64,000 nt of DNA. Origin: Enchytraeus crypticus. Its lineage: Eukaryota > Annelida > Clitellata > Enchytraeida > Enchytraeidae. Both the position numbers and the translations under genes were made by a program. The DNA is taken from the NCBI GenBank assembly GCA_905160935.1, contig CAJHZI010000555.1, positions 389,501 to 453,500 of the forward strand. The letters are read 5' to 3'. Below the pieces are notes generated by a model that saw only the letters and a list, made by a program, of their open reading frames with translations, was not told the DNA's origin and did no database searches. Of this stretch, positions 1 through 64,000 are shown one piece after another (position 1 is the first letter of the stretch; every line of letters begins with the position of its first letter).

Positions 1-461
1 ATTGATTGATTGATTTGTGTAGTGAGGTGTCCTGCAGTAATGGAGTAGAGAAATTATTGATTGATTGATTGATTTGTGTAGTGAGGTGTCCTGTAGTAAT
101 GGAGTAGAGAAGTTATTGATTGATTGATTGATTTGTGTAGTGAGGTGTCCTGCAGTAATGGAGTAGAGAAATTATTGATTGATTGATTGATTTGTGTAGT
201 GAGGTGTCCTGTAGTAATGGAGTAGAGAAGTTATTGATTGATTGATTGATTTGTGTAGTGAGGTTTCTTTAGTAATGGAATAGAGAAGTTATTGATTGAT
301 TGATTGATGGATTTATGTAGTGAGGTGTCCTGTAGTAATGGAGTAGAGAAATTATTGATTGATTGATTGATTTATGTAGTGAGGTGTCCTGTAGTAATGG
401 AGTAGAGAAATTATTGATTGATTAATTGATTGATTGATATGTGTAGTGAGGTGTCCAGTAG
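1..461. repeat. 59-bp minisatellite carrying a copied 3' splice site
   Basis: About eight tandem units of 59 bp, each with (ATTG)n, TGTGTAGTGAGGTGTCC, then CTGCAG or CTGTAG followed by TAATGGAGTAGAGAA. The last unit runs into the first visible RANBP3 exon, where CCAGTAG precedes the exon bases TAATGGAGTAGAGAA. So each unit looks like a copy of the acceptor plus the first 15 or so exon bases. Confidence 0.88.
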
Positions 462-3400
462 TAATGGAGTAGAGAAGAAGGAAGGAGGTCATGTGAACGA
501 CAGCTCTGTTGTAGCGAGTGTTGTGTTTGGACAAAATCTCACTGAACGTGTACTGGTGGGTTCTCTTGTCTCTCTCTCTCTCTCTGTGTCTCTCTGTCTC
601 ATGTACACACTCATGTATTTAGTGTATTTGTACATGTACACACACACACACATCAATGTACTAGAACATACACACACTTTCACATATATCACATAACATA
701 CATACACTCACACATATCCACGTGTGTGCACATACACACAGACAATCTAGCACCTATAACTCAATCAGCTGTGTTGCCTAGATTTTAGTGTATTTGTATT
801 ATATTTTATATGTATTGAGTTGTATTTCTGTTGTATTGTATTGTATTGTATTGAGTATTTGGTTGTATCGTAGCTACCAGAGAGCAGTGAGAGAGGGGAG
901 ACGGGTGGGGGAGGGTTTGTGTTTGGTAGTAACTGTGCTGATAGAGCCGTCTTCTCTAACGTATTATATTGTATTATATTGTATTGTATTGTATTCTATT
1001 GTATTGTATTGTATTGTATCGTATTGCATCGTAGCTACCAGAGAGCAATGAGAGGGGAGACGGGTGAGGGAGGGTTTGTGTTTGGTAGTAACTGTGCTGA
1101 TAGAGCCGTCTTCTCTAACGTATTGTATTGTATTGTATCGTATTGTATCGTAGCTACCAGAGAGCAGTGAGAGAGGGGAGACGGGTGGGGGAGGGTTTGT
1201 GTTTGGTAGTAACTGTGCTGATAGAGCCGTCTTCTTTAACGTATTATATTGTATTATATTGTATTGTATTGTATTATATTGTATTCTATTATATTGTATT
1301 GTATTGTATCGTATTGTATCGTAGCTACCAGAGAGCAGTGAGAGAGGGGAGACGGGTGAGGGAGGGTTTGTGTTTGGTAGTAACTGTGCTGATAGAGCCG
1401 TCTTTTGTAACGTATTATATTGTATTGTATTGTATTGCATTGTATTTTATCATAGCTACCAGAGAGCAGTGAGAGAGGGGATACGGGTGGGGGAGGGTTT
1501 GTGTTTGGTAGTAACTGTGCTGATAGAGCCGTCTTCTCTAACCATTCTGCTACGTCCTCTCAGCCACATGATGAGACCTCTGACAGCACTGCCCCGGGTA
1601 GTACCTGTCTGTCTGTCTGTCTGTGTGTCTATCTCTCTCTCGCTGTCTGTCTGTCAGTCAGTCTGTCAATCAGTTGATTCAGCCAGTCAGTCAATCATTC
1701 AGTCATTCAGTCAGTCGATGACTGAAAGAGAGTAATTTCTTTACTCGTAAATTATAATTCTCTGCATTGCTGGAAGCTATGCTATTTACTGCTGGTCTTT
1801 TCAGGAATTTTTTCTTAAATTATAAATGTTGATTGATTGATTGAGGTAGACACGGCACAGCAGTCTCTAGCGGAGTCAGCTGCTCAGGTTCAGGCTAGAC
1901 AGAGCAAGCCAGAGCTGAGAGAGGTGGAGGTGAGGACAGGTGAAGAGAACGAGTCCAATGTATTCCAGGTCTGTCTCTGTGTCTGTGTGTGTGTGTCTGT
2001 GTGTGTGTTTTGTGAGATGTTTAACAATTTTATGCTAAACAAATGTATTTAACAGTGTTTAATGATAAACAATGTGTGTTTAATGTGTTTTGCACAGTAT
2101 ATCGCTAAACAACATGATTTAACAGAGTAATGGTAAACAATGTGTGTTTAATGTGTTTTGCACAGTATATCGCTAAACAACATGATTTAACAGAGTAATG
2201 GTAAACAATGTGTGTTTAATGTGTTTTGCACAGTATATCGCTAAACAACATGATTTAACAAAGTAATGGTAAACAATATGTGTTTAATGTGTTGTTGCGT
2301 AGTTTAACGCTAAGCTGCACGTGTTTGACAAGTCAGCTCTGTCGTGGCATGAGAGGGGGCGGGGTCTAATACGTCTCAATGACATGTCCTCCAGCGATAA
2401 TAGACCTGTGCAGTCCCGCATCGGTCTCTGTCTGTCTGTCTGTCTGTCTATTTATCTGTGTGTCTGTCTTTCTATCTGTCTATCTATCTATCTATCTGTG
2501 TGTCTGTCTGTCTATCTATCTGTCTATGTATCTGTCTATCTATCTGTCTATCTATCCGTCTATCTATCCGTCTATCTATCAGTCTATCTATCAGTTTATC
2601 TATTAGACTATCTATCAATCCATCAGTCTGTCTATAAGTCTATCTATCAGTTTATCAGTCTACCTCTCTGTCTATATATCAGTCTATCTATCAGTCTATC
2701 CATCAGTCTTTCTATCAGTCTACCTATCAGTCTACCTCTCTGTCTATATATCAGTCTATCTATCAGTTTATCCATCAATCTTTCTGTCAGTCTATTTATC
2801 GGTCATCTATCAATCTGTCTATCAGTAGCATTCAGTAGCTATGCTAGTATTAACTTATAAATGTAGTTGTGTTACTCAGGGACATCAGTTGATTGATTGA
2901 TAGATTAATTGACTGATTGATTGATTGATTGACTGATTGATTGATTGACTTATTGATAGATTGATTGATTGATTGATTGTCAGTGATGCGCACTCACGGC
3001 AGCCTACGTGTAATACTCAATGCACTGATATGGAGTGGCATGCATGTGGAGCAGATGAACGCCAAGTCCATTCAGATCACAGCTGCAGACGCTGACGAGG
3101 GCATCAAAATATTCCTCATCTCTGTTAGTCCTGCTACAGAATACTTTACGTTATAACATTGAACAGCTCCTCTCTCTTAGTCCTACTGCAGAAAACTCTA
3201 CGTTTTTATTTAAACAAAGGAACGGTATGGGCATATTATGATCTGTATGGAACAGAGAGCATTGGAGAATGCCTATTCGTATCCTGACCCTGGTTATACT
3301 TGGCCTCTAGGGAAGAAGAAAATGATGATGATGATGATTGAACGTCTTGTTAATTGGAGCAGATGATAGACTGATGATAAGAACTGATATGATTGGTTTG

Positions 3401-6063
3401 GCTGATTGGTTAACAAGCTTGACCAGTGAGACATTGAGCTCTTACATAGCCCTGACAATTTTGATACCGAAATAAACATATATATTTAATCATAGCGTCT
3501 TTTTTTAAATTATGTATTTTATGGTTTTTCCAATTAATTTTAAAAATTGTTTGATTGATTAACTTGATTGATAAATTATTTCTTGATTGATTAATTGATT
3601 GATTAACTTGATTGATTATCATTTCCTAATTGATTGATTGATTGATCAGGCGACGCCCAATGAATCAGATCAGATGTACAGAGCTATATCAGCTCGTGTG
3701 GAGCAGCTGAGAGCCACCCACCCTTCCCCTAACCCACCCACCTCTCTCAGTCCTCGTGAACAACAACAACAGCACAACACTAGCGACAGCAGCAGCAGCA
3801 GCAACGAGGTGGCAGCTGTCAACTCTAGCTCAGCCAGTCAGCTGGGCAAGAGAAGCAGCTCTGCACTGCTGGGCGTGTCCAGCACAGCAGCTGCTGCAGC
3901 TGATAGCAGCTATGCTGAGAAGAAGCTGAGGTGAGTGATGAAGATTTTCTCTCTCATTGTAAAGTCACGTTTGAGCTGTAAAAGCTGTCTAAGATAGAAC
4001 TAATTGAGTTGATGCTACGTATAGCAGAGCTAATTGAGCTGATGCTGTGTGTAGCAGAACTATTTGCTGTGTTGCTACGAATAGCAGAGCTAATTGAGCT
4101 GATGCTGTGTGTAGCAGAACTATTTGCTGTGTTGCTACGTATAGCAGAGCTAATTGAGCTGATTCTGTGTGTAGCAGAGCTGTTTGCTGTGTTGCTACGT
4201 ATAGCAGAGCTAATTGAGCTGATGTTGTGTGTAGCAGAACTATTTGCTGTGTTGCTACGAATAGCAGAGCTAATTGAGCTGATGCTGTGTGTAGCAGAAC
4301 TATTTGCTGTGTTGCTACGTATAGCAGAGCTAATTGAGCTGATTCTGTGTGTAGCAGAGCTGTTTGCTGTGTTGCTACGTATAGCGGAGCTAATTGAGCT
4401 GATTCTGTGTGTAGCAGAGCTATTTGCTGTGTTGCTACGTATAGCAGAGCTAATTGAGCTGATGTTGTGTGTTGCAGAGCTAATTGAGGTGATGCTGCGT
4501 ATAGCAGAGTTAATGGAGCTGATTCTTTGTGTAGCAGAGCTATTTGCTGTGTTGCTGTGTGTATCAGAGCTATTTGCTGTGTTGCTGTGTGTATCAGAGC
4601 TATTTATTGTGTTACTGTGTGTAGCAGAGCTATTTACTGCGATGCTGTGTGTAGCAGAGCTATTTGCTGTGTTGCTGTGGGTGTATTAGAGCTATTTGCT
4701 GTGTTGCTGTGTGTATCAGAGCTATTTTCTGTGTTGCTGTGTGTATCAGAGCTATTTACTGTGTTGCTGTGTGTAGCAGAGCTATTTGCTGTGATGCTGT
4801 GTGTATCAGAGCTATTTACTGTGTTGCTGTGTGTAGCAGAGCTGATTGAGCTGATGCTGTGTATAGCAGAGCTATTTGCTGTGTTGCTGTGTGTATCAGA
4901 GCTATTTACTGTGTTGCTGTGTGTAGCAGAGCTATTTGCTGTGATGCTGTGTGTATCAGAGCTATTTGCTGTGTTGCTACGTATAGCAGAGCTAATTGAG
5001 CTGATGTTGTGTGTTGCAGAGCTAATTGCGGTGATGCTGCGTATAGCAGAGCTAATGGAGCTGATTCTGTGTGTAGCAGAGCTATTTGCTGTGTTACTGT
5101 GTATAGCAGAACTATTTGCTGTGTTGCTGTGTGTATCAGAGCTATTTGCTGCGATGCTGTGTGTATCAGAGGTATTTGCTGTGTTGGTGTGTGTAGCAGA
5201 GCTGATTGAGCTGCTGCTGTGTGTAGCAGAGCTATTTGCTGTGTTGCTGTGTGTATCAGAGCTATTTGCTGTGTTGCTGTGTGTATCAGAGCTATTTGCT
5301 CTGTTGCTGTGTGTATCAGAGCTATTTACGGTGTTGCTGTGTGTATCAGAGCTATTTACTGTGTTGCTGTGTGTATCAGAGCTATTTGCTGTGTTGCTGT
5401 GTGTATCAGAGCTATTTGCTGTGTTGCAGGCTGGAGACAGAGAGGGGGGACAACGTGAGCTCAGCGGGGGGTGATGAGTCCAATGACAGCAGTGCACTCG
5501 ACCCTGAGACTGAGGGTAAGTTCAGTGTCTTCACTCGAAAGCGATGTCAGTGATGGGCGAGCCCAGGCTTGGAACCCCGCATATACTGATCTGCTGTCGA
5601 ATATCTTACCGGTGTAATTTACATTGTAATTAGCGTAGGATTAATGAATTCTTTTAAAACTTTAATCTAATTTTATTCTAATAACTTTCAAAAAAGTACA
5701 GACTGAAACGTTTCTGCTGATGATAGAAACAAATGGTGGACTGCTGCCGTCCTATGTTCTGTACAGAACTCAAGAAACTGACGATGAAAAGTTTCTAAGT
5801 AAGTCGATTTAATGTGGTCACTGAGGAAGGCAGGTGGAAACCTCGGTGATGTTTATGACAGGACAATTGTGATGTGATGTAATGTGTGAAGGCATTATAC
5901 CTACTCATGAATGAATATTTTCGAATGTAGTATTTTACGCCTCGGGCCTGTGACTTGTTGAGAGCAGCAGAGACTAGTAACGTGTGTGTTGATTGTGTGC
6001 ACAGCGTCTAACGAAGGCTTTCCTTCATCTCCAGCCCTGCAATCCTCATCCTCTGAGTCATAA
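459..6063 (+). CDS. RANBP3: Ran-binding protein 3 orthologue, C-terminal part (3' partial gene in window)
   Basis: In animals RanBP3 is a nuclear cofactor of exportin CRM1 that binds Ran-GTP. Exons I can join in frame: about 462-555, 1564-1597, 1850-1968, 2303-2423, 2984-3123, 3650-3930, 5430-5515 and 6005-6063 (stop TAA 6061-6063). From 1564 on they give 279 residues. Visible in order: an FG-type motif (VVFGQNLTERVL) matching the conserved FVFGQNMSERVL of vertebrate RanBP3; SLAESAA; a full Ran-binding domain with TGEENESNVFQ, WHERGRGLIRLNDM, MRTHGSLRVILN and GIKIFLIS; then a Ser/Gln-rich acidic tail. Introns have GT-AG ends and phases agree throughout. The first visible exon could start at 459 or 462 because two acceptor AGs lie close together, and earlier exons lie outside the window. 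The identity is known from family sequence recall; the exon joins are read directly. Confidence 0.92.
789..1563. repeat. Intronic long-unit tandem repeat with ATTGT microsatellite spacers
   Basis: Five copies of a block of about 90 bp (GTAGCTACCAGAGAGCAGTG ... AGAGCCGTCTTCTCTAAC) begin near 862, 1031, 1150, 1320 and 1453, separated by variable (GTATT)n runs. The last copy lies directly against the acceptor of RANBP3 exon 1564-1597. The 556-860 part of the intron is CT-rich and (CA)n microsatellite. Confidence 0.88.
2030..2302. repeat. 68-69 bp tandem repeat in register with the 2302 splice acceptor
   Basis: Three units with TTTTGCACAG at about 2097, 2165 and 2233, followed by TATATCGCTAAACAACATG. 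The true junction at 2302/2303 is one period further on and reads TTGTTGCGTAG then TTTAACGCTAAGCTGCACG. The resemblance runs across the splice site into the exon, so the units look like decayed copies of acceptor plus exon start. Confidence 0.85.
2303..3123 (+). CDS. RANBP3: RANBP3 exons coding the core of the Ran-binding domain
   Basis: Exon 2303-2423 ends in phase 1 and joins 2984-3123 to read ...PVQSRI-VMRTHGSLRVILN... The block holds the diagnostic RanBD motifs WHERGRGLIRLND and GIKIFLIS. The intron between them is filled with (TCTA/TCTG)n and TTGA repeats. The domain finishes in the next exon (3650-3930) with MYRAISARVEQLRA. All conserved elements of a pleckstrin-fold RanBD appear present, so Ran-GTP binding is likely kept; that last step is inference. 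Confidence 0.92.
2424..2983. repeat. Intronic (TCTG/TCTA)n and (TTGA)n microsatellites
   Basis: 2424-2825 is a compound TCTG/TCTA tetranucleotide tract and 2888-2980 is a TTGA tract. It fills most of a RANBP3 intron. The open frames across it come from the repeat and not from coding constraint. Confidence 0.9.
4005..5429. repeat. 30/60-bp minisatellite filling the last large RANBP3 intron
   Basis: About 1.4 kb of units built from GAGCTATTTGCTGTGTTGCT and GTGTGTATCAGA, with a longer variant (GAGCTAATTGAGCTGATGCT) in the first half. The periods are multiples of three, so all frames stay open and mimic a Leu-rich protein. The final unit ends in TTTGCTGTGTTGCAG, which is the acceptor of exon 5430-5515. 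Confidence 0.9.
5523..5613 (-). repeat. SINE family A, tRNA-derived, partial inverted copy
   Basis: Reverse complement carries GGTTCCAAGCC (B-box-like), GGGCGAGCCC and the CTTTCGAGTGA tail. It starts only about 8 bp after the donor of RANBP3 exon 5430-5515. Confidence 0.75.
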
Positions 6064-6360
6064 CATGACGTCACGTGTGGGGGAGTGGTGACGTCATCCT
6101 CTTGAGTCATAGCATGACGTCACGTGTTACTCATCCTCGGAGTCATAGCATGACGTCACGTGTGGGGGGAGTGGTGACGTCATCCTATGAGTCACGGCAT
6201 GACGTCACGTGTGGGGGAGTGGAGACGTCATCCTATGAGTCACGGCATGACGTCACGTGTGGGGGAATGGTGTCTCATTCTCTGAGTCATAACATGACGT
6301 AACGTGGGGGGGAGTGGAGACGTCATTCTCTGAGTCGTAGCATGACGTCACTTGTGGTGG
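6043..6360. repeat. 47-bp tandem array rich in TGACGTCA and CACGTG, overlapping the RANBP3 stop codon
   Basis: About seven units, each with GAGTCATAGCATGACGTCAC followed by GTGTGGGGGAGTGG and another GACGTCAT. The first unit contains the last codons and stop of RANBP3 (TCT GAG TCA TAA). TGACGTCA is the palindromic CRE/ATF core and CACGTG an E-box core. Any binding is untested. Confidence 0.85.
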
Positions 6361-6894
6361 AATGATGACTGTTGTATGTGGGTGTGTACGCAGAATAATA
6401 ACAACTAGATACGTGAGGGGAGGGAGGAATTAAGCCATAGTGTCTATACTTGTGCAATCTATTAATACGAGTTTTACGTTCGTTTTGTCGTGTAATTGCG
6501 ACAGGAGGTGATGTACAGAGAGGTTGCTATAGTTAGCTAGTGACATCCACAACGGTAACACCTCGTCATGAGCTTTTAACTCTGCTTTTATCTGAACGGT
6601 TGAGTTGACTGATACACTCAGCGGAGACTGTGTGAAAGAAGAGCAAGTGAAGTCACGATGTAATGTATAGTGCTGACGTAACATCCCTGACATTAACACC
6701 TCTGTGATCTGTGCCAGTAGAGACTGAGAGTGGTAGAGACAGAAGATTTCTTGCCTGCTCTATTGGTCTATCAACTCGTGTGTATGAATGCCTTTCGTTA
6801 CGTGATGCGTTGAAGTAATCAGAAGTTCTCTATGTTTCTGTTTTATGTTCTGGATTAAAATGTTTCCTAGCCTCGTGCAATATTAATGTGTGCT

Positions 6895-6945
6895 ATCGGG
6901 ACGTCCCTGACATCATCCCTGGATGAGGAAACGGACGTTAAACCT
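6895..6945 (+). repeat. Family E short dispersed repeat
   Basis: GACGTCCCTGACATCATCCC, then TGGATGAGGAAACGGACGTT. Further copies, mostly inverted, lie near 14930, 18553, 22688, 24606, 25697, 28230, 43338, 44658 and 57808. It shares a GAGGAAAC-GACGTTAA core with the tail of SINE family A. Confidence 0.6.
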
Positions 6946-7056
6946 TTAATACTAGTATTAACATCGAACTGAGAGTCCTCAGTCTGATTAAGATTTACTG
7001 TGACAAGCAGGACTTTAACGTTCAGTGTTGTCAGTCTAATACGATGTTGATGACGT

Positions 7057-7326
7057 CAAGCTCACAACGTGACGTTATCACGTCGTCGTGTTACACAACG
7101 TGACGTTATCACGTCGTCGTGTCGCGTAACGCGACGTTATCACGTCGTCGTGTCGCGCAACGCGACGTTATCACATCGTCGTGTCGCGCAACGCGACGTT
7201 ATCACGTCGTCGTGTCGCGCAACGCGACGTTATCACGTCGTCGTGTCGCACAACGCGACGTTATCACGTCGTCGTGTCGCACAACGTGACGTTATAACGT
7301 CGTCGTGTCGCACAACGTGACGTTAT
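7057..7326. repeat. 28-29 bp CpG-rich palindromic minisatellite
   Basis: Nine to ten units of GACGTTATCACGTCGTCGTG followed by TCGCGCAAC. Each unit is strongly self-complementary (GACGT/ACGTC, TCGCG/CGCGA) and unusually CpG-dense against an AT-rich background. It lies between two converging genes. 7327-7767 is unique AT-rich sequence with nothing I recognise. Confidence 0.88.
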
Positions 7327-7767
7327 GTTGTTCATTAGGACTAGATAGCGCTCAACAATTGTGACCCGTTGTAACATGGTCACTAGTAACGTATGGATAT
7401 CTTATAGATATTATTGCCTAAAAACTTTAAATAATATAATTAAAAGTTTATATTTGGACTTACTTATTATCATGACTATATCAATATCTTATACTTAAAT
7501 ACTTGACCTACTTATACGTAATATTTTGATCTACTTATATTTTATAATTATCTTGGCCTATAAAATGGTTAGTCAACAATTGGTTAATAGCTTGAAGAGA
7601 TACATTTACATAGGAACTGGAACTGAATTATAATTCTAACACGTGTGTTCTCAGTGGTTTACTGTTTAATATTGAATAACAAGTTGACGTGAGAAATGTC
7701 AGTATTTGTTTCTCCAGTCAATGCTTCGATGTGACAGCACGAGCTTTGTGTCTTGTCTCTATATGGG

Positions 7768-7890
7768 TCTACCTGACGACCCTATACTCTCCTAGGTCTA
7801 CCTGACGACCCTATACTTCCCTAGGTCTACCTGACGACCCTATACTCTCCTAGGTCTACCTGACGACCCTATACTCTCCGAGGTCTACCT
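7768..7890. repeat. 28-29 bp tandem repeat covering the end of the membrane-protein gene
   Basis: Four units of CCTAGGTCTACCTGACGACC plus CTATACTCT. On the minus strand the first unit contains the final codons GGT AGA CCT CGG AGA GTA and the stop TAG of the gene at 7869. The other units continue into the 3' flank. Confidence 0.85.
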
Positions 7891-10037
7891 TGTCGACCTG
7901 GTGACTCGCCCACAGATCTGGTTTGAATGAACGCCGCACAGCCCCTCGAGGGACCCCCTAGCGCCCCTGATGTCTGCCCCCCCGCCTGGTTCTTCTTGAA
8001 GCGATGGCTCCCAGGTCTCTCCCCCTCCTCCTCCCACCCTGACCTAGCTCCCTGCCTCACCCTAGAGTCCTCATCATAGCCTGGTTGTTGTCGTCCACCC
8101 CTGATACACGCTGTGATGCTGGGCTCATGCTGTCTAGTCGTATCGTAGGCTAGGGTGTTGTGATGAAGCATTGCTCGGGCAGGATGTCTGAGATCAGTGT
8201 CATCATCATCCTCATTACTGATGTCAGCTGACCGTACCTCCTGATCGTAGTCTACTCTCTGTACATCAGAGTTATCAGCGTGAACTGTGGCCTGCGACAC
8301 GCTGTAGTGATCTGCCTGTGCGGGTTCAAGTCTGCGCTGAGCCCTATCTAGGTACTGGGTTCTGTACCCTGTAGATGGAACCCTATCTGTATACTGGGTT
8401 CTGTACCCTGTGGAGAGAACCCTGTCTGGGTACTGGGTTCTGTACCCCGGAGATAGAACCCTATCTTGGTTAAGGGTTCTATAAACTGCCGTTGGTGGCT
8501 GTGAATTCTCTAACCTCTCTTCACAAGTACATACAAGCTCCTCCCTCTCCTGTCTATCAAATCTTATCCCTTCCTCTGATTGGCTGGTTTCTTTAGAACA
8601 TGTCGCTTGACATGAATTTAAATTGCAATATCTTTCAAACGATTGGCGGCCTCTGCTGGAAGGCGTGGCTTGATTTGAAGGAATGTTATTGTAGAGGCTG
8701 CTATTGGCTCCTACAGTTGTCACCTGATAACTGCTGCCGCTAGGGGTGGGACCCCCTCTTGACTCCCACCTCTGTCCTGAGTATATTCCAGGGGTCTGAT
8801 CCCCCCAATGAATTATTCTACCCGGTGTGCCCCTGATGGACGTGTTAGCCGCACTGCCTGGGCCCCCCGCCCGTGAGAGCTTAGCCGCCACCGCTGACTT
8901 GAGCCTTCTATAGCTGTCCCTAGTCGAGCGTTCCTTAAACACCTGATAACAACAACATCATCATCATCTACATCATCAGCCTTCTGTAGTTGTCCCTAGT
9001 AGAGCGTTCCTTAAACACCTGACAACAACATCATCATCATCATCTACATCATCAGCCTTCTGTAGCTGTCCCTAGGGGAGCGTTCCTTAAACACCTGACA
9101 GCAACAACATCATCAGTATCATCGCTTTCGAGTGAGGAAACTGACGTTAATCTTAGCTTTACCAGCTTTAGCATCAATATCATCAACAACGCCATCATCA
9201 ACATCATCTTCAACATCATTATCATCAATATTATCATTTTAATCAGCCATTCTTGCAGTCTTAGAACTATGGACCTTCTAAGTAAAAGATTCATCGTCAG
9301 TTTCCTCACTAATAACTATATAAGGTTTGCAACATTCTACTTAAGACCTTTTTAGCTATACTTTTATTAATCTAAACAAGTAAACCATTTGTTGAAACAA
9401 AATTGAGTTCCTGAACGGTGCCATCCGGTGACCATAAGACAATCAAGAAGATTCTTATCCTAGTGTATCTCAGATTAGTTTTAGCGGAGGCTTTGAAGTG
9501 AAATTTTGTTTTGAAATTACGACTGAATTTGGTGTTACTAATGTTTTCTCTGATACAAAACACCCTTCTCAGGCGGTTAGCTTCATTCTGGGGTGAGAAA
9601 CATAGGTATCTACGTCTAGATGGCGCAAGACTGGGCTCATAGTGTCGTCACAGCTAAGCAATCAGCATGCAGGTCATTGATCGTCCGAAGTTGTTCAGAA
9701 CAGAGACATTATTTTGACGCTACGTAGATTGATTGATTGATTGATTGATGGATTTATGAGATACCTGATATTCTTTGAGATACTTGTCTATTTCTCTATC
9801 CTCTATGATCTTAGCCTGTCTCCTGTGTATCTGCGCTGAGATCAACAGTACTACTGCCATACCATACACTATCACCACCACGACGATGTACACAGCTGCC
9901 CCACTGTCACCCCTCAGCATTCCACTCAACGTCCCGTCGCCTTGGTTACCACGCACGTCACCTTTCGTCATGACAACAGAGTCTGACGTCATCAGCGCGG
10001 AGTCATCTGTGACGTCACTGAGCAGAGATGAGTTCAT
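7869..10037 (-). CDS. Single-pass membrane protein with RGDS ectodomain and long basic tail (KCNE-like topology)
   Basis: Two exons: 10037-9765 (91 codons) and 8942-7869 (357 codons plus stop). The donor GTATCT and acceptor TATCAG join in phase 0 as KEYQ-VFKERS. The ATG is the first Met after an in-frame TAA directly upstream. There is no cleavable signal peptide. Residues 1-47 are short and hydrophilic with N-glycosylation site NSS and RGDS at 42-45; about 49-69 is one hydrophobic span (YIVVVVIVYGMAVVLLIS); then basic HRRQAK and a tail of 380 residues with four YRTQY-DRV-ST repeats (about 236-291), an acidic EDDDDTD run and a Gly/Arg-rich end. A short outer N-terminus with no signal, a VYG-type span and a basic juxtamembrane stretch recall KCNE/MinK beta subunits, but those tails are much shorter. 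I treat it as an unidentified type III membrane protein. Confidence 0.75.
8906..9107. repeat. 76-bp triplication of the exon-2 acceptor and exon start
   Basis: Three copies of CTGTCCCTAG-GAGCGTTCC followed by TTAAACACCTGA, with TTAAACACC at 8935, 9011 and 9087 (period 76). Only the lowest-coordinate copy leads into the long coding exon. The other two keep acceptor CAG and the first codons (VFKERSTRDNYRRL or close) but then run into (ATG)n and a stop codon. Confidence 0.88.
9112..9172 (+). repeat. SINE family A tail fragment
   Basis: CATCGCTTTCGAGTGAGGAA, then ACTGACGTTAATC and TTTACCAGCTTT, with no tRNA-like head. It sits at the far edge of the triplicated exon start, in the intron of the membrane-protein gene. 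Confidence 0.7.
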
Positions 10038-10724
10038 TTATTTGATTGGTTGCTTTGTCAGTGCAGCAATGAGTTTATTTATTTGATTGGTTGCTTTGTC
10101 AATGCAGCGATGAGTTCATTTATTTGATTGGTTGCTGTGTCAATGCAGCGATGTGTTCATTTATTTGATTAGTTTTTGTGTTTATGCTCTCTCAGCGCAA
10201 CTGTAGTTCTAGAGAGATATTACAATCTTGCGTAAAAGTCATGAAGTCACCGTTCACGTGACGACGCTACAGCTGATAGTCGCTTGTTGCCATACAATGC
10301 ATTGAACGTAATGATAAATACAGGAAAAAATATAAAATGTTCCTTAAATTTACATTTATATTGGTATTTACCCCGTAGAAGCTGATGATTAGATATGGCT
10401 GCAAAGCATTTTACCATTTCCTATCTTCTAATAAGAAAGAAACACTTTGAAAACGACTATTTTGTGCTTTTAAGATTAAACTGCTAGGTTCGATAATACA
10501 AAACGGCATTTGTGTGTCAACAAACTGTGTCCGGCCTTCACCTTCTAGTGTCTGTTTATTTATTTCTTATTGGCTGTATCGTTCAACCTTGACAATTAAT
10601 CGTCACACTTTTACGAGGAATATACAGTCATATGATATCAGCTGTGTGCAGCTGCAGTGAGGCCAGTGCTCTCACGTGGACTGTTTTTACATATTGTTTG
10701 ATTTTTTCTGATTCTTTGGACTGA

Positions 10725-10850
10725 TTGTGTGGATTTTGGGGAAGTCCCACCTTTTTGGACCCTCTTTTTGCTCGCCGGCTTGGATATGATTCAATAGTGC
10801 TCTGTTTGTCATTGATGGCAGTAACACTCTAATTGCTGTTATGTATATTA
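10725..10850 (+). repeat. Family C dispersed repeat
   Basis: Reads GGATTTTGGGG, TTTTTGGACC, TTTTTGCTCGCCGGCTTG, then CAATAGTGCTC and CACTCTAATTGCTGTTATG. Other copies: 12862-12975 (minus), 17612-17668, 45092-45215 (minus), 49420-49510 (minus), 60318-60440 and 61425-61510 (minus). No pol III boxes are clear to me. Family type is unassigned. Confidence 0.7.
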
Positions 10851-10859
10851 TAATACGCG

Positions 10860-13297
10860 ACATCATAATTACAGTAGGATATAGTTTCTCTATCCAGTAG
10901 AGCGTTACTAATATTCCTCAATTTCTACACAGTCTTTACCATTTTAACTTATACTACCTTCCCTACACTATCGTCTTACTTGTCCTATATAACAATAGGT
11001 CGAAGAATTTAAATACCAATTAGAATAATTCTTAATTTATATTATCAGTTACTGTAGTCTACCTCTCTGATATACTAAGCAGGCTACTGCAGTGTTGAGA
11101 TCATACGAGTTTATTGTATTATAGTTGATACGCCTCAACCGCACATCTGTCAAAATCCCTACATGTGTGTGCCTGATAGATATATGTGCAGATCCTACTC
11201 TCTGATAGATCAAGCCTAATAGCTAAACCTCAGTGCTCGGTTTGCTGTACCCTACACTGTTCAGGATAATCGATGCTCTGATATCGACGTGTTACTATAG
11301 AACAGCGAGAAAGTGGCGCGCACTTTTTGCCTCATTGACCGGTTAATTAGATATACGCGTATGTTGTCGTCATTTCGTGTTTGTATTGAATAATGAAAAT
11401 CTGGTGTTAAAACCTCACTGGAGAATTGATCAACCTTTAACTGTTGATTCATGGGGCCCATTGTTTCAATGGACACCGGAACAACTTCATACCCAAGTAC
11501 AGATCGCGGTACTTATCCATTTTCTTAGAGGCGGCAAGTTCAACAACTTCACCCGCATTGACTGAAGTTATATTCAGGTAGGAATTTGCCATAGTGTCAA
11601 TGACCGTGACATCCCATACGGCACATTTACCGTTACATCAAGGCACTAAGGTTAAGCCATCCGGGCGCTTGCCATCTGAGCTAGACAACTCGCTTGGTTC
11701 CTTCTATGAAGGGATGCCCGCACGCGAAAGTGCTCGCCATATTATGTCGTTTAAATTATGATGAGGAGCAGAGATCATTGAACTACGGGAAAACAAGATA
11801 ATGCTTTTCAACAGAACTATATTTACAATCAAACCCGAAAACAATTTAATTCCTAGAATACAGTGAAATCTCTTTAAATCCAAAATTATAATGACATCTA
11901 TTTAACTCATGTCTTAGAGTCAATCACTCAATTAATACAAACCAATGGTGGAAGACTTATTTTTCCAAAATATTTTTTTGGATTTCCTACAAAAATATAG
12001 CCTAATACTTGCGTACAAGAAATAAAATCGCTTGTTATAAACTAAGGCACTCTGACTCGTGGCTAATACATCGAAAAAGTCAAAAGTTATTCTCTCTCGC
12101 TCAGTTGAGAGCTAAGTGACTAGAAAACAAGGCATATATTAAGATTGCAGGCTGGTTCTTGAGGTAATTAGCTTTGAGTCAAAAGGCGAATGTTTAAATA
12201 CCAGCCCAGTCTGCATGGAGATGAACATTTCGTAAAATCTCATCATGTTGGACGCAGAATAGCATAGGTTTAATAATTTCGATAAAGTCAACATCCTATA
12301 ACCAGTATAAAGCAAAGAGAGAAGGCACTCAACAATTAATATTAATTAATTAATTAATTAATTAATTACTTAATTAACATTCTTAAGACTTTCAGAGCAT
12401 CATATACATTATACGACGGGTAAACAATAAGCAGCAGTACAAAGTGTTTCTCAAATTCTTCACCACAGAGCGCGGATTCACATAATTCTCACTGTTAAGA
12501 TTAAACTCACCGAAAACACCCTCTTAACATACTTAAAAGCTAAATAACACGTTACATCTTCCATTGCTTAATCACCTGATGTCTGTAATAGATCAATTTA
12601 ATTCTCTAGGACAAACGTGTGGTTCCATTTATAGAGAATCAACCAAAAATAATAGATCTGATTGATCGATAGTGTGCTCAGCACATGTGGGAGAGAGGAA
12701 GATCATTGAGCGCATTCAATGGAAATCTACGCCTTGAGTCTATGTCGTGACTGATACTGAATGATTGTTCATGATTTCAAACGTCACCAGTGACTGGTCT
12801 CTGCGTCAAACACAAACAGAAAACTACAGAAGAATTGTAATATAGCCAACGTGATTGATAATAACATAACAACAATTAGAGTGCTACAGTCTTCAATGAC
12901 AGCATGGAGCACTATTGAGACAAAATCAAGCCGGCGAGCAAAAAGAAGGTCCAAAAACGGTGTAAATTCCAAAATCCAGAAAATAACTATTTAAACAGAA
13001 CTAAATTTCTAGAAAGCCTCTGTAAAAATGGCTACTATTACAATAATGTGTATAATGTTATTTGAATGAGTTAGATAGAAGACTCTGCTTTCCGTCAATG
13101 ATGTGCCAAATATTTATGGAAATGGCTAATTCTCTTAAAGTGGAAATAGAGCGAAAAAGTCAATATTTAAAAGAAAACATTATTTTATTGTTTAAGCGTT
13201 TAGTATTTTTTATAAATTTTATTGTTATGTGTAACATAAAATTATATAGCATACTAATCATTATCAGCAAGCAGTCACAGTAGCCGCCTATAACATT

Positions 13298-13363
<66 letters not shown>

Positions 13364-13372
13364 GAGAGAGAC
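10860..13372. other. Gene-free AT-rich interval between the membrane-protein gene and the collagen 3' end
   Basis: Apart from the retroelement fossil, an ATTA run near 12340-12366, the inverted family C copy at 12862-12975 and a (GA)n tract at 13300-13370, I see no gene here. TTTATT at 13184-13189 is AATAAA on the minus strand, about 185 bp past the collagen stop, and is a plausible poly(A) signal for that gene. Confidence 0.5.
11265..11570 (-). mobile_element. Degraded retroelement-like coding fossil
   Basis: On the minus strand the segment reads protein-like text of the kind found at the C-terminal end of reverse-transcriptase polyproteins: a lysine-rich KKMDKYRDL stretch, then VPVSIETMGPMNQQL. 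It is clearly broken and short. The family is unresolved (non-LTR most likely). It lies inside the interval bounded by the inverted family C pair. Confidence 0.35.
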
Positions 13373-13465
13373 TCATACCTCATGACGGGCTAGCTTCCAG
13401 CCACATCCAGGTAGAGGAAGTCCATCAGGACCCATGGGACATGGTGCGTCAAGCCCCGGGATACC
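13373..13465 (-). CDS. MACIT collagen last exon: conserved two-cysteine C-terminus
   Basis: Codes [30 protein letters not shown] and stop TGA (13375-13373). The GLDAPCP...DGLP...GC pattern matches, from memory, the C-terminal ends of collagens XIII, XXIII and XXV, and is the best family marker in the gene. The preceding exon (13864-13811, 54 nt) has the classic collagen exon length. Confidence 0.92.
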
Positions 13466-14398
13466 CTGCACGTGATAACAACAACAAAATGTAGACACGA
13501 GACAGACCTGTTCATATCAACTATGATGATATCGAGCACTTTTAGCTCAGTAATATAAATTACAATACATTACCGGTACAGTCTCGAGTACTTCAGTTTA
13601 TGGATTGATCAGGGGATTTATGAAACAGTCATGTTAGAATTTAGAAACAAAGGTCGACGCTGATGGTGACTTAGAGCTGTCAAACTATGGTCAATGATTA
13701 ATTGCGATGAGTTCAAGAATAATACCGTCATCTGAGGCTGAGAAAATAGACGTATAACTTTACAATTAATTATCGATGTTTTGTTAGATAGTATAATTAT
13801 AATATCTCACCTGCTCTCCCTTCTCCCCCTTCCCTCCCTTCTTACCGCCCCTCCCTCGCTCACCCTGAAAATAAGCATATCAATCTGTCAGTGAATCAAT
13901 GAATGATTGAATGAATGAATCAATCAATCAATCACTCAATCACATAATCATTCAATCAATCAATCGATCAACCAATCAATAAATCGATCGATTGATCAAT
14001 CAATCAATCAATAAATCGATTGATCAATCAATCGATCAATCAATCATTCAGCCAGTCAATCAATCAATCAATCTATCAATTAATCTAGGACACTAGTGAT
14101 CAATAATTCAAAGAGACAGAGCGTATGTACACACGTACATGTGTGCTGAGAAATACTTTGCTCTCCGTTAAGCGAAGGCACGCAATCTTATACACTACAC
14201 ATGTATATTGTCTTGAATGTCTACATTATCTGTTTGATTGGTTGACTTAGCTGTCGTAGAATCCTATATAATCATATTTCATGGATTTCTATAGTCCATA
14301 CCTTGTCCCCCTGAGGTCCAGAAGGTCCTGTCGGTCCCTACATCAATTAGATAGTAAATAGATAAAATAGAGTGACAACAAAATAAATAAATAAATAA

Positions 14399-14429
<31 letters not shown>

Positions 14430-17400
14430 GATGCAATTAGATGCAGTTAAACATACAGAGTTAGATACAAAAAGGAAATATAACAGGTTAGAACTCTTAG
14501 CAAAAAGCCTAACGAAAACCACAAAGATAGAGATAGTGAAAGCCTTAGTATGGACCACGCTGTAATATGGATGTGAAACATGGACCTTGAGTAAGGAAGA
14601 TATCAGGAAACTTACCACTGAAGAAGTCTTGAAGAGAGTGGACACAGATAGACAGTTGATAAATGCTATAAGAAATGGGAAGAAGCATAAGATAAGACAT
14701 ATTCCATGTGGGGAGAATATATAAATGGAGGTAGCAGCAGGTAGAATAGAAGGTACAGCTAAGGCTAACGGCAGTTTCTTTACTCGAAAGCGAAGTCAAC
14801 GACGGGCGAGCCCGGGATTTGAACCCCGCACCTACTGACCCGCGGTCGAGTATTTTACCGACTTTGCCACTAGCTCCAGCTAGTAATAATTATAATAGCT
14901 ATAGTTAATAATAATAATAAATAAAGGTTTAACGTCCGTTTCCTCATCCAGGGATGATGTCAGGGACGTCATAATAGTTATATGATTAGTTATATAAATT
15001 ATTGATAGAAATAAGTTCTATTGCTAGAGGAGAGACTAGAGCTGATGTAGAAAGAACTCATCAATCAATCAATTCACTTACTGTTGATCCTGGTATACCC
15101 TGAAACAACAACAACAGAATTACACTAATATCATCATTTGACGTTCATTTCTTCGTCCAATGCCGATGTCCAGGACGTGACGACATAAGGAAGACACTCA
15201 TGCGTGGCACATCGGTTAACCATTGCGGGTCTCGGGCTAGAAGTAGATCTAGCTCACAGTGCATGAATCAGTACATGCGGAGTTCAAATCCTGGGCTCGA
15301 TCGTCAATGACATCGCTTTCGAGTGAGGAAACTGACGTTAACATTAGCTGTCCAACTGTACACAGAACTCATTCAATAAATTAATGAGGACCTTCAAGCA
15401 GGACCTCTCAATGGGGTCCAGTCGTTAGTCCAGTCGTTAAAGCACTCGACTCAGAGTCAGTAGACCTCGTTTCAACTCTGAGTCTAACCAGCAATAAGTA
15501 ATCATTGGCTGACGTGTGAATATTAATTCTGCTCAAGTTGTTAATGCTCTATTGTTACTGGTAAACGTCAGCCTCTTCTATGCAATGCCAATAATCCAAT
15601 TAAGATAGAAACTAAAGAAATAAGGCAATACTTGAAATAGGACTAATGCTATATTTATGCATACATGTATTAACTGAAAATACATAAAATAAAGTGAGAG
15701 ATGTTTAGAGATGTGTGACAGTTTCAGTGTGAATACTTTTTATACTGAAACTGACGTTAACATTAGCTTTACCAGCTTTATAAACAAATATAATAAATAG
15801 TGACAAATCAGTCATTTAAGTAGCTATTTATATCTATAAAAGAATTGAGCTTGACTGAGAGAGAATGTAGGACCAACCATTGCCCCTGGTTCACCGTACC
15901 GACCATTGTCTCCCTTGTCCCCCTTAGGTCCTGTATTACCCGGTGGACCCTGAAACCAGCCAAAGTAGTTATTATAGGACATCTACTTACTAATAGAAGT
16001 AGTTATTCGCACGACTGGTTATTAATTGATGTAGTTATTCATAGGAGTAGTTATTTATAAAATCAGGTATGCATAGGAATAGCTACTTATAGAAATAGTT
16101 ATTCATAGGAATAGCTACTTACAGAAATAGTTACTCATAGGAATAGCTACTTATAGAAATAGTTATTCATAGGAATGACTACTTATAGAAATAGTTTATA
16201 AGACTAGCTACTTATAAAATATTTATTCATAATACTAGCTACTTATAGAAATAGTTATTCATAATACTAGCTACTTATATAATAGTTATTCATAAGACTA
16301 GCTACTTATACAAGTAGTTATTCATTGGAATAGTTATTCATTGGAATAGTTCTTAATATAGGGAGTTGTTCGTATTTGCAGTTCTTCATATGAGTAGTTA
16401 TTTTAATATTTAGTCATAAGTGTATTTATTTGTAAAAGTAGCTAATCATACGAGTTGTTATGTATGGAAGTAGCTATTAACGTAATGCAGTTATTCACCG
16501 AGATAAATACTGCACAGAGAATAAAACGAAATAAATACTGTACAAATCATTGCGGGGGGGGGGGGTGAAATCAGGGCACCCCCTCTAAAGCTACATTGCC
16601 CTGACTGATAAAGTAAATTTATTTAAAGCTTAACGACACGACAATAAGCGTTATTAGGCATGCAGAGCCTACTCATAATCATCTTAAACATCGTCCTAGT
16701 TGAGTTTCACTTAAGTATCGTCCTAGTCGATCTGAAGCCCGGAGACTAAAAGTTTTAAAAGTTTAACGGACAATCCATTGATTCACAGCTGATCAGCTTT
16801 GTCTTATGTGTTACATGTATATATGTAATTAAAGAAAACATAATGGCACACAACAGTTAGCATCACAGTTCTACAAGCTGTACACGTGTACACATAGACC
16901 ACACATAACACTCAGCTCGCAGTTCTACAAGCTGTACACATAGCATACAACAGTTAGCTTAAAGTTCTACAAGCTGTACACATAGCATACAACACTTATC
17001 TCACAGTTCTACAAGCTGTACACATATACACATAGCATACAACAGTTAGCTCACAGTTCTACAAGCTGTACACATAGCATACAACACTCAGCTCACAGTT
17101 CTACAAGCTGTACACATGTATACATAGCATACAACACTTAGCTCACAATTCTACAAGCTGTACACATAGCATAAAAAACTCAGCTCACAGTTCTACAAGC
17201 TGTACACATATACACATAGGCCCACATTTTATAGTCCACACGTGTAAGCGACATTGACGTGAAATTAAATAAAAGCAAGCTCCACTGATAGCTATACTGA
17301 TAACAAGCTCCACTGATAACAAGACTTTGAATAACAAACTATACTGATAACAAACTATTCTGATAACAAATAACAAGCTTTACTGATAACAAGCTCTAGT

Positions 17401-19468
17401 GATAACATACTGTCCTCAACTTCTCTGCTAATCTTACTAGTACACTGATAACAGAATCTCCTAGATAAGCGACACTGACGAAAATTAAAATTGATAAGCC
17501 GTCTTGTCTCTACTGATTGATAAGCTTTTGTCTTATCAACTTACTTGGTCGCCCCCTGCACCCATCCTACCAGGGTCGCCTGGTCTACCCGGGGTGCCTG
17601 GTATCCCCTGTACAAATAGTGCTCGATGTTGTCATTGATGACTGTAGCACTCTAATTGTTGTTATTATTACAAGTGGGCCACGAGTAGACAGGCAGATGT
17701 AGCAGTGGATATTAGACATACAGACTGACGCATTGACTCACATGTGCTACTATCAACATTTATCTGCAACATCATCTGCAGCCGACGAACAGACGTTAAA
17801 CTGACACATCGCTTTAAAGATCTTTTGTGACCTGATTGACTCCCTTTATATTTTTATAAAATCGTATTAAATATAACTGGAATCTTATAAAAATTAGAGC
17901 ACTTAGTTAAGCTGCGCGTCAGTTGAAAGAAGTAAAGCCACGCTGCACGCGGTTAGTAAATTGTGGGCGACCACTTTGGAAGACCGCGTGTAGACAGCTT
18001 TGAAAGTAAACAATCTCCAGGGTGTTGGAGGTTATTCTTAAATCCGCGCCGGCTGCTATTGGAGCGCCAACAAAAGGCAACGATTACTAATAACCAAGGT
18101 AAGGAATGGAGGAAATAACGAAAACTACAAAAACCGAAACTTAAGAAAGGAAACATTGTAAACACATGCGGTATGTCATGTGTGTAACTATACGGAATAA
18201 AAGAAGCATAAAGTCTTCCGTTGAATTGTCTCTAAACTTTGCTGAAAAACTTTGATTATATTAATAGGACATGAGATAGAAACAGAAACACAGCAGTACA
18301 AGGACAGAGGCAGAGAAGTACAAGGACAAAGACAGAGCAGAGCAAGGACAGAGGCAGAGCAGAACAAGGACAGAGACAGAGCAGAACAAGGAAAGAGACA
18401 GAGCAGTACAAGGACAGTACTGAATGTCTTACCGGTAGACCTATGGGACCCTCATCCCCATGCTCGCCTTTATTACCCTGGTAAATCAATAAATCAATCA
18501 TAAATCAATCACTCTCCTGTTGACATATATCAATCCATAATCAGTCAATGCTATTTTAACGTCCGGTTTCTAATTCGAATGTCAGGTTCGTCTCTTGCAA
18601 GTTGCGCACCAGGAAACATTACCATACCGCCAAGCCCTGCTGGCTTATTTCTAAAAGTAAAAAGTAGAATCAATAGCAGAATAGAGATAAAATATCGTTA
18701 AGACCGAAGGCACATCAGTGACTGTTAAATTATAGAAACTGCTCCTCGGTGAAGCAACTCTTGCACAACTTCTGATGCTGTGTCTAAATCTATTTGCTCC
18801 TAATTACGGCTTGTGCTCTTAATACTCTCACAATTTAAAGTTTTTAGTCGTTGCGTCATAAACGCATGATTATCGACTCTTCCTCTATGATCTCCAGTGA
18901 GTCACCACCCTATTCTCAAAAGTCCAGAGCCCTTGATTAGAAAACACCTGTAAATCTCTGAGAACACGAGTGGTTTTGAATGCACTTAATTTCGTCTGAA
19001 AGTATCTAAGAAATAAATAAAAATTAGACATGACTCACAGCTTCTCCTTTTTCTCCGGTAAAACCTCTTTCTCCCTGAAGTAAAACATTATAAACTACAT
19101 TTAATTATAAACTTCATTTAATTATAAACTTTATTTAATTATAAACTTCGTTAAATTATTAATTGATTTCAGGATGTCTTAAGAATAAAATGGAAAATTA
19201 TGAAATTTATTTAATTATTAATTTATTTCAGGATTTCCTGAGCTTGATTGCACGGAATGTATCAGAGCATTCCAAAGATAGAAATTAATCTCTACTGAAA
19301 TTTAAACAGGACTGATACTGATAGAGCCACACAAGGATTTAGGGTTGCTGTGGTTAACCCCAATGGGTTCTTGAACCCAAATGTTGCTGATTCAGTAAGC
19401 GGGCTCGTAGCATAATAGTGAAAGAAAGTTGAGATCAGCTGCAGACCCGATAGTCACTTCTCTCACTA

Positions 19469-19499
<31 letters not shown>

Positions 19500-19985
19500 G
19501 ATATGCTATCCAGCACACAGTACAAGATGATGTCATACCCTGGCTCCTGGTATACCCGGTGGTCCTAGAGGTCCCTGCATAAATCAATCAATCAATCAAT
19601 CAATCAATCTATCAGTCAGTCAATCAATTAACCAATAAATCAATCCATCAATAAACCAATAAATCAATCCATCAATAAATCAATCAAGCAATTAACCAAT
19701 CAATCAATCAATCAATCAAACCAGCAATCATTCAATATATCGATCAATCCAGCAAATCAATCAATCAACCAAACAATCAGTTAGTCAATCAATCGATCAA
19801 TCAATCAATCAATCGATCAATCCAGCAATCAATCAACCAAGCAATCAGTTAATCAGTCAATCGATCAATCAATCAACCAATCAATCAATCGAGCAATTAA
19901 TTAATAATATCAGCAAACAAACAAAAAACAATAAACTAATCGTCTCATTCCACTCACAATCTCTCTGTCTCTCACTATGACTCTG

Positions 19986-20017
<32 letters not shown>

Positions 20018-20812
20018 ATTCTCTCTCCCCCCCCCCCTATCTCTCTCTCTCCCTATTAAATGCTTCTTTACAAATGACCCGTTAGCTTATAAACAGATAT
20101 TTTTCACTCGTTTCTCCACCCACAGATGACATCAGGGACTCTGAGTACTTAAAGAAAGCCACTTACAACAGGTCCAGGTGGTCCCGGTGCCATTCGTACC
20201 TAACAGCAGCGTAATAGCACGTCATCAATTAATTATGAGTTGTTTATTGTAATAGCACATAATTAATAAATTATGATTACTTAGTTAATTAATTAGTTTA
20301 TTGTAATAGCACATAATTAATAAATTGTGATTACTTAATTAATTAGTTTATTGTAATAGCACGTAATTAATTAATTGCATTAGTTTATTGTAATAGTACA
20401 TAATTAACTAATTATGAGTACTTAGTTAATTAATTAGTTTATTGTAATAGTACATAATTAATTAATTATTATTAGTTTATTGTAATAGTACATAATTAAT
20501 TAATTAATAGCTTTCATCTATAACCAATAGCCTGAATCAAAACAACAACAACAAGACAGAACGACCTCAGAAGCTAGAATGTTCTGAGCTATAGACAACA
20601 TTGAGATGTAGACAAGATAGAGCTATCGTGGAGGCAGCAACGTTTGGCAGGTTGAGCGGTCTTTATGGAGCATGAAAGCAGTATGTCAGTAAGTTTATAG
20701 GAATTTGTACCTTGGTCCTGCCACTTGCAGAACATAGAGAGAGAGAGAGAGAGGTAGAGTGTGTGACATAGAGAGAGAGAGAGAGAGAGTGAGAGTGAGA
20801 GTAAGAGTGCGT

Positions 20813-20843
<31 letters not shown>

Positions 20844-22020
20844 CGCGAGAGAATTAATTTTAATTATAAGAAGGAATGTATTTAGAATATAGTTACTACT
20901 ATTCTGTGTTGTTGAGAATATTTACATAACACAGATCTATACTACGATACTGAACTGTTAACATCTTACCCCATTCTGATCATAGACCTCCAGTGTACCG
21001 GGCTGTCCCTGGTAAACAGTTAATCAAATACAATAATTAGAATTAACAAATATTGTTAACACCTCAATCATGCGGCACTAATTTATTATATCTTCTTTTA
21101 TTTCGAGGAATGATCGAATCCTACTATATTGCATTTGGTACACAACCTGTAATATTTAAGTTGATTAACTACACAGATAAAATGTTTTTTTCAGCAAAGA
21201 CAAAAACACATAAGTGACATACAATACATCAACAGCTATACCTAGTACCCACATCTAACGCGAGAGAAATCGGTCGTCAGTAAGATACAGAGTATCTTAT
21301 CTAGAATATCACTACCTTATATTAATTTAGTGACGGTAGCTCGAATGTGCTGAGTCATCTTGAAGATGAGCCTTTGCCTTGTGAACCTTGACGTAAAGCT
21401 CACTAAAACCTCCCTACTTATTGAGTCCTAGAGAGTCAGCGGATATTAAGAGAATACACTTGGCACATTTGATTGCTGCGGGAACAGGTTAGGGTTAAGG
21501 TTAGGGCTATGGTTAGGATTTGGGTTAGGATTAGGGTTAGGATCAGGGTTAGGGTTAGAATTAGGATTAGGGTTAGGGTTAGGGTTAGGATTAGAGTTAT
21601 TATTAGGTTTAGGGTTAGGATAAGGGTTAGGACTAGGGTTAGAATTAGGGTTAGGGTTATGGTTATGGTTAGGATTAGGGTTACGATTAGGGTTATTATA
21701 AGGGTTAGGATCAGGGTTAGGGTTATGGTTAGGGTTAAGATTAGGGTTAGGATAAGGGTTAGGGTTAGGATTAGGGTTAAGGTTAAAGTTAGGATTACGG
21801 TTAACTGGGATTCGTGTACTACTGACCGGATGTCCAGGTTGACCTGGCTCTCCATTGATTCCAGGCAGTCCAAGATCTCCTTGTTCTCCTTTCTGACCCT
21901 GATAGCCCTGTAGTAACAGCCATACACAGTTTTAATAATACCGGTATATTATACAGCTTAATACAAAAATAAAACAATAGAGAAAAGAGAGAGGGATAGA
22001 GATAGATAGATAAAGAGAGA

Positions 22021-22075
<55 letters not shown>

Positions 22076-25000
22076 ATACTCACCCTGATTCCTGTTGGTC
22101 CAGGTTGACCTGGTTTACCATCCAGTCCATTGGCTCCTGGGGTTCCGTCCAATCCCTGTCAACAACAACAACAACATGATAAAGGACTGTTGTTGTTGTT
22201 TATGACAACATAGAATAAAAACATAATGACAAGGAAGAGAAGAATATAATGCACTACTGGTGCACGTGGATATTATCATGTGTTAGTTGTTTGCACCAAT
22301 GTTGAATGATTGCTAACACATGTGATAAGAGATTACATTGGAAGGATACAGAGAGAATTAAATTAGGATTAGAATGGCATTACAATAGGATAGAATAGAA
22401 TAGAATAGACTAGAATAGAATAAAATAGAGAATAGAATAGAATAGAATAGAATAGAATGGAATAGAATAGAATAGCATTGAATTGAATAGAATCGAATCG
22501 ATTAGAATAGAATAGAATAGAATAAAATAGCGTATATTCTACTCTAGGTCTACTAGGACTACGTACGGGCAGGCCAGCAGGCCCGGGCTCCCCGGTGTCA
22601 CCCTTGGGCCCCCTCACCCCCATCAGCCCTGCCTCTCCCTGCTCTCCCTTCAATCCGTCATATCCCTGAGCAACAACAGATCAACACGTGACCGCTTTAC
22701 GTCCGTTTCCTCATCCCAAGTGGGGTGAGAGAGACAAGCTGGTCGTGTATAGAACCCACGCCTCTTGCTTATCAGGTAATAGTCTATCAACTGAGCCAGA
22801 AGTTGCTGCTTGATTGGTGAATTGATTGATTGGCGGGAGCCAGTGGCGAAGTCGGTAAGATACTCGACCGCGGATCAGATGGTGCGGGGTTCAAATCCTG
22901 GACTCGCGTCCAGTCACTGATATCGCTTTCGAGTGAGGAAACTGACGTTAACATTAGCTTTACCAGCTTTTTATTTAAAAAGCTGGTAAAGCTAACTTGA
23001 ACCAGGATTGGTGATAGAAATGTAAAACTGTGCGTCTGTCGCCGACACTACTATATCAAATTCTTTGAATTTGATATAGTATTTGAATTTGAATTTTGAG
23101 AGTTTCTCGTAGTTAGCTTCTTATTACGAGAAACTGGGCTTTCAAAATAACACATAGTTTTAAATAAGCCATAGAGTTTAGAATATAACACTGAATATCA
23201 AATATAATTTGGTTTAAATACGACACCGGATATATCAATATAACCGTGGAGGTTCTATTGCATCGAGTGGCATTTATCTCTTGCGAACAGAGAAGTGCAC
23301 ATAGAAAATTCTTTGTGTAAATCATTGGCTCATCCAACGCCAGCTTGTTTCAAGCTATAACTTTGCTTTAGGAAGATAACAATTCCAGATTTAGAAAATT
23401 TACTTCTGTGATGATTTCTCTTTGCATTCTTCTCTGTCTCTCAAGGTAAAATTAAAAACCTCTCTCTCAAAGGTATATTTAAAAACTCATTTACGCGATA
23501 ATTCCGTTCCTTTAAATATTAAATTAAAAAGTTTAAGTTTTGCGCATTTGAATTAGAGTTACTGACCCTGTGACCACGCCTACCTCGACCTCCCTTCTCA
23601 CCTTTCTCCCCCTTCACCCCTGCTGGGCCGTGACTCCCCGGTGATCCCTGACAACATCGAGCACCATTACAAATACATATGATAGTTCATGACAACATTA
23701 AATAATAATAAAACACTTGCACACAAATGTAGATAGAATTGTCAAAAAGTGATAGAACATTTTCTCATATTATGGTAACTGTTACAGGATAATATTCATG
23801 ACAACATCTATTACATGATGTCTAATTATTTCAATTTGATTATTATACTTTCCCAAGCTGTGTCCGGGCCACAGAAGAATACACCAACCGTAAACTGCAC
23901 TTGTCGTAATAAGAAACTGAGCATGGACTGAAGAAGGCAAAGGCAAATCACGTCAGAAACCATATTATTTGCAAACTTTTGGCTACAATAATGTACAGGA
24001 GCACATTATAACTTCACAGACACATTGACCTCTGACCTTTTTCCCGGGTATGCCAGGAACTCCAGGGGGTCCCGGAGGTCCCTCGATGAATCCCGTGGAC
24101 TGACCGTTGCTGTCAGCCACCACGACCCCGCCACCCCGGGCTGATGAACCCTTGTCCCCCTTTCTCCCCTGAAACCAGTACCAGCAATGAAATAATTGTT
24201 GTATGATTGAGTTATGAACAGTTGAGTTAAGTATTAAATCTTCACCGATCAAAAATGAATGAAATCTTTATCAATCTATAATGGTCAGGGTCAAATAATA
24301 CCACAATAATAACAGGTCTTATGTTACAGGTTCTCATGTTCACCTAACTACTTTGCTCTGACTAGTTCCGGGTCCAAGGCTGAGATTTCTTATTTAAATT
24401 TCTTACACACACTCATTTCTCACATTCTCTAACATATTCAAGATACAATGAGCAACAGAGGCTATACGCAGAAGCACGCAGCTTTGTACTACATGTATGA
24501 GACAAGTTATAGCCGAGATAACTCTTGAAGTTTCTATCACACTGTAGCGTATAGAACGGAAGGAGTGAACAAGCTATCAGTCAATCAATCAATCAGTCAA
24601 TACGAACTTAACGTCCGGTTCCTCGCCATAATGTCAGGGACGTCAAATGGACGTCAACCTTAATTTATTGCGTAGCTAATAAATAGTTTGCATGTATGGT
24701 AAGCAAAGCTTTAATTTTTATTTACTACTATAGTTTAAACGTACATATCATATCTTATACAATACGACGACAAGAAGCGACAAGCACACTCATAATCGTG
24801 AGATTATCGTCATTACAGCAGGGTGTCTCAATTATTAACCCTAGATAGAACAAGTGTTTAGATGAAGCATACCATACCAAATGGGGTTCTCATAGACCCC
24901 TAGTTTATTCAGACGCTTAAAGGAAATATTTTACGTACTTACTTTAAATACAGTTAATGGCATCATTAAAGAACATAAATATTATAATTATTGAAAAACT

Positions 25001-28000
25001 GAAGCAAGAGTCCTCATGTGCACAAGATTTCAAGACAAATGCATCGCCACTGGCTGGAACCGGTGGCGATTTCGGTAAGGTACTCGACCGCGGATCAGTA
25101 TGTGCGGGTTTCAAATCCCGGGCTCGCCCGTCACTGACATCGCTTTCGAGTGAGGAAACTGGGATTAACAATAGCTTTAGCAGCTTTTTCCTCGTCATGT
25201 CCACATATGAGTGGATCTTATATTACAAATACTAAGAACAATTATAATTAATCGGGGGTCCTCAAGACCCCGCTTGGACGATCTAGGGTTAACGTCCTTA
25301 GCTTAGGTTTCAATGTTAAAGTTGATCTCATTTTTAAAGTTTACAGTGAAACGTTAGATGCAATCTACATGTATCTACTGACAGCTTATATTTCCCTTCA
25401 AGCAAAATGTTTTATAATAAATTAACGTGTGAATTTATCTGTGAAATTCACATAGACTGTGTTGTATGTTTGTGGGTATACACAGATCTGCAGAAAACTA
25501 ATAAGGCAATTTATGTACTGATATTTACAGATCACATGAAAGCAACACTAGTGCAGCAGCTGACTTAAGACTCACGTGTAGAAAGGACTATATAGAACTA
25601 CTAAGCATGACAACATCAAGCGCTCCTAACTGCTAAGCCACATGCGAGGCTGGCCCGTAATAATTAATAATATTGTTATAATAATAATAATAATAATAAT
25701 AACAGAAGTTTAACGTCCGTTTTCTCATGCAAGGGATGGTGTCAGGGACGTCCTTATTATACATTATTTATTGCCATTATTCGTGCCGTTGTAATTTTGG
25801 CTCGCTGCGTAGCTGTTTATAACACAAAGTTAAAAACGTTAGATTCGTATCTTAGGAATAATCGTTGCTTTATTGATACATGTGCACTTTGTATTCTATA
25901 AATTGCTACGACTTGTACAACATCGAAATACATTGCAAGCGAAATTCATTAGAAAATAGACTTCATACAAACCAGTCAATGCAATAATTAGTGTATTGCA
26001 AATACACTGGCTCAATAGCAACGTCTTAACATTAAGTTAACCGGTTAATGTTGTATAGTTACAGAATTTAAAGTTTTTTTCTACTATCGTTAATAGACAA
26101 CTAGACGTCGTTTAGTACAACAACAATTATTCCATAGAATCTAATTCCGTCTGAAACCGAACAACAGTCAATTAAAAGAAATTCAGTTTTCTAAAATCAG
26201 TGCGAGATGGAAAATGTTTAAGTGATTGAAATAGAAAATGTTGGAAGAGCTGTATTTAGACAAAAAATAATATTAATTTTCTAATGGGTAGCTTGTGATC
26301 TACATGTCATCAGGCAGCACGGAATCTATATCCCTGGTTCACTTCACACGCTACCAAAGAAAAAGAACAGAAACTTAAATTTTTCTATTTAAAAATTATT
26401 TTCTATTCATAAAAATGTATTCGCTAGTCATTAAATAACGATCTGATTTAAAGCTTTCATTAGCCATGAACTTATCTGAGACCTACTTTGCAATGAACAT
26501 ACCTATAAACTAAGACAGAGAGACAGACTAACTGACAGACATTTGAAGGAAGATCTTTGAAAATCTCTGTCTCTCTCTCTCTGTCTCTCTCTCTCGCTCT
26601 CTGTCTCTCTCTCTCTCCTCTCTCTAAGTGTAACGATAAACATAGGCTTCTTGAAAGTAAATGGATCTCCGTAAATTCTCATGATTTTTAATAAATGCAT
26701 TTGAATGTTTTGCTGTAGTAACTAAATAAATTTTTAGTTGTTCGGGTCATTTGAACTAAATGAATTTCTATTATTATTTACTTTTTCGTTAAAGTAACTG
26801 TTTAACAAGTCTGATAACGGATTAAGAAGATCTTTGATCTTATGATCATATTAGAATGTCAATAGCGTAGGGGTAACGTCATGAAGTTTTAAATGCCAGA
26901 TCCTGAGGTGAATTGAACCCTCGTGGGTTTGAATCCCAGTCGCGCTGATCTGAGAGTAAAATCTCGGACATTCACTGGACTGGTTACACGGAAAATGGAA
27001 TAAATTGCCTAAGGGTTTAAACAGGTGATATTAAAAAGTGATAGATATCAAAATAGTTGATCGTTTCACTATAATGCGTGTTTACTTTATTAAGATGATC
27101 TCATTAAAAGGTTATTTGTTGTAGCTCTTGTTTTTAATTTAATTTCAATTGTTTTTGTATCTTAATGAAGTTCGGTTTCAGACAGGAACTGATGCTACAA
27201 TAATTATTGTACAGCAGTCTCAGTGATCGTATCTCTACAGAACAGTTGAAAAGTGACCACAGTATCTAGCTGACTCCACTCACTCGTGTCCCAGGCACGC
27301 CAGGCTCACCCGGCAGCCCTGGGAGACCTTCAGGCCCCTGGGGCCCAGGGTTCCCTCTCTCGCCCTGGGGACCTGCGGGCCCAGTACTGCCGGGCTCACC
27401 CTTCGGCCCAAAATCCCCTTGATAGCCCGGCTTCCCTGGATACCCCATCTCGCCCTTCTTGCCTGGTAGACCGTTCTCTCCCCTCAGACCGGGCAGCCCT
27501 GGGGTCCCGGGCTTACCGGGCGGGCCCTGCAGCAGGCTCCCCGCCGCTGAGGCGCTCTCTCCCTTAAACAGCGAGAAATAAGAGATTTAGCCCACTCGTC
27601 CGGTGCTACCTCACGGCTGATCGGTCAGATCCTCACGTGATAGCTTCACTGTGCTGGAAGCTCAGAGATTGAAGTTCGAGAAATAAATTCCTGTTTACTT
27701 AACTATAGTAGATTTACTACAACTCCATTAGGTTTAGTGCAGTTAGAAATTTAGACTTGAAGCAAACAATACAAGTTACTTTTAATATATCTTTTATAAT
27801 TTAGTATCTCATGAGATACATGTATACTTTATACTGAACACCGTACATGTACTACATGCCTACCCAAATTGTTAAACTCAAAGTCAATTTTATGCATTTA
27901 GACTTGATATTTCTTAAAATGAATTTCATACAATGTAAGCGGTGTATATTTAGATTTACACTTTTAAAGTATTTTAAAGTAAAGTCCAGCTATGTAAGAT

Positions 28001-28333
28001 TCGTGTGTTGTGTAAATATCATTGTGTGCAAAGAGTGTAAATACAAACCCGTACAGTTTAAAATTAAATTGTGTGAAACACCTTTTTGACAAAGGAATGT
28101 GTTTATATGTATATACAATTGAGGCACAGGGTTTGTGCTCCACTGTTATGTTTACTGACAAAATTGCTTTTTCAGTATTAATTAAGTAAAGCATCCATAC
28201 CATCAAAGAACATAATAATAATAGTAAAAGTTTAAACGTTCGTTTCCTCATGCACGGATGATGTCAGGGGCGTCATGATATATGATACATGTATATTCGT
28301 GAGTATGAAATGTTAATAGCATTTATATTTCTG

Positions 28334-28375
<42 letters not shown>

Positions 28376-29436
28376 AATGAGTTAAATTACATAAATTCTT
28401 TCTCAGAATGAATCAATGAATGAATCTCAGAATGCAATTATATTTTCAGTAAACTCAAGAAGCAATCTGAACACAAGCGTTTACGATTACAAAAATTTAA
28501 AAACTATGGTATCTGAAGTGATTTTTCATTTAATTCTTCAGCTATTCATACTATAATGTTTTTGTGACGTTGTCTTGAATAGTTCAATAAACAAAATGTA
28601 AAACTTGCTTTGTTTTCAGTACGAGAACGGGTTTTAATCACGGAATAAAACACCCGATTCTCATTTGGTAAACACCCGTCTTTAGCAGAATTACAATGTT
28701 TCAATTCTTAGGCTGCGCTTCAAAGCTAATTGGTAGAAAAGTATATTAGCTTGAATATTTCAATTTTTATAAAATTATGAAACGAAATTTAATTTAAAGA
28801 CACAGCTAAACTACATCATTATGCTTTACGTCTAAGAAAATCACCTGCAAATGATATGCAGATATAAGAAATCAAATCTTGTTCATGTCATGGTATTTAT
28901 TAAGAAAACCAATCCGAAACAATCCTCACGCACATCATGGATAGCTGAGGTTCACTGGATCCTGAACCTTCAGCAATCAGCGACTGACTGAATTGTTTCG
29001 GATAATTTGATATTGTATTACATATTTGGCACAGAGCCAAGCAGCACTCAGCCTAACAACCCACCGATAGTCCAGGGGCCCCAGCCAGGCCTGGTTCTCC
29101 AGGGTAGCCCTGGGGTCCTCTGCTGCCCTGGAATAGTCCGTCATAGGTTGAACATCGTTCCATTTGATGAGTGATTGATTTATTAAGTTACTATAGTAAA
29201 TGAATGCTCAATTAAATATTTAATATTCAGACATTTGATATTAAAACATTTGCATATTAGAATATTCAAATATTATTCAATTAATTTATTAATTATAAAA
29301 GAATTGATCTGTTGACTGATTGATTGATTGATTTTTTCATAGATTGTCTGTTTGTGTTGAATGATTTTCTAATTTTTAAGATCAAAGTAGAAGCATTTTA
29401 TCTCAACACTTGTACACTAACACACAAATCTATACT

Positions 29437-29514
<78 letters not shown>

Positions 29515-30347
29515 TACATATTTATAACGTATAATATAGAATACAGGTCCGCAGGAGCTCTTAGATTGAAGAATGTCAGTGGTTCATTGGTTACAGGCCG
29601 GATGATGACATATAGTTGACCAGTAGGTCTGCAAGATGGTCGAATTGGGAGTTAATTTGCTAAATAACCAGGGGACCATGATTTCATATTGCAGTTTTAT
29701 CTTCTTTTCCAGTTTTCCTGCATCTCATGTGATAGGAAACAGACGTAAAATCTGCTTTTCCGTATATCAACTCAGCGATAACGGAAACTCTAATTATTAG
29801 AAGTAATGCGGATGACAAAGAATGCAATGGAAATTCACGTCAGAGTCGCAACATCATCATCATCATCATAAACACGGGAAACGTTACGCAGTATTCACTT
29901 CGGTAGTGTTTCAATGTTATTACTACTCTGTTAAGATAATAATCCACTTAGACATAATAAAAATATAATAAATAATAGCAATAAATAATATAATAAATGG
30001 ATAATAGTCCACTCACGGGCACTCCTGCTGTTCCGGGTTTTCCAGGTTTTCCAGGTTCACCCTGCGCTCCTGGAGATCCCTGTGCGTTCATAACAACATC
30101 ATTATATCTCCAATGCGACTTGCTAAAGGCTGCATTGATGTGTCAGTCTGGCAATGCTTCTAGGTGTGTGTAAGTGTATGTGCAAGAGAGAAAGTGAGAA
30201 AGAGAGAGAGAGATAAAGAGCGAGAGAGATAAAGAGAAGGAGACAAAGAGAGGGAGAGAGAGAGAGAGAGAGAGAGAGGCGGTGTGAGTGATACGGAGAT
30301 AGGCAAAGAGAGAGAGAGAGAAAGAGAGAGACAGAGGAAGTGTGAGG

Positions 30348-30379
<32 letters not shown>

Positions 30380-33300
30380 AGAGAGAGAGATAGCAAGAGA
30401 GAGTGAGAGAGAGAGAGAGATAGAGAGACTTTTAGCAATACTATTAGACGTATAATGAGAGAGAAGGCAGAGAGTAATGTAGAGACTCACGTGTTGTCCT
30501 GGATAACCAGGTAGTCCAGTGTCGCCCTTGTCGCCTTTCTCCCCAGGCGACCCCTGAATTCCAGGCGACCCCTGAAGGCCTGGCGACCCGTAGGGGCCTG
30601 GGTCTCCCCTTTCTCCCTGTTACAGAGCAGCAATTGCAAAGTCGACCTCCGTTTAAAGCTAGAATTCTTTATGAAAGAATTATATTTTGTAATAATAAAT
30701 TGTAATAATAAATTGTAATAATACACTTGTTGGAGCCAAAGACGATGTCGGTAAGATATTCGACCGACGGTCGAATATCTTACCGAAATCCCCTATTTGA
30801 GACTCTTCCATTCGTTTAAATTTTTCTAGCAATTTCTGGATCCTAGGCGCTCACCAACCCAATACCCTTTCTGACGTTGGTATGGATCTTAGTGCTTCAG
30901 TCGCCTTCTACGACACGTGCAGTCACCGGTTGGTAAATTCCTTAAACAATCCAGACACAATACGGGGTAAAGTAACTACAATTAACTAAACATAAAAATA
31001 ATTAAAAATTGTCTTTATTATATGATAATGTCTATAAATAAAATTTATAAGCTTAATGGTGATAAAGTCTGCTTAGGGTCATAAACTCTATCCAAAAGCT
31101 GCAAATTGCATAACATCTGTAACTCAAAAAAGGGTAAAAAAACACATATTTCTTTATATTTCTAAAATAAAATCTTAACGCCCACCTTTTCACCAGGTTT
31201 TCCTTCCGGTCCTATTTGACCTGGTTTACCCTGAAACATCAGCCAATGTGTCACGATATTTAATGCTAAACATCCTATGAAAAACTATATTTATTTATTT
31301 ATTTATTGCTTTATTTTAGGCGTAATAACCCATACCCATACATGAATCTTGCACATACAACAATGCAACAAAAATCAGAAAAGCAAATAGACTGTGCATA
31401 AATTGAGCTATAAGACAATTACTTATAGAATTAGGCATACAAGCTATTCTATATGATTTTGAGTGTTCATTTCTTTCCACAATAAATTCTATGTAGAAGT
31501 AAGACTAGAGGGCCGATATTTGATTCTTTACCTATATGTAGAATAAGTAGAAATTATAGAACTGAGGAAGGCTAAGGCATATCACCTCATAAGCCATATT
31601 ATTCCCAAACTATAGGCTATATTACGACGTGGATAAGGCATTGCTATTTGTGAAGGGATTAACTCGTTAATCGATGTTGTGCTCTTTATGGAGCGTAAAA
31701 GCAGTGAGTATGAATATGTACCTTGGACCTGCCGCTTGGCAGAACACTAGAGAGAGATAATATGTAGATTTAAGAGACAGGATCTAGTAACTCAGTCATG
31801 GTAAGAGGCGACTAACAGAGATACTAGAGCAAATGCCTCTGTCGTATATAGAAGAGCTATGCTCAGATGTTTAGATGGCAGACACTCTAAATGTTTCAAT
31901 GGCTCTGTGTGTAGCGCGTCAGATAACGTCATGAAAATTATCATGACTGTTCCTGAGGTCATGGAATCAATTCCCGGTAGAGCTGACCTGAGAGTGAAAT
32001 CTCGGACGTTCACAGGGCTGGTAACATGGATAATTGACTAAACTGCCTAATCATGTGAATAAAAGTGACAGATATCATTATGGATGATCATTTCACTACA
32101 TAGCAAAGTCTATCTGATCGAAAACCCATAGTAGATATACATGTATAGTAGATATTATAGATATATAGATATATCGCTGATCTAACAAAGCATTGATCTA
32201 CTTACAGGGTATCCTAATGGGCCCTGTGCACCCTGAAATAATCAATCAGTCAATCAATTAATTTAAGAAAAAACTAAGTAGTCACTCGATTAATCAATCA
32301 AATAGTCAATTATTTAATCAATCGATCAATTAATCGAACACGCTGTTGTTATTAATTATTGATTGATAGCTACTACTAGGGGACTGATGTTATTGATTGA
32401 TTACTCTTAGTAATGGACTAATGTTATTGATTATTGAATTCTATTAGTAATGGACTACTGTTATTGATGATTGATTGATTGCTGTTACTAATGGACTACT
32501 GTTATTGATGATTGATTGATTGCTGTTACTAATGGACTACTGTTATTGATGATTGATTGATGAATGTTAGGCCCACTATGGACAAATGTTTTATTCACTG
32601 CAGCTGCACTAAGAAAATAAAATATTCAGCTTGCTGCACTAATCATGAATTTAAGTTTTAATTAAAATGGGATCAGATTTTAGGTTAAAGTGAATACCAT
32701 ATAAGAGTCATAATCTTCTCTCATTTAAATTCTTAGGCAGGCTTTGCTTACTGCTGAGCCGAAATTTATAAGCCATGTGAAATGTTTGGAATTTTATTTT
32801 AGTGCTACTTCATATAAATTAATAAAATAACTAAATAAAAAATAACTCAAATAGTTTCTCAATCTGTCATTGTTTATTCCAACCATATGGTAAAGTTTAA
32901 CTATATATATATACAGACTTGTTGATTAATTGATTGATTGATTAATTGATTGATTGATTGATTGATTACCGTGGGCCCAGCTGTTCCAGGCAGACCATCG
33001 ATACCGTTGATACCTGGAAACCCATCCCTACCTGGAGGTCCAGGTTCACCCTCAATCAATCAATCAATTAATAAATTAGTCAGTCAATCAATTAATAAAT
33101 CAGTCGATTGTTCGATCAATCAACCAATCAATCAATCAGTCCATCAATCAATCTTTTGATCAATTTCATAATTATGTAGTTCATTTCATTCATTTCATTC
33201 ATTCATTCATTCATTCATTCTAAAGTTCTTAAAATATTAAAAATCTTTCATAAAATTCGTTTATAAAAAGAAAAAGAACATTTGTTATTTAGGATGTCTG

Positions 33301-36134
33301 TTGCAAATTTTATCAAGAAACCGAGTCAGCCGGGTCTAACAACAACAACAACAACAGCAATAACAACAACAACATAGAATTTAGAGATTAGATAAATTTT
33401 ACATTATAAATAATAATATTACTCGTTATACCTTTAGCATAATAACTTCATACAGCGACCCCTGAAAACAATCAATCAAGTCAATCTAATGGTTTTATTT
33501 TACAAAAAGCATTAGTATTTAAAGTATTAATAGTAATAGTATTTAATATCCATTAGTATTTAACGTCTCTTTCATCAGTGAAAGATGATCAATGACAGCT
33601 CGGTTTAGAACAGCCGGGTTAACCAGAAGCTGCTAGGTTTAAAACACCCGAATTTACATCTACCTCTTAATACAAAACGTCACGTAGACTTTTATCGATA
33701 TCTTCTTCAGCTTCTCCGATGTTCATTGTTGCTCTGATCATCTCTGTGTCAGTTAACTGCATCCATTTGCTTAGACTCTTAATAAACGTCATTCGTTGTC
33801 GACCCTTGCAGCTTTTGTCTTCTATTCCTGTCACTACGGTATTTTCAACTATTTTGTTCCGCATAATCTGTCCGAAAAAACTTCATCTGTTGTCGTCGTA
33901 TTCGGTTCAAAAGGTCACGACAAGTTGACATTCTTTGTATAACATCTTCATTTTTAACGTGGTCTTTATAAGATATACGTAACATTCTTCTATAGAACCA
34001 CATCTCTGTTGCCTCAAGTTTCGATTCCATTACAGATGAGATTGTCCAAACTTCACTTCCATATAACAATATTGGTTGAATATAGCAATGAAGAAATCCT
34101 TTTTTGGTATCAATTTATAATTTACGGCTTCTGAAAATCTTTGACATCTTATATCTTATATAACTTACCGATAAAGACTTATAGGCTATCTTATATAAAT
34201 CTTTATCGGTATAATATTAGTTTAATTGCTGTGAAACTACCAACTTAACTACCAGTAACTTATTGCTACATTAACCTTCGTGACGGTAGCTCGAGTGTGT
34301 CGAGTCGTCTTGAAGAGAAGCCTTGTGCTTCTGAACCTTGACGTTAAACAATCTAAAACCTATCAGTATAATAGAAAATAATGAAATATGAAGAACAGGA
34401 GTCTGCGAGATTTTCAAACCTTGACCTTGATGACCTCAGTGTAACCAAACGAGCCGTCGTTCAGTCGAATTGATCTCTTGGGCGACTGATAAATCAATCA
34501 ATCGATCAATCAGTCAATAAATCAATCGATCGATCCATCAATCAATCAGTCGATCAATCAGTCAAACAATCAATCAACCGATCCATCAATCGTTTAATCA
34601 ATCAATCGATCGATCGATCGATTAATCAATCAATGAATCAATCAATCCATCAATCAATCCATCAATCAATCAATCAAATAAATAAATCATTCAGTCAATC
34701 AATCAATAAAATAATTAATCAATCAATCAAGCAAGCAGATAACCAGTCAGTCTATCAATTTAAATATCAGTCAATCGACCAGTTAATTAATTTATAAATC
34801 GACTGATTATGCAATTGAACACTCCTTGCAGTCAGCCGATCGACTGAAAAATAAATCAATTAATCAATCAATCAATCCATTGGTTGATCAATTAGCGATG
34901 TGAGGTGGGTGCCGATAGACAAGTGTAGATGTTCAGTGTGTGCTCGTAACTGAGAGACAGAAAAATCCTTGGATTAGTCTTCCTGTTGAGATACAGGGCG
35001 ACTAGGAGAGAGAGAGAGAGACAGAGAGAGAGAAACACACCCAGAGAGAGAGAGAGAAAAGATAAAGTGAGAGAGAGAGATACATAGATAGAGAGACACA
35101 GAGAGACACAGAGAGAGACAGAGAGAAAGAGAGAGAGAGAGAGAGACAGATAGAGATACTTTGGCCACGTCAGAATCGTTGTAGAGGTATTCACTGTCGC
35201 CCTTCTCTCCCTGTACAGACATAGACAAGCAAAGATTGTGTGTACAGACATAGACAAGCAAAGACTGTGTGTACAGACATAGACAAGTAAAGACTGCGTG
35301 TACAGACATAGACAAGTAAAAACACTGTGTGTACAGACATAGACAAGCAAAGACTGTGTGTACAGACATAGACAAGAAAAGACTGCGTGCACAGACATAG
35401 ACAAGTAAAGACTGCGTGTACAGACATAGACAAGTAAAGACTGCGTGCACAGACATAGACAAGTAAAGACTGCGTGTACAGACATAGACAAGTAAAGACT
35501 GCGTGCACAGACATAGACAAGTAAAGACTGCGTGCACAGACATAGACAAGTAAAGACTGCGTGTACAGACATAGACAAGTAAAGACTGCGTGCACAGACA
35601 TAGACAAGTAAAGACTGCGTGTACAGACATAGACAAGTAAAGACTGCGTGCACAGACATAGACAAGTAAAGACTGCGTGCACAGACATAGACAAGTAAAG
35701 ACTGCGTGTACAGACATAGACAAGTAAAGACTGCGTGCACAGACATAGACAAGTAAAGACTGCGTGTACAGACATAGACAAGTAAAGACTGCGTGCACAG
35801 ACATAGACAAGTAAACACTGTGTTTGTACTGGTAAAGCTTTGAAGCAGTTAAGTTTAGACTTTAGACTATTTATATTCAGTTAAATTTTTGTGCTTCAGG
35901 CTAGTTATAAGTTATTTTATTTCTTCTTTTAAAATTGTTACTACTTTACAGAATTATTTTACTAGTTCATCATTGGTAAGTGGTATTTTGTGTCCGGATT
36001 TCTGAAGAATAGACCAATCGTGTTCTGCACGTGTCGTAGTTGGCGACAAAGCACTAAGAGCTAAACCAACCATCATCAGAAAGGGCATTCGGATGATGAT
36101 GCTGATGATGATGATGATGATGAGAGAGAGAGAT

Positions 36135-36168
<34 letters not shown>

Positions 36169-39100
36169 CGATGACGATGGTGATGATGATGAAGATGATT
36201 ATGATGATGACGATGATGACGATGACGATGACGATGATGATGACGATGATGATGATAATAGAGTTAAGCGCCGCTTACCTTGTCTCCCTTAGAACCGGTT
36301 CGACCCTGTAAGAACAAGCAAAAGAATTACAATTAATCAAACACGTATCTTCACTTTCTCTTATAGTAAGTTTACTGGCAGAAATATTTTCAAAACACGG
36401 TTCTTAATGTTATTGAACAATTCGGTTTGAATTAATTCGGATAATTAATTCAATCAATCAATCGTTGAGACCTGAATTAGCACAACGTCAGGTCCGTGGC
36501 GTAAACATGCGCGAAGAGTAATTCTCCAGGGAATGATAGAATTCTAAAAGCTCGAGAATGACGAATTAAATATTAAAATTAACTTACACTCGACAGTGCT
36601 TATGCGTTGCGCACAATTTAAAACGTATATTTTCTTGTAATCGAAGTTCACTCAAATACACCTTAATTTAGATAACATAATAAATTAAAAAGACCAACTT
36701 TGAAAGGCTTTAATCAATAAATACCAAAGCTAATGATGAAGTCCAGAGAAGGAATTTTGATTGCAATTTCCAAGTAAACTAAATTAAATCTTAAAACTTA
36801 AATCTAAATTTAATATTTGGTACGGTAGCTCGAGTGTGAGAAGCTTTGTGCTTCTGGAACTTGATGTTAAGCACACTATAACCTACGACTACACACCTTT
36901 ATTTGAATGTCTACATAGCATAATGTGTAAGAGAGCTGGGTGACGTCATGATATTTAGCATAACTCTTTCTGAAGACCTGGGATCAGGTTAGGGTTAGGT
37001 AAGAGTTAGGGTTAAGTTAGGTTAGGGTTATGGTTAGGGTTATGTAAGGGTTAGGGTTAGGTTAGGTTAGGGTTATGGTTAGGGTTAGGTAAGAGTTAGG
37101 GTTAGGTTAGGTTAGGGTTATGGTTAGGGTTAGGTAAGGGTTAGGGTTAGGTTAGGTTAGGGTTATGGTTAGGGTTAGGTAAGGGTTAGGGTTAGGTTAG
37201 GTTAGGGTTAGGGTTAGTGTTAGGCTTAGGATTAGTGTTAGGGTTAGGGTTAGGGTTAGGATTAGGGTTAGGATTAGCGTTTATGTTAGTGTTAGGGTTA
37301 GTTTATGGTTAGGGTTAGGGTTAGGTAATGGTTAGAGTTAGGGTTAGGGTAACCCTAACCCTAACCCTTAACCTAACTTAACCTTCCTGCAGAGCTGATC
37401 ACAGAGTACAATCTCGGACATTCACTGGACTGGTAATGTGGATAATTAACTAAACTACGTTACGGTTAAATGTTTGATATTAAAAGTGTCAGATATCATT
37501 GTGGATGAGCTTGCATTTTGATATGTGTTGAACTTTGCTTTATGCTTCTTTCATCACCTTGTGCAGAAAGGCTCTGAGATGCAATAATTGATTGATTGAT
37601 TGATGTTATTATTATAAACTAATTAGATATTGCGCTAAAATTGACTAACCGGCGGTCCAGCCTGCCCGTCCAAACCTATAGGCCCCTGTATAAACATAAA
37701 ACATCATATAAATCTATAGGCCCTTTTAATAAAGGGGCGGGATTTAGCGCACTCTTTTAAGCTGCGCGTCAGTTGAAAGAAGTTAAGCTCCATCGCGCCG
37801 GTTAGTACTTTTTGAGCGACGATCTTGGAAGACCAAGTGACAAGTGTTGACAGCTTTGAAAGAAAAAAATCCCGAGGGTGTTGGAAAGTTATTCTTAAAT
37901 TTGCGCCGGCTGCAATTGATGCGCCATCGAAAGCTACGATTACTATTAATCATGGAGAGGAATGGAGGAAATATCGAAAACTACAAAAACAGCAACCAAG
38001 AAAGGAAACTATGTAGCACACGCGGTATGTCATGTGTGTAGCCATACGAACAAAGAATAATAGTAATAAGTTAGAGAAACTAAAGCTTAGCAGATCACGA
38101 ATGTATACAATATTTTAGTTATTAACCGAGATTAATAAATGCATGGACCTGCCATTAGACAGGTAGGTGAATAACTAGGATATGATACAAAATATTAACT
38201 AGTTAAGATAACTTACAGGAAACCCAGGGTAGCCTCTGTAACCTTTCTGCCCCTAAAACATATTAATATCAATCTAGACCAATTATCGTACAATTTATCT
38301 TAAAAAGTTAAAACAAAGCAATAATTTGAAGTGCCAAATGAAAAGTATTTTAACACTTAAAATAAAAAAGCTAATTTTAACGTCAGTTTCCTCACTCGAA
38401 AGCGAAGTTAGTAACGGGCGAGCCCAGGATTTGAACCCCGCACATACTGATCCGCGGTCGAATAGCTTACCGACATCGGAACTGTCTCCAGTTAATACAG
38501 AAATGAAGCTAACCTCTGTCTATACACTTTTAACCTTAAAGAACTCTAGCAGCTAGAAATCAAATGAATTGTTTGTTATTAAGTCATTAGCTATAATTAT
38601 TGCATACTCCTTTCCCTACACATCCAATATTCTTAATGGCTAGTCCTGAACATATATCAAACTGTGATTTACAATACAGAATGAGTACGTAGTACGTTAT
38701 CTCACTCGTACATGGGCACAATATTGATCAATCCATCAAGTCAATAAGGTCATGAAGTCAGCGCACTTTTTATTTCGATTGGGACTCGTGTGCTGCCTTC
38801 TTTTTCTCGTACCTAGGATTGCAAGTGTTGCTTGCACACATCGGTGCGCAGAAGTGCATACTGCTACTTTACGTTTAAATCTGATCGTTTCTGCGAAAAG
38901 AGTTTGCCTATGTCTTCTTCAGTTCAACTACACATAAAGACTTGAAGTGTTTGGTTGGTCAAGACCTATTTCCCAGTATTAGGAAAAAACATTTTAATTA
39001 TATAGTAATCTGTAATTAACCGGTGCTCCCGGGGGACCTGGGGGCCCCCTGAGAACTGCCCCCCATTTCTGTTCCGTATCGTTCGGCGGATCAGCTGCGT

Positions 39101-39369
39101 CCCCCTGAAATAAAAATAAAGCATCTCTCATTAGCTTTCCGATCTCAATCGAATTCTCTAATAATTATTGATTTAAAACTTATTGATTTTTTACATTTCA
39201 CTGATTCAGAGATTCAATGTTTAATTAGTTGGTAATAGAATTATACTTTAATTAACTCTCACAGTTAGGATGACAAAACGTCGACCTACCTTAGAACCTT
39301 TCTCTCCCTTTTCTCCCTACAATAGAAACATTGACAAGTGATTGTACATGTCTGCACATAGTATATATA

Positions 39370-39419
<50 letters not shown>

Positions 39420-40291
39420 CTACAGTAGCTCTACAGCTTGAAAAATTTCAGAGAGAAAAATTACAATTTCATCATCTGCAAAAAACCAACGAATGCCTGA
39501 GCAAAATATTTTACATAGATCCCTTCTCTCTCTCTCTCTCTCTCTCACTCTCTCTCACTCTCTCTCTCTCACTAACTCTCTTCCCTTTTCTATCTCCCTC
39601 TCTGTCTCTGTCTCTCTCTCTTTCTCTCTCACTATCTCTCTCACTCGCTCCCATTTTTCTCTCTCTCTCTCCCCTTTTCTCTCTCGCTCTCTCCTTCTCA
39701 CTCTCTCTCTATCTCCCTCTCTCAGTCGATAAATTATGATTTCTGTTTAATGGCAGGTCCTATGCACATGTCCTGTGTTTAATATTCGTTCACAAGAGAG
39801 CACTGAATCGATTAGCGAGATTATTCCATACATGTCGAGACTAGAGAGCTATGTCTTCAAATATGGCTGAGAGAGAGTGTTCCAGTCCAAGATGACTCCA
39901 TGCTGACCTCGTCAAGTGTTTTACACATGTTCATTGCCTACCTCTCTCTTTCTTTATCTCTCTCTCTCTCTCTTTATCTCCCTATATCACTCTCTCTCTC
40001 TCTCTACTTTTCTTCTCCTATTACAAGCACTTAAACAAAACCACTCGACTCTCTCCACCGCATGTCCACTTCCATCATTAGAGAGGTTAGAGAGCGCCTG
40101 CTACTCGCCTCACACCGGTGGTTCGATTCCTGACTTCATTGTTAAATATGCATCATTGCATCTAAACATCTAATGGACTATTCCACCTGCTGTAGCTTTG
40201 TAGAGAGCATGTAGAGAAATATATCAATAGGTCTCATTTCAAATCTCAGTTAATTTCTACCAAAATGATGATGTTTTTGCGATGATGATGC

Positions 40292-40323
<32 letters not shown>

Positions 40324-43300
40324 ATGATTATGATGATGATGACGATGATGATGATGATGAAGATGAAAGATGATGATGATAATGATGATGATGACTTACC
40401 GGAACACCAGGACTTCCTCTGATGGACTCACCGGGTAATCCTGGGGGTCCTGTAAAACAACAGCAATAACATCAGGGACTCAATCAATCACTCACTGAAG
40501 AAAAGGTAATGCCGTTCAAATGTTAGTTATGAGTTATTTTACAAATAGTTTAATAAAAGAGTACTAATAAAGCAATGGCAATAGAGTAAATACTATTTAC
40601 AAAATCTTGTTCTTGTCCACATACGAGTGGATCTTTAAATCATCTAACATTCCTTTTGATATCTTTATCTTTGTGTCTTTCTTTATTATCTTTTCTTTCT
40701 TTTACTATCTTTATCTTTGTGTCTTTCTTTAGACTTTTTTTCTTTCTTTCACGTCAACCTCTCAAAATTCTTTCGATCAAAAGAAAAAGCAATTCTAACA
40801 TAAACTATAAACATTTATAGACTGATATTAAAACCTAACATTATCGCAATATTATTGATTACCCACCCTCATCCATCATAACATCGAGCATTCAGGAGCG
40901 GTGAACGGCTGACAGCGAAGGTATTTGATGAGAGATTATTCAACAACCTCACGCGGCAGCGAGATAGGAGATTTCGCGAATCGTCGTGCGGTTCTTTCAA
41001 ACAGACCGAGAGATATGATATAAAATACTGCACGTAGCTCATCTTACAAAACCTATTATATCGCTCAGCGTAACTCTGCCATTCTAGAAATCTCTACCGG
41101 GGCTTCCCTTAACCTTACAGTGTCTCCAGATGACCTTTTGCTGATAAATATCCGTAAAGCCGATGTTAACGTCAGTTTCGTCTCTCGAAAGCGATATCAG
41201 TAACGGGCGAGCTCACGACTTGAACCCACACTGTCTGAACGGTGGTCGGTTATATTACCTGCGTTTTTTCTTTCAGAGCGAAATTTAAAGTTATTGAAGA
41301 TATTGCATCCAAATTAGCCTTTCAGCAACTGTTGCGGATGATTTTCTATACAACTTAGAATTAAAGTGTATTATTATGGGAAGCCGCAAATTGAAATCGC
41401 TTTGCCGCCATTTTGTTTATTTGTTTCGTATCGCTCGAGATTTTCGCGCCGACAAGAAATGGGAGCCGAGGTTTCTGCTAGAGAGAGAAATCTCTCTCGA
41501 CCAGAGATCTGTCTCTAGCAGATCTCCGGCGCCATTCATAAATAAATGGGAATAAAGCAGAGGGTGGGAGAAAAGTTGTGAATTAAAATTATTCGTATGT
41601 CTCATGCTCGACAGACATAACAGTTCACTCAGTCTATCAGTTCACTCAGTCTATCAGTTCACTCAGTCTATCAGTTCACTCAGTCTATCAGTTCACTCAG
41701 TCTATCAGTTCACTCAGTCTATCAGTTCACTCAGTCTATCAGCTCACTCAGTCTATCAGCTCACTCAGTCTATCAGTTCACTCAGTCTATCAGTTCACTC
41801 AGTCTATCAGCTCACTCAGTCTATCAGTTCACTCAGTCTATCAGTTCACTCAGTCTATCAGTTCACTCAGTCTATCAGCTCACTCAGTCTATCAGTTCAC
41901 TCAGTCTATCAGTTCACTCAGTCTATCAGTTCACTCAGTCTATCAGTTCACTCAGTCTATCAGTTCACTCAGTCTATCAGTTCACTCAGTCTATCAGTTC
42001 ACTCAGTCTATCAGTTCACTCAGTCTATCAGTTCACTCAGTCTATCAGTTCACTCAGTCTATCAGTTCACTCAGTCTATCAGCTCACTCAGTCTATCAGT
42101 TCACTCAGTCTATCAGTTCACTCAGTCTATCAGTTCACTCAGTCTATCAGTTCACTCAGTCTATCAGTTCACTCAGTCTATCAGCTCACTCAGTCTATCA
42201 GTTCACTCAGTCGATAGACTGAGTGAACTGATAGACTGAGTGAGCTGATTCAGTTCACTCAGTCTATCAGCTCACTCAGTCTATCAGTTCACTCAGTCTA
42301 TCAGCTCACTCAGTCTATCAGTTCACTCAATCTATCAGTTCACTCAGTCTATCAGTTCACTCAGTCTATCTGTTCACTCAGTCTCTCAACTCACTCAGTC
42401 AATAGAAAAGGCTTCAGCGCTGAATTGAGCGCAATTTATAAGAGTAAATAAGTAACAAGAATAATGAAGATTTAGAGTCCAGTTCATCATCCTTGAACTG
42501 ATAAGAAGATAGGACTTAGTGATAAGAAGATAGAACTTAGTGATAAGAAGATAAGACTTAGTGATAAGAAGATAGGACTTAGTGATAAGAAGATAGGACT
42601 TAGTGATAAGAAGATAGGACTTAGTGATAAGAAGATAGAACTTAGTGATAAGAAGATATGACTTAGTGATAAGAAGATAGGACTTAGTGATAAGAAGATA
42701 TGACTTAGTGATAAGAAGATAGAAGTTTGATTATTGGATGTTACAAAAGCCTAACCTCAACTAACGAACATTTGACTGGTTAGAGAGAGACAAGTCTAAA
42801 GGTAAACAGATTGTTTGATTGAAGAGTTAACAGGTGGCAGCACAGATAATACACAGACACTATGTGGCGTCACTTACATAATCCTGCATCATGTATCTTT
42901 GTCTAATATCAATCAAACAATCAATTAATCAATTGTCTAATAAAGTATTCAATCAATCAATAAATCAATCAATTGTCTAATATAGTAATCATTCAATCAA
43001 TCAATCAATCAATCAATTAAACCAACAATCAATCTATCAAGCTACTGAACACAGGCGTTGAGCTATGAAAAGTCAGGGTCACATTTAACTATTGTAGGAT
43101 AAATTTTTAAAAGGGCACTTAAAGTGTACCCGGGCACATATTTTCTCCTGGTTTTTGAAATATTTTCCTTTAACACCTAAAACAAAGATGCAACCCTTTT
43201 TGCTTACAGCAGCCTGTCATTTGATAGGTTAACGTCAGTTTCATCTCTCAAAAGCGATATCATTGAACGCGATATCAGTAATGTAATAATAACATGAATA

Positions 43301-46300
43301 TTATTTATCAGTCATTATACGAAAAAAGTCATTTGATATTTTAACGTCCGTTGACAGGATAGTTAACTTCTCTGGGAATTAGGCCTCTGCCTAATCATCA
43401 TCATCATCATCATCATCACCACCATCATTATCATCATCATCATCATCACCACCATCATTATCATCATCATCATCATCATAATCATCATCATCATCATCAT
43501 CGTCTCATCAGATGGATAGAATGAGGTATAATCCACAGCACTTGGCTGCTGGAAGTGTTTGGAAAGAAAACCTCTCCAGCTCTTCCACTGTTTACATTAG
43601 CCTGGAAGAGAACACGGGATGTATGTTAAACACCCTGCAACAACCGGATCTGATTCCAGACGATCCGGGAGGGGACCCTGTGGACAGCAGGACTCCATCA
43701 GCTTGAGGATAGACCCAACCACAGCTGCATTTGACCAATGTCGATACTTAAAACTAGAGGAATTTAAACTATATGAGAAACCATGTCTCGTTGTTGGCTG
43801 GAGCCAGTGGCGATGTCGGTAAGATACTCGACCGCGGATCAGTATGTGCGGAGTTCAAATCCTGGGCTCTCCTCTCCCGTCACTGACATCGCTTTCGAGT
43901 GAGGAAACTGACGATAACATTTGCTTTACCAGCTTTAATACCTGAATCCATAAGCATGAGAACTATGGTCACTGAATAAATATAGATTCATTTGATGAGA
44001 AGTTAGTTATGGAAACGTTGCATTCGTTACAAAATGTTTGCCTTGGATCAACTAGCTTCGGATCATCAATGGAATCTAAAATTCACTATTTTATGGATTT
44101 TAATTTCACTGCTTACAACTGTCTCATCTTCAAATTTAAACTTTTCCCAGTTCCACTATCCTAGGAGTGCTAACCAATCTCCCACACGATTCCATCTTCT
44201 CCATCAGGAGCGTTTTATCTCCACAGAGATTCCATGAAGGTAATTATCGCTTGAATACTTATTAATTCTCGCCGAAACACTCGTTTAATTCGAGGTTAAT
44301 CGTTTAATTGGACAATGAACACCTATAGATGAGGATTATATCAGCCAAATAGACTGATATCAGGCAAATAGACTGATATCAGGCAAATAGACTGATATCA
44401 GGCAAATAGACTGATATCAGGCAAATAGACTGATATCAGGCAAATAGTAATATTAGTTATAAATTCTCTTGTTTGCTTGTTACTTTTTTCTACAAACAAA
44501 TAGGTCATAGAGTTGTGTCTATAGCTAATAGGGCGTGACCTATCAGCCTGTCAATCATCACGTCACCCAGGCTGTGAGGCACAAGCTGTCAGCTGTCAAT
44601 CAAGAGCTCAGCTTGTGTGGTTGCTAAGAGGGTGGGGCATGTAGAAATTCCAGAGATAAATTTAACGTCCGTCGCCTTATCACAAAGAACACACTCAGAG
44701 ACTGTCAGGCTAAGATTTGAACCGATTGTCTCTTGTTTATCATCCAAAGCGCTAGCGAACCGGTATGATCTAGTAGTAGAAGTGGCTGCTCTTGAGTTAT
44801 ATGTCAACCCGACGTTGCAGCCTTAAGCAAGTTATCCTCTCTATCAATGATGCTCAAGTTAAGCGACAGCTGCAGGTAAATGGCCTGTTTAGAGCTAAAC
44901 CCCGCACTCTCCCCGCACACGCTCCCGCTATCAAGTTAATTATCTAGCTGACTCCACGTGTGAGCGTTTTGTGTTTCCTGAATTCATGAAGCGTGCAAGT
45001 GTTTTAATTTACCGTTCCGGTTAGTGCTTGAGGCTTCCGTTTAGTCAAATTTGTTAAAATATCTCGGCTGGCAGTAAACCCTCCACAACAACAACAACAA
45101 CAGAATTAGAGTGCTACTGTCGTCAGTGACAACATTGAGCACTGTAGTACCAAATCAATCGGATGAGCAGAGTGTGGGGTCCAAAAACGGTGCGATCCAA
45201 AATCCGAGAGTTCGGTCCGAGGAATGGTACAAGTGGAATGGAGGTTTACGTGTTGGTCTCAGTTCATGAGCCATGGTTGAATATGAGTAGTCAAAAAGAA
45301 AAGGAGAGCAATAGGGAAGTGATAAAATGATTGCAGTGATCAGGCAGCCTTCATAGACTGTAAATATTAAAAATTAAGATCATGACCTTGAGGAGTGAGG
45401 GAGCGAGAGAGCAATGTTATCCTAGGATCTACTGATTTATCAATGAACGGATTTGAGAAATTCTCTACAAATGCATTAAGTTTAAATCCACCGGATGCCT
45501 GAACAATACGGATACATTTTCAGTCGAATTTAACTTGGAGATAATTAGAAGGGCAGGTCGAGATTAGTTAAATTTTAGATGATTTAAAGACCCACTCACA
45601 TGTGGAAATGAAGAGGAAGGCGGAAAACAGAGAAGAGTGAAGGCGTTATATACCATGGACCTGCCAGTAGGCAGCGCAATAAGAGAGTAATTAGATGAGG
45701 TTAAGAGAAGCCCTCAAGTCGTGACTGATGGTTTAAAGAGAGGAGGTAGAGAAGAGGAAGGGGTGGGGGAGGCATGAGGGGAAGGTAGGGGGAGTGAACA
45801 GGAGGGGGGGTCTAGTGGAAGCAGATGATGATAGTTCTGAGTGCAGTGGATTGCTAATAGAAAACACGAGCGTTCACTGGAGCCATTGCTCCTAACACTG
45901 TAGCCATTGCTCCTAACAGCCTGGAGCCCTGATAGCATTCACTGGAGCCATTGCTCCAAACACTGGAGCCATTGCTCCAAACAGACTGGAGCCCTAATAA
46001 AATTCACTGGAGCCATTGCTCCTAGCACTTGAGCCCTGATAGCATTTACTGGAGCCATTGCTCCTAACAGCCTGGAGCCCTGATAGCATTAATTGGAGCC
46101 ATTGCTCTAAACCCTCATAGCATTCGCAGGAGCCCTTGCTCCAAACACTGGAGCCATTGCTCCTAACAGCCTGGAGCTTTGATAGCATTCAATGGAGCCC
46201 GTGCTCCTAACGGCCTGGAGATATGATATAATTGTGGTAGTAGGACCTGATGAGCATTTTCATCTCATTTGATTTGAATGTTTAAATATAATTCGTGCAA

Positions 46301-47242
46301 TATTATTGTTCATAAATGTATTGTTGATATATACCTCTATTGCCTCTAGCGATATATCGAATAATACGTCCAAGGATCAAATTCTTACAGCTCAATACAA
46401 CCTTTATAATACTAATACGAGTTGTGGACATCCCTATTGGGGCTGGTTAAATTTTAAATTTTTGAAAATATTATATGCTTTGTTGTAAATGATGGATAAT
46501 TTTCAAGTTCTCTAACGTCACACGTTTCCATACTTAAAAAAGTCTTTTTGTTTTCTTTTTATCTCTTTCTTTCACTCCTCTGTTACTGTAGTTCTCTGCT
46601 TCTAGATCTCTCTACACCTCTCTCTCTCTCTGTCTCTCTCTCTGTCTCCTCTCTCTCTCTCTCTCTGTGTCTCTGTCTCTTATCTATACACCATGTGATC
46701 ATATCACTGTTCTACATGATATCACTACTGGCTGGGTGCTATCAAATTCCTCGTAAAGGTTCTTCTTTCAAACAACTTTTCTCATGAAGCTCTATGATCT
46801 AATGACGAGGCCTCTCTGATCAAGATATCACGAGTTCAAACCTCAGCCCGGACAATATGTTCATTACAAAGCACTCACAGTTCATAGTACCATCATATAT
46901 ATTATCTTTAGTTTAGTTTATGTTTAACGGTTTAATTAAAGCAACTAGGCTGCAGCAATTGTTAAAAAATCTCAAAAATAAATGGAAAATCCCGTCACTA
47001 GTTAACTGGGATTCATGGGAAGTTGATGATGTTTAATGTTTTACTTGAAGCTTAATTATCCATAAAACAAGGTCGTGAAGCACACACGCTCACTGGTACG
47101 GTTGGTCATAGTACAGCATAGTATGGACTGGTACGGAACAATACACTGAGCAAAAGAGACCAGGCCTATCAAATCTATGCGCACAACAACAACAACAACA
47201 CATAAATAAATATTAATACTATCTCCTGTAGTATGAAATAGC

Positions 47243-47326
<84 letters not shown>

Positions 47327-47368
47327 CATAAATAAATATTAATACTATCTCCTGTAGTATGAAATAGC

Positions 47369-47416
<48 letters not shown>

Positions 47417-47458
47417 CATAAATAAATATTAATACTATCTCCTGTAGTATGAAATAGC

Positions 47459-47531
<73 letters not shown>

Positions 47532-50466
47532 ATAAAGACGTACAAATACTCTCTACAAGTGGTATAAAAGCAATCCTGTTCTGTTAGATGCGCTAGACCA
47601 TCAACTTGTCATGCAATAACTTCAATTGCTTGCTACCTACTCTCTATGCCTCTTTATTAAACAAATTTGAAATTCTCCAGAAAAAATGACTAAGTGGATA
47701 ATTCGAGGCGCAAATCCTTGAAGATAATCTACCATCACGCTCAGGTAGGAGTGCCAATGTTACTAACAAATTCTATACAAAGAGGGATTGACTTCACATC
47801 ATTCCATAAATCTTGAGTTTGAAATATCTGATCTCAAGTGATTTTCCACTTGAATCTCGCACAAGCATTTCTCAAATCACTCATCTATCTCCTCAACTCC
47901 TAATTACCCTCTCTCACCACTGCACCCCTTCACCCCTACCCTCCCCCCTGCCCACCCAGTGCCTCACCGTTCTGCTACTGACTGCTGCTCAAATCCAAAA
48001 CACCTGCTGAAGCCAAAACCCTCGATCAGCTGTCATGTACAACAACCTCAATGATATACATGTAATGTGCTAGGTGATGTGACTTCTTTATCTTCTATTA
48101 GTGTATTATACATGTAATGTATCAGGTGATATGACTTCTTTATCTTCTATTAGTGTATTCTACATGTAATGTATCAGGTGATATGACTTCTTTATCTGCT
48201 ATTAGTGTATTCTACATGTAATGTATCAGGTGATATGACTTCTTTATCTGCTATTAGTGTATTCTACATGTAATGTATCAGGTGATATGACTTCTTTATC
48301 TTCTATTAGTGTATTCCACTTTACATGTAATAGAAGATTGTTTTACTTGGATAAAGTTGTAATACAGTTTTTAGGTTTAAAAGTCTTAGGTCCACGTCAC
48401 ATATTTCAACTCACAGTACTTTTATGCTCCTTTATTCCATATCTCTCAAATGAAAATAAGGTGGTCAGCTAGATAAGATGTGTATCATCTTCCCTGACGG
48501 CCGTTGTTCTAGTTTCTACAGACTGTTTGATACCCTGTGTTTCTTGGAATTTTTTATTTTATATCTTTTAAATGTTTATTTGTATTTGTCAGTGATGTGG
48601 TGTTGATGCTGAAATTAACACATATCTCTCTCTCTCCTTAAAGCACTCGATCGATTAAAAACCGATCTATTATGCAAACGCCAGAACTCTATTGCGCATA
48701 CACACGTGAGATTTAAGTTACATTTCTTCATCTACGAACGATGTCAGGGTATTAACCACCTAAGCCTCACTCACTGAGCACGTGACCTCTATATCTGCTA
48801 CACATGACTGCATACTTCAAATCCTCAAATCCTGGGCTCGCCCATCTCTGATATCGCTTTTGAGTGAGAAAACTGACGTCATAACATTAGCTTTACCAGC
48901 TTTTTACCTGCAGAAGCATGCTGATCAGTCAACTTGCCATCGATTCCGTCATACAACCAGTAGTATACGGTACCGGTACCAGTACGGCACCGTATAGGCA
49001 CTATATCGGCACCGCACCGGTATCGGTACCGTACCGGTTCTATGGTACCGGTACTATACAGCTTTCAATCATGGCACGTGCAGATTTATCGACAGCTTTG
49101 AACAAGCTGCTGTTTGGTCACCGAGAGCATGATGAGAACAGAAAACTGACGTTAAACTCTTAGAGTGTATGTACAAGTGTAAAGTACCTGGAGGACAGAA
49201 GCAGCTTTGAGGCGAATCTCTCTTGTGTCGAGTCTGTGTTGTGAATACATCTGATGATTTCATCTGAAATCAGAGAAAAACATTTAGACACAAAACATAG
49301 GCGAGTGATAAACACGGTAGACACACGTGAGGGGGGGGAGGTTAAATAAATGTACTTAATGAAAATTAAAAGAGAAAAGTTTTAATATCAAGTATGGTAT
49401 AAGCTTTCTCGATGCAACAACAACAACCACAGCTACGACTATGCCTCACTGAGCCATTACAATAGCAAAACTAATGAAAGGGTGCAAAGACGGTGCAAAA
49501 TTCAAAATAAAAAACAATCATTGCGTGAAAAACGCAGTAAAAAAGCGTACATTGACCTTACCTGCACATAGCAAAGCCCAAAGAATCTAAAGCCAATGTT
49601 AACGTCAACTTCATCTGTCGAAAGCGATATCAGTGACGGCGAGCCCGGGATTTGAACCCCTTAGTTATACATGTATATGGAAATTTAGTTATATATGGAA
49701 TACTAGAAATGAATTAAAAAGAGAATTTTTTCTCCACTTCTCCTCTACAATGATTTGTCTCAGCTAACAATCATTAATTGTGCTATAAGAGAACTGTAGA
49801 GATGCTACTATTCATAGACATAGTCCGCGGAACTGAGCTTCCATGTAAACACGTATTATAGTGAAATGATCAATTGTATTGATATCTAGCACTTTTATTA
49901 CCAAATGTTTAAACCTTTGGATAATTTAATCCATTTTCCGTATAACCAGTCCAGTGAATGTCCGAGATTTTACTCTCAGATCAGCGCGGCTGGGATTCGA
50001 GCCCACGAGGGTTCAATTCACCTCAGGATCTGTCATTTAAAACTTCATGACGTTACCCCAGCTCCATTAAGACATTCTATGAATAACAATTGGCACAAAC
50101 CTGCTGCAGCTGTGCTGACAGCTGATCTATGGAGAGCTGGAGGTCTTCGTGTTTCCTCTTGGAGTGATCATGTATCCGCTCAATCCTGGTGGATAGATCC
50201 AGGAGTCCCAGGGATTGATCCTGTATCCGGTCAATCCTGGTGGATAGATCCAGGAGATCCAGGGAGTATAGTGTGACGAGGCAGACCAACAGAGCTATCA
50301 GAAAACTAACGACTGAGCTAATAAGTCCAGTCCTGTAATCCCTCGTCCACATGGATACCGTCGAGTCCTTGTGTCTGGAACTCACTGCCGGACCTCTGGA
50401 TTGACCTTCACCTTCAGCACTTATATCATCTTGGACGAGATGTGTGTTGGTGTCGTCTTTAGCCAT
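13373..50466 (-). CDS. Transmembrane (MACIT-type) collagen, related to collagens XIII/XXIII/XXV
   Basis: Type II membrane collagen of the plasma membrane, typically involved in cell-matrix and neuromuscular adhesion. Thirty-four exons join in frame to 838 residues. Exons, 5' to 3': 50466-50101, 49263-49188, 40449-40400, 39316-39290, 39104-39021, 38252-38217, 37685-37650, 36305-36279, 35210-35160, 34485-34426, 33461-33432, 33050-32970, 32232-32206, 31230-31186, 30616-30491, 30079-30017, 29127-29065, 27562-27284, 24168-24037, 23647-23567, 22665-22567, 22155-22084, 21907-21827, 21008-20970, 20199-20167, 19574-19539, 19074-19039, 18477-18433, 17607-17545, 15949-15878, 15099-15082, 14337-14302, 13864-13811, 13465-13373. 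Nearly all are phase 0 and begin with an intact Gly codon. Architecture: cytoplasmic tail, signal anchor at about 48-71, coiled coil, RHKR site at 134-137, interrupted Gly-X-Y, and a Cys-bearing C-tail. Human family members are about 540-720 residues, so this one is long. A short exon could still have been missed. Confidence 0.9.
14420..14762 (+). mobile_element. LINE C-terminal fragment
   Basis: Reads [32 protein letters not shown], then [18 protein letters not shown], the usual text at the C-terminus of non-LTR reverse transcriptases (YGSETWTL...NEEVLERVGE...RQL). It has two internal stops, and an in-frame deletion between IRKL and TEEVL compared with that usual text. The same family recurs at 62240-62635 and 45540-45690. 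Confidence 0.75.
14766..14882 (-). repeat. SINE family A, tRNA-derived, inverted copy
   Basis: The reverse complement has GGAGCTAGTGGCAAAGTCGG (A-box region), CTCGACCGCGG, GGGGTTCAAATCCCGG (B box) and the tail CTTTCGAGTAAAGAAAC. It is directly joined to the end of the LINE fragment. Confidence 0.85.
15270..15350 (+). repeat. SINE family A, 5'-truncated
   Basis: Begins near GTACATGCGGAGTTCAAATC and runs through the B box to GAGTGAGGAAACTGACGTTA. A lone tail copy follows at 15738-15783. Confidence 0.75.
16030..16345. repeat. Imperfect 30-bp tandem repeat in a collagen intron
   Basis: Around ten units of AATAGTTATTCATAGGAATA and GCTACTTATAGA with drift. Part of a 1.6 kb intron (15950-17544) with no exon that I can see. 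A run of G lies at 16552-16564. Confidence 0.8.
16855..17222. repeat. 40-bp tandem repeat, ACAAGCTGTACACATAGCAT type
   Basis: Eight to nine units of CTCACAGTTCTACAAGCTGT followed by ACACATAGCATACAACA. Some units carry an extra (ACACATAT) insertion. It is followed at 17280-17410 by a GATAACAAGCTCCACT repeat. Confidence 0.88.
17890..18215 (+). mobile_element. Family G dispersed element, copy 1 (about 320 bp)
   Basis: Homologous over its whole length to 37735-38062. Shared landmarks: AAGCTGCGCGTCAGTTGAAA, TTGGAAGACC, GACAGCTTTGAAAG, GCGCCGGCTGC, GGAATGGAGGAAATA and GCGGTATGTCATGTGTGTA. No long open frame is shared, so it looks non-autonomous. The class is unknown. Confidence 0.75.
18285..18420. 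repeat. GACAGAGGCAGAGCAGAACAAG short tandem repeat
   Basis: Five to six units of about 22 bp ending just before donor 18432 of collagen exon 18477-18433. Confidence 0.8.
20167..21008 (-). CDS. MACIT collagen exons 24-25: third interruption
   Basis: Exon 21008-20970 codes [13 protein letters not shown] and 20199-20167 codes [11 protein letters not shown], so Gly-X-Y is lost for about 11 residues before it resumes. Both have GT-AG sites and phase 0. The intron holds (GA)n tracts and a tandem AATTAATTAG-TTTATTGTAATAG array at 20225-20510. Confidence 0.82.
20640..20830 (+). repeat. Family D fragment with (GA)n tail
   Basis: CTTTATGGAGCATGAAAGCA, then TACCTTGGTCCTGCCACTTG, CAGAACATAGAGAGAGAG. 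The same 3' end is seen at 31680-31765 and 54225-54262, and in LINE tails at 45645-45690 and 62585-62630. Confidence 0.65.
21318..21415 (+). repeat. Family F dispersed repeat
   Basis: ACGGTAGCTCGAATGTGCTG, then CTTGTGAACCTTGACGTAAA. Other copies at 34270-34362, 36822-36890 and 51218-51302 have GTCGAGTCGTCTTGAAGAGA, GCTTCTGAACCTTGACGTTA and AACCTA. Confidence 0.7.
21484..21806 (+). repeat. Degenerate interstitial telomere-like (TTAGGG)n tract
   Basis: About 320 bp of GGTTAGGGTTAGGATTAGGG with scattered changes, in the intron ending 20 bp before collagen exon 21827-21907. It is not a chromosome end because unique exon sequence lies on both sides. Confidence 0.92.
22005..22072. repeat. (GA)n microsatellite next to collagen exon
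   Basis: On the minus strand this is a (CT)n run located just after donor 22083, so it follows exon 22155-22084. Similar (GA/CT)n tracts lie at 13300-13370, 19468-19500, 19990-20055, 26565-26620, 28340-28372, 30190-30430, 35010-35155, 39525-39725, 52320-52490, 54262-54340, 57338-57545 and 63320-63625. Confidence 0.9.
22380..22535. repeat. (AATAG)n microsatellite
   Basis: About 150 bp of AATAGAATAGAATAG with substitutions, ending some 30 bp before collagen exon 22567-22665. Confidence 0.92.
22832..22985 (+). repeat. SINE family A, near full length, with inverted-repeat tail
   Basis: GCCAGTGGCGAAGTCGGTAA (A box TGGCGAAGTCGG), CTCGACCGCGGATC, GCGGGGTTCAAATCC (B box), CTTTCGAGTGAGGAAACTGA, then TTAGCTTTACCAGC. 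The tail at 22954-22972 is perfectly complementary to 22977-22995. Confidence 0.88.
23855..23998 (+). repeat. Family D dispersed repeat, 5' part
   Basis: GCTGTGTCCGGGCCACAGAA, ACACCAACCGTAAACTGCAC, GAAGAAGGCAAAGGCAAATC, GAAACCATATTATTTGC. Related segments are 31560-31765, 35985-36090 and 54030-54262. Confidence 0.65.
24037..24168 (-). CDS. MACIT collagen exon 19: interruption with [15 protein letters not shown]
   Basis: 44 codons: [14 protein letters not shown], then [15 protein letters not shown], then [15 protein letters not shown]. The middle 20 residues break the Gly-X-Y register and mark a second large non-collagenous region. Acceptor TTTCAG and donor GTCAGA are both phase 0. Confidence 0.9.
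25045..25190 (+). repeat. SINE family A, full-length copy
   Basis: GGCTGGAACCGGTGGCGATT, TACTCGACCGCGGATCAGTA, GTTTCAAATCCCGGGCTCGC, CTTTCGAGTGAGGAAACTGG and TAGCTTTAGCAGCTTTTT. It lies in the 3.1 kb collagen intron 24169-27283, which also holds family E pieces (24606, 25697) and SINE B (26868) but no visible exon. Confidence 0.85.
26868..27090 (+). repeat. SINE family B, tRNA-derived
   Basis: TAGCGTAGGGGTAACGTCAT fits an A box. GTGGGTTTGAATCCCAG fits a B box. A conserved body CTCGGACATTCACTGGACTGG and TGATATTAAAAAGTGATAGATATC follows. Further copies: 31885-32100, one split by a telomeric tract (36920-36988 plus 37385-37520) and 49908-50045 (minus). Confidence 0.72.
27284..27562 (-). CDS. 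MACIT collagen exon 18: longest Gly-X-Y exon
   Basis: 93 codons beginning [16 protein letters not shown], a short interruption, followed by about 26 uninterrupted Gly-X-Y triplets ending GEPGVPGTR before donor GTGAGT. It is GC-rich compared with the flanking introns. No internal splice sites are needed to keep the frame. Confidence 0.92.
29440..29512. repeat. (TA)n microsatellite
   Basis: About 70 bp of pure TA. Other long TA runs are at 14398-14424, 39372-39418, 50690-50745, 52499-52559 and 59036-59082. Each can extrude a cruciform. Confidence 0.95.
31885..32100 (+). repeat. SINE family B copy
   Basis: GTAGCGCGTCAGATAACGTC, CAATTCCCGGTAGAGCTGAC, AAATCTCGGACGTTCACAGG and AGTGACAGATATCATTATGG match the 26868 copy in order. 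Confidence 0.7.
33432..35210 (-). CDS. MACIT collagen exons 9-11: non-collagenous interruption built from three small exons
   Basis: Exon 35210-35160 codes [17 protein letters not shown], 34485-34426 codes [20 protein letters not shown] and 33461-33432 codes [10 protein letters not shown]. The next exon returns to GEPGPPG. All three are phase 0 with usable splice sites (the 34426 donor GTCAAG is weak). Together they make a 40-residue non-helical block, one of the interruptions separating the collagenous domains. Confidence 0.8.
33660..34130 (-). mobile_element. LINE C-terminal fragment, minus strand
   Basis: Minus-strand frame reads [47 protein letters not shown] and [13 protein letters not shown], typical of the region after the reverse-transcriptase domain of non-LTR elements. 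A second frame continues with [19 protein letters not shown], so at least one frameshift exists. It sits between collagen exons 33461-33432 and 34485-34426. Confidence 0.78.
34488..34880. repeat. (AATC)n tract
   Basis: Long AATC/GATC tetranucleotide stretch. Similar tracts flank many collagen exons: 13905-14085, 19580-19900, 33051-33160, 42905-43035 and, reversed, 32900-32968. Confidence 0.92.
35211..35828. repeat. 29-30 bp minisatellite abutting collagen exon 9 acceptor
   Basis: About 20 units of GTACAGACATAGACAAGTAA followed by AGACTGCGT or AGACTGTGT. On the minus strand the last unit supplies the acceptor tract CTATGTCTGTACAG directly before the exon that ends at 35210. Confidence 0.93.
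36093..36262. repeat. (GAT)n microsatellite
   Basis: GATGATGATG/GACGATGATG tract next to collagen exon 36279-36305. Similar GAT/ATC tracts are at 8950-9240, 40265-40393 and 43395-43502. Confidence 0.93.
36988..37382 (+). repeat. Degenerate telomere-like tract with a head-to-head end, inside SINE B
   Basis: GTTAGGGTTAGG/GGTTAGGTAAGAG repeats for about 360 bp, then GTTAGGGTTAGGGTAACCCT, AACCCTAACCCTTAACC: the strand sense flips near 37350. The left flank ends CTGAAGACCTGGGATCA and the right flank begins GCAGAGCTGATCACAGAG, which together match one SINE B copy. Confidence 0.85.
37735..38062 (+). mobile_element. Family G dispersed element, copy 2
   Basis: Second copy, same orientation, in the intron between collagen exons 37685-37650 and 38252-38217. 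The divergence from copy 1 is obvious by eye but the landmarks are in the same order and spacing. Confidence 0.75.
38372..38495 (-). repeat. SINE family A, inverted copy
   Basis: The reverse complement shows TCGGTAAGCTATTCGACCGC, GGGGTTCAAATCCTGGGC, CTTTCGAGTGAGGAAACTGA and CGTTAAAATTAGC. It lies in the intron upstream of collagen exon 38252-38217. Confidence 0.85.
41156..41270 (-). repeat. SINE family A, diverged inverted copy
   Basis: GTTAACGTCAGTTTCGTCTC, CGAAAGCGATATCAGTAACG, then GACTTGAACCCACAC for the B-box region. The first collagen intron pair (40450-49187, 8.7 kb) that holds it has no exon I can see. Further pieces of family A lie at 43228-43285 and 48825-48902 within the same intron. 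Confidence 0.7.
41620..42412. repeat. 17-bp satellite array with an inverted segment
   Basis: About 45 units of CAGTTCACTCAGTCTAT (a few CAGCTCACT). Near 42210-42247 the unit is present in reverse complement (GATAGACTGAGTGAACTG), then the original sense resumes. It is followed by a second array at 42480-42725 of the 21-bp unit GATAAGAAGATAGGACTTAGT. Confidence 0.95.
43797..43942 (+). repeat. SINE family A, full-length copy
   Basis: GGAGCCAGTGGCGATGTCGG, TACTCGACCGCGGATCAGTA, GCGGAGTTCAAATCCTGGGC, CTTTCGAGTGAGGAAACTGA, CATTTGCTTTACCAGCTTT. Confidence 0.88.
44340..44455. repeat. 19-bp tandem repeat AATAGACTGATATCAGGCA
   Basis: Six units. The GATATC core makes each unit partly palindromic. Confidence 0.93.
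45092..45215 (-). repeat. Family C dispersed repeat
   Basis: AATTAGAGTGCTACTGTCGT, GACAACATTGAGCACTGTAG, GGTCCAAAAACGGTGCGATC. Inverted relative to the 10725 copy. Confidence 0.7.
45535..45692 (+). mobile_element. LINE 3' end fragment
   Basis: GAAGGGCAGGTCGAGATTAG, TTTAAAGACCCACTCACATG, AGAGTGAAGGCGTTATATAC, CATGGACCTGCCAGTAGGCA, then GCAATAAGAGAG. It matches 62500-62635 closely. Confidence 0.72.
45870..46215. repeat. Tandem repeat GGAGCCATTGCTCCTAACAG type
   Basis: About nine imperfect units of CACTGGAGCCATTGCTCC, with AACAGCCTGGAGCCCTGATA in a subset. GGAGC...GCTCC makes each unit a short hairpin. Confidence 0.88.
47180..47530. repeat. (CAA)n runs separated by three copies of a unique spacer
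   Basis: Four AAC/ACA trinucleotide runs of different length separated by a conserved 43-bp spacer (ACATAAATAAATATTAATAC, TATCTCCTGTAGTATGAAAT). The (CAA)n lengths differ but the spacers are near identical, so the compound unit itself was duplicated. Confidence 0.93.
48050..48325. repeat. 52-bp tandem repeat, TGTAATGTATCAGGTGATAT type
   Basis: Five units, each with GACTTCTTTATCTTCTATTA and GTGTATTCTACA. Confidence 0.93.
48964..49058. repeat. GGTACC-rich palindromic cluster
   Basis: About 95 bp dense in GGTACC, GTACCGGTAC and CGGCACCG, self-complementary at many offsets. It lies 130 bp downstream, on the minus strand, of collagen exon 49263-49188. Confidence 0.85.
49188..49263 (-). CDS. MACIT collagen exon 2: furin-type site and start of the triple helix
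   Basis: Codes [16 protein letters not shown], then [14 protein letters not shown] fits the R-X-K/R-R proprotein convertase rule and sits where MACIT ectodomains are shed. The exon ends in phase 1, exactly the phase needed by exon 3 (GA CCC CCA), giving [12 protein letters not shown]. This phase match across an 8.7 kb intron is strong support for the join. The CFC pair may form inter-chain disulphides. Confidence 0.85.
49589..49660 (-). repeat. SINE family A, partial inverted copy
   Basis: AATGTTAACGTCAACTTCAT, CGAAAGCGATATCAGTGACG, CGAGCCCGGGATTTGAACCC. The tRNA head is missing. It lies in collagen intron 1. Confidence 0.75.
49908..50090 (-). repeat. SINE family B, inverted copy close to collagen exon 1
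   Basis: CCAGTCCAGTGAATGTCCGA, GATTTTACTCTCAGATCAGC and GGGATTCGAGCCCAC match the 26868 copy in reverse. It lies just inside intron 1, right after the donor of exon 50466-50101. Confidence 0.72.
50101..50466 (-). CDS. MACIT collagen exon 1: cytoplasmic tail, signal anchor, coiled coil
   Basis: ATG at 50466 opens [14 protein letters not shown]. An upstream TTG could extend the frame by three codons, but the ATG is preferred. About 47 hydrophilic residues come first, then the hydrophobic [20 protein letters not shown], then a heptad-like stretch to residue 122. Within it [14 protein letters not shown] is followed by [14 protein letters not shown], a tandem duplication also visible in the DNA. 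N-terminal coiled coils next to the membrane seed trimerisation in known MACITs. The donor is GTTTGT. Confidence 0.9.
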
Positions 50467-50677
50467 TTGCCGCAATGACTGGTGACACTGGGTTATAGGA
50501 GAGGTGGTCTAGATCATTTCAGAGGTTGCTTAATTCCAGTGAGATGTGATTGAGTTAAATCCATGATTTAAATCCATTATAGAGTTCCGTGAGATGTGTG
50601 CTGAGAATGGGACACTGCTGTATTGAGAGTCTGCTTAATTACTGCTAATTATATTATTATAATTAATTAATTTACTA

Positions 50678-50747
<70 letters not shown>

Positions 50748-52319
50748 CATTCGTTATAAAACCGCTTGCAACATTTAACGCGCCATTCTGTGATGTCTGT
50801 TCGTTGGATGTTTAGTTGCTACAATTCCATTATTATATATAAACTTAATTTTCAATTTAAATCGTTTGGTTTTTGCATATGAAAATTTAAGAAGCTTTTC
50901 GATTTGTAATATTGCACTATTTCATTAAACCTAACTATATTGGTTTGACATTCGTTTCCGCTGGTATATGAATCAGCGGCCCCGCTTGAATTAACTTATA
51001 TAAAATAAGGTCACTGAAGGAAAAGTCTTGAAAAGTTCAAATCTGAATAATAGATAAGTGTTATGAAACACCCGAATTTCACGGAAGAATTAAATTCTAA
51101 TGCCACAACTCTGCGGTTCAATCGTAACATTGGAAGTAGCACGGGAACGATTGTCCGAGGTGGATTAATTATTACCCTAGGCATGTAAAAGTTGTAAAAG
51201 GAATAAAGTAGTTTTGGTGACAGTAGCTTGAGTGTGTCGAGTCGTTTTATAGAAGAGTTTTGTGCTTCTGAACGTTGACGTTAAACACCCTACAACGTAC
51301 TTGAGCCGGGTTTTTTTGCTATACGATGCTGATTGTGCTATTTTGCAAGTCTAGAAGTTATACTATTGTTGCCGAACTATAGTTAACTTATATCTCGAAA
51401 CAAATCATTGACAGAGAGCTCTGAATTTGAATCCTGAACATATTGAACCACATTCGAACTTCCTGTCAGTTAGGCCTATTTGTATTAGGTTGGCTACTTA
51501 GTTCAAATATGTGTTATGCTTATTAGAAATTAAAATAAGTAAACTATGGTAGGAATCATTTATCATAGCGCTATATTCCATTAGGTCTACCGTAAAATAG
51601 AGCTTTAAAGGAAATGTCTAAATTATATGAACTATCTAAATTGCATTAACTATTTCAATTAACTATTTTAATTACATTAACCATATTAATTAAATTAGCT
51701 ATCTTACTATTGCAATCTTAATTACACTAGCTATTTATTTGTTTACTAACTAATAAATGCACTTTAATTATCTGAAATCTCTATCTAGTTTTTAATTGAG
51801 TAACGTTCACTGTACATCTGTTAGGTATTCTAATAATGTGAGAAGCTACATTATCAGTGATAGATGGGCTCTGTAGCATTGATAAGATAAACTGATAAGA
51901 TCATAAGAGAGTTGATGCGAGTTAACCTTGTCTTCTCTCAACCTTCTTCAACAAATGATTTCTCGGCTTCCATAAGTTAATCCTCTAACGGAGATATTGT
52001 GCGAATAATATTGGCTTCAGATTTTTCTTTTGAAAATTTAGTTTTTACAAATTTTATTTGTCCGCAAAATGCAACTAAAAATTTTAGGCAATGAAGCGTT
52101 ACAGAAGCAGTTAATTAAAACAACAAAAAATAGACTAAAATAAACACATAAATTGTGTAAACAGGAATTTTAGCAACTGATTGGTTGAGAAGTTATTATT
52201 AAAGGAAGCCCACTGACAGTTATAGGGGAATGATAACCACAGCATACACACTGGCTCAGCATCCGTACCTATCTATCTCTTTGATCTTCCTACCTGTGAT
52301 TTACTCCTTCCCTCACTCC

Positions 52320-52369
<50 letters not shown>

Positions 52370-52497
52370 TTTTCTGTATCTCTTTTTTTCTTTCTCTCTC
52401 TCTCTATCTCTCTCTTTTTTTCTTTCTCTCTCTCTCTATCTCTCTCTTTCTTTCTTTCTCTCTCTCTCTCTCTCTCTCGCTCTGTATCTCTTAATCG

Positions 52498-52561
<64 letters not shown>

Positions 52562-53226
52562 CTCTCTATCCTTCTTTATCACTCTCTGTATCTCTTCCTC
52601 CTTATCTCGCTCTGTGTCTCTCCCTATGCGTCTCAATTCCGTCCGTTGACTCTTCGGGATTTAGAATTGTTTTCTTTTTTAGATTTTTCAGAGAAGTAAC
52701 TTTAAACTAAACTCTAATACAAGACATTTGTAGGAAGGGGGGGGGAGGGGGTGACACAAGTAGACCCCATTATATAAAAAATATCACAGCATCTCTAATT
52801 GTACCCAGGAAATGTTTGAAACTTCCATATTTTAAGAAATAGGAATTAACTACTTTCATGAAAACGAATTTTGTTTAAATATCATCATCTAGGTAATCCA
52901 TACCAAATCCGTGATACAGTTTCAATGAAGGCATACCGCTACCATCACTGCATTGACTGCCCGGGGATGAGCGAATGCTATAATATTCTATAGTGGAGGC
53001 CTGAGGATGTTTAGTATTTAGTTCTCATCTTGTTTTCTCTAACACACTTGATCCAAACGTGCTAACAAGGGCTTCCCGTGAAAATCTATTTCTCACACCA
53101 TTTGTCACAGAAACTTCCCTATAGTTCATCTTATATGCCACTTTGATGCCACTTTGATTTCATTTAAATTGCTAAGAGTGGAATATCAGTTTAAGTTATC
53201 TAGTTTCAAGGCTTTCAAACTTCACA

Positions 53227-53366
53227 GGCTGGGCTCAGTGGCTGTGTCGGTAAGGTACTCGACCGAGGATAAGATGGTGCGGGGTTCAAATCCTGGGCTC
53301 GCCCGTCACTGGCATCGCTTTCAAGTGAGGAAAGTGACGTTAACATTAGCTTTACCAGCCTTTTTG
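53227..53366 (+). repeat. SINE family A, full-length copy
   Basis: GGCTCAGTGGCTGTGTCGGT, TACTCGACCGAGGATAAGAT, GGGGTTCAAATCCTGGGCTC, CTTTCAAGTGAGGAAAGTGA, CATTAGCTTTACCAGCC. Confidence 0.88.
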
Positions 53367-54029
53367 CAGAACTGCTGCAATTAAACAAATTTAAAATGCA
53401 CTATTTGACCCAATCAACTGCTATAGTCTACGTAGTAGAGACATAGAAATTTCTTCTATGCACTGCGTTGAACCCAGAACCAATTGAACCACAAGCAAGT
53501 ACGATACGTGTTACAATTAGAAGGTAGTGAAGACAGCGGCATAGGTTACAGAGCCCCCCCCCCCCCCCCATTGAGCTAAACCACCGAGATCCCTGCAGAA
53601 TTTATCTGAGAAAGAATTTTGTGGAGATGAGCGATATATAGTAAAGTAACATTATGTATGATAGGCAGACTGCTATATTTCGCCGCAACTCTAAACCGAC
53701 ATTGACTAAGTCGGGAAGTAGCGTTGTGACATCTCTTTTGTCTGTTTCGATGTGTTTGAGTATATGTCTGTCTGTCTGCCTGTCTGTGTATGCTGAATGT
53801 CTGTCTGTGTGCCTGTCTGTGTATGCTGAATGTCTGTCTTTCTACCTGTCTGTGTATGCTGAATGTCTGTCTGTGTGCCTGTTTGTGTATGCTGAATGTC
53901 TGTCTTTCTGCCTGTCTGTGTATGCTGAATGTCTGTTTGTCTGCATGTCTGTCTGTGGGATTGGGCTATCTGTTACCTGTGATTGAAACTGACCTAAGTA
54001 AGATTTGAATCCGACCAATCGTTAACTAC

Positions 54030-54309
54030 AAGCGCGGTAAGAGGCTATTAAGCAAGACCTGAGAAAAGCATCGGGAAACCATCTCAGAAGCCACATATTT
54101 TCATAGTTACAGGCTGCATAATGCATTGATGAGCCTAAGTCTTTTATTGGAAGATTAGTCACACCTTTGGCCTATGAACTGGTCTCTAGGAAGCTGAAAA
54201 TTATCAGTCATAGAGTAGGAATTAGTACCTTAGACCTGATACTTGTCAGAACACTAGAAGAGAGAGGGAGATAAAGAGAAAGAGAGAGCGAGAGAGAGAG
54301 AGAGAGCGC

Positions 54310-54340
<31 letters not shown>

Positions 54341-54345
54341 CAGAG
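54030..54345 (+). repeat. Family D copy with (GA)n tail
   Basis: GAGAAAAGCATCGGGAAACC, ATCTCAGAAGCCACATATTT, TAGTACCTTAGACCTGATAC, TTGTCAGAACACTAGAAGAG, then (GA)n. Confidence 0.65.
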
Positions 54346-55216
54346 TAAATTTGCTGTTCAGGAATAATTATACATCTGGGAAAATAAAAGTAAAAATAAC
54401 AATTAAAAAAAATTCTTTTACAAATTAAATTCTCCTTATACTTCATAACGCATTCGCACCGTCAACATTAATTGAATGATCTTTTGAGGTCTACACGGGT
54501 CAACCATTACTTTAAAGTTTGGTTGACTTTTGTGGTCTGCAGGCCTGGGACAATTATTCTATTCTCTCCAATAGCTCGTTAACGATTAATAGCCGCAGGT
54601 TCGATTCTCTGCCTCGTTATATTAGGCATCGTCTAACTGCAAGTTATTAATTATTCACGACAACATTGAGCACTATCTATACCTCCTTGTGCATGCGGGT
54701 CAGTTGTGATCTGTCGATACTCGTTTAACTTGACAAGAGAGACAATTCTAAAATAATGGTATTATAGTGTTTCTTTAAATATGACATTAGATTATAAGAA
54801 TTTGGTCATTTTTGTGACTGTTACATTGTATAAGAGCTAGATAGCAATATATATACAGGTACGAGAACTACTACTCTTGTAGGTACGTTAATTATACCAA
54901 GTTTTCTAGCACATCGATAAAAGTTTCCGATTAGTAGTTATGGAAAGTGTCCTTATTGTCTAAATTAGTTAATATTCGTGTTTTGGATTTTATCCCTTCG
55001 ATAAAACCTTCGATACCTTACTATCGGAATGTCAGAAAATTGGCTATTAGTAAATTAATTATCGTTGTAACAATAATAATAGCAGTTTACTGATGATTCA
55101 TTCGTAGACTAATGCGGGTCATTTGGCATATATGTCGAATGTTTTGCCGTAGTTAAGCGGGATGTCATATAATGAGTTACTCGCAAGATGTCAGCATATC
55201 TGTGACGAGGTAAACA

Positions 55217-56489
55217 ATGATCTCAGCTGGGCATATCATCAGAAATAGAAACCGACTCAATAACAAATCGTCTCTACCTGACTCACTCTTCCTCAGACCT
55301 CGAAAGAAATCCACAACCAAGTCACGCTGCTATGCGCCCTGTATGTGGCAGGTGATAGTGGGCGCTCTAATTGGGTTGAGTGTGATAGCTTTAGGGGTCT
55401 ATTTGTGTGTGATGGGATTTTATCATGAACAAGAGCAACTTCTAAAGAAGTCCAAAGCACAAAACAATGCAGCAGAGGACAGAAGAACTTCTGTAAGACA
55501 TCACAGGTTAGACTTGTTCTACTCTTTCTAATGATGCGTTTAGATATTGTGAGGCTGGTTAATTGAGAAACAGACTGTCTGGTTTGCTGAAGGCTGCAAC
55601 TGAAGTTTGTATAAAGCAACCAGTCACTGAGATGTTAATGTCCAGCTCAATTCACATTATTCTGCATTGTTCATATGTCTAGTCACTCATTACACACGCA
55701 CATATTTACGTAGTTTTCAGGCTCTGTACTTATTTCAAGGAACACTCACTGTGCCTTTGATTGCGCATACACACGCAGCGCTGATTGGAGACATTTTATT
55801 ATTATTGAGTCGGTTCCTACTGTATGTTTTCATTTGTTAACTTAGCGCTACCATGGCATTATGCTTTGAGTTACCTTTATTAATATTATTGATTGAATGA
55901 GCATAAATATACATTAGTTACTTGATGGAATATTGGCTATAATTATTGAGCAATATAATATTGAATTTAAAAGCTAAAGTAAATCTAATGTTAACGTCAG
56001 TTTCCTCACTCGAAAGCGATGTCAGTAACGGGCGAGCCCAGGATTTGAACCCGCACATACTTATCCGCGGTCGAATAACTTACCGACTTAGCCACTAGCT
56101 CCAGCGAATATAACTGATTAATTTTTATAATTGCTGATTGATTTTTAAATAATTGACTATAATTTAAGATTAATAATTGACTTCAGTGACTGATTGATTG
56201 ATTATTGCCTGTAACGAGTTATCATTTCTATTGCTACAGATCCTCTAGCACAGCTCATCCTGACACCTCGCTCTTCACGCTCCTAGGAGCCGCTCTGCTC
56301 TCTATTGGCTCTCTCTTGCTCATCAGCTCATGCGTGGTGCTCTGTGAGACCAGGGATCGTCTTCTGCTCATCATGGACGACAACGAAGCCAAGGGAAAGC
56401 CAGCCAAGTCCGGTATAAATCGACTAGATCTCCTTGAGTTGTTTCTGAGGGCTAAGTATAAGACGAAAGAAGAAGTAGCTGCAGCATAG
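55217..56489 (+). CDS. Two-span membrane protein, 179 residues (weakly TMEM200-like)
   Basis: Exons 55217-55506 and 56240-56489 join in phase 2 (CAC AG / A TCC). The stop is TAG at 56487-56489. The ATG is the first Met after an in-frame TAA two codons upstream. Layout: basic N-terminus with RPRKKS (about 32-37), span 1 WQVIVGALIGLSVIALGVYL at about 49-68, a hydrophilic loop to about 108, span 2 LLGAALLSIGSLLLISSCVV at about 110-129, then LCETRDRLLLIMDDN and a charged tail ending AKYKTKEEVAAA. The two spans with a span 2 followed by an E-x-R-D pattern resemble TMEM200 proteins (HENRDKETK) from memory, but those are longer. Function unknown. The intron holds an inverted SINE A at 55975-56105. 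Confidence 0.72.
55975..56106 (-). repeat. SINE family A, inverted copy in the two-span gene intron
   Basis: The reverse complement shows GGAGCTAGTGGCTAAGTCGG, TTATTCGACCGCGGATAAGT, GGGTTCAAATCCTGGGCTCG, CTTTCGAGTGAGGAAACTGA, CATTAGATTTACT. Confidence 0.88.
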
Positions 56490-56797
56490 GCTCCCAGCAT
56501 TGGCCCACTAGGTCTACCAGGTCTATCAAGTCTACCAGGAGTTAAACACTTCAGCGAGGCATTTAGAAATATCACTGTATAAATACTGACTGATTGATTG
56601 AGCACTGATTTAATGCTCTAAGTTAATTCAGAACCACTGTGACTAGCTTCTGCCTCTACCTCCAGCAGTAATTTGTCTGACTCAGAATCAGTTGAAACCA
56701 GTCACAACCAGTTGTAAGCGGTACATACCAGATGCGTTAAATAATATATAAGTCCATTAAATTAATAATAGATAAACAAATAGATTAATTAATCAGA

Positions 56798-56940
56798 TTG
56801 GTAAAGCTGGTAAAGCTAAGGTTAACGTCAGTTTCCTCACTCGAATGCGATGTCAGTGACGGACCAGCCCAGGATTTGAACCCCGCACAAACTGATCCGC
56901 GGTCGAGTATCTTACCGACTTCGCCACTGGCTCCAGCCAC
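56798..56940 (-). repeat. SINE family A, inverted full-length copy
   Basis: The reverse complement shows GGCTGGAGCCAGTGGCGAAG, TACTCGACCGCGGATCAGTT, GGGGTTCAAATCCTGGGCTG, CATTCGAGTGAGGAAACTGA, CTTAGCTTTACCAGCTTTAC. One of the most complete copies. Confidence 0.9.
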
Positions 56941-57491
56941 CATGAAGAGCATAATTATCCACGTCCATGTGGATCTATGATAAACTGACATCTGAGTGGT
57001 GGCATCTGCCGAGTCACGAATATTAAATTTTAACGAGAGTCACGCTATCAAATATATTTTACTTCACGCATAAACAATAGAATGTCTTTATATTTTTCTT
57101 GAAATAATCATGTGTAGAATATATTCCACGCATAAAACATTAATTTTAAAAAAGAATTAAAACGTTCCATCGTGAATTGACTTCTTTGCACGCGTTAAAT
57201 TTAATTACTTATCATTGTTATATGAAGCAAAGGAAGGATCCTGTCATTTGTATGATGAATTAACCGATGACTTTCAATGCAAATTTACTGGGTAACTATG
57301 GTAACCATGCATTCTAGAAGAAGAGTAAATATAAGTTAGAGAGAGAGAGAGAGAGGGAGAGAAGAAAATGCAGATTGTGATATTTCTGGAAGAACAGAGA
57401 AATATTTACAGAAAATGTATTTAATAAGAAAGAAAGAGAAAGTGAGAGAGAGAGAGAGAGATAGTTGTAGGAGAGAGATAAGGGGACGGGG

Positions 57492-57540
<49 letters not shown>

Positions 57541-57661
57541 CATAGAGCAGTGTGTAAGTCTCAAATTTGTCATCAATCATTCGTCTCTTCATGGCATGTT
57601 GGAATTTGTTTTATTATCCGGCATCAACATATCACAGGCAGACCAGCCCCCCTCCCCCCCT

Positions 57662-57782
57662 TCTCAGTGTGTCGACCCTCAGTGTGTCGACCTTCAGTGT
57701 GTCGACCCTCAGTGTGTCGACCGTCAGTGTGTCGACCCTCCATTGTGTCGATCATCAGTGTCGACCCTCAGTGTCGACTTTT
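57662..57782. repeat. 15-bp tandem repeat CAGTGTGTCGACCCT
   Basis: Seven to eight units with GTCGAC in most. 57783-59440 shows no gene to me, only AT-rich DNA, a family E tail at 57808-57856 and a (TA)n run at 59036-59082. Confidence 0.92.
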
Positions 57783-59032
57783 AAAAAGCAGATTAGACAA
57801 AGTTGAGAATTGACGTCCCTGACATTGCCTTAATTGCGAGGAACCGGATGTTAAATTCTTATTGACTGATTGAATTACAAACAAATATCTTTGTTGAATA
57901 TTTAAGGCGTGGTTCTTCAATAATTAAAAGATATGCGGGTATTTGACAACTTTTACAAAATGTAGCATTTTAAGCGATCATAAATTTAGTTTTAAATCCA
58001 TAAGCAATAGCTGCAGTACTAAGCAGTATAAACATGCTAAAAATGAACAAATAGAGTGGACAATTTTAAATGGGCCTCTTCCTGGACCTTTCGTAGGCTC
58101 TTGATACTGCTGATCGCAATTTATTGCAAAACTATAACTAGTGATTATTATTAAATGTTCAATTTATTAATGTCAGTTAATAAGTGATTTACATTTGTTA
58201 AATATGGAAATTATGGTAACTTTCTGCTTTATACCAAAACCCATCTCATTCCTTTAGATGATTTAGCTGCTTTTATGAGAATCCTCAGTAATTTAGTAAA
58301 TTCTAGCAACTCGAGATCTTAAAGTTCTGTATGTGCCTGTATTGAGTAAACTCTAGTACCACGAGATCTTAAAGTTCCGCATGTGCCTGCATTGAGTATT
58401 CAGCTGATGACAGAGTTACTGGTCTCGAGGGTCCAATCAACGGCTGAAGAACGAGCAATAAGAATCTACTTCTACTTCTTCTTTCTTCTAACAAGAGCAA
58501 GCGAGCATTGTCTAACTCTAACATATGCTAACAGCCAGCTCGTGGAGTTATAACAGCACCGGGGTACCTATAGTCCGCCATATTTGATATACATAATAAT
58601 AATATTTATATTTACTATTTCTAAATAATATTTACTAAATAATATTTATATTTACTATTTCTTACTGGTCATCATATTAAATGCTGAAAATAGGTCTAGA
58701 GAGTGTTGATATTCTAAAGTTTTATTGTTTTACGTTTTATATATCTTGAGAAAGCCCTGTATGTAGTAATCTTTAAGAAATCTTTTGCTAAGTTCTGGCA
58801 GTCGAACTTGGTCAGTCTAGACTGTAATCATCATTCATTCTGGTTCTAAGTTCTCATTCATCTGACGATGACTTGCAGCATATTTAAATTTCTTACATTT
58901 AATTTATTTCTTCTGCACACTGATGCGTTTTACCTTGTATTATATTTTCTTTAATCTTTCTTAATATTTCGAAGGAATTTTTCTATAAAAAATGTACACG
59001 TATGTAAGTTAGATAAATAAATAAATAAATTT

Positions 59033-59086
<54 letters not shown>

Positions 59087-59447
59087 GATTATACTTGTAT
59101 AATCTGAACACAATCGCTAAAGCGCAGTTCAGATCAGAAAGTATGGACGCAGAACACGAAATAAAGGTGTTAAAGTTTGAAGATAGACTGTACCAGAGAA
59201 CCACATGCATGGTCGCCACTCATCTCAATGCTGAATAGTTGGGTTTTGTTTTTCAGTCTATTTGACATCTGCTGCAGCACAGCTCTTGTAGTTCTTCTAT
59301 AGTTACATCATCGTGTTGTAGTGATAAAATCTACTTGTCCACATCATTAGCTCCAGCAGTCTGTCTCTCTCTTTCTCTCTTTCTCTCTCTCTCTCTCCCT
59401 TGTGCTCCGATAAATGATAGGTATAAGCTACAGATTTCTATACAGCC

Positions 59448-59578
59448 TGGAGCCAGTGGCGATGTCGGTAAGATACTCGACCGCGAATCAGTAAGTGCGG
59501 GGTTCAAATCTGGGCTCGCCCGTCACTGACATCGCTTTAGAGTTAGAAAAATGACGTTAACATTAACTTTAGCTTTTA
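59448..59578 (+). repeat. SINE family A copy
   Basis: GGAGCCAGTGGCGATGTCGG, TACTCGACCGCGAATCAGTA, GGGGTTCAAATCTGGGCTCG, CATCGCTTTAGAGTTAGAAA, ATGACGTTAACATTAAC. The tail is diverged. Confidence 0.87.
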
Positions 59579-60317
59579 CTCATAGTTTGGCATGGAATAA
59601 ATACATGAGTAGGGTTGATGTTGAGAGAGGTAGCATTGCCATTGCTTTACATTCACTGTACATTTTAGTATAAAGAACCCAACCGCTAAACTGAGAACCG
59701 CAGCTGAGGTAGGTTTTCATTGTCTCCCTCGGCGAGAAAGCTAATAGGTTTCGTTTGTTCATAAGATTCTCTATATTTCACAATATTAAATGTCCTTGAT
59801 ATAGGGACGCAAGAACTTCAACCATGTGTACAGACAGATACACCGACAGATATTTAGTGAGGCAGATGATTCAAGTAAAAATCTGTGATAGAGAGTTGAA
59901 AGCGAAGTAAAGAAATAATTAAATTAAAGACATACGTAAGATATAACATTATACAGAGCGCTTTCACCATTAGTAGAAAATTAATATGAATGAAAGAATA
60001 AACGGAAAAAATAAACGACGAAATGAATGAATGAATGAAAAAATGAAGAAATGAATGAATGGATGAATGAATGAATGAATGAGTGAATGAAGAATTGGCC
60101 GAACCGGTTGACAGTAATTATTACAGACGGCTTCATAATTTCCAGCGATTTTCATTTTGCTCGATTGGGTTATTTTAGCAAACACACGGGGATATGAGCG
60201 GGGTGGTGTGAGTATTGGGATTGAAAGGGGGGGGGGGGGGTATCATGGAAGGAAGGGTTGTTAGGATAGGCTTCTACTGTTGACATCTAATGGTATTGCT
60301 TACGGAATACTTTTGAC

Positions 60318-60440
60318 TGATTATCTGGATTTTGCACCGTTTTTGTACCTTCCTTTTTGCTCGACGGCTTGACTTTGTCTCAATAGTGCTCGATGTTATC
60401 ATTGATGACTGTAGCACTCTAATTGTTGTTATGTTATGTT
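60318..60440 (+). repeat. Family C dispersed repeat
   Basis: GGATTTTGCACCGTTTTTGT, TTTTTGCTCGACGGCTTGAC, TCAATAGTGCTCGATGTTAT, GACTGTAGCACTCTAATTGT. A partial inverted piece lies at 61425-61510. Confidence 0.72.
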
Positions 60441-61130
60441 ACAAATAATTCACTAACGGCAAGAGTTCTTAACAGACGACTAATACGGATAGAAGGTGGA
60501 GTTATTTATATGTTTATGTGTATTACAATTCGCCTAAATACTCATTACGATATTATTACAATATTTATTAAACTAGCTTAAGTCTAGACTACTACACCCG
60601 ATGTTGCTCGATCTCTGAAAAAGCTTAAAGTATGCTTCACATCTTAGAACGAGATACGTGGAAGATCATGATAGCTTTCATCCTGTGAGGATAAAACTTT
60701 GCAGCCTCTGTTCTTCATTAAGACTAGTTTACATTGATGACTATGAACATGAATTGTATAAGTGCTTCTATGGAAGATCATGAATACTTAGAGTCTAAAT
60801 GGACTAGATTAGCTAGGAGAGAGTCCGATGAGAGAGAGTCCTAGAGGCAGGGTCCATGGGATGAGCCGGTAGCATGTCTAATACAATTACTCCAATAGAT
60901 TCCGCTCAAGCGTAGCACCACCACCCTAACCGTAACACCCTCTCTACCCATCTCCACCAATCTCCACCCGTCTCCACCCATCTCCACCCATTCTCGTACC
61001 CTTAGTACAGCATCTTGCTGAACACTTCGAAATTTAATTTAAATTTATTGAGTTTATAATCTTATAATAAAGATCCTCGTTGACGAAAGTTTTCTAGCTT
61101 TAGATGACTCTATTTCTTGACAAAACATGG

Positions 61131-61189
61131 CCATGACTACTGTCATGTCATGACTATTGTCATATGTCATGACATGACAGTAGTCATGG
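61131..61189. other. Perfect 23-bp inverted repeat
   Basis: 61131-61153 (CCATGACTACTGTCATGTCA and TGA) is exactly complementary to 61167-61189, with a 13-bp loop. It is built from CATGAC/GTCATG steps. No terminator role is implied in a eukaryote. Confidence 0.9.
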
Positions 61190-61225
61190 TTCTGTTATAC
61201 TAGTATTAAAATCGTTGTTTGTTCA

Positions 61226-61355
61226 CTGGCTGGAGCCAGTGGCGATGTCGGTAAGATATTCAACATCGGATCAGTATGTGCGGGGTTCAAATCCTGGGCT
61301 CGCCCGTCACTGATATCGCTTTCGAGTGAGGAGACTGACGTTAACAGTGGCTTTA
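61226..61355 (+). repeat. SINE family A copy
   Basis: GGCTGGAGCCAGTGGCGATG, GGTAAGATATTCAACATCGG, GGGGTTCAAATCCTGGGCTC, CTTTCGAGTGAGGAGACTGA, CGTTAACAGTGGC. Confidence 0.88.
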
Positions 61356-61924
61356 CTTTTACTAGTGACATAAGTGCTAGAAGTTAATTACAACAGAAAA
61401 AATTCCTGGTCGCCTATTAAAGCAACAATAACAACAACGGCTAGGTTAGAGTACTACCATCGTCTATGACAACATTGAGCACATTGAGGTGTTGCTCTCG
61501 TCCACGACAGCATTTTTTAGCACTTGAGATGCAGTCAGTGACCTTTATGAACTTGGCTCTGTAGGGAAATAAAGCTAAACCTGAATTGGCTGATGGTGAA
61601 TTGTTTGAGCATTAGATGAGCAGTAGATGACGGGTTAAGCCTGCGTGTGGTGGAATGTTCGGTGGACACATTCCAGGTCTCAGTCCTGTGTCCCTGTACA
61701 TATTCCGCTTCAGTTCACTCCGTAATGTTCCTCCGCGTTGTGTGTGTGAGCGTGTGTGCGTCTGTGTGCGTGTGAGTGTGTGCTTGTGTGTGTGAGTATG
61801 TGTGTATGTGTGTGTGTGAGTGTGTGTGACGTGAGAAAGAGGGTGAGAGAGAAAGAAGAGAAGAAGAGACTAGAGAGGGAGAGAGAAACAGAAAGTGACA
61901 AAATAGAGAAGATAAAAATTTTTG

Positions 61925-62127
61925 TGATAACTTAATTCATATTCCAGAAAATCTATATCGCCGGAAAAGCTGGATGTATCCCATGCTAGCTGTCTATATC
62001 TATCGTGGTAGAATTCTAAGAGCTCGGGGTTAGACCCCTCGAGTAAATCATACAGGGGTGGGATCACGTGATCGCTAGCTAGGCGGGGGTGGGTCAGCCT
62101 AGGAGGGAGGGGGTGCTTAGAGTTCAT
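61925..62127 (-). CDS. Orphan 5'-exon candidate, unknown protein
   Basis: Minus-strand frame opens with ATG at 62127: MNSKHPLPPRLTHPRLASDH, VIPPLYDLLEGSNPELLEFY, HDRYRQLAWDTSSFSGDIDF, LEYEL. Amino-acid make-up is protein-like and GC content exceeds the flanks. A possible donor (GAATTAA then GTTATC) follows LEYEL. NPELLEFYHDRYRQL is faintly like the ELLEYY start of coiled-coil CCDC77 proteins, which is weak. I could not find a partner exon at lower coordinates. Confidence 0.35.
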
Positions 62128-62239
62128 GACATTAGAGCCTCACAGAACTTTCCTTTTCCTTGTATTGGTTAGATTAGAGTATTCATAGCACGCTTGATTC
62201 GTGCCCAGGAGGGTAAAGGTTTAAATTCTAGTCAAACTC

Positions 62240-62635
62240 TCTCTTACAGTAACCCTACCACCAGTATGGAGATGTGGAAACAGATTTTAGTAAAACTTAG
62301 CTTTATAACTTTATTGCATGTCATCCAAAAGGCTACAAATGAAGAAGTCCTGGAAAGAGTTGGCACAGATAGACAGTTGATAAATGTATTAAGAAATAGG
62401 AAGAAGAGATGGATAGGACACATTCTAAGGGGGGGAAGATCTATTAAGAGAGGTCGTAGAAGGTACAATGGAAGGAAAGAGAGGCAGGGGCAGGCCGACA
62501 TTAGGTATGTTAGATAATTTAAAGACCCACTCATATGTGGAAATGAATAGGAAGGCTGAAGATGGAGAAGAGTGGAGGCGTTATATACCATGGACCTGCC
62601 AGTAGGCAGTGCACTAAGAGAGAAGAGAGAGCATG
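62240..62635 (+). mobile_element. LINE 3' fragment with intact 3' tail
   Basis: Frame reads TNEEVLERVGTDRQLINVLR, NRKKRWIGHILRGG, GRRRYNGRKERQGQADI, then after a stop the untranslated end with TTATATACCATGGACCTGCC, AGTAGGCAGTGCACTAAGAG. This is the C-terminal, post-RT segment of a non-LTR element (the DRQL...RWIGHILR pattern). Confidence 0.78.
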
Positions 62636-62825
62636 TCATCCATAATCTATCATATGTTATCATCTATTGCTTTAGCATTCTCTATCTAAACTAGACGTTA
62701 TTTTAAGTTATACCTATAACATATCTTCCCTCACCGCACCCCACCTGAACATGCATGGAGATACCAAGATCTCTCCACTAGGGGAGAGCTGGAAGGGTAG
62801 TAGGAGGGGGGGGGGGTAAACACAG

Positions 62826-62933
62826 GCTCAGGGGGGACCCCAGTCTCGTATCGATGCATTTGTACGGCTAATAGAGAGTCCGAGTCCCGAGGTCTTCAAA
62901 GAGCTGAATGGAAAAGTGTTTCCAGCTCATTGA
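62826..62933 (+). CDS. Orphan terminal-exon candidate, unknown protein
   Basis: After GGTAAACACAG an open frame of 35 codons reads AQGGPQSRIDAFVRLIESPS, PEVFKELNGKVFPAH and ends with TGA. The composition is protein-like and non-repetitive, unlike the surroundings. No upstream exon in the same sense could be assigned. It may be a chance frame. Confidence 0.28.
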   Translation, partial: AQGGPQSRIDAFVRLIESPSPEVFKELNGKVFPAH

Positions 62934-63047
62934 GCAAGCTGAGCAGAGCTGGCTGTAAGAAAACTTGAGTGGCTAGACTGGTGCAGTGATGTAAGTAATG
63001 TGCGTGATGTGATGTACGTGATGCACGTGAAGTGATGTACATGTATA

Positions 63048-63185
63048 CTGGCTGGAGCCAGTGACGAAGTCGGTACGTTACTCGACCGCGGATCAGATGG
63101 TGCGGGGTTCAAATCCTGGGCTCGCCCGTCACTGACTTCGCTTTCGAGTGAGGAACTGACGTTAACCTTAGCTTTACCAGTTATT
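63048..63185 (+). repeat. SINE family A, full-length copy
   Basis: GGCTGGAGCCAGTGACGAAG, ACTCGACCGCGGATCAGATG, GGGGTTCAAATCCTGGGCTC, CTTTCGAGTGAGGAACTGAC, CCTTAGCTTTACCAGTT. Confidence 0.88.
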
Positions 63186-63854
63186 TTTACTCGTGAGGTG
63201 ATGGTAGAATATATGTAGAGTGGAATGCGTGCATAATAGCTTATGTAATGTCTCTCCCCCTACAGCAGCGCTCTCTGGGGAGTACGAACCCTTGACCCTT
63301 GCTAGCATAAATTCATACCTCTCTCTCTCTGTTTCCTTCTCTCTCTCTCTCTCTTTGTCTTTCTCTCTCTCTCTTTCTCTCTCTCTCTTTCTTTCTCTCT
63401 CTCTTTCTCTCTATCTCACAGTATATTTCTCTCTCTCTCTCTCTCAAGCTGACTCTCTCTTAACCTCTCTATCTCTATCTCTCTCTATCTCTCTCTCGAT
63501 CTTTCCTTCTTCGCTATCTCTCTCATTCTATCTTTTCCTCTCTTAATCTCTTTCTCGCTCTCTCTCTCTCTCTGTCTATCTGTATCTCTCTATGACTCTC
63601 TCGCTCTCTCTCTCTCTCTTTCTCGCTACTACTACAATATTGCCAGGGCATGCCCTCTAGGACATATCGTTCTGTCAAATTGCTGCCCCCAAGCAAATCT
63701 CTCCAATTTCCATTCCATCACCCTTTCCTCATCCTTCATTTGTCCTCCACCCATTGTGGTAAGTTAGACTCAAGGTCTTGCGTTGCAAGCAGATTGTATG
63801 ACTGATTTGCTTGACTGAGGTTCAAATTCCTCCATCGGTCATTAAATATAGTCA

Positions 63855-63894
63855 TAAAAAGTTGAACGATAGTTGCCTATCGTTCAACTTTTTA
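63855..63894. other. Perfect 18-bp inverted repeat with 4-base loop
   Basis: TAAAAAGTTGAACGATAG, loop TTGC, then CTATCGTTCAACTTTTTA. Fully paired. Possible snapback of a repeat end; nothing else is recognised in 63626-64000. Confidence 0.9.
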
Positions 63895-64000
63895 TTAATA
63901 TTCGTAAAAAAATGGCCAAATAGCACTTACAATAATACATGCATAAAAAATAAAATTGGACAAGCACAATCCTGATTCAAAGAAAGGACTGTGATTAATT

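What the first reader, a model, noticed from the sequence alone, without database searches (positions are those of the whole stretch)
1..9107. Tandem arrays that copy 3' splice sites and exon starts
In at least three introns (arrays 1-461, 2030-2302 and 8906-9107) the tandem unit contains the acceptor AG and the first bases of the adjoining exon, in register with the real junction. Two others (4005-5429 and 35211-35828) end exactly at an acceptor. If general, tandem duplication in this genome is seeded at intron-exon junctions, giving many decoy acceptors per intron. I know of no named phenomenon that covers all of these together. The alignments are read directly; the mechanism is inference.
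Basis: partly seen in the sequence, partly recalled or inferred. Interest (0 to 1): 0.85.

Follow-up and report, generated by a model that had tools for sequence, protein, structure and literature searches.

The report
Tandem repeats copying splice junctions
In this worm genome some introns carry tandem copies of their own splice site plus the first or last bases of the neighbouring exon, a phenomenon already named "mirages" in lancelets; here it looks like a by-product of frequent local duplication rather than a special mechanism.

Summary
In arrays 1-476 and 8902-9115 the unit contains the acceptor and 18-41 nt of the real exon; 2034-2313 overlaps its exon by 11 nt; two arrays stop at an acceptor. 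In loci outside the window 11 of 101 acceptors have their exon start echoed in their own intron and 9 of 77 donors their exon end, 0.07 expected each. So it is not specific to 3' splice sites. It has a name, amphioxus "mirages". The genome is very probably the annelid Enchytraeus crypticus. Junction seeding is weakly supported: intron-internal segments echo two to three times more often, and one array straddles a stop codon; but array ends are 2.4-fold denser at acceptors. Best reading: frequent local duplication, tolerated across a coding boundary while the exon-side copy stays intact. A separate signal: (TTGA)n lies just before acceptors on the sense strand (23 of 127; complement 2 of 127), and genome-wide CAGG follows such runs 11-24 times more often than the average one-letter variant.

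The parts
1..476 (+). Acceptor mirage: 59-bp unit x 7.9 (the array also continues left of the window), last copy spans the acceptor (cag|tag at 458-459; cagtag|t 3 nt on is equally possible) of a RANBP3-like exon
   Evidence: TRF; echo score 23; 6 intron copies at 79-84% identity
459..555 (+). RANBP3-like coding exon, first of those seen (SSNGVEKKEGGHVNDSSVVASVVFGQNLTERVL)
1829..1844 (+). (TTGA)n run abutting the acceptor of exon 3 (exon from 1846)
2034..2313 (+). 68-bp array x 4.1 overlapping the start of RANBP3-like exon 4 by 11 nt; diverged similarity further in
2303..2423 (+). RANBP3-like exon 4 (FNAKLHVFDK...); homologous to human RANBP3 (PDB 2y8f), so the exon side is taken as ancestral
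2889..2979 (+). (TTGA)n run ending 4 nt before the exon 5 start (2984)
3546..3646 (+). (ATTG)n run ending 3 nt before the exon 6 start (3650)
3996..5427 (+). 30-bp array x 47.7 ending 2 nt before the exon 7 start (5430); no exon part
6045..6212 (+). Array whose first copy contains the last coding bases and the stop codon (TAA 6061-6063) of the RANBP3-like gene: the same picture at a coding/UTR boundary
   Evidence: frame read by eye
8902..9115 (-). Acceptor mirage: 76-bp unit x 2.8, includes the acceptor and 41 nt of the exon that starts at 8942 on the minus strand; both intron copies keep AG
35212..35820 (-). 29-bp array x 20.9 ending 1 nt short of the exon start (first base 35210, minus strand) of a collagen-like gene
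33052..33153 (-). (TTGA)n (sense strand) abutting the acceptor of the collagen exon 32970-33050
32922..32967 (-). (TCAA)n (sense strand) starting 2 nt after the donor of the same collagen exon

Best explanation
These are mirages: tandem duplications of roughly 30-80 bp segments that happened to straddle a coding boundary. Introns here suffer frequent local tandem duplication. A founder duplication across a splice junction leaves one intact copy next to the exon and one on the intron side. The protein is unharmed only if the exon-side copy is used, so the intron-side copies, decoy splice sites included, are free to multiply and decay. The spliceosome must prefer the exon-proximal of several near-identical sites, as exon definition would do. 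Shown: anatomy, frequency in the sample, both boundaries, exon-to-intron direction. Inferred: the duplication mechanism, and that decoys are ignored in the transcript.
For: Exon start echoed in the own intron at 11 of 101 acceptors, exon end at 9 of 77 donors outside the window, 0.07 expected each. Copies are direct only (inverted 0 of 126 and 0 of 100) and mostly fade with depth into the exon (13, 7, 4, 0 of 126 at -6, +10, +20, +30, then 2 and 1 at +45 and +60; donors 9, 4, 1, 0, 0, 0 of 100). Direction: the duplicated pieces lie in conserved exons, e.g. kinesin KSLSALGQ with its donor in L076 (8 further copies), kinesin DIDNL with its acceptor in L070 (9), myosin NHDERNY in L079 (7), and RANBP3. 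Intron-internal segments echo more often than junctions (35 of 118, 43 of 122, 17 of 93). Decoys can match the real site: VFKERS 9.1 and 10.5 against 10.7, L076 7.0 against 7.0. Of copies with 68% identity or more, 28 of 31 keep AG (RANBP3 exon 1 left out, see observation) and 14 of 15 keep GT. All 42 of these AG/GT decoys would shift the frame or add a stop if used. One array straddles a stop codon, so a splice site is not required.
Against: Outside the window, exon-side ends of minisatellite arrays are 2.4-fold denser at acceptors (11 in 5.9 kb) than in nearby intron (10 in 12.8 kb; p = 0.008 taking the intron rate as exact) and 3.9-fold denser than in -500..-25 (22 in 45.6 kb), which uniform placement does not predict; donors 6 in 4.5 kb against 13 in 9.6 kb. 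The cases are uneven: 10 of the 11 acceptor and 8 of the 9 donor cases outside the window lie in kinesin and myosin genes, one each in P450, none among the homeobox acceptors; 0 of 23 window donors. No transcript data were at hand.
Confidence: 0.8

Rival explanations
1. Junction seeding: something about 3' splice sites, such as T-rich or (TTGA)n tracts, R-loops or pausing, makes them preferred founders of tandem duplication.
For: Excess of array ends at acceptors, 2.4-fold against nearby and 3.9-fold against wider intron (p 0.008). Microsatellite coverage rises towards acceptors. Three of 13 acceptor echo cases (RANBP3 exon 1, L079 at 1385 and 3548) have (TTGA)n inside or beside the unit.
Against: Donors show the same echo rate and little or no end excess. 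Minisatellite coverage is flat from -400 to the junction. Intron-internal segments echo two to three times more often.
Confidence: 0.15
2. The copies serve splicing: extra branch points, tracts or spare sites that strengthen recognition of a weak junction.
For: Some real sites in mirages are weak (L079 score 0.0, L071 2.9, L060 3.7, RANBP3 exon 1 3.7; median of other acceptors 8.6). AG and GT are kept in most copies.
Against: Others are strong (VFKERS 10.7, L072 and one L074 site 9.3). Some copies have lost the AG (L073 2 of 6, L079 1 of 7). All 42 decoys tested would damage the protein if used.
Confidence: 0.07
3. Chance similarity, wrong exon calls or assembly error.
For: Exon calls rest on homology and splice-site scores, not RNA; the window junctions were set by reading and five junctions elsewhere were set by hand.
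Against: Other-intron control 0.07 expected. The real junctions outside the window lie in recognised domains, RANBP3 in a solved family. Copies differ from the junction by up to about 30% and recur in several genes, unlike a stuttered assembly.
Confidence: 0.03

Closest known systems
Mirages of amphioxus (Adh3, globins BflGb6 and BflGb9, troponin C; lancelet PGBD5) - PMC3087553 and PMC3902484, passages read
   Same: Minisatellite-like tandem copies spanning an intron/exon boundary, at both 5' and 3' boundaries, many copies with AG or GT; reported there not to disturb splicing.
   Different: Here in an annelid, not a cephalochordate; TRF units 34-76 bp (amphioxus 10-72 and about 150-160 bp); frequency measured in a sample; length polymorphism and splicing not tested here.
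Internal tandem repeats at exon-intron boundaries of human genes in segmental duplications - PMC2812944, passages read
   Same: Minisatellites (about 30-bp units on average) at exon-intron boundaries.
   Different: There some repeats form novel introns or are kept in exons, with transcript support; here exon-proximal use is inferred.
Intron gain by tandem duplication (Rogers model; potato RdRp, PMC4974935, seen only as search listing and start of abstract)
   Same: Tandem duplication carrying splice signals.
   Different: There a new intron arises; here existing introns grow.
AC/GT complementary repeats at the ends of fish introns (Lin et al., as described in review PMC7404189, passages; original not read)
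   Same: Strand-specific simple repeats next to splice sites.
   Different: Here TTGA at acceptors with fewer TCAA at donors; both ends together in 2 of 62 introns, about 1.5 expected, so no support for a bridge.

Membership tests
Mirage (minisatellite-like tandem duplication of an intron/exon boundary) | Tandem repeat unit spans the boundary, with exon and intron parts | tested here: met
   TRF arrays cross 11 of 127 acceptors and 5 of 100 donors; echo test
Mirage (minisatellite-like tandem duplication of an intron/exon boundary) | Occurs at both 5' and 3' boundaries | tested here: met
   13 of 126 acceptors, 9 of 100 donors; in the window acceptors only
Mirage (minisatellite-like tandem duplication of an intron/exon boundary) | Many but not all copies keep AG or GT | tested here: met
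   28 of 31 acceptor copies (six RANBP3 exon 1 copies left out: TG at the called site, AG 3 nt on), 14 of 15 donor copies
Mirage (minisatellite-like tandem duplication of an intron/exon boundary) | Does not disturb the mature mRNA | not testable with these tools
   No transcripts at hand; only that all 42 decoys tested would damage the protein if used
Mirage (minisatellite-like tandem duplication of an intron/exon boundary) | Length instability between haplotypes or individuals | not testable with these tools
   One assembly only
Bridging intron-end repeats (fish AC/GT type) | Complementary repeats at both ends of the same intron | tested here: not met
   For TCAA/TTGA: 2 of 62 introns with both; margins 6 and 15 give about 1.5 by chance
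Duplicated (cassette or mutually exclusive) exons | Copy has both splice sites of an exon | tested here: not met
   As a rule copies hold only the junction side of the exon: echo 0 of 126 at +30..+62 (but 2 and 1 of 126 at +45 and +60, not looked into) and 0 of 100 at -62..-30

The most novel reading that the evidence does not exclude
In this annelid the 3' ends of introns are partly built of (TTGA)n: the run replaces the usual tract, sits in one orientation only, and grows because it is a good 3' splice-site context; larger junction arrays then arise from such runs, so splice sites act as birthplaces of satellites. The genome-wide excess of CAGG two bases after (TTGA)n would be the trace of this.
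Probability: 0.25. Interest if true: 0.7.

Novelty: new member of a known kind. Interest (0 to 1): 0.5.

Why it matters
In the papers found here the name mirage is tied to lancelets. Finding the same thing at about one junction in ten of a sample from an annelid suggests that it appears wherever local tandem duplication is intense, and supplies natural tests of how the spliceosome picks one of up to ten near-identical sites. Such arrays are also raw material for intron growth and gain, and a trap for gene prediction in such genomes.

Tried and rejected
Junction seeding as the main cause: weighed against intron background and donors, left with a modest acceptor excess. Base-pairing of 5' TCAA with 3' TTGA runs: no co-occurrence. 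Donor-side genome-wide excess: AGGT before the run 88, AG[ACT]T 513, so none. TTGAT as the usual branch point: in 9 of 102 acceptors without runs at -50..-15 and 12 of 102 at -150..-115, so no. A dispersed element as the source of the run+CAGG excess: a common short element has a TTGA 8-mer upstream in 1 of 12 matches of a loose motif (at least three of the 12 look unrelated to it) and run+CAGG in none; 4 of 5 local run+CAGG sites are called exon starts, two of them close P450 paralogues on one contig, and 0 of 5 run+C[CGT]GG sites are (these local scans included L003-L008; a first motif, missed the element).

Limits of the junction set: outside the window it comes from 30 of 151 homeobox matches, 30 of 97 P450 matches and 57 kinesin or myosin matches (of 128 and 81) that lay in twelve fetched regions. 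These 117 hits gave 102 acceptors and 77 donors; dropped were acceptors more than 45 nt (homeobox 130 nt) from the hit edge or with G at -3, donors more than 25 nt off, and all homeobox donors. Window junctions were set by reading. Five others were set by hand: acceptors in L079 (1385 and near 4100), L071, L080 and a donor in L073; the L071 and L079 (1385) acceptors lie beside TTGA runs and the L073 donor beside a TCAA run, so they add to those counts, and L079 at 1385 adds to the echoes. One more correction (L079 near 2349) found no match, so that acceptor stayed out. L001-L008, fetched by repeat similarity, were kept out of junction counts.
Full report
What the genome is. The window lies in a 524,188,772-base, 802-contig genome. 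Its homeodomains include a Lox2-type sequence and several labial-type ones (these labels are from my own knowledge). Contig C551 has six listed homeodomain hits, five of them on one strand, which by eye fit Hox1, Hox3, two Hox5 and Hox7, the arrangement that the Enchytraeus crypticus genome paper reports for one scaffold (PMC8460440, passages read: 525.2 Mb, 910 scaffolds). I take it as E. crypticus (inference, about 0.95). It is not a lancelet.

The window. The + strand gene at about 459-6063 is RANBP3-like (Ran_BP1 domain 5.3e-15; PDB 2y8f, RAN-binding protein 3, 3.8e-34). A minus-strand collagen-like gene follows (Collagen 5.4e-20). Three overlap an exon by 18, 11 and 41 nt; two stop 2 nt and 1 nt short of the exon start. 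Array 2 is the weak one: the exon part taken alone does not beat the control (score 9.0), though in-register identity of 16-17 of 29 is beyond chance (P 0.0008 for 16 or more).

Is it general? I built a junction set from homology: 25 acceptors and 23 donors in the window, 102 and 77 in loci found through homeobox, P450, kinesin and myosin families. TRF arrays cross 8 of 102 acceptors and 5 of 77 donors outside the window, and 3 of 25 and 0 of 23 inside. Over everything it is 13 of 126 and 9 of 100, no difference between acceptors and donors (Fisher p 0.82). The cases are uneven: 10 of the 11 acceptors and 8 of the 9 donors outside the window are in kinesin or myosin genes, one each in P450, none among the homeobox acceptors; the window has 2 acceptors and no donor.

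Anatomy and direction. Copies are direct, adjoin the junction, and mostly fade with depth into the exon (13, 7, 4 and 0 of 126 at -6, +10, +20 and +30, then 2 and 1 at +45 and +60, which I did not look into). Duplicated exon pieces are conserved coding motifs: kinesin KSLSALGQ with its donor in L076 (8 further copies), kinesin DIDNL with its acceptor in L070 (9 further copies), myosin NHDERNY in L079 (7 further copies). The exon is therefore taken as the source and the intron copies as derived. Ages differ: 97% identical copies in L060 and L071, about 70% in L073.

Decoys. With splice-site scores trained on junctions outside these arrays, intron-side copies are as good as the real site in several cases (VFKERS 9.1 and 10.5 against 10.7; L070 4.9-7.4 against 5.8; one L074 copy 9.8 against 6.0; L076 7.0 against 7.0). 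Of 31 acceptor copies at 68% identity or more 28 keep AG, of 15 donor copies 14 keep GT. Left out of the 31 are the six copies of RANBP3 exon 1, which read TG at the called site but have an AG three bases on, as does the real junction; RANBP3 exon 4 gave no copy at that threshold. All 28 AG decoys and 14 GT decoys would shift the frame or add a stop. So correct expression needs the exon-proximal copy to win; exon definition would do that (inference from general knowledge of splicing).

Seeding or tolerance? Minisatellite coverage outside the window is about 0.17 from -400 to -30 and falls to 0.12 and 0.08 at the junction (score 80 or more). Intron-internal 32-mers find an echo in 35 of 118 and 43 of 122 cases near acceptors and 17 of 93 near donors, two to three times the junction rates. 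One array (6045-6212) straddles the stop codon of the RANBP3-like gene, TAA at 6061-6063, the same outcome without a splice site. Against pure randomness, exon-side array ends outside the window are denser at acceptors (11 in 5.9 kb) than in nearby intron (10 in 12.8 kb; 2.4-fold, p 0.008 treating the intron rate as exact) or in the wider intron (22 in 45.6 kb; 3.9-fold); at donors 6 in 4.5 kb against 13 in 9.6 kb and 27 in 35 kb (1.0- and 1.7-fold) (p). Microsatellite coverage does rise towards acceptors, 0.03 to 0.10. I conclude: background duplication plus tolerance, with a possible minor acceptor preference.

Known or new. [quoted passage not shown] lancelet PGBD5 adds cases (PMC3902484 passage). 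Human genes in segmental duplications have boundary repeats too (PMC2812944 passages). My word searches of the held open-licence library showed no report of this in annelids; subscription papers are not held. An earthworm metallothionein paper reports minisatellites within a first intron, and the passages I saw say nothing of boundary copies. Hence a new member of a known kind.

The (TTGA)n signal. TTGA 8-mers on the sense strand lie within 60 nt before 23 of 127 acceptors, the complement before 2 of 127 (Fisher 8e-6). At -400..-250 it is 5 against 4 of 119, but at +250..+400 after donors TTGA again leads, 9 against 2 of 93, so the bias is strongest at, not confined to, acceptors. Exact ATTG runs within 80 nt: 19 of 127 acceptors, 0 of 100 donors. 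Within 60 nt after donors, TCAA 8-mers are in 7 of 100 and TTGA in 0 of 100. The acceptor cases fall in 12 loci counting the window once, four of them in L079 alone. Genome-wide, TTGATTGATTGATTG is followed two bases later by CAGG 321 times, by C[CGT]GG 40 times and by CA[ACT]G 88 times, 24 and 11 times above the average single alternative; some matches are clustered, so these are not independent events, and most sites were not checked for exons. The donor-side pattern shows no excess. In 25 acceptors with a run, the last TTGAT lies a median of 9 nt from the exon. Whether the runs are selected as splice context or only tolerated there is open.

Noticed in passing
window 1829-1844, 2889-2979, 3546-3646, 33052-33153 (sense minus); also L019, L024, L034, L052, L058, L059, L071, L073, L074, L075, L079: (TTGA)n 8-mers just before acceptors, in one orientation (23 of 127 acceptors, complement 2 of 127); CAGG excess after such runs genome-wide.
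   Followed up: yes
donors in window and loci: (CT)n runs within 80 nt after 8 of 100 donors but before 0 of 127 acceptors, although pyrimidine tracts would be expected at acceptors.
   Followed up: no
window 6045-6212: Tandem array whose first copy holds the last coding bases and stop codon of the RANBP3-like gene; units carry ATGACGTCACGTG-like words.
   Followed up: partly
window 21487-21803 and 36987-37350: Interstitial arrays of the telomere-like repeat GGTTAG in or next to the collagen-like gene.
   Followed up: no
window 22844 (+), about 56925 (-); L008, L010, L027, L038, L048, L075: A dispersed short element with words like GGCGAAGTCGGTAAGATACTCGACCGCGGATCAGT, perhaps a SINE or MITE.
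   Followed up: partly
window 33845-34114 (minus) and 62173-62517 (plus): Open frames that look like fragments of LINE reverse transcriptase (by eye).
   Followed up: no
window 47183-47531: Segments of 90 and 126 bp repeated at 100% identity with (ACA)n, so probably recent.
   Followed up: no
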